Shown: positions 1-32,485 of the stretch, piece after piece | How positions within the stretch are numbered: position 1 is the first letter of the stretch | How the letters are laid out: every line of letters starts with the position of its first letter | Source of the DNA: Gammaproteobacteria bacterium | GTDB taxonomy: Bacteria; Pseudomonadota; Gammaproteobacteria; Xanthomonadales; Xanthomonadaceae | DNA length: 32,485 bases | Assembly (NCBI GenBank): GCA_030431185.1 | Contig: JAUIJO010000003.1 | Location: 1 to 32,485 of the forward strand | Direction of reading: 5' to 3' | Position numbers and translations under genes: made by a program | The notes under the pieces: generated by a model | The model's input: only the letters and a program-made list of their open reading frames with translations | The model's database searches: none | What the model was told of the DNA's origin: nothing

Positions 1-4
1 CGAG

Positions 5-265
5 ATGAAGTCGATCGGCTTCGTCACCCGGGTGCTCCGGGAGCAGGGCACGGGGCGCGAGCTGGCGGCGGTCTACGTGCCGACCACGCCGAACCCGACC
101 TCCGGCTACCTGGAGATCGTCCCGGTTGAGAAGATCACCCCCACCGACTGGAGCGTCGACCAGGCGATGAGCTTCATCATCTCAGGCGGCGCCGTCTCGC
201 CCGAGTCCATCCCCTTCAGCCCGCCGCCGGCCGCGCCCACCGAGGCGACCCCGGGCGCGGCGTGA
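5..265 (+). CDS. DUF502 family membrane protein, C-terminal part (5' end probably lies outside the window)
   Basis: Open to the window edge; translation MKSIGFVTRVLREQGTGRELAAVYVPTTPNPTSGYLEIVPVEKITPTDWSVDQAMSFIISGGAVSPE resembles DUF502 C-termini. Confidence 0.75.
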   Translation: MKSIGFVTRVLREQGTGRELAAVYVPTTPNPTSGYLEIVPVEKITPTDWSVDQAMSFIISGGAVSPESIPFSPPPAAPTEATPGAA

Positions 266-1038
266 CCGTGACGCGACCGTTGCTGGAGGACCGCGCCACG
301 CGACTGTTCATCGTGCTGGCGGCGTTCTTCTGCGCCAATGCGCTGCTGGCCGAGTTCATCGGGGTCAAGATCTTCGCCCTCGAGGACACCCTGGGCATCG
401 CGCCGCTGCAGTGGAACCTGTTCGGGCAGACCGGCTCGCTGAGCTTCACCGCCGGCACCCTGCTCTGGCCGGTGGTGTTCCTGATGACCGACGTCATCAA
501 CGAGTTCTTCGGCCGCCGCGGCGTCCGTTTCATCTCCTGGCTCGCGGTCGGCCTGATCTGCTACGGCTTCCTCTTCGCCTTCGCCGCGATCTCGCTGGCC
601 CCGGCCCAGTGGTGGGTGGCCGCGGCCCGGGCGCAGGGCGTGGAGGACTACCAGGCCGCGTTCGCCGCGGTCTTCGGCCAGGGGCTGTGGACCATCGCCG
701 GTTCCCTGGTGGCCTTCCTGCTCGGCCAGCTGATCGACGTGGCCGTCTTCCATCGCATCCGCCGCGCGACCGGCGAGCGATGGGTCTGGCTGCGCGCGAC
801 CGGTTCGACCGCGGTGTCGCAGCTCGTGGACAGTTTCGTGGTGCTCTACATCGCGTTCGTCCTGGGGCCGCAGAAATGGCCGACGTCGCTGTTCCTGGCG
901 GTGAGCACGATCAACTACGCCTACAAGATGCTGGCGGCCATCGCTCTGATCCCGCTGATCTACCTGCTGCGCGCGGGCATCATCGGATACCTGGGCCGGG
1001 AGCGCGCCGACCGCCTGCGCGCGCACGCGGCTGCCTGA
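262..1038 (+). CDS. VUT/YhhQ family queuosine precursor transporter
   Basis: 258 aa multi-TM protein with FCANALLAEFIGVKIF and LWPVVFLMTDVINEFFGRRGVR typical of the YhhQ/VUT family; overlaps the previous stop by 4 bp. Confidence 0.85.
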   Translation: MTVTRPLLEDRATRLFIVLAAFFCANALLAEFIGVKIFALEDTLGIAPLQWNLFGQTGSLSFTAGTLLWPVVFLMTDVINEFFGRRGVRFISWLAVGLICYGFLFAFAAISLAPAQWWVAAARAQGVEDYQAAFAAVFGQGLWTIAGSLVAFLLGQLIDVAVFHRIRRATGERWVWLRATGSTAVSQLVDSFVVLYIAFVLGPQKWPTSLFLAVSTINYAYKMLAAIALIPLIYLLRAGIIGYLGRERADRLRAHAAA

Positions 1039-1212
1039 AACGGGGCGCGGGCCCGGCCCCGCATGACCATCGGCCCATGCCATGCCCCGGGGCATGCAAT
1101 GATGCTGGGGTATCGCACGTGCGGGGAAGGCATGCGCCCGGGGGACCGACGCGCCCACGGGACCCGTCATCCCGCATCCGCGCCCGCAACCACACTCCAC
1201 GAGGAGCCACCG

Positions 1213-3057
1213 ATGACCCTGCCCCGCCTTGCCCGGACCCCGTTGACCGCCGCCCTGGCCGTCGCGATCGCTTTCACAGGGCTGGCCGTCGCGCCGGCAC
1301 ACGCCGCTGCGGCGCCGGTCGCCCTGCCGCTGTCCGCCGCGATGGCCGCCGACACCGCGAAAGCGGCGAAGCTCGACGCGCTCTACGAGCAGTACTGGGA
1401 AGAGTCGCTCGAGCTCAATCCCCTGTCGGCGACCTTCCAGGGCGACCCCCGCTACAACGACCGCCTCCCGAACTTCCTGTCCGAGGACTACCGCCAGAAG
1501 TCCCACGACTTCACCACGCGCTGGCTGGAGACCGTCGAGGCCGTCGGGCCCGAAGGCCTCGAGGGGCAGGACCTGATCAGCTACGAGATGTTCGTGCGCG
1601 ACCAGAAGAACGAGCTCGCCAGCGAGAAGTTCCCGGGCTGGCAGCAGCCGATCAACCAGTTCTACAACCTCGCCGCGATGGCCGTGCAGTTGGGCTCGGG
1701 CACCGGCGCGCAGCCCTTCAAGACCGTCGAGGACTACGACAACTGGACCAAGCGCGCCTCGCAGGTGCCGGTACTGTTCGACCAGGCGATCGCGAACATG
1801 AAGGTCGGCGTCGAGAACGGCGTCGTGCAGCCACGCGCGCTGATGGAGAAAGTGGTCCCGCAGCTCGACGCGCTGATCAAGGACGACCCCACCCAGACCC
1901 TGTTCTGGGGCCCCATCAAGAACATGCCCGAGTCCTTCAGCGAGGCGGACCGCACCCGCCTGACCGCCGAGTACAAGGCGCTGATCGCCGATACCCTGAT
2001 GCCGGCCTACAGCGAGCTGCGCACCTACATCGTCGACGACTACATGCCGCACACCCGCGACAGCGCAGGCATGGCCGACCTGCCCAATGGCGATGCGTGG
2101 TATGCCTTCAACGCCCGCCAGCGCACCACCACCGACCTGACCCCGGCGCAGATCCACGAGATCGGACTGTCGGAGGTCAAGCGCATCCACGGCGAGATCC
2201 TGGAGGTGATGAAGGAGGTGGGCTTCAAGGGTTCGCTGCAGGACTTCTTCCGCTTCATGCAGGACGACCCGCGTTTCAGCTTCGACACCGAGGACGCGCT
2301 GCTGGCGTACTACCGCGGGCTTGAAGACAAGATCGACGCGCACATCCCGAAGCTGTTCTCGCTCACGCCGAAGGCGCCGTTCGAGATCCGCCCGGTCGAG
2401 CCGTTCCGCGCGCAGTCGGCCGCCGGCGGCTCGTACATGAGCCCCAGCGAGGACGGCACCCGGCCGGGCATCTTCTACGTCAACACCTACGACCTGCCGA
2501 CCCGCAAGACCTGGGACGCGGAAGACCTCTACCTGCACGAGGCCATCCCCGGCCACCACTTCCAGCTGGCGCTGCAGCAGGAGCTGACCAACCTGCCGAA
2601 GTTCCGCCGCTTCGGCGGCGAAACCGCCTTCACCGAGGGCTGGGGCCTGTATGCCGAGTCGCTGGGCAAGGACCTGGGCGTCTACACCGACCCCTACAAC
2701 TACTTCGGCTACCTGCAGAACGAGTTGTGGCGGGCCATCCGCCTGGTCGTCGACACCGGCCTGCACAGCAAGGGCTGGACCCGCGAGCAGGTCATCAAGT
2801 ACATGCTCGACAACTCCGCCGAGAGCAAGACCCAGTCCACCGCCGAGGCCGAGCGCTACATGGCCATCCCGGGCCAGGCACTGGCCTACAAGATCGGCGA
2901 GCTGAAGATCAAGGAACTGCGCGCCCGCGCCGAGGAGGCCCTGGGCGACGACTTCGACATCCGCGAATTCCACGCCGAGGTGCTGAAGGACGGTTCGGTT
3001 CCGCTGGAGGTCCTGGAGGGCAAGATCGACCGCTGGATCGCCGCCAAGCAGGGCTGA
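1213..3057 (+). CDS. DUF885 domain-containing secreted protein (putative metallopeptidase-like)
   Basis: Signal peptide MTLPRLARTPLTAALAVAIAFTGLAVAPAHAAAA; HEAIPGHHFQLALQQE motif; SD-like gaggag before ATG 1213. Confidence 0.85.
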   Translation: MTLPRLARTPLTAALAVAIAFTGLAVAPAHAAAAPVALPLSAAMAADTAKAAKLDALYEQYWEESLELNPLSATFQGDPRYNDRLPNFLSEDYRQKSHDFTTRWLETVEAVGPEGLEGQDLISYEMFVRDQKNELASEKFPGWQQPINQFYNLAAMAVQLGSGTGAQPFKTVEDYDNWTKRASQVPVLFDQAIANMKVGVENGVVQPRALMEKVVPQLDALIKDDPTQTLFWGPIKNMPESFSEADRTRLTAEYKALIADTLMPAYSELRTYIVDDYMPHTRDSAGMADLPNGDAWYAFNARQRTTTDLTPAQIHEIGLSEVKRIHGEILEVMKEVGFKGSLQDFFRFMQDDPRFSFDTEDALLAYYRGLEDKIDAHIPKLFSLTPKAPFEIRPVEPFRAQSAAGGSYMSPSEDGTRPGIFYVNTYDLPTRKTWDAEDLYLHEAIPGHHFQLALQQELTNLPKFRRFGGETAFTEGWGLYAESLGKDLGVYTDPYNYFGYLQNELWRAIRLVVDTGLHSKGWTREQVIKYMLDNSAESKTQSTAEAERYMAIPGQALAYKIGELKIKELRARAEEALGDDFDIREFHAEVLKDGSVPLEVLEGKIDRWIAAKQG

Positions 3058-3080
3058 TCGGCCCTCGCCGCGACCCGAAC

Positions 3081-3113
3081 GAAAAGAGCCGGCGATTGCC
3101 GGCTCTTTTCTTT
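3081..3113. terminator. Bidirectional intrinsic terminator between convergent genes
   Basis: gaaaagagccggc-gatt-gccggctcttttc followed by tttt; A-run/T-run on both flanks. Confidence 0.85.
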
Positions 3114-3134
3114 TCATGCGGGGCCCGGGTGGGC

Positions 3135-4460
3135 TCAGGCGCCGGCGCTGCGCGAGGCCCCTCCGCGACGGCCAGGGCCGCCCCGCTGCTTCGGCCCGGC
3201 ATGGGCGTGGCGCGGCGCGGGCTTGCCGTGCGGGCGATGGCCCGGGGCGCGGCGGGCGTTGTTGTTCCCGCCCCCGCCGCGCTTGCTGCGCGGATTCGGG
3301 ATGGCGACGTCGAGGCGGATCGGACGGCTGGGCTCGAAGCCTTCCACCGCGATCATCTCCACGTCCTTCTTCAGCACGCGCTGGATCTGGCGCAGCAGGC
3401 CGCCCTCGTCGTGCGAGACCAGCGACAGCGCCTCGCCCGTCGCGCCGTTGCGCCCGGTGCGGCCGATGCGGTGCACGTAGTCCTCGGCGACCATCGGCAG
3501 GTCGTAGTTGATGACCAGCGGCAGGTTGGGGATGTCGAGGCCGCGGGCGGCAACGTCGGTCGCCACCAGCACGCGCGCCTTGGCGGCCTTGAACGCGTTG
3601 AGCGCCTTCTGGCGCTGCGCCTGGCTCTTGTTGCCATGGATCGCGACGGCCTTGATGCCCGCGGTCTCCAACTGCTCGGCAAGCCGGTTGCAGCCGTGCT
3701 TGGTCCGGCCGAACACGATCACCTGGTCGGTGTGGCGCCGGGCGAGGATGCTGATCAGCAGGTCGCGCTTGTTGTCGGAATCGACCGGGTGAGCGCGATG
3801 CGCGATGGTCTCGGCGATGGTGTTCTGGGTGGCGACCTGGACCTGCCTGGGGTCGCGCATGAACTCCAGCGCCAGCGCCTTGATCTGTGCCTCGAAGGTC
3901 GCCGAGAACAGCAGGGTCTGGCGCTCGCGCGGCAACTTGGCGAGTACGCGCTTGATCGCGGGCAGGAAGCCCATGTCGAGCATGCGGTCGGCTTCGTCCA
4001 TGACCAGCACCTCGATCGCGTCCAGGCGCACGCTGCCGCGCTCCATGTGGTCGAGCAGGCGGCCCGGTGTGGCCACCAGCACGTCGACGCCACGGCGCAG
4101 CGCATCGACCTGCGGTCCCATGCCCACGCCGCCGAAGATCATGCAGCTGGCGACCGGCAGGTGGCGCGCGTAGCCGCGCAGGTTCTCGTGGACCTGGACC
4201 GCGAGCTCGCGGGTCGGCACCAGCACCAGCACGCGCGGCTTGCGCGGGCCCTTGGCGGGTGTGGTCTTGGACAGGCGGTTCAACAGCGGCAGGCTGAAGG
4301 CGGCGGTCTTGCCGGTGCCCGTCTGCGCGCCGCCCAGGAGGTCGTGGCCGGCGAGGATCAGCGGGATCGCTTCGGCCTGGATCGGGGTCGGCGTGGTGTA
4401 GCCCTGTTCCGACAGCGCACGCAGCAACGCGGGCGCAAGCCCGAGGGATTCAAAAGACAT
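3135..4460 (-). CDS. rhlE: DEAD/DEAH-box ATP-dependent RNA helicase, RhlE-like, with a basic Gly/Arg-rich tail
   Basis: MSFESLGLAPALLRALSEQGYTTPTPIQ, AQTGTGKT, VMDEADRMLDMGF, SATF, HRIGRTGR motifs; tail RSKRGGGGNNNARRAPGHRPHGKP. Confidence 0.88.
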   Translation of the reverse strand: MSFESLGLAPALLRALSEQGYTTPTPIQAEAIPLILAGHDLLGGAQTGTGKTAAFSLPLLNRLSKTTPAKGPRKPRVLVLVPTRELAVQVHENLRGYARHLPVASCMIFGGVGMGPQVDALRRGVDVLVATPGRLLDHMERGSVRLDAIEVLVMDEADRMLDMGFLPAIKRVLAKLPRERQTLLFSATFEAQIKALALEFMRDPRQVQVATQNTIAETIAHRAHPVDSDNKRDLLISILARRHTDQVIVFGRTKHGCNRLAEQLETAGIKAVAIHGNKSQAQRQKALNAFKAAKARVLVATDVAARGLDIPNLPLVINYDLPMVAEDYVHRIGRTGRNGATGEALSLVSHDEGGLLRQIQRVLKKDVEMIAVEGFEPSRPIRLDVAIPNPRSKRGGGGNNNARRAPGHRPHGKPAPRHAHAGPKQRGGPGRRGGASRSAGA

Positions 4461-4802
4461 GTAGAGCTCCAATTCCTGATCCGCACCCATGGATGCGGAA
4501 TCACCCGGAGCTTTCCCTGTAGCCGCGCTGCGAGTCGTTTTATTTGAACGGCACCGGATGCTCCGGGCCGTGTCGGCGCTGCGAATGACGTGCGGAATAC
4601 AGGCCCCACCCCTTTTGCCCGCGAAGGGCGCCCCGATGGGATCGTGTCCCGTTGGAGGGGTGCGGCAGGATATAGCTGGGAAACGTACCCTTTCGGGCAG
4701 CAACCGAGCACCAGACGCCGCGCACTCTACGCGAAAGCACCGACCCATGCCAGCGATTCCGGGGCCGGCGGCCCCCATGCCATGCAGCCGTGGTCGGCCC
4801 GT

Positions 4803-5708
4803 TCAGGTTCCCGGCGGCACGCGCCGGCAGGCCTGGACGCGATCCAGGACCGCGATCGCGTGGGCAAGCGCAGCCCGCTCCTCCTCGCTGAGGCCGGGGT
4901 GCCAGATGTCGAAGATCAGCACCGTGCGGACCCGCGTGCCGCGATTGCGGGCGCTGTGGAGGAACGAATCGTCGAACACCAGGAAATCATCGGGCACCCA
5001 CTGCCGCGTTTCGCCCGCCACGGTGATGGAGCAGCCGTCGGGCAGGTCGACGGGCAGGTGCGCGGTCAGCTTGATGTTGGACAGGCCATGGTGCGGGGGC
5101 AGCTCGGTGCCAGGCTTGAGCCGGGACACGAAGCACTCGGGCGCGTGAGGCGGGTATTGCGCCAGCGGGGCCTCCTCCAGGAACGCCCGGGTCCGCGGCA
5201 GGCCGGCCATCAGCGCCTCGTCCCAACGCTCGCGGCGCAGCAGGTGGCGGGCCGACCATTCCAGGCTGTCGGCCAGGCTACCCCACTGCCGGTCGCCGCG
5301 GGCCTGGGCATCGACATAAGGTACGAAGCCCTCCCCGCCTTCGAGGAAACCCAGCAGTTCCTCGCGCACGGGGCCGATGGCCGCCTGCAGCGGCGCCAGT
5401 GCCGGGAGGTCCGTGGTCGGGAACCAGGCTTGGGGCGGCAGCGCCGGGTAGTAGAGGAACAGCGGCTGTTGCGACGCGGACCTGAACTGGCCGGGGCGGC
5501 GGCCGAAGTAGATGTCCAGCCAGAGCCGGAAGGCCGGATGGGCCGACACGCTCTGCAGGTGGGCGTGCAGCACAGGGGGCAGCGCCGACGCGAACGCGGC
5601 GCTGACCGGGGCGCCGCTGCGCTCCAGGGCGTCACAGGACTGGGCCACGTCCCCAGGCGCCCGGGCCTGGCGCAACGCCTCCATGAATCGCTGTTCACTC
5701 GGGTTCAT
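4803..5708 (-). CDS. Aspartyl/asparaginyl beta-hydroxylase domain protein
   Basis: ELPPHHGLSNIKLTAHLPVDLPDGCSITVAGETRQWVPDDFLVFDDSFLHSARNRGTRVRTVLIFDIWHP, characteristic of this dioxygenase family. Confidence 0.85.
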   Translation of the reverse strand: MNPSEQRFMEALRQARAPGDVAQSCDALERSGAPVSAAFASALPPVLHAHLQSVSAHPAFRLWLDIYFGRRPGQFRSASQQPLFLYYPALPPQAWFPTTDLPALAPLQAAIGPVREELLGFLEGGEGFVPYVDAQARGDRQWGSLADSLEWSARHLLRRERWDEALMAGLPRTRAFLEEAPLAQYPPHAPECFVSRLKPGTELPPHHGLSNIKLTAHLPVDLPDGCSITVAGETRQWVPDDFLVFDDSFLHSARNRGTRVRTVLIFDIWHPGLSEEERAALAHAIAVLDRVQACRRVPPGT

Positions 5709-5919
5709 GCCGTCATTGTCCCGCCTCGGGGCCCGTCGCGATAGCCATGGCGGGCCCCGCGCCCGCCCCGTGCATGACCTTTTGCACCCTCACGCCGCCC
5801 CAAAGCGGTCTATGGTGGGCTGTCGCCTTTTCGACGGACCGACCTGCCCCGTCCCCTGGCCCATGCCACCGGCCGGACCGCAGGATCGATACGACATTCC
5901 TTCACCAGGCCGGAGCACC

Positions 5920-8022
5920 GTGACCGTGAAAAAACCGCAAATCCTTCTGCTTTCCATCGCCATCGCCGCCACCGTCGCCGCCTGCGGCAAGCCCGACGAG
6001 ACCCCCACGGCGCAGGTCGATGCCACCGCCTCGCAGGACGACGGCATCAAGCTGGACGAAACCAAGCTGCCGCCGATGAACAGCTTCGTCGCCAGCGACC
6101 TCGACCCCAGCAAGGACGCCTGCACCGACTTCGGCGGCTACGTGAACGGCAAGTGGCTGGCCACCAACGACATCCCCGGCGACCGCACCTCCTGGGGCGC
6201 CTTCGAGATGCTCGCCGAGCGTTCGCTGGCCGTGCAGCGCCAGATCGCCGAGCAGGCCGCCGCCGACACCGATGCCACCGGCGTCGAGAAGATCGTCGGT
6301 GACTTCTGGGCCACCGGCATGGACGCGGAAAAGATCAACGCGCAGGGTCTCGATCCCATCAAGGGCGAGCTGGCCGAGATCGACGCGCTCGACAGCCAGG
6401 ACAAGATCGCCGACTTCCTGCGCAGCAGCGCCGCCAAGGGCCAGTTCTACCTGTTCGGCTTCGGTCCCGAGGCCGACTTCAAGGACTCGACGATGAACAT
6501 CGCCTATGCCGCGCAGGGCGGCCTGGGCCTGCCGGACAAGACCTACTATTCGGACGCGAAGCGGGCCGACAAGCTGGAGGCCTACCAGGCGCACGTCGCC
6601 AAGGTGCTCGAGCTGGCCGGCGCAAGCGCCGAAGACGCCGCGGCGCAGGCCAAGGACGTGATCGCGTTCGAGACCCGCCTGGCGAAGGCCTCCAAGTCCA
6701 GCGAGGAACTCTCGCGCGACGTCGAGCTGTACTACAACCCGGTCACCCTGGCCGAGGCCGACAAGCTGACCCCGAACTTCCCGTGGACCCGCTTCTTCGA
6801 GTCCCAGGGCATCGAGGCGCCGGCCATGTTCTCCCTGGCGATCCCCGACTTCCACAAGGAAGTGAGCGCCATGCTCGCCGACGTGCCGGCCGACCAGTGG
6901 CGCAGCTACCTGCGCTTCCACGCCGTCGATGGCGCGTCGCCGTACCTGTCCGACGCCTTCGTCGAAGAGAACTTCAACTTCTACAACAAGGCCCTGCGCG
7001 GCCAGAAGGAACTCAAGGAGCGCGGCAAGCGCGTGCTCGGCACCATCGAGAACGCCGCCGGCGAAGCCCTGGGCCAGCTCTACGTCGACGTGGCGTTCTC
7101 GCCCGAGTCGAAGGAGCGGATGGAGACGCTGGTGTCCAACCTCAGCGATGCCCTCAAGGGCCGCATCGAGAACCTGGACTGGATGACCGACGAAACCAAG
7201 GCCAAGGCCATGGAGAAGTGGGCCTCGTTCACGCCCAAGATCGGTTACCCCGACAAGTGGCGCGACTTCAGCGGCCTGTCGACCGACCGCGACAGCTACA
7301 TCGGCAACGTGCTGTCGGCGATGGAGTTCAACTACAAGTGGAACCTGTCCAAGATCGGCCAGCCGGTGGACAAGACCGAGTGGGGCATGAGCCCGCAGAC
7401 GGTCAACGCCTACTACAACCCGCTGCAGAACGAGATCGTGTTCCCGGCCGCCATCCTGCAGCCGCCGTTCTTCGACGCCAAGGCCGACGACGCCGTCAAC
7501 TACGGCGGCATCGGCGCGGTGATCGGCCATGAGATGACCCACGGCTACGACGACCAGGGCAGCCGCTTCGGACCCAGCGGCAACTTCGAGAACTGGTGGA
7601 GCGACGCCGACTCGAAGGGCTTCTCGGGCCGGACCGACAAGCTGGTCGCCCAGTTCAGCGGCTACAAGGCCAACGACGAAGAGCACGTCAATGGCAAGCT
7701 GACCCTGGGCGAGAACATCGCCGACCTGGGCGGCCTGGCCACGGCCTACGACGCGATGAAGAAGGCGACCGAGGGCACGCCGGACCCGATGATCGACGGC
7801 ATGACGCGCGACCAGCGCTTCTTCGCCAACTGGGCCACGGTGTGGCGCCGCAACTTCACCCCCGACGAGTTGAAGGTGCGCCTGTCCACCGACCCGCACG
7901 CCCCCGCGAACTTCCGCGCGATCGGCGCGCCGTCGAACCTGCCGGCCTTCGCCGCGGCGTTCGACTGCAAGCCCGGCCAGCCGATGGTCCGCCAGGGCGA
8001 CGACCAGGTCATCATCTGGTAA
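5920..8022 (+). CDS. M13 (neprilysin-like) family metallopeptidase, lipoprotein
   Basis: Lipobox-like VAAC; WGMSPQTVNAYYNPLQNEIVFPAAILQPPFFD; VIGHEMTHGYDDQGSRF; TLGENIADLGGL; GTG 5920 (or GTG 5926) start. Confidence 0.92.
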   Translation: MTVKKPQILLLSIAIAATVAACGKPDETPTAQVDATASQDDGIKLDETKLPPMNSFVASDLDPSKDACTDFGGYVNGKWLATNDIPGDRTSWGAFEMLAERSLAVQRQIAEQAAADTDATGVEKIVGDFWATGMDAEKINAQGLDPIKGELAEIDALDSQDKIADFLRSSAAKGQFYLFGFGPEADFKDSTMNIAYAAQGGLGLPDKTYYSDAKRADKLEAYQAHVAKVLELAGASAEDAAAQAKDVIAFETRLAKASKSSEELSRDVELYYNPVTLAEADKLTPNFPWTRFFESQGIEAPAMFSLAIPDFHKEVSAMLADVPADQWRSYLRFHAVDGASPYLSDAFVEENFNFYNKALRGQKELKERGKRVLGTIENAAGEALGQLYVDVAFSPESKERMETLVSNLSDALKGRIENLDWMTDETKAKAMEKWASFTPKIGYPDKWRDFSGLSTDRDSYIGNVLSAMEFNYKWNLSKIGQPVDKTEWGMSPQTVNAYYNPLQNEIVFPAAILQPPFFDAKADDAVNYGGIGAVIGHEMTHGYDDQGSRFGPSGNFENWWSDADSKGFSGRTDKLVAQFSGYKANDEEHVNGKLTLGENIADLGGLATAYDAMKKATEGTPDPMIDGMTRDQRFFANWATVWRRNFTPDELKVRLSTDPHAPANFRAIGAPSNLPAFAAAFDCKPGQPMVRQGDDQVIIW

Positions 8023-8045
8023 GTCCACCGCGACCGCTCGACCCC

Positions 8046-8078
8046 GCGAAGGCCCGGCATGTCCGGGCCTTCGCTTTG
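8046..8078 (+). terminator. Intrinsic terminator downstream of first M13 gene
   Basis: gcgaaggcccgg-catgt-ccgggccttcgc followed by tttg. Confidence 0.65.
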
Positions 8079-8167
8079 CCTGGCCTTGCCTGTCTGCCGC
8101 CCCACCGGGCCGCATGCCGTGACGTCAAGCTCATGGGGGCCGTTGCTACACTCCGCCGGTCATCCCG

Positions 8168-10162
8168 ATGGAAGCCGACATGCCCGCATTGCGCCCGCTC
8201 ACCTGTGCCCTCGCCCTCGGCCTGTCCGCCGCCATCGCCGCCCCGGGCGCGCAGGCCAAACCGCCGGTCGCGTGCGCCGACTTCCATGGCAACACCAATG
8301 CCGATTGGCTGGCCGCGAACCCACCCACCGGCGACGCCGGCATGGTCTCGGCCATGGGACAGCTCGCCTCGCGTGCGCGCCAGCAGCAGATCGACCTGCT
8401 GGAAGCGGCCAAGCAGGCGCCCAACGGCAACGTGCAGACCCTGCTGGGTGATTTCTGGGCCAGCGGCATGGACGAGGCTGCGGTCGAGCGCGACGGCTCC
8501 AATCCGATCGCACCGCTGCTGGAGCGCATCGGCGCGATCCGGCGCGACAAGGACATCCCGCCCGCCATCGCCGCCCTGCACCAGGTGGGCATCCCGGTGG
8601 TGTTCAATTTCAGCCCGGACGTCGACCTCGACAACCTGGGGCGCCACATCGGCTACTTCAGCCAGGGCGGCCTGGGCCTGCCGGACCCCGCCTTCTACAC
8701 CCGCACCGACGAGGACACCCGGACCGTGCTGGCCCAGTACGGGAAGTACGTCGAGCAGATCCTCGTCCTGACCGGCACGCCCGCCGACCAGGCCGCCGCG
8801 CAGGCCGCCCAGGTGATCGACCTGGAAACGCGGATCGCCCGCGCCTCGCGTCCACTGGTGGACCTCCGCGACCCGCGCAACAACTACGCCCTGGTGCCCG
8901 CGGCCGGGCTCGACAAGCAGTACCGCAAGCTGCAGCTGGAGGATTTCATCATCGCCCAGCAGGTCGGCGATGCCACCGTCTCGATGGCCAACCCGGCCCT
9001 GTTCGCCACCCTCGACACCCTCGTCGACGACCTCAAGCCGGCGCAGTGGAAGGCCTACCTGCAATGGCGGGTGGGCGATGCGATGGCCCCGTACCTCTCG
9101 CGCGCGTTCCGCGAAGCCAGCTTCAATTTCCGCGGTCGCGTGCTCGAAGGCCGCGTCGCGCCGCCCCCGCGCGAGCAGCAGGTGCTCGACGCCATCAACC
9201 TGGCCGCCGGGCCCATGCTGGGCCGCGAGTACGCCCAGCGCTACCTGGACGCCGGCACCAAGGCGCGCGCGGAAACGGTGGCGAGCGGGATACGCGACGC
9301 GCTGGGTGCCGCGATTGACCGCGACACCCGACTCGGGGCGACGGCGCGCTCCGAAGCACGGGCCAAGCTTTCGGGGCTCAAGATCGAGATCGGCACGCCG
9401 GATCGCGACATCGATTACACGGTGCAGCCGATCGGTCGCGGGAGCTTCGGCGGCAACATGCTGATCGCCTCGACCTGGCGTCACGGGTCGGAGATGCACC
9501 GCATCGGCGAGGCCAATGTTTCGCGGCGCTGGAACGTGCAGCCGCAGACCCCGGCGCTGGCCTATGACATCACCCAGAATCGACTGCTGGTGACCGCCGC
9601 CATGTTGCAAGCGCCGGTGCTCGACGCGTCCCGTGGCGAGCCGGCGCAGTACGGTGCCTTCGGCGCCCTGGTCGGCCACGAGCTGACGCATGGCTTCGAT
9701 GCGCGCGGCCGCCTGGTCGACGCGGCCCTGCAGGTCAAGGACTGGTGGAGCGCGGAAGATGCCAATGCCTGGAACGCACTCGCCTCGAGGGTTGCCAGCC
9801 AGTACGCCGCCCTGCCCTATCCCGCGCTGGAAGGCGTCAAGGTCAATGGCGTGCAGACACGCGACGAGGACCTGGCCGATCTTTCGGGTGTCGAGCTGGC
9901 CTGGGCGGCGTTCACCCGCGGCCATCCCGAAGCGGACAAGGCCGCCAAGCAGGAGTTCTTCAAGGCATGGGCCAGCCTCTGGGCACAGAACATGAACCCT
10001 GCGGCGGCCACGGCGCTGGCGTCCACCAGCGTGCATGCCCCGGGCCAGTGGCGGGCCAACGGCCCGCTCTCCAACCTCGCCGATTTCGGCGAGCTCTACG
10101 GCTGCCGGGTCGGCAGCGTGATGCGCCACAAGCCCGACGATCGCATCCAGGTCTGGCCCTGA
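8168..10162 (+). CDS. Second, divergent M13 family metallopeptidase (secreted)
   Basis: Signal peptide; ALVGHELTHGFDARGRL; RDEDLADLSGVELAW; overall colinear with the upstream M13 protein. Confidence 0.88.
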   Translation: MEADMPALRPLTCALALGLSAAIAAPGAQAKPPVACADFHGNTNADWLAANPPTGDAGMVSAMGQLASRARQQQIDLLEAAKQAPNGNVQTLLGDFWASGMDEAAVERDGSNPIAPLLERIGAIRRDKDIPPAIAALHQVGIPVVFNFSPDVDLDNLGRHIGYFSQGGLGLPDPAFYTRTDEDTRTVLAQYGKYVEQILVLTGTPADQAAAQAAQVIDLETRIARASRPLVDLRDPRNNYALVPAAGLDKQYRKLQLEDFIIAQQVGDATVSMANPALFATLDTLVDDLKPAQWKAYLQWRVGDAMAPYLSRAFREASFNFRGRVLEGRVAPPPREQQVLDAINLAAGPMLGREYAQRYLDAGTKARAETVASGIRDALGAAIDRDTRLGATARSEARAKLSGLKIEIGTPDRDIDYTVQPIGRGSFGGNMLIASTWRHGSEMHRIGEANVSRRWNVQPQTPALAYDITQNRLLVTAAMLQAPVLDASRGEPAQYGAFGALVGHELTHGFDARGRLVDAALQVKDWWSAEDANAWNALASRVASQYAALPYPALEGVKVNGVQTRDEDLADLSGVELAWAAFTRGHPEADKAAKQEFFKAWASLWAQNMNPAAATALASTSVHAPGQWRANGPLSNLADFGELYGCRVGSVMRHKPDDRIQVWP

Positions 10163-10265
10163 GACCGGCCCCGAGACCGGCCCTGGCGATGGACGGGCGC
10201 CAGGCACGGCGCGGGTAACCGCGCCGTTTGCAAATGCAGCGATGCCCGCCGCTGCGACCCCAGGG

Positions 10266-10925
10266 TCAGCGCACGATGCGCGGCCCCGGTGGCTTGCGCC
10301 CGCCCCCGCCGAAGGGCGGCTGGCCGCGCCAGTAGCGGATCATCAACCAGCCGAACAGCATCCCGCCCAGGTGGGCGAAATGGGCGACCCCGGGCTGCCG
10401 ACCGCTGACGCCCAACAGCAGCTCGATCACGCCATAGACGATCACGAGGGTGCGCGCCTTCATGGGGATCGGTGGGATCAGCAGCATCACGCGCTGGTTC
10501 GGGAACAGCATGCCGTAGGCCAGCAGCAGCCCGAAGATGCCGCCCGACGCGCCGACCGTCGGATACGGGGGCTGTCCGCTGGACATCGCCCATATCCCCA
10601 CTCCGATCTGGCAGACCGCGGCGCCCACGATGCAGACCAGGTAGTAGTTGAGGAAGCGCCGGTTGCCCCAGACGTGCTCCAGCGGCGCGCCGAACATCAG
10701 CAGGGCGAGCATGTTGAAGAACAGGTGCGCCATGGACCCGTGCATGAAGCCGTAGGTGAGCACCTGCCAGGGCAGGAAGCCGCCCACGCCAAAGGCGCCA
10801 TCGCTACCGGGCGGCCACAGCATGAACGACGCGAACGTCGTCTCGGGCAACACTTGCTGCAACAGGAACACCAGGCCGTTGGCGATCAGCAGGGCCTTGG
10901 TGACGGGGGGAAGGTTGGAAAACAT
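10266..10925 (-). CDS. Rhomboid family intramembrane serine protease
   Basis: GFMHGSMAHLFFNMLALLMFG, catalytic GASGGIFGLLLAYG and HFAHLGGMLFGWLM. Confidence 0.9.
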   Translation of the reverse strand: MFSNLPPVTKALLIANGLVFLLQQVLPETTFASFMLWPPGSDGAFGVGGFLPWQVLTYGFMHGSMAHLFFNMLALLMFGAPLEHVWGNRRFLNYYLVCIVGAAVCQIGVGIWAMSSGQPPYPTVGASGGIFGLLLAYGMLFPNQRVMLLIPPIPMKARTLVIVYGVIELLLGVSGRQPGVAHFAHLGGMLFGWLMIRYWRGQPPFGGGGRKPPGPRIVR

Positions 10926-11002
10926 CTCGGCTCCCGGATACGAAGCGCACATGGTACTGGCTGGCGCGTGTAGGCGTCGCCACGCATCGCTCCCGGCGGC
11001 CC

Positions 11003-11365
11003 TCAGTCCGGCATGCCCCAGACCTGCTCGTCGAGCACCTCTTCCCGGCTCGGGCTGGCACGCACACCCCGGACCCGGCCGTCGACGACCAGGAGTCCCT
11101 CGGCACGCAGGCGCTGCGCCTGCTCCAGGTAGCCCGGCGAATCCGCCGCCATCGCGATCCTCCCGTCCGAACGCAGGACGCGGTGCCAGGGCAACGCGGG
11201 ATCGGTGTTGCTGCGCAGGACCCGCGCCACCAGGCGTGCCCGCCCCGGCAGGCCGGCCCGTCGGGCGACCTCGCCATAGCCCGCGATCTGCCCGCGCGGG
11301 ATCGCGCGGATCGCCTCGAGGATCCGCGATTCGTTGTCGCGCTTCACGTCGGTCTTGCCGTCCAT
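11003..11365 (-). CDS. MGMT-fold alkyltransferase-like (ATL) DNA-binding protein
   Basis: RGQIAGYGEVARRAGLPGRARLVARVLRSNTDPALPWHRVLRSDGRIA; PWHRV replaces the PCHRV active site. Confidence 0.88.
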   Translation of the reverse strand: MDGKTDVKRDNESRILEAIRAIPRGQIAGYGEVARRAGLPGRARLVARVLRSNTDPALPWHRVLRSDGRIAMAADSPGYLEQAQRLRAEGLLVVDGRVRGVRASPSREEVLDEQVWGMPD

Positions 11366-11405
11366 CGCGTTAGCATACGGGTCCGATCACCGGACCTGCC
11401 CCCGC

Positions 11406-11816
11406 ATGCGCAATTTCAGCTCGATCCTGAAGCACCTCAAGGCCTCCGACTACCGGCTCACCGAGCACGACGTGGACGTGGTCTGCATCGAGCTCTCGCT
11501 GGAACAGGGGCAGCGCCACCAGGCCATCTTCCTGTCGGAGCTCGACGACGACGACGGACGCCCCTACCTGCGCGTCAGCACCGCCGTCGCCCCGATCACC
11601 GCACTGGACATGCATCGCGCGCTGGTCTTCAACTGGCACAGCCGCGTGGGCTACCTCGCCATCGGCGACATGGACGGCGTGCCCCACCTGCAACTGTGCG
11701 AGAACCGCCCCTACGACGGCCTCGATCCGGCAGAAGTCGACCGCCTGGTCCTGGAGATCGGCGGCATCGGCGACCGCATGGAACGCGCGCTGTCGGCGGG
11801 CGGGGATCTGTATTGA
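11406..11816 (+). CDS. Hypothetical protein, small acidic (137 codons including stop)
   Basis: Intact ORF MRNFSSILKHLKASDYRLTEHDVDVVCIELSLEQGQRHQAIFLSELDDDDGRPYLRVSTAVAPITAL; family not recognised. Confidence 0.7.
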   Translation: MRNFSSILKHLKASDYRLTEHDVDVVCIELSLEQGQRHQAIFLSELDDDDGRPYLRVSTAVAPITALDMHRALVFNWHSRVGYLAIGDMDGVPHLQLCENRPYDGLDPAEVDRLVLEIGGIGDRMERALSAGGDLY

Positions 11817-11842
11817 TTGGGGATTGGGGATTGGGGATTGGG
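11815..11842. repeat. Heptamer tandem repeat (GGGGATT)3 plus partial units
   Basis: gattggggattggggattggggattggg; perfect units at 11819-11825, 11826-11832, 11833-11839. Confidence 0.85.
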
Positions 11843-11897
11843 CTTCCGCATTTCTGGTAGCCGGGTGAAGCCACTCCCACTGCGTGCTGCCCACCGC

Positions 11898-12153
11898 CCG
11901 TCATCCCAGCGAACGCTGGGATCCAGCCCCTGCCCTCGACGCCCTCGTCGGTTCCCCACGCACGACGGCTGCGGGCCCGGATAGGGAAGATGAAAGAAGC
12001 CTGGCCTGCGCCTTGACCTGCGGAAGAGACGGGCGCCTGGAGCGCGGTCGACCCGTCCGACGGTCTGTCATGCCAGGGCCGCGTACCCGCGGGCCTTCGA
12101 AGCCCAGCCGGCATTGCGGAACGCCTGGCTCCCGGCGTTCGCTGGGGTCACGG
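11898..12153. repeat. Inverted pair of dispersed palindromic repeat units flanking about 200 bp of noncoding DNA
   Basis: Left ccgtcatcccagcgaacgctgggatccag (11898-11926) is matched by the reverse complement of right ctggctcccggcgttcgctggggtcacgg (12124-12152). Confidence 0.65.
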
Positions 12154-12197
12154 GGCCGCGCGAGCGCGCGCTTTCCCGACACCCGGCTCTAGATGCC

Positions 12198-13325
12198 TCA
12201 GGCCCAGCCCATTGCGCGCATGGCTTCGAAGAACAGGTAGGCGATGCCACCCGCCGCGGGAATCGTGAGTATCCACGCCCAGATCATCTTCTCGACCACC
12301 GTCCACTTGATCGCGTTGAAGCGCTTGGCGGTGCCGACGCCCATGATCGCGGACGAGATGTTGTGGGTGGTCGAGACCGGGATGCCCAGCGAAGAGGCGG
12401 CGAAGATCACAGCCGAGGCGCTCGTTTCCGCGGCGAAGCCGTGGATGGGGTGCAGCTTGACCAGCTTGTGGCCCAGGGTCTTGATGATCCGCCAGCCACC
12501 GGCGGCGGTGCCGGCCGCCATCACCAGCGCACAGGTGATCTTGATCCACAGGTCGATGTCCTGGGTGGCCATCGCATTGTCGGACGGGTGCAGGAAGCCG
12601 AGCCATGCCGGCAGGTTGTCCAGCGTGCCGACCGATTGGGCGCTGAACAGGGTCAGGGCGATGATGCCCATGGTCTTCTGCGCGTCGTTCATGCCGTGGG
12701 CCAGGCCCATGCCGGCCGCGCTGACGAGCTGCGCCTTGCCGAAGAAGCTGTTGACCCAGCGCGGCCGCGCGATCCGGGCCAGCCAGCCCCCGCTGCGGGC
12801 CATCATCGAGATGATGAAGAACAGCACGCCCATCACCAGGAAACCCGCCGCGAAACCCAGCACCGGCGACGTCACCATCGGCACCACCACCTTCCAGAGC
12901 ACGCCGGCGCTGCGGTAGATCGGCTCCTTGGGCTCGGACCAGATGATCGCGTCGAAATTGTTCGAGGCCGCCGCCAGCGCGGCGCCGCAGAGCCCGCCGA
13001 TGAGGGCATGGGACGACGACGAAGGCAGGCCCAGCCACCAGGTGATCAGGTTCCAGATGATGCCGCCCAGCAAGGCGCACAGGATCAGCTGCGAGCCCAC
13101 CTCGACCACGCCGATGTCGATCAGGCCCGAGGCGATGGTCTTGGCCACCGCCGTGCCCAGCAGCGCGCCGATCAGGTTCATGCTGGCCGCCAGGCCCACG
13201 GCCTGCATCGGCGACAGCACCTTGGTCGCCACCACCGTCGCGATCGAGTTGGCGGTGTCGTGGAATCCGTTGATGTATTCGAAGATGAGCGCCGCGAGTA
13301 CCACGACGATGACGAGCGTGAGCAT
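12198..13325 (-). CDS. pit: Inorganic phosphate transporter, PiT family
   Basis: EYINGFHDTANSIATVVATKVLSPMQAVGLAASMNLIGALLGTAVA and SSSSHALIGGLCG, PVSTTHNISSAIMGVG; multi-TM. Confidence 0.9.
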   Translation of the reverse strand: MLTLVIVVVLAALIFEYINGFHDTANSIATVVATKVLSPMQAVGLAASMNLIGALLGTAVAKTIASGLIDIGVVEVGSQLILCALLGGIIWNLITWWLGLPSSSSHALIGGLCGAALAAASNNFDAIIWSEPKEPIYRSAGVLWKVVVPMVTSPVLGFAAGFLVMGVLFFIISMMARSGGWLARIARPRWVNSFFGKAQLVSAAGMGLAHGMNDAQKTMGIIALTLFSAQSVGTLDNLPAWLGFLHPSDNAMATQDIDLWIKITCALVMAAGTAAGGWRIIKTLGHKLVKLHPIHGFAAETSASAVIFAASSLGIPVSTTHNISSAIMGVGTAKRFNAIKWTVVEKMIWAWILTIPAAGGIAYLFFEAMRAMGWA

Positions 13326-13337
13326 CGCGCCGGCCCC

Positions 13338-13964
13338 TTACGAATTCTTCAGGACGATCTGGTAGGCGACCACGCCCGCCTCGCGACAGCGGTCGATGGC
13401 TTTCTCGAGGATCTCGAAGAACTCCTTGAGCAGGAACATCTGCAGGTGGTCGAGCTTGCCGGAATAGATGTCGCGGTACAGCTCGAGCATCAGGCGGTCC
13501 GCGTCGTTCTCCAGCGCGCGCAGCTCGTCGCTGAGCGCCTTCATCGGCTCGAGCTTCAGGTGCCGCAGCTGCTTGACCATCTTCACCACGACGCTGGCGG
13601 CCTGCTCGAGCATCGCCGCGCGGGGGGCGAAGTCGATGTGCTCGAGGTGCTGGGTGGCCAGCGCGTAGCGGTCGGCGAACTTCTCGATCTGCTTGGGGAT
13701 CTTGTGCAGGGCGGAGGCGAGCGACTCGATGTCCTCGCGCTCGATCGGCGTGATGAAACTGTCGACGAGCTCCTGGCTGAGCTTGATGGACACGTCTCGC
13801 TCGCGCTGGCGGGCCAGCTTGAAGGCGTCCAGGGCCGGCTGGCGGTCGGACTCGCGAAGCATCGCATGCAGGGCCTGGGCGCTGTCGTGGGCGACCTCGG
13901 CCGCCTCCTCCAGCAGGGTGTAGAACTGGTTGCCTTGGCCGAAAATGGTTTGCAGGGAGAACAT
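13338..13964 (-). CDS. DUF47 (PhoU-like, TIGR00153-type) protein, PiT partner
   Basis: MFSLQTIFGQGNQFYTLLEEAAEVAHDSAQAL..., helical PhoU-like; 12 bp upstream of the pit gene, same strand. Confidence 0.88.
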   Translation of the reverse strand: MFSLQTIFGQGNQFYTLLEEAAEVAHDSAQALHAMLRESDRQPALDAFKLARQRERDVSIKLSQELVDSFITPIEREDIESLASALHKIPKQIEKFADRYALATQHLEHIDFAPRAAMLEQAASVVVKMVKQLRHLKLEPMKALSDELRALENDADRLMLELYRDIYSGKLDHLQMFLLKEFFEILEKAIDRCREAGVVAYQIVLKNS

Positions 13965-14089
13965 GCGCGCTGTGCCTCGTGGTGGGGCGGTCCGGGTCCG
14001 CTCGGTTGCGGAGCGCATTATGACCGTTTCGAGACATTCGCGCAGACCCGCCCGCTCTAGGGCCCCCGCCCGCCGGGTCCGCGCGGCGT

Positions 14090-14104
14090 ACAGGCGTCGC
14101 CTGT
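14090..14104. promoter_or_regulatory. 15-bp perfect palindrome overlapping a putative promoter of the CorC-family gene
   Basis: acaggcg-t-cgcctgt immediately abutting a TATTAT -10-like hexamer at 14105-14110. Confidence 0.4.
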
Positions 14105-14168
14105 TATTATCGGCCGTTCAGCCAGACCCCTTTATTCCTTGCCCGGACCCCGCGAAAGCCCCGATCCA

Positions 14169-14264
14169 ATGGACGACGACCCCGAACCTTCCAGGCCCGC
14201 CCCGCCCCAGGGGAAACGCACGTGCCGCCTGCCTGCCCTGGAGCGCCCGCCGTGCTGGAACTGA
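14169..14264 (+). CDS. Possible short leader ORF (31 aa) upstream of and overlapping the CorC-family gene
   Basis: ATG 14169 to TGA 14262-14264: MDDDPEPSRPAPPQGKRTCRLPALERPPCWN; no strong SD seen. Confidence 0.25.
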   Translation: MDDDPEPSRPAPPQGKRTCRLPALERPPCWN

Positions 14265-15586
14265 CGATCGTCCTGGCGCTGATCCTGCTCAACGGCTTCT
14301 TCGCGATGTCGGAGATGGCCCTGGTGACGGCGCGCAAGCTGCGCCTGAAGCAGATGGCCGAGGAGCCGGGACCGGCGCGCCGCGGCGCCGAAGTGGCGCT
14401 CGCGCTGGCCGAGCACCCCGACAACCTGCTGTCGACGGTGCAGGTCGGCATCACCCTGATCGGCGTCCTGACGGGCCTGTTCGGCGGCGAGGCGATCGGC
14501 GTGATCATCGCCAGCGCGCTCGAGGGCATCTGGCCCAATGCCGCGGAGTATGCGCGGCCGATCGGCATCGGCACCGCGGTGGTGCTGATCACCTCCGGCC
14601 AGGTCATCTTCGGCGAGCTCATCCCCAAGCGCCTGGCCCTCACCAACCCCGAGGCCATCGCCAGCGCCGTCGCCATACCGCTCTACGCCCTGTCGCGCCT
14701 GGCCCGGCCCGTCGTCTTCCTCCTCGGCGTGATCAACCGCGGCGTGTTGCGCCTGCTGGGCATCCGCGACGACGCCCGCAGCGAGATCAGCGAAGAGGAG
14801 ATCCGCCTGCTGGTCAGCGAGAGCCACGAGCAGGGCGTGATCGACGCCGACGAACGCAAGATGGTCTATCGCGTGCTGAGCCTGGGCGACCGCACCGCGG
14901 AAAGCCTGATGACGCCCCGCACGCGGATCACCTGGCTCGATGCCGAGGCGCCGCTGGAAGACAACATGGCGATCATGCGCGAGACATCGTTCTCGCGTTA
15001 CCCGGTCTACAAGGACGACGACCGCGAGGTGCTCGGCATCCTCGAGGCCAAGTCCCTCCTCGACGGCCTGGGCCGATCCGGGCCGCCGCGCATCTTCGAA
15101 CGCCTGCGCGAGGCGCTGTTCGTGTCCGAATCCACCCACGCGTTCAAGTTGCTGGAGATCTTCCGCGAGGAGCAGCAGTCGATCGCCCTCGTGGTCGACG
15201 AGTACGGCGACGTCACCGGCCTGATCACCGTCAACGACCTGCTGGGCGCGGTGATCGGCCGCCTGCAGACCGCCGAATCCGAGGACGACCAGGCGCCCGT
15301 GGTGCAGCGTGCGGACGGCTCATGGCTGCTCGACGGCAGCCTGGCCCTGGACGACCTGCGCGACCTGGTGAACGGGGCCCGCCTGCCGGTCGGCGACGAG
15401 CCGGATTTCCACACCGCGGCGGGCATGGTGATCAACCATTTCGGCCGGATCCCGCACGTGGGCGAACACGTGGACTGGGACAGCTGGCGGATCGAGGTCG
15501 TGGACCTGGATGGCCCGCGGATCGACAAGCTGTTGCTGCAGGCCCTGCCGGACCCGGACGCGGGCAGCGATGACACCCTCGGCTGA
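14252..15586 (+). CDS. Hemolysin/CorC family protein (DUF21-CBS-CorC_HlyC; CNNM-type)
   Basis: VLELTIVLALILLNGFFAMSEMALVTARKLRLKQMAE, RTAESLMTPRTRITWLD, SRYPVYKDDDREVLGILEAKSLL, DEYGDVTGLITVNDLLGAVIG; GTG 14252 (alternative GTG 14222). Confidence 0.92.
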   Translation: MLELTIVLALILLNGFFAMSEMALVTARKLRLKQMAEEPGPARRGAEVALALAEHPDNLLSTVQVGITLIGVLTGLFGGEAIGVIIASALEGIWPNAAEYARPIGIGTAVVLITSGQVIFGELIPKRLALTNPEAIASAVAIPLYALSRLARPVVFLLGVINRGVLRLLGIRDDARSEISEEEIRLLVSESHEQGVIDADERKMVYRVLSLGDRTAESLMTPRTRITWLDAEAPLEDNMAIMRETSFSRYPVYKDDDREVLGILEAKSLLDGLGRSGPPRIFERLREALFVSESTHAFKLLEIFREEQQSIALVVDEYGDVTGLITVNDLLGAVIGRLQTAESEDDQAPVVQRADGSWLLDGSLALDDLRDLVNGARLPVGDEPDFHTAAGMVINHFGRIPHVGEHVDWDSWRIEVVDLDGPRIDKLLLQALPDPDAGSDDTLG

Positions 15587-16214
15587 GCCCCCTCACCACC
15601 GCGTCGAGGAGGCGGGAACCCGCGCCCTGCTCGATGCCTTCGCGGTGGGGGATCCCGACGACACCCTGCGCCTGGGCGACGTGTTCACCGGCCTGGGGAA
15701 ACGCTCGTTCGGCATGCTGCTCTTCATCGCCACCCTGCCGGCCTTCATTCCGATCCCGGGCATGGGCGGGGCGATCAGCGGGCCGCTGACCATGCTGATC
15801 GGCGCCCAGTTGCTGGTGGGACTGCGCAAACCCTGGCTGCCGCGCTTCGTGGCCCGGCGAGGCCCGACCCGGCGCTTGATGGTGCGCTTCCGCGACCTGC
15901 TCTCACCCTGGCTCGCGCGCCTCGAACGCGTGGTCAAGCCCCGCACCCCGGTCCTCCTCGACCATCGCGCCGCCAGTGCCTTCACCGGGCTGCTGCTGGT
16001 CCTGCTCGGCCTCCTGTTGTCCCTGCCGATCCCGTTCACCAACTACCTGTTCGGGGCGCTGATGCTGCTGTTCGGCTTCGCCCTGCTGGAGCGCGACGGG
16101 CGGCTGATGCTGGTCGCCTGGATCGCCGGCGTCGTGGCGGTCGGGGTGTTCGGCGGGCTCTCGGGCGGTATCGCCGCGCTGATGGCGGACGCACTGGCGC
16201 GGTTCTCCCACTGA
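15570..16214 (+). CDS. ExoD family exopolysaccharide synthesis protein
   Basis: LRLGDVFTGLGKRSFGMLLFIATLPAFIPIPGMGGAISGPLTMLIGAQLLVGLRKPWLPRF, characteristic ExoD-family; overlaps the CorC stop by 17 bp. Confidence 0.85.
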   Translation: MTPSAEPPHHRVEEAGTRALLDAFAVGDPDDTLRLGDVFTGLGKRSFGMLLFIATLPAFIPIPGMGGAISGPLTMLIGAQLLVGLRKPWLPRFVARRGPTRRLMVRFRDLLSPWLARLERVVKPRTPVLLDHRAASAFTGLLLVLLGLLLSLPIPFTNYLFGALMLLFGFALLERDGRLMLVAWIAGVVAVGVFGGLSGGIAALMADALARFSH

Positions 16215-16259
16215 CGCCCCGGCCGCGGCGGCAGGGCATGGCGTCACACCACCGGAGGC

Positions 16260-18398
16260 CTATTGCTGCAGCAGGGCGAGGAACTCATTGCCGGGCATGG
16301 GATGGCCCAGCCAGTACCCCTGGGCCTGGTCGCAGCCCCGTTCGCGCAGCAGGGCGTACTGGCCGGCCTTCTCCACGCCCTCCGCGATCACGGTGATGCC
16401 CAGCGAATGTGCCATGGCGATGATGGCGCTGGTCAAGGCCAGGTCGTCGGGGTCGCGCAGGATGTCGGCGATGAAGCTGCGATCGATCTTCACCCCGTCC
16501 ACCGGGACCCGGCGCAGGTGGCTCAGGCCGGAGAAGCCGGTGCCGAAATCATCGAGCAGCACCTTGACGCCCGTGGCGCGCAGGCGTGCCAGCTCGTCGC
16601 TGACATGGGCCTCGTCGCCGATGACGGCGGTCTCGGTCAGCTCCAGGTGCAGGCGACCGGGCTCGAGACCGGTTTCCCGCAGGCAGGACGCGACCACCTC
16701 GGCCAGCGCCCCGCCGCTGCGCAGCTGGCGCGGGGATACGTTCACGGCGACCGACAAGGGCTCGCCGCCGGGATGCAGCTGCTGCCAGCGCACGGCATCG
16801 GTGCAGGCGGTATGCAGCACCTTGGGGCCCAGGACTTCGATCAGGCCGCTCTGCTCGGCCACGTCGATGAACACCGACGGCGCCACCTGGCCGTGCTTGG
16901 GGTGGTTCCAGCGCAGCAGCGCTTCGGCCCCCACCATGACGCGATCCGACAGCCGGTACACGGGCTGGTAGACCAGGCTGAGCTCGCCCCGGTCCCAGGC
17001 GCCGCGCAACTCGTGCTCCAGGTTGACGCGACGCTCCACCGCCAGGTCCATGGCGCGGCTGTAGAAGCGATAGCAGTTCTTGCCGGCGACTTTCGCCTGG
17101 TACATCGCGATGTCGCCATTCTTCATGAGCGACGCCGCGGTCGAGGCATCCTCGGGGAACATGGTGATGCCGATCGAGGTGCCCAGGAACACCTGTCGCT
17201 CATGGACCAGCATCGGCAGCCCCAGGGTCTCGACCAGCGCCTCGGCCAGGCCCATGGCGATCTCCCGGACGTCGCGGGCGTCCCTGCTGGACGCCTGGAC
17301 CAGGATCACGAACTCGTCGCCGCCGAAACGGGCCAGCAGGGCGTTGTCGCCCGCATGGAGCGCTATGGCATCGCGGATGCGCGCCGAGCACTGCACCAGC
17401 ACGTCGTCGCCGGCGTCGTGGCCCAGCGTGTCGTTGACCCGCTTGAAATCGTCGATGTCGGCGAACAGCAGCGCGAGTTGCTGGCCATCGCCGCGCATCT
17501 GCAGCAGCTGCTCGTCCAGCGCCTCGCGAAACGCCAGGCGATTGGAGAGCCCGGTCAGTGCATCGGTGTAGGCCATGCGCCGGATGTCGCGGTCGTGCCG
17601 CGCCACGCTTTCGCTCATGCGGCTGAACGCGCGCAGCAGTTCGCCGATCTCGTCGCGGCGACGACTGGTCGGCAGGTCCAGTTCGAAACGACCGGCCTCG
17701 ATCTGTCGCGCGGAGTCGGCCAACTGGCGTATCGGGCGCACCAGCCAGCGCTGGATCAGCCACAGCACCAGCAGGCCGATGATCACCAGGCTCCCGGTGA
17801 CCAGTCCCACCCAGAGCAGCTGCCGGTGCCCCAGCACCCCCAGGCGCTGGCGCATCTCGGCCACGGCCCGCTCCTGGAAGCCACGGGCGACGGCCAGGTC
17901 GAAGCCCATCCGCACGCCGCCCAAGCGCTCGTTGCCGATCATGATCGGCATCGACACGTCCATCACGTTCTCGTTGAACAGGGTCAGCATGGTGGTGGAC
18001 GCCGCCACTTCGTCGGCGAACTCGTCGTCCATGCGCTTGCCGTAGCTGGGGATCGCCTCGCTGCCGTCGTGGATGATCGTGCCCGCGTCGTCGTAGACCA
18101 GGACATAGCGCGCGTCGGGCTGCCGCAGGGCGGCCGCGGTGAGTTCGCCGATCGCGTCGAGGTCGAAGTAGTACAAGGGATTGGTCAGCGATTCGGCCAA
18201 CTGGTTGACCATGCCCTCGCCGCGCCGGTTGAGGCTGTTGCTCACCACGCCCTGCATCGCGTCGCGGGTGACGTCCACGACGTCGCCCTGCATCTGCTCC
18301 TCGCGCTTGAGCATGAGCGCCATCATCAACAGCATCACCATCAATGCCGCCGTCATCAGCAGCAGGAATCTCGACCGAAGCCCTCCGCTCAGCTTCAT
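16260..18398 (-). CDS. Membrane-bound HAMP-GGDEF-EAL protein (c-di-GMP cyclase/phosphodiesterase)
   Basis: N-terminal TM and periplasmic region; LVRPIRQLADSARQIEAGRF (HAMP); RFGGDEFVILV; GAEALLRWNHP; LLDDFGTGFSGLSHL; VIAEGVEKAGQ. Confidence 0.93.
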   Translation of the reverse strand: MKLSGGLRSRFLLLMTAALMVMLLMMALMLKREEQMQGDVVDVTRDAMQGVVSNSLNRRGEGMVNQLAESLTNPLYYFDLDAIGELTAAALRQPDARYVLVYDDAGTIIHDGSEAIPSYGKRMDDEFADEVAASTTMLTLFNENVMDVSMPIMIGNERLGGVRMGFDLAVARGFQERAVAEMRQRLGVLGHRQLLWVGLVTGSLVIIGLLVLWLIQRWLVRPIRQLADSARQIEAGRFELDLPTSRRRDEIGELLRAFSRMSESVARHDRDIRRMAYTDALTGLSNRLAFREALDEQLLQMRGDGQQLALLFADIDDFKRVNDTLGHDAGDDVLVQCSARIRDAIALHAGDNALLARFGGDEFVILVQASSRDARDVREIAMGLAEALVETLGLPMLVHERQVFLGTSIGITMFPEDASTAASLMKNGDIAMYQAKVAGKNCYRFYSRAMDLAVERRVNLEHELRGAWDRGELSLVYQPVYRLSDRVMVGAEALLRWNHPKHGQVAPSVFIDVAEQSGLIEVLGPKVLHTACTDAVRWQQLHPGGEPLSVAVNVSPRQLRSGGALAEVVASCLRETGLEPGRLHLELTETAVIGDEAHVSDELARLRATGVKVLLDDFGTGFSGLSHLRRVPVDGVKIDRSFIADILRDPDDLALTSAIIAMAHSLGITVIAEGVEKAGQYALLRERGCDQAQGYWLGHPMPGNEFLALLQQ

Positions 18399-19348
18399 TC
18401 GACCTCCGCCCTGACGCGCTGGACGCCTTCGCCGATCCGGTCGAGCGCATGCATCGAGACGTCGTCGATGGGCAGGAACCGGGTCGTGCCGAAGAACTCC
18501 CGCAGGGCGGCGGATGCTTCGGGGTCCTCGGACGCGCCCACCAGGACTTCACGCAGGCGCTCACGCACCGCCGGGGCCATGTTCGGCTGCACCAGCTCGA
18601 GGGCACGCGGGAACTCCGGCGTGTCGCCGATGATCACCAGGTCCGGCTTGAAGGCCTCCGGGACGCGGTTCGGGTTCTCCCAGTCGAGGTTGCTCATCAC
18701 GCCCACGTCGACCAGGCGCTTGTGGACCCAGGTGGCGATGTTGAGTTCCGAGCGTGCGAACAGGTAGCCGACGGCGTCGGGCCCGGCATGGTCCAGCGGC
18801 GAGAGCAGCACGTCCAGCGGCATGCCGCGGTCCAGCAGCGCGGCGGCGGGCACGAAGTACGCACTGGTGGAGGAAGGACGCTGGAACGCCACGCTATGCC
18901 CCCGGATGTCGTCCAGCGACTCGATGCCGCTGTCGCGACGGGCGAAGAACACGCTGTGGTAGTGGCTGCTGCCACCGCGCTCGGTCAGCAGGAGCGGCCG
19001 GGCGCCACCGCGGTCGCGCATCAGCAGGGCCGTGCCGGTGGTTTCGGTGATCCAGTCCACCCGGCCCCGGCGCAGGTAACTGGCCATCTGCTGCGGGTCC
19101 TTGGCCATCAGGATGCGTCCCTCGCGGATGCCCACGTCGGCCATCCGCGGCACGACATAGTCCAGGAGGGGCTTGAGCTGCTCGTAGTGCGACTTGGGAT
19201 CGTCGCTGATCCGCCCCAGCACCAGCACCCCGGACTCGGCATGGTTCGCCGCGACCGTGCGCTCCCCGGCACGCCCCTCGACGGACACCACCAGGACCAG
19301 CATCAGTAGGGCTCGGCAGCACAGGCGCAGGATCAAGGGCGGTGACAC
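18395..19348 (-). CDS. PhnD-like (phosphate/phosphite/phosphonate-type) periplasmic binding protein
   Basis: Signal peptide; VLGRISDDPKSHYEQLKPLLDYVVPRMAD, GRVDWITETTGTALLM, DIRGHSVAFQRPSSTSAYFVPAAALLDRG; GTG start; 4-bp overlap with the GGDEF/EAL gene. Confidence 0.85.
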   Translation of the reverse strand: MSPPLILRLCCRALLMLVLVVSVEGRAGERTVAANHAESGVLVLGRISDDPKSHYEQLKPLLDYVVPRMADVGIREGRILMAKDPQQMASYLRRGRVDWITETTGTALLMRDRGGARPLLLTERGGSSHYHSVFFARRDSGIESLDDIRGHSVAFQRPSSTSAYFVPAAALLDRGMPLDVLLSPLDHAGPDAVGYLFARSELNIATWVHKRLVDVGVMSNLDWENPNRVPEAFKPDLVIIGDTPEFPRALELVQPNMAPAVRERLREVLVGASEDPEASAALREFFGTTRFLPIDDVSMHALDRIGEGVQRVRAEVE

Positions 19349-19442
19349 TCCGGCGATTTCTCCAGCCAGACTAATCCAAAGCCGGGGGTGCGGCTATCGG
19401 CATCTGCCGATTCGTCGGGAACTGCGACTGCGGGCACACGCC

Positions 19443-20252
19443 CTACCCGCCGTCCGCCGAGCGTCCCGCCAGCATCGCCATGCGCTCGACGTCGGCCAGG
19501 ACGCCGCGCAGCAGGCGGACCTCGCGGCTGTCCAGGCCGGCCTTGAGGAACAGGCGCCGGAACTTGCGCAGGGCGGACTCGGGCGCCCTGCCCTTGTGGA
19601 AATCGATCGCCTCCAGGGCATCGCCCAACTGGCCGAAGAAACCTTCCAGTTCCGAATGCGATGCGGGCGATTCCGCCCTGCCCGGCGCCGACGCCGACGC
19701 CGACGCCGGCGCCGGGCCCGGGTCGCCCACCAGCACCGCCAGCCGGAGCTCGTAGGCGAGGACCTGGACCGCCATGGCCAGGTTGAGCGAGCTGTACTCC
19801 GGGTTGGCCGGGATATGCACCGCCGCATGGCACAACTGGAGTTCCTCGTTGTCCAGGCCGGTCCGTTCGCGGCCGAACACCAGCGCCACCTCGCCCCCCC
19901 CGGTCGCCGCCTCCAGCGCACGCGAGGCCGCGTCGCGCGGAAGCAGTTCGTCCAGCGCGATCCGCCGGCTGCGCGCCGTGCACCCCAGTACCAGGCGGCA
20001 GTCCGCCACCGCCTCGGCCAGGGTCCCGCAGGTCCGGGCCGATGCCAGCACGTCGTCCGCCCCGGCCGCCAGGGCCTCGGACTCGCGGTCGGGGGCTTTC
20101 TCGGGCGCCACCAGCACCAGCCGGTCCAGGCCCATGGTCTTCATGGCCCGCGCGGCGGAGCCGATGTTGCCCGGATGCTGGGTCCCCACCAGGACGATGC
20201 GCAGGCGGTTGGTGATCGGTTCAGTTGTCGAATGGGTCGTCATCGCCGTCAA
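19443..20252 (-). CDS. trmJ: TrmJ-type RNA methyltransferase (SpoU family)
   Basis: RLRIVLVGTQHPGNIGSAARAMKTMGLDRLVLVAPEK; LVFGRERTGLDNEELQLCHAAVHIPANPEYSSLNLAMAVQVLAYELR. Confidence 0.9.
   Translation of the reverse strand: MTAMTTHSTTEPITNRLRIVLVGTQHPGNIGSAARAMKTMGLDRLVLVAPEKAPDRESEALAAGADDVLASARTCGTLAEAVADCRLVLGCTARSRRIALDELLPRDAASRALEAATGGGEVALVFGRERTGLDNEELQLCHAAVHIPANPEYSSLNLAMAVQVLAYELRLAVLVGDPGPAPASASASAPGRAESPASHSELEGFFGQLGDALEAIDFHKGRAPESALRKFRRLFLKAGLDSREVRLLRGVLADVERMAMLAGRSADGG
19683..19716. repeat. Hexanucleotide repeat (GCCGAC)n within trmJ
   Basis: cggcgccgacgccgacgccgacgccggcgccggg; encodes the Ala/Ser/Pro linker PAPASASASAPGR. Confidence 0.75.
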
Positions 20253-20372
20253 TGGTAAACTCCGCGCCCCGGCCGCGCTCGCGTCGTGTCATGCCGGGAT
20301 GCTCTTTTACCTCCTTCCAGTCCGGCCGGCGAACCGCCGCGCCCCCCCTCTTTCGCCCGAGGCCGCACCGCC

Positions 20373-21191
20373 ATGCAGAAACCCGCCGTCACCCTCATGG
20401 TCAAGGCCGCCCGTGCCGCCGGCAACGTGCTGCTGCGCCACATGCACCGCCTGGACGCGATCAACGTGGTCGAGAAGGACCGCATGGACTACGCCTCGGA
20501 AGTCGACGAAGAGGCCGAGAAGGTCGTCATCAAGGAGCTTCGCCGCGCCCATCCGGACTACGCCTTCCTGGGCGAGGAGACCGGGAGCGCGGGCAAGAGC
20601 CGCTTCACCTGGGTCATCGACCCCCTCGACGGCACCAGCAACTACCTCCGGGGATTCCCGCACTTCTGCGTCTCGATCGCGCTGGTCGAGAACGGCGAGC
20701 CCATCCATGGCGTGATCTTCGACCCGATCCGCAACGACCTGTTCACCGTCAGCAAGGGCAGCGGCACCCAGCTCAACGGCAAGCGCGTGCGGGTGGCCGA
20801 GCGCAAGACGCTCGAGGGCACCCTGCTGGTCACCGGCTTCCCGCCCCGCGAGCGCAGCCGCGCCAGCGCCCAGCTCAAGACGCTCGACAACCTGCTGCTG
20901 GAAGCCGAGGACGTCCGCCGCACCGGTTCGGCCGCGCTGGACCTGGCCTACGTCGCCTGCGGACGCGCCGATGCCTATTTCGAGGCCGGCGTGAAGCCCT
21001 GGGACATCGCCGCCGGCGCCCTGATGGTGCGCGAGGCCGGTGGCAAGGTCTGCGACTTCAAAGGACGTCCCAGCGGACCGATGGATGCCCGCGGCATCGC
21101 GCCGCGTGCGCTGGTGGCCGCCAACCTCAAGGTCTGCGAACTGCTGCAGAAGAAGATCGTCGACACCGGCTACGCCGCGGCATTCGACTGA
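20373..21191 (+). CDS. suhB: Inositol monophosphatase family protein (SuhB-like)
   Basis: [59 protein letters not shown]. Confidence 0.9.
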
Positions 21192-21196
21192 GGGGT

Positions 21197-21238
21197 GGTG
21201 ATTGGTGATTGGTGATTGGTGATTGGTGATTGGTGATT
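21197..21238. repeat. Heptamer tandem repeat (GGTGATT)6
   Basis: Six perfect units from 21197 to 21238, starting 6 bp after the suhB stop codon. Confidence 0.95.
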
Positions 21239-21255
21239 TTTTATCAGGGTAAAGA

Positions 21256-21290
21256 GAAAGGCCGCGGAATCCGCGGCCTTTCTGCTTTCT
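21256..21290. terminator. Bidirectional intrinsic terminator between convergent suhB and secF
   Basis: gaaaggccgcgg-aat-ccgcggcctttc with flanking A/T-rich tracts. Confidence 0.8.
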
Positions 21291-21292
21291 CA

Positions 21293-21327
21293 AATCACCG
21301 ATATCCAATCACGAATCACCAATCACC
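21293..21327. repeat. Inverted heptamer units (AATCACC)
   Basis: aatcacc at 21293-21299, 21314-21320, 21321-21327 and aatcacg at 21307-21313; complementary to the GGTGATT array. Confidence 0.9.
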
Positions 21328-21332
21328 ACCCA

Positions 21333-22292
21333 TCACGGCCGCCGCGCCAGGGCCTCCTCGTCGCGGGCCTTGGGCATCAGGTCCTGCTTGGTGACCTTCA
21401 ACGGTCCGATGGTCAGCAGGGTGCTGGCGACGAAGATCGACGACAGGGTACCGATCACCGCGCCGATCAGCATGGACTCGGCCAGGCCGCGCAGGGAGCC
21501 GCCGCCGTAGAGGTACAGGGCCAGCATCGTCAGGATCGCCACGAACGAGGTGATGACCGTACGCGAAAGGGTCTGGTTGATGGCGGCGTTGATGATGCCG
21601 ATGGCGTCGCCGCGCATGGAGCGGAAGTTCTCGCGGATACGGTCGAACACGACGATGGTGTCGTTGATCGAGAAGCCCATCACCGACAGGATGCCGGCCA
21701 GCACGGTCAGGTCGAACTCGTGCCCCGTGATCGCGAACCAGCCCGCCACGGCGATCACGTCGTGCAGGGTGGTCACGGTCGCGGCGACGGCGAACTTCTT
21801 CTCGAAGCGGAACGAGATGTAGATCATGAAGCCGACGACGACGAAGATCAGCGCCCAGATGCCGTTGATGGCGATCTCCTTGCCGACCTGCGGGCCGACG
21901 AAGTCGCTCTTCATGACGGTGCCCGGATTGCCCTCTATCGCCAGTGCCTGCTGGATCTCGCGCGCCGTGTTCTGGTCCGCCCCGCCCTCGCCTTCGCCGG
22001 TCCGGGGCTGGACGCGGATCAACAGGTCGTTGCCGTTGCCGAAGGTCTGCACCTGGGCATTGCCATAGCCGGCGCCATCGAGGCGGCTGCGGATGTCGTC
22101 GACGTCGACCGGCTGCTCGAAGCGCAGCTCGGTGACGGTGCCGCCCGTGAAGTCCAGGGCGAAGTTGAAGCCCTTGAACGCGATCGCCCCGAAGGACCCC
22201 AGGACCAACAGCAAGGCGATGGACAACGAGATCCAGCGCAGGCGCATGAAGTCGATCTTGCTGTCATAGGGGAACAGGTTGAATGGTTTCAT
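21333..22292 (-). CDS. secF: Protein translocase subunit SecF
   Basis: MKPFNLFPYDSKIDFMRLRWISLSIALLL; LDFTGGTVTELRF; GFSINDTIVVFDRIREN. Confidence 0.96.
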   Translation of the reverse strand: MKPFNLFPYDSKIDFMRLRWISLSIALLLVLGSFGAIAFKGFNFALDFTGGTVTELRFEQPVDVDDIRSRLDGAGYGNAQVQTFGNGNDLLIRVQPRTGEGEGGADQNTAREIQQALAIEGNPGTVMKSDFVGPQVGKEIAINGIWALIFVVVGFMIYISFRFEKKFAVAATVTTLHDVIAVAGWFAITGHEFDLTVLAGILSVMGFSINDTIVVFDRIRENFRSMRGDAIGIINAAINQTLSRTVITSFVAILTMLALYLYGGGSLRGLAESMLIGAVIGTLSSIFVASTLLTIGPLKVTKQDLMPKARDEEALARRP

Positions 22293-22308
22293 TTCGGAAA
22301 TGTCCCGG

Positions 22309-24174
22309 TCAGATGGCAATGGACTTCAGCTTGCGACGACCGCCATAGATCAGGGTGGCGATGGCGCGGGAAGCCGAGACCGCGGAGTACATGGAGGTGC
22401 CGATGCCGAGGATCAGCGCGACCGCGAAGCCCTTCACCGGGCCGGTGCCGAAGGCGAACAGCGCGACGCCGGCGAGCACGGCGGTGATGTTGGCGTCGGC
22501 GATGGTGCCCACGGCGCGGTCGTAACCCGCCGCGATGGCCGCCTTGGCCGGCAGGCCCGCACGCAGTTCCTCGCGTATTCGTTCGTTGATCAGCACGTTG
22601 GCGTCGACCGAGAAGCCCACCGTCAGCGCGATGCCCGCCATGCCCGGCAGGGTCATCGTGGCGCCGAACCAGGACATCAGCGCGACCAGCATCAACAGGT
22701 TCAGCAGCAGCGCGATGCAGGTGATGACGCCGAACATCCGGTAGTACACCAGGAAGAAGCCCAGGATGAAGATGAAGGAGTACTGGATCGCGGTCATGCC
22801 GCGCTCGACGTTCTCGCGACCCAGGCTCGGGCCGACGATGCGTTCCTCGATGAAGTCCATCGGCGCCGCCAGCGAGCCGGAGCGGAGCAGCAGGGCGAGG
22901 TTCGCCGCTTCCTTGGTGCTGTCCAGCCCGGTGGTCTGGAACTCCTTGCCGAACACGCCATTGATGGTCGCGACCGAGATCACTTCCTCGTCGATCCGGG
23001 TGCTGCGGATCTCCTCGCCGTTGACCACGCGGACCTCGGGCACGCGCTCGATGTAGACCACCGCCATCGGCTTGCCGACGTTCTCGCTGGTGAACTCGAA
23101 CATGCGCTGGCCGCCGGCGCCGTTGAGGCGGACGCTGACCGACGGGGTGCCCGACTGCGGGTCCATGCCCGACGAGGCCGTGACCATCTGGTCGCCCGAG
23201 GCGATCACGCGCTTGCTCAGCAGGATCGGGATGGGCTGGCCGTCTGGGCCGGTCTCCTTGCGGTTGTAGAGCTTGCCTTCGGGCGGCACGATGCCGGTGT
23301 CGCGGGCGCTGACGGCGTCCGCGTCGAGCACCGCGCGCCATTCCAGCGTCGCCGTCGCGCCGAGCACGCGCTTGGCCTGCGCGGTGTCCTGCACGCCGGG
23401 CAGCTGGACCACGATGCGGTCGTCGCCCTGGCGCTGGATGATCGGCTCCGACACGCCCAGCGCATTGATTCGGTTGCGCAGCGTGCCGACGTTCTGTTCG
23501 ATCGCCTCGACCGCCAGCCGTTCGATCTCCGCGTCGCTCATCCGGACCGTGACCGCGCGGCCATCGGCGGAGACCTGCAGGGTGGGCTGGGCGATGATGA
23601 TCGCCTCCCGCGCCTGCTCGGCGGCGCCGGCGTCATTCAGCGTCGCCACCACGGTGTTGCCCGCGCGGCGTTCGACCGACTGGTAGCGGATGCGCTTGTC
23701 GCGCAGCAACACGCGCACGTCCTCGGCCGTCGCCTCCAGGCGCTTGTCGAGCGCGGCCTTCTGGTCGACCTGCATGGTGAAATGCACGCCGCCCTGGAGA
23801 TCCAGGCCCAGCAGCATCGGCTTGCCGCCCAGTTTCTGCAGCCATTCGGGCACGGTGGAGGCCAGGTTGAGCGCGACCACGTAGTCGTTGCCCAGCCCCG
23901 GCCGCAGGGCGTCGGCGGCCTTCACCTGGGCATCGGGATCGGACAGGCGCACCAGCAGGTTGTCGCCATCGATCTCGACCGCCTTCGGCGTCACGCCGGC
24001 GGCTTCCAGGTCGGTTTCGACGCGCCCCTTCAGGGCCTCGTCGACCACCGCGCCGCGGTTGGCGCTGACCTGCACCGAGGGGTCCTGCGGAAAGATGTTC
24101 GGCAGGGCATAGACGGTGCTGACGATCAGGATCAGCAGTAGGAGAACGTATTTCCAGCGCGCGTAAGTCAGCAT
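22309..24174 (-). CDS. secD: Protein translocase subunit SecD
   Basis: LGLDLQGGVHFTMQVD; GMAGIALTVGFSVDANVLINERIREELRAG; position upstream of secF. Confidence 0.97.
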   Translation of the reverse strand: MLTYARWKYVLLLLILIVSTVYALPNIFPQDPSVQVSANRGAVVDEALKGRVETDLEAAGVTPKAVEIDGDNLLVRLSDPDAQVKAADALRPGLGNDYVVALNLASTVPEWLQKLGGKPMLLGLDLQGGVHFTMQVDQKAALDKRLEATAEDVRVLLRDKRIRYQSVERRAGNTVVATLNDAGAAEQAREAIIIAQPTLQVSADGRAVTVRMSDAEIERLAVEAIEQNVGTLRNRINALGVSEPIIQRQGDDRIVVQLPGVQDTAQAKRVLGATATLEWRAVLDADAVSARDTGIVPPEGKLYNRKETGPDGQPIPILLSKRVIASGDQMVTASSGMDPQSGTPSVSVRLNGAGGQRMFEFTSENVGKPMAVVYIERVPEVRVVNGEEIRSTRIDEEVISVATINGVFGKEFQTTGLDSTKEAANLALLLRSGSLAAPMDFIEERIVGPSLGRENVERGMTAIQYSFIFILGFFLVYYRMFGVITCIALLLNLLMLVALMSWFGATMTLPGMAGIALTVGFSVDANVLINERIREELRAGLPAKAAIAAGYDRAVGTIADANITAVLAGVALFAFGTGPVKGFAVALILGIGTSMYSAVSASRAIATLIYGGRRKLKSIAI

Positions 24175-24232
24175 CTAAGACATCCTGCGGCGACCGCACC
24201 GGCCGCCCTATCCAGTCGGTTGTGGCGTCGGC

Positions 24233-24571
24233 TCAGGCCGACTTCAAGGTGCCCTTGGGCAGGACGTTCGCGATCGCGCCCTTCTGCACGCGCACCTGCA
24301 CGTTGTCGGCGACCTGGACGGTGATGAAGCTCTCGCCGATGTCGGCGATGGTGCCGGCGAGGCCGCCGTTGGTGATCACTTCGTCGCCCTTGGAGAGCTT
24401 CTCCAGCATGGCGCGGTGTTCCTTCTGGCGCTTCATCTGGGGGCGGATCATCAGGAAGTACATGATCGCGATCAGGGCGATCGGGAACAGCAGCTGCATG
24501 CCCATGCCGCCACTGGCAGCCGGGGCGCTCTGGGCGTATGCGGGCGAAATCAGGAGGTCGAGCAGGTTCAT
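24233..24571 (-). CDS. yajC: Preprotein translocase subunit YajC
   Basis: MNLLDLLISPAYAQ; LLFPIALIAIMYFLMIRPQMKRQKEHRAMLEKLSKGDEVITNGGLAGTI. Confidence 0.95.
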   Translation of the reverse strand: MNLLDLLISPAYAQSAPAASGGMGMQLLFPIALIAIMYFLMIRPQMKRQKEHRAMLEKLSKGDEVITNGGLAGTIADIGESFITVQVADNVQVRVQKGAIANVLPKGTLKSA

Positions 24572-24676
24572 CAGGGGCATCCTGGGTCGAAATCAACGGG
24601 AGATTATGGCACGAGCGGGCCGGGCACCGGGGCGCGGGACCGGACGGGCCGGCGCCCGCGCCGCGGGGCCGCCGGC

Positions 24677-26871
<2,195 letters not shown>

Positions 26872-26959
26872 GCGGGGGTCTTCGAGGACGTGTCGGGCCC
26901 GTCGCACGGCGGGCGGGCCGCCCATTGTAAGAGGTCCTGCCCCGCCCGGCCGGGACCGC

Positions 26960-27391
26960 TCAGCGCTCGAACTTGGCCGACAGGATGATCGACGAGGTGG
27001 TGCGCCCCACGCCATCGATCGCACCGATGCGGTCGGTCAGCTCGTCCATCTCCTCGACGCTCGGCACCATGCCCATGGCGACCAGGTCGAAGGGACCGCT
27101 GACGGAGTGCAGCACCCTCAGCTCGGGCATGGCCCTCAAGGCTTCCACCACCGCCGCCATCTGCTTGGGCAGCACGGTGATCATGATGTGGGCGCGGATG
27201 TGGCCCTGCTCGGCCTGGTCGTGCACCCGCACGGTGTAACCGCGGATGACGCCCTGCCGCTCGAGCCGCTCGATCCGGCTCTGCACGGTCGTTCGCGACA
27301 GTTTCAGCTGCCGGGCGATCTCGGCGATGGAGGCGCGTGCATTCTCGCGAAGCACGGAAAGCAACTGCTGGTCGGCGGCGGTGATCTTCAT
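26960..27391 (-). CDS. Lrp/AsnC family transcriptional regulator
   Basis: MKITAADQQLLSVLRENARASIAEIARQLKLSRTTVQSRIERLERQGVIRGYTVRV plus C-terminal RAM domain. Confidence 0.93.
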   Translation of the reverse strand: MKITAADQQLLSVLRENARASIAEIARQLKLSRTTVQSRIERLERQGVIRGYTVRVHDQAEQGHIRAHIMITVLPKQMAAVVEALRAMPELRVLHSVSGPFDLVAMGMVPSVEEMDELTDRIGAIDGVGRTTSSIILSAKFER

Positions 27392-27466
27392 TTGAACGAT
27401 ATTTTTCGTCGAATTGACGAAATCAGCTGGAATTCCGTTCAAATCTACACTGTCTATCGACGAAAT
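27390..27466. promoter_or_regulatory. Candidate Lrp/AsnC operator: nested inverted repeats between divergent genes
   Basis: ATTTGAACG (27390-27398)/CGTTCAAAT (27436-27444); TTTCGTC-GAATT-GACGAAA (27404-27422); further GACGAAAT at 27459-27466. Confidence 0.6.
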
Positions 27467-27508
27467 AATCCAGATAATAGGGAGATAACGCTCAGAAAGG
27501 AGAAGCAC

Positions 27509-29002
27509 ATGGCCGTCACCGACACCCTCGCCCCCCTGCGCGCCCATGGCGGTTCGCGCCGCACCGTGGGCCTGGACGACGACACCCTGCTCCGTTTCGC
27601 CCCCCGCCACCCCGCACTGGTCGAGGCCGTGGACGCCGCGGCGGCCGAGTACGCCCGGATCAAGGACGAGTTCGGCGAGCTGCTCGACATGGACGAGGAC
27701 GCGCAGGCGCAGGCCGTGCAGGGCGGCTACATCAATTTCTATCCCGACGACGCCGTGAACCCCTATGTCGCGCTCGCCGCGCGCGGGCCCTGGATCGTCA
27801 CGCTCAAGGGCGCCGTGCTGCATGACTCGGGCGGCTACGGGATGCTCGGCTTCGGCCACGCGCCCAAGGCCGTGATCGATGCCATGTCGCGGCCGCAGGC
27901 GATGGCCAACATCATGACCCCGAACCTGTCGCAGCTGCGCTTCGAACGCCTGCTGCGCGACGCGATCGGCCTGGGCCGCGAATGCCCGTATGCGAAGTTC
28001 CTGTGCCTGAACTCGGGCTCGGAATCGGTCACCCTGGCCGCGCGGATCGCCGATGCGAACGCCAAGACCCTGACCGACGCCGGGGCGCGCCACGCCGGTC
28101 GTACGATCAAGCGCGTCGTCGTGAAGGGGGCCTTCCATGGCCGCACCGACCGCCCCGCGCTGTATTCGGACTCCTCCCGCAAGACCTATGCGAAGTTCCT
28201 CGCGAGCTACCGCGACGAGGACTCGGTGATCGCGGTCCCGCCGTACGACATCGAGGCGCTGCGCCAGGTGTTCGCCGACGCGGACGCGCAGGGCTGGTTC
28301 ATCGAGGCGATGTTCCTGGAGCCGGTCATGGGCGAAGGCGATCCGGGCCGCAGCGTGCCGCGCGATTTCTACGACGCCGCACGCGAGCTCACCCTCGCCC
28401 ATGGCTCCCTGCTGCTGGTCGACTCCATCCAGGCCGGGCTTCGGGCGAATGGCGTCCTGTCGATCGTCGACTATCCCGGCTTCGACGGCGCCGAGGCACC
28501 CGACATGGAGACCTATTCCAAGGCGCTCAACGCAGGCCAGTACCCGCTGTCCGTGCTGGCGGTCAACGCGCGGGCCGCGGGCCTGTACCAGAAGGGCCTG
28601 TACGGCAACACCATGACCACCAATCCGCGTGCGCTCGACGTCGCCAGCACGGTGCTGTCGATGGTCACGCCGGAACTGCGCGAGAACATCCGCGCGCGCG
28701 GCGCCGAGGCGCTGGAGAAGCTCGAGGCCCTTAAGGCCGAACTGGGCGGCGAGATCACCAAGGTCCAGGGCACGGGCCTGCTGTTCTCCTGCGAGCTCTC
28801 CTCCGATTTCAAGTGCTACGGCGCCGGTTCCACCGAGGAGTGGCTGCGCGAGCACGGCATCGGCGTGATCCACGGCGGCGTCAACTCGCTGCGCTTCACC
28901 CCGACCTTCGCGATCACCAGCGAGGAGATCGACATGCTGGTCGGCATGATCGGCCGGGCCCTGAAGGAAGGACCGCGCGCCAGCGAGGCGGCGGCCGCCT
29001 GA
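27509..29002 (+). CDS. Class-III (omega) aminotransferase-fold PLP enzyme
   Basis: FLCLNSGSESVTLAARIADAN, VVVKGAFHGRTDRPALYSDSSR, LLLVDSIQAGLRANGVLSIVDYPGF, METYSKALNAGQYPLSVLAV (putative PLP lysine). Confidence 0.85.
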   Translation: MAVTDTLAPLRAHGGSRRTVGLDDDTLLRFAPRHPALVEAVDAAAAEYARIKDEFGELLDMDEDAQAQAVQGGYINFYPDDAVNPYVALAARGPWIVTLKGAVLHDSGGYGMLGFGHAPKAVIDAMSRPQAMANIMTPNLSQLRFERLLRDAIGLGRECPYAKFLCLNSGSESVTLAARIADANAKTLTDAGARHAGRTIKRVVVKGAFHGRTDRPALYSDSSRKTYAKFLASYRDEDSVIAVPPYDIEALRQVFADADAQGWFIEAMFLEPVMGEGDPGRSVPRDFYDAARELTLAHGSLLLVDSIQAGLRANGVLSIVDYPGFDGAEAPDMETYSKALNAGQYPLSVLAVNARAAGLYQKGLYGNTMTTNPRALDVASTVLSMVTPELRENIRARGAEALEKLEALKAELGGEITKVQGTGLLFSCELSSDFKCYGAGSTEEWLREHGIGVIHGGVNSLRFTPTFAITSEEIDMLVGMIGRALKEGPRASEAAAA

Positions 29003-29024
29003 GGACCGCTGTCCACGCACGAAG

Positions 29025-29051
29025 AAGGGCGGCCGCAAGGCCGCCTTTTTT
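29025..29051 (+). terminator. Intrinsic terminator downstream of the aminotransferase
   Basis: aagggcggcc-gcaa-ggccgcc followed by tttttt. Confidence 0.88.
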
Positions 29052-29118
29052 CGTTGCAGTCACCCAATCCCAGGCGCGGGCTTCTTCGGCAGTTCGTCGT
29101 CCAGCCGGCATCCGTCCC

Positions 29119-29149
29119 CGTAGCCCAGGTAAGCGCAGCGCACCCGGGG
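29119..29149. repeat. Dispersed palindromic element (GTAGCCC...GCGCACCCGGGG type)
   Basis: cgtagcccaggtaagcgcagcgcacccgggg resembles an intergenic repeat widespread in proteobacteria (recalled, not searched). Confidence 0.5.
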
Positions 29150-29255
29150 CCTCGATTCCAGGGGACATGGAAGGTCGGTCCAAGGACCGCGAAGCCGCAC
29201 GGGGGGAGGCGACGGCAGCCCTCGCCAGCCGCGTAGCCCGGACAAGCGCAAGGCC

Positions 29256-29496
29256 GTAGGGTGGGTAGAGCCGAAGGCGAAACCCACCGTCGCGTAGCCG
29301 CACGCATGAGGAACGATGGGTTTTGCTTCGCGCTACCCATCCTGCGAAGCCACGAACACCTGACCGCCAGCCACGCAGGGCCGTAGGGTGGGTAGAGCCG
29401 AAGGCGAAACCCACCGTCGCGCAGCCGCACGCATGACGAACGATGGGTTTTGCTTCGCGCCACCCATCCTACGAAGCTGCGAACGCCTGACCGCCC
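29256..29496. repeat. Two tandem copies of a palindrome-containing repeat, 128 bp period
   Basis: gtagggtgggtagagccgaaggcgaaacccaccgtcgcg...gatgggttttgcttcgcg[c/t]acccatcc begins at 29256 and again at 29384; near-identical over about 113 bp. Confidence 0.9.
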
Positions 29497-30891
29497 CTAC
29501 TCCCAGCAGCGGTCGCGCCGGCCCTTGAGGGTTGCCTCGCGCACGCAGTCGCGTGGCGCGATGCGGCCTTCCCGCCGCTCCACCACGCGCTTCGGACCCG
29601 GCCCGGCGTCGACCAGGTCGAAGGCATCGTAGAGACGCCCGGTCGCGGTGCGGGCCTCGTAGCCCAGCCGCCCGTCGGCGATGCGGATCGCCTGGAACAA
29701 CTGCGTGTCCTCCCCCACCGGCGACATCGTCGACCGGGCCTCGGCGGACAGCCGGTACTGCTTGGCCCCGGCCACCGACACCACGAACACCGGCGCGCGC
29801 GACGCGTCGTCCAGTCCCCGGCGGCCATAGGTATGGTCGTGGCCCTGCAGGACCAGGTCGACGTGGTGCGCGCGTATCACCGGCAACAGATGATCGCGCA
29901 GGGCCGCGTTCTCGCGACCATCGCGCGGGGAGAAGAAGGGCTGGTGCAGCAGCACCACGCTCCAGCGGTTCGGGTTGCCGGCGAGGACGCCATCCAGCCA
30001 TTCGGCCTGCGCGCGCGCCGTGCCCAGATCCAGCGCCGAGGTGCCGTCGATCACGGCGATGCGCACGCCCTGGTAGTCGAACCAGTAGGTCGTCGCCGCG
30101 CCCGTCCCGCCCTGGATGCCATTGGCCGGCAAGGCGAACTGCACCGGCCAGTGGCCGCCGAGCACGCGGCGCTCCCGTGGCGTGTCCTCGAATTCCTCGA
30201 AGTATTCGTGGTTGCCCGGAGCGGGCGCCGTCATCGCCGACGTGGACAATACCCCGGTCGCGTCGAACCACTCGCCCCATTCGTCGTCGTCCTCGCCATC
30301 GCCACCGCTGACCATGTCCCCTGCGTACAGGACCAGGCGCGCGTCGGGCGCGTGCCGCAGCGCTTCCCGCGCCACCCGCGAAGTAAGGCTGAGGTTCTTG
30401 TTCTGCGTGTCGCCGAAATACAGGAGCTCGAGCGGCTCGCCGACGACCCCCGCGGTCCGCAACTGCATCCACGCGCTCCACGTACGGTCGCCGCCCACCC
30501 GATAGGCGTACAGGGTGCCGGGCTGCAGCCCGTCGACGTCCGCCCGATGATGGTGGGCGACGCCGTTCTCCGTGCCCAGCACCTGGCTCGTCGCGGCGAT
30601 GCGTCGCGGCGTGCCCATGTCCGGCGAATCGCCGGCGGGCACGATCTCCAGCCAGGGCGCTTCGACGCTCGCATCCGTGCGCCAGGCCACCGCGAAGCCT
30701 CGCGCGGCATCCTCGGCCGGCGACGCCACGATCCGGTCCGGGAAGCCGTCGGCGACGTAGCGCGCCACGCCGGCGGGCACCTGGGTGTTGGGCTCCGGTT
30801 CGCGAACCCGCACCGCGTCGCTGGCCGCCACGGTGCCGGACACCCCCAGGAGGGCCGCCAGGCCCAGGCGGCGCAGGGTCACGGTCGACAC
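29497..30891 (-). CDS. Secreted metallophosphoesterase, purple-acid-phosphatase-like N-terminal domain
   Basis: Signal peptide; LLYFGDTQNKN, LVLYAGDMVSGG, PAPGNHEYFEEF, LLHQPFFSPRDG, LVLQGHDHTYGRRG. Confidence 0.9.
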   Translation of the reverse strand: MSTVTLRRLGLAALLGVSGTVAASDAVRVREPEPNTQVPAGVARYVADGFPDRIVASPAEDAARGFAVAWRTDASVEAPWLEIVPAGDSPDMGTPRRIAATSQVLGTENGVAHHHRADVDGLQPGTLYAYRVGGDRTWSAWMQLRTAGVVGEPLELLYFGDTQNKNLSLTSRVAREALRHAPDARLVLYAGDMVSGGDGEDDDEWGEWFDATGVLSTSAMTAPAPGNHEYFEEFEDTPRERRVLGGHWPVQFALPANGIQGGTGAATTYWFDYQGVRIAVIDGTSALDLGTARAQAEWLDGVLAGNPNRWSVVLLHQPFFSPRDGRENAALRDHLLPVIRAHHVDLVLQGHDHTYGRRGLDDASRAPVFVVSVAGAKQYRLSAEARSTMSPVGEDTQLFQAIRIADGRLGYEARTATGRLYDAFDLVDAGPGPKRVVERREGRIAPRDCVREATLKGRRDRCWE

Positions 30892-30894
30892 GAC

Positions 30895-32013
30895 TCAGCG
30901 ACCGCAGGTCTTCAACGACAAGGCGCGTGCGATGTCGCGCCAGTCGAAGGCCGCGACGCCCTGGTCGTCGTCGACGGCGTAGAACACGCCCTCGGGAAAG
31001 CGTGCGTCGGGATGCATGTCCAGCCACACGCCATCGGTGTTGGCGGTGCGCTCGCCGGCGAATGCGCCGACGTGGGCCAGGCTCACGCGATCGAACACAT
31101 GGAACAGGCTGCGGTCCTTGAACTGGTCCGTCGCCAGCCAGTAGCCGCTTCCGTCGGCGCATGCATACAGGGCCATGCCCTCGGCCTGGGCCTTGAACAG
31201 TCCGGCGCCGACGTCGCGGACACGGTAGCGGCCATCGAGACCGTACTCCCGCAACCGGGTACCGACCGCCACGTCCTCCTCGGACAGCAGCAGGCGGTCA
31301 TGCGCGACGTCACCGTACACCGACTCGGCGATGCGGATGGCGCCGGAGGCGCCGGTATCGCCGAACGTGCCTGTCAGCGTGGCCTTCCAGCCGGCGTCGT
31401 GCTCCAGGCGGTAGCGCTTGAAGCGTTCACCGAGCTCGTCCAGAGGCGGCGGCACGTCCTCGTCCCGGGGCGACATGTAATTGTCGCTCACGATCACTTC
31501 GTAGCCGGCGCCCGCCTTGTGCACCCAGAGTCCATAGGGCTGCTGCAGCTCCGTGGAGCCGAAGGACAGCAGTGGCTCGAACGATGGCAGGGCGAACACC
31601 TGCACGCGACGGTTGTCGCGCTCGACGACGAACACCAGGTCGTCGACCACCGCGATCCCGTTGGGACGGTCCAGGCGGCCCGGCCCTTCGCCCGGTCCGG
31701 CGACCGCGCGGATGCGCCGGCCGGTGCCGCCGTCGTACACCACCAGCCGGTCGGTGGTCTTGGCCGTGGCGATCAGCCAGCGCGCGCCGTCGGGTGCCGT
31801 CCAGGACGCCGGCGAATCGATGTTGTCGTCCGGCGTCGGCGCGGTGGTGAACGCCTCGCGCACCACTTCGTGCGGGACACCGGCATCCACCAGGAGGGGA
31901 TCGACCTCCATCGTTTCGTCGGGTTCGTGTTCCGGCGACCCCCGCTCCACCGGCGCCGGGGTGGCACAGGCCGACAGCAGGACGGCTACGCAGAGGAAGG
32001 ACAGGTGTCGCAT
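30895..32013 (-). CDS. Phytase-like (beta-propeller phytase) lipoprotein
   Basis: Lipobox LLSAC; DNIDSPASWTAPDGARWLIATAKTTDRLVVYDGGTG, LLLSEEDVAVGTRLREYGLDG, EGMALYACADGSGYWLATDQFKDRSLFHVFDR, DGVWLDMHPDARFPEGVFYAVDDDQG match the beta-propeller phytase pattern. Confidence 0.82.
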   Translation of the reverse strand: MRHLSFLCVAVLLSACATPAPVERGSPEHEPDETMEVDPLLVDAGVPHEVVREAFTTAPTPDDNIDSPASWTAPDGARWLIATAKTTDRLVVYDGGTGRRIRAVAGPGEGPGRLDRPNGIAVVDDLVFVVERDNRRVQVFALPSFEPLLSFGSTELQQPYGLWVHKAGAGYEVIVSDNYMSPRDEDVPPPLDELGERFKRYRLEHDAGWKATLTGTFGDTGASGAIRIAESVYGDVAHDRLLLSEEDVAVGTRLREYGLDGRYRVRDVGAGLFKAQAEGMALYACADGSGYWLATDQFKDRSLFHVFDRVSLAHVGAFAGERTANTDGVWLDMHPDARFPEGVFYAVDDDQGVAAFDWRDIARALSLKTCGR

Positions 32014-32168
32014 CGGCATTGATCCCATTGCTGCAATGAATATGTCAGGAAAGCGCAACGTTCTACCCGAGTTTCGTGACGCTGCGGTGTCATCGCACCA
32101 GCGCCTGCTCCGGAGGGCATGGCCGTCCATGCATGCGCTGCAACCGGGCTGCCCCACGAACGTCACCC

Positions 32169-32224
32169 GCGTCATCGAACCGGCACGCGCATGTCATTTG
32201 CCTGCCATCGCACGGACGTACAAA
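32169..32224 (+). promoter_or_regulatory. Pho-box-like promoter of the TonB-dependent receptor gene
   Basis: ATGTCAT (32191-32197)-TTGC-CTGCCAT (32202-32208), 10 bp, TACAAA (32219-32224); extra in-phase GCGTCAT at 32169-32175. Confidence 0.5.
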
Positions 32225-32255
32225 TGCCGCTTTCAGCGAAGCGGATCTTTCCTCC

Positions 32256-32485
32256 ATGAAGCACACCCTCCTGGCCTCCAGCCTGTCCCGCGCCCTCTTC
32301 TGCGCCGCACTGCTGCCCGCCAGTCTCCCGGCCATCGCCCAGGACATGGAGTCGCCGGGCGCCTCCCCGGCTTCGCTGGCCTCGACCGGCGCGATGGCGG
32401 CCAAGGACCTGGACGCGGTGGTGGTCCAGGCCGGCATCGCCTACCGCAACCGGTCCGAGGCGACGGCCCCGACCCTGGTCTACGA
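32256..32485 (+). CDS. TonB-dependent receptor, N-terminal fragment (runs off the window)
   Basis: MKHTLLASSLSRALFCAALLPASLPAIAQDMESPG...AAKDLDAVVVQAGIAYRNRSEATAPTLVYD: signal peptide followed by a LDAVVV-type TBDR start. Confidence 0.75.
   Translation, partial: MKHTLLASSLSRALFCAALLPASLPAIAQDMESPGASPASLASTGAMAAKDLDAVVVQAGIAYRNRSEATAPTLVY

Follow-up and report, generated by a model that had tools for sequence, protein, structure and literature searches.

What controls a TonB-dependent receptor gene that stands back to back with a phytase gene? The question arises at the right end of the window, a whole contig of 32,485 nucleotides (G000:C330) from a draft genome that is 86% complete and whose relatives within the genus correspond to Lysobacter (now Marilutibacter) spongiae, aestuarii, penaei, maris, and chinensis. 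There, the two genes diverge from a 237-bp intergenic region. The phytase (PF02333; minus strand, 30895–32019, starting at 32019 or 32013) is a predicted lipoprotein; its match, confined to the C-terminal part, scores 32.3 bits against a curated cut-off of 21, which identifies a beta-propeller phytase. Just 3 bp downstream, on the same strand, begins a gene for a purple-acid-phosphatase-like metallophosphoesterase (29497–30891; PF16656 and PF00149), which therefore probably belongs to the phytase operon. (Two direct copies of a 122-nt repeat, 93% identical, lie at 29247–29368 and 29374–29495 and reach to within 2 bp of where the phosphatase gene ends.)

The receptor gene begins with an ATG at 32256 on the plus strand and runs off the end of the contig (32256–32485); the window holds its first 76 residues only. 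The remainder is very probably G000:C245:1–1983, and the two parts are 69% and 62% identical, respectively, to a relative's receptor. The closest full-length relative used (L040) contains plug and beta-barrel domains, and the C245 part contains the barrel, which identifies the product as a TonB-dependent receptor.

The initial annotation saw in the region before the receptor gene a phased, Pho-box-like repeat, and its positions and spacing proved exact when checked on the sequence. The core box consists of ATGTCAT (32191–32197) and CTGCCAT (32202–32208), each matching the E. coli PhoB half-site CTGTCAT at six of seven positions. Exactly 10 bp (32209–32218) separate it from a −10 hexamer, TACAAA (32219–32224). 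Two further heptamers lie upstream on the same 11-bp period: GCGTCAT (32169–32175; offset −22 from the core box) and the weaker CCGGCAC (32180–32186; offset −11), which reads GCGCCAC or CCGCCAC in the closest relatives. The core thus forms an NNGTCAY-like heptamer pair whose second member, NNGCCAT, is sub-consensus by one mismatch; most divergent relatives have C[CT]GCCAT at this position. E. coli Pho box promoters place the box about 10 bp before the −10 hexamer and lack a good −35 hexamer, for which phosphorylated PhoB on the Pho box stands in.

How much weight can this resemblance bear? Apart from ATGTCAT and CTGCCAT, neither strand of the window has a pair of heptamers with the 11-bp period that both match CTGTCAT at six or more positions. 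Base composition predicts 0.03 such pairs in the window and about 2.8 in the 2.96-Mb genome, so agreement with the E. coli consensus is by itself suggestive, not decisive: a few pairs per genome are to be expected as chance resemblances without function.

A matrix built independently of this locus gives a sharper measure. It comprises 31 sites from the upstream regions of phoB (TIGR02154 matches) and pstS-like genes of relatives, with an effective number of 3.8 that reflects only two promoter families. In the training promoters, two heptamers 4 bp apart are followed after 10 bp by the −10. This layout is identical to that before the receptor gene, but the −10 hexamers (TCTACT, TTTCAT) and half-site preferences differ. 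At 15.4 bits, inside the training range of 14.1 to 19.9, the receptor box outscores every other position in the window (64,904, counting both strands). The in-phase registers at 32180 and 32169 rank fourth and fifth; with the third-ranked site, described below, four of the top five positions fall within the 237-bp intergenic region.

The matrix was run over the window, and genome-wide statements are based on pattern searches. The pattern TGTCAY-N4-NNGYCAY-N10-TNNANW matches the genome twice, at the phoB promoter and at the receptor promoter; it was composed after both promoters were known, and these matches show its rarity rather than a discovery. Across seven genomes of the genus it finds 11 matches, including seven phoB promoters and two promoters of this receptor; the reversed control pattern gives none. 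The matrix was also applied to 20 other TonB receptors of the genome (which has 21 plug-domain matches; the receptor's own remainder on C245 was left out), and none of them reached 12. The best of these, L148 (G000:C118; 11.3) and L131 (G000:C267; 11.1), have borderline Pho-box-like sites followed at the right spacing by a TA-type −10, which in L148 is TAGCGT, as in some co-directional phytase receptors.

Does the phytase operon share this control? The initial annotation had ventured only a "perhaps". The third-ranked matrix site, absent from that annotation, is a second box that faces the phytase, ATGACAC-CGCA-GCGTCAC (32093–32076, minus strand), followed after 10 bp by a −10 hexamer, TAGAAC (32065–32060). 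An ordinary σ70 promoter was considered and rejected for both genes: the receptor side offers at best a 4/6 match to the −35 hexamer, and that only at a poor spacing of 15 bp, and the phytase side at best 2/6. The phytase box is the weaker of the two here (11.7 versus 15.4), and its half-site ATGACAC agrees with CTGTCAT at four of seven positions, as might be expected if PhoB acted on the receptor promoter only and the phytase operon were expressed from another promoter or controlled indirectly. That arrangement is unlikely, however: the combination of box and −10 geometry on the phytase side recurs in most divergent loci, often in stronger form (up to 16.5), and is missing from the co-directional loci, in which the receptor comes first. 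Control of the phytase operon by PhoB as well is thus best described as probable, judging from its own correctly spaced box and −10 and from their conservation in 23 of 29 loci of the divergent type.

Directly past the phytase −10 lies a further conserved block (32059–32038, minus strand), GTTGCGCTTTCCTGACATATT, which reads CGGTTTGTTGAC in relatives. In L154–L172 it is as strongly conserved as the box itself. It could be a start-site element or the site of a further regulator; on the plus strand it resembles another weak 11-bp repeat (TGTCAAC-AAA), and a similar sequence, GCCG[CG]TTT, comes after the receptor −10. Elsewhere in the genome, a second phytase-like gene (L056, G000:C83:11338–12306; 47% identical) was considered as an additional target and rejected, the best box near its start scoring only 7.6; no large TonB-receptor ORF occurs within the 6.5 kb examined.

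Comparison across the Lysobacteraceae places these boxes in context. In a scan of named genomes this phytase was found at 65 loci, and a TonB receptor adjoins it in every one. Two main receptor types account for most of them: one (29 loci) is almost always divergent from the phytase, with a single co-directional exception, and the other (33 loci with upstream DNA) is always co-directional, with the receptor first. A third type occurs at two loci (L196 and L199). Culturable relatives that share the divergent region include Marilutibacter spongiae and M. aestuarii. A receptor box scores at least 10 in 56 of 62 loci of the two main types, and at least 12 in 49, although related loci are not phylogenetically independent samples; among 320 control segments inside receptor genes, two reach 10 and one reaches 12. 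A few relatives (L204, and the third-type loci L196 and L199) lack a good receptor box. On the phytase side, a box of at least 10 is present in the divergent type (the 23 of 29 loci above) and in none of 32 co-directional loci, where the only box precedes the receptor as the first gene. Whichever the arrangement, the box therefore goes with the 5′ end of the transcription unit, a pattern that regulation would predict and chance would not.

The conservation is also structured within the promoter. Over this locus and nine divergent relatives, information content is 1.3 to 1.4 bits per column in the half-sites and 1.46 in the −10, against 0.25 in the 4-bp spacer. The TA of the −10 falls at one offset in 88% of divergent and 100% of co-directional non-redundant promoters, counts in which the anchoring favoured a −10 at that offset, although unbiased picks agree in most loci. 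The 11-bp phase, whose absence from orthologous regions was to have told against the initial annotation, is conserved. In 25 non-redundant divergent promoters, only the offsets 0 and +11 make better half-site positions than −22, where about 40% of them have a good GTCAY-type half-site. The upstream GCGTCAT is thus borne out. The closest species and some other members of the family share the four-repeat array, whereas others (L158, L159) have lost or altered it. The weaker CCGGCAC between the repeats fares less well: it is present, and its register ranks highly in the window, but the −11 offset is weak across the family.

Taken with the constant −10 offset and the recurrence in two gene arrangements, the conservation of half-sites relative to spacers contradicts chance resemblance, the possibility left standing by the pair count. 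The family-wide conservation leaves no further doubt about the observation, and chance, now scarcely credible, is rejected. Some side observations concern the receptors themselves. The loci L174–L218 and L154–L173 represent two different TonB-receptor families found beside this one phytase; each family has a Pho promoter of its own and a characteristic weak second half-site: CCGCCAT in the divergent type versus RTGAAAC in the co-directional. In L176 (Xanthomonas populi) and L204 (Pseudomarimonas arenosa, also without a box), the phytase-linked receptor is divided between two reading frames.

Which protein would read these sites? The genome encodes PhoB (TIGR02154; 374 bits, cut-off 296) and PhoR (TIGR02966; 425 bits, cut-off 334) side by side. 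This PhoB matches E. coli PhoB (3t72, 1gxp) in its DNA-binding domain, and the two proteins are identical in the segment RTVDVHIRRLRK, which we take from the PhoB–DNA structure to hold the DNA-contacting residues. Several OmpR/PhoB-family regulators bind direct repeats, and the genome contains 13 matches to this type of DNA-binding domain, so a relative of PhoB might conceivably use the repeats instead. This is very unlikely: the matrix derives from phoB and pstS promoters, the classic PhoB targets; the recognition segment shared with E. coli PhoB goes with the half-site CTGTCAT; and the gene content suits phosphate. Iron control through Fur, common at TonB receptors, has the class of the receptor in its favour, but the best intergenic match to a Fur box is 9/19, no better than in shuffled sequence (p 0.90); it can be given hardly any credence.

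The kind of control is already known, and this locus is a new instance. In E. coli, the pstS, phoB, and ugpB Pho boxes likewise consist of 7-mer direct repeats of CTGTCAT type every 11 bp. The receptor promoters here differ in that their second half-site (CCGCCAT or RTGAAAC) is conserved but falls short of the consensus. Phosphorylated PhoB binds 11-bp direct repeats head-to-tail and contacts σ70; multiple Pho boxes occur at E. coli ugp, and not every gene with a Pho box is obviously controlled by phosphate (PMC4415409). Literature searches for a low-phosphate transcriptome of a close relative found none. In Flavobacterium johnsoniae, the phytase Fjoh_1367 and the adjoining TonB receptor Fjoh_1368 are both induced by phosphate depletion (PMC8115612). 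This is the same adjacency, but in the Bacteroidetes, and the likeness is one of genes and induction. The Caulobacter crescentus PhoB regulon counts a phytase among its members, along with several TonB receptors (PMC11208175), a likeness of regulon membership.

The evidence as a whole favours a specific model, in which the intergenic region contains two divergent PhoB-dependent σ70 promoters, one for the receptor and one for the phytase and phosphatase, both induced in low phosphate. On the sequence evidence this is very likely correct. When phosphate is low, PhoR would phosphorylate PhoB, which would bind head-to-tail on the core box at 32191–32208, extended upstream by the repeats at 32180 and 32169. 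Bound PhoB would replace the missing −35 element and bring RNA polymerase to the receptor −10 (32219), from which the receptor gene would be transcribed. On the other strand, the box at 32093–32076 with its −10 at 32065–32060 would drive the phytase gene, and presumably the phosphatase gene by read-through. The likely outcome would be that phytate or lower inositol phosphates are taken up and hydrolysed in a coordinated way. The proposal of the initial annotation that phosphate starvation controls the receptor is thereby strongly supported, through the independent matrix, the presence of PhoB and PhoR, and the family-wide geometry.

Genomic context suggests inositol phosphates as a possible cargo of the receptor. 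A broader reading, offered tentatively and at somewhat less than even weight, is that the receptor serves specifically to import inositol phosphates across the outer membrane; that in the Lysobacteraceae two different TonB-receptor families have become linked to this phytase, each under a PhoB promoter of its own; and that the phytase and the phosphatase draw on uptake and not solely on hydrolysis outside the cell.

Together, these results would tie a phytase-linked family of TonB receptors to phosphate starvation through a precise, testable promoter architecture. The cargo of these receptors, whether phytate, lower inositol phosphates, or metal-phytate, thereby becomes directly testable in culturable species such as Marilutibacter (Lysobacter) spongiae or Pseudoxanthomonas.
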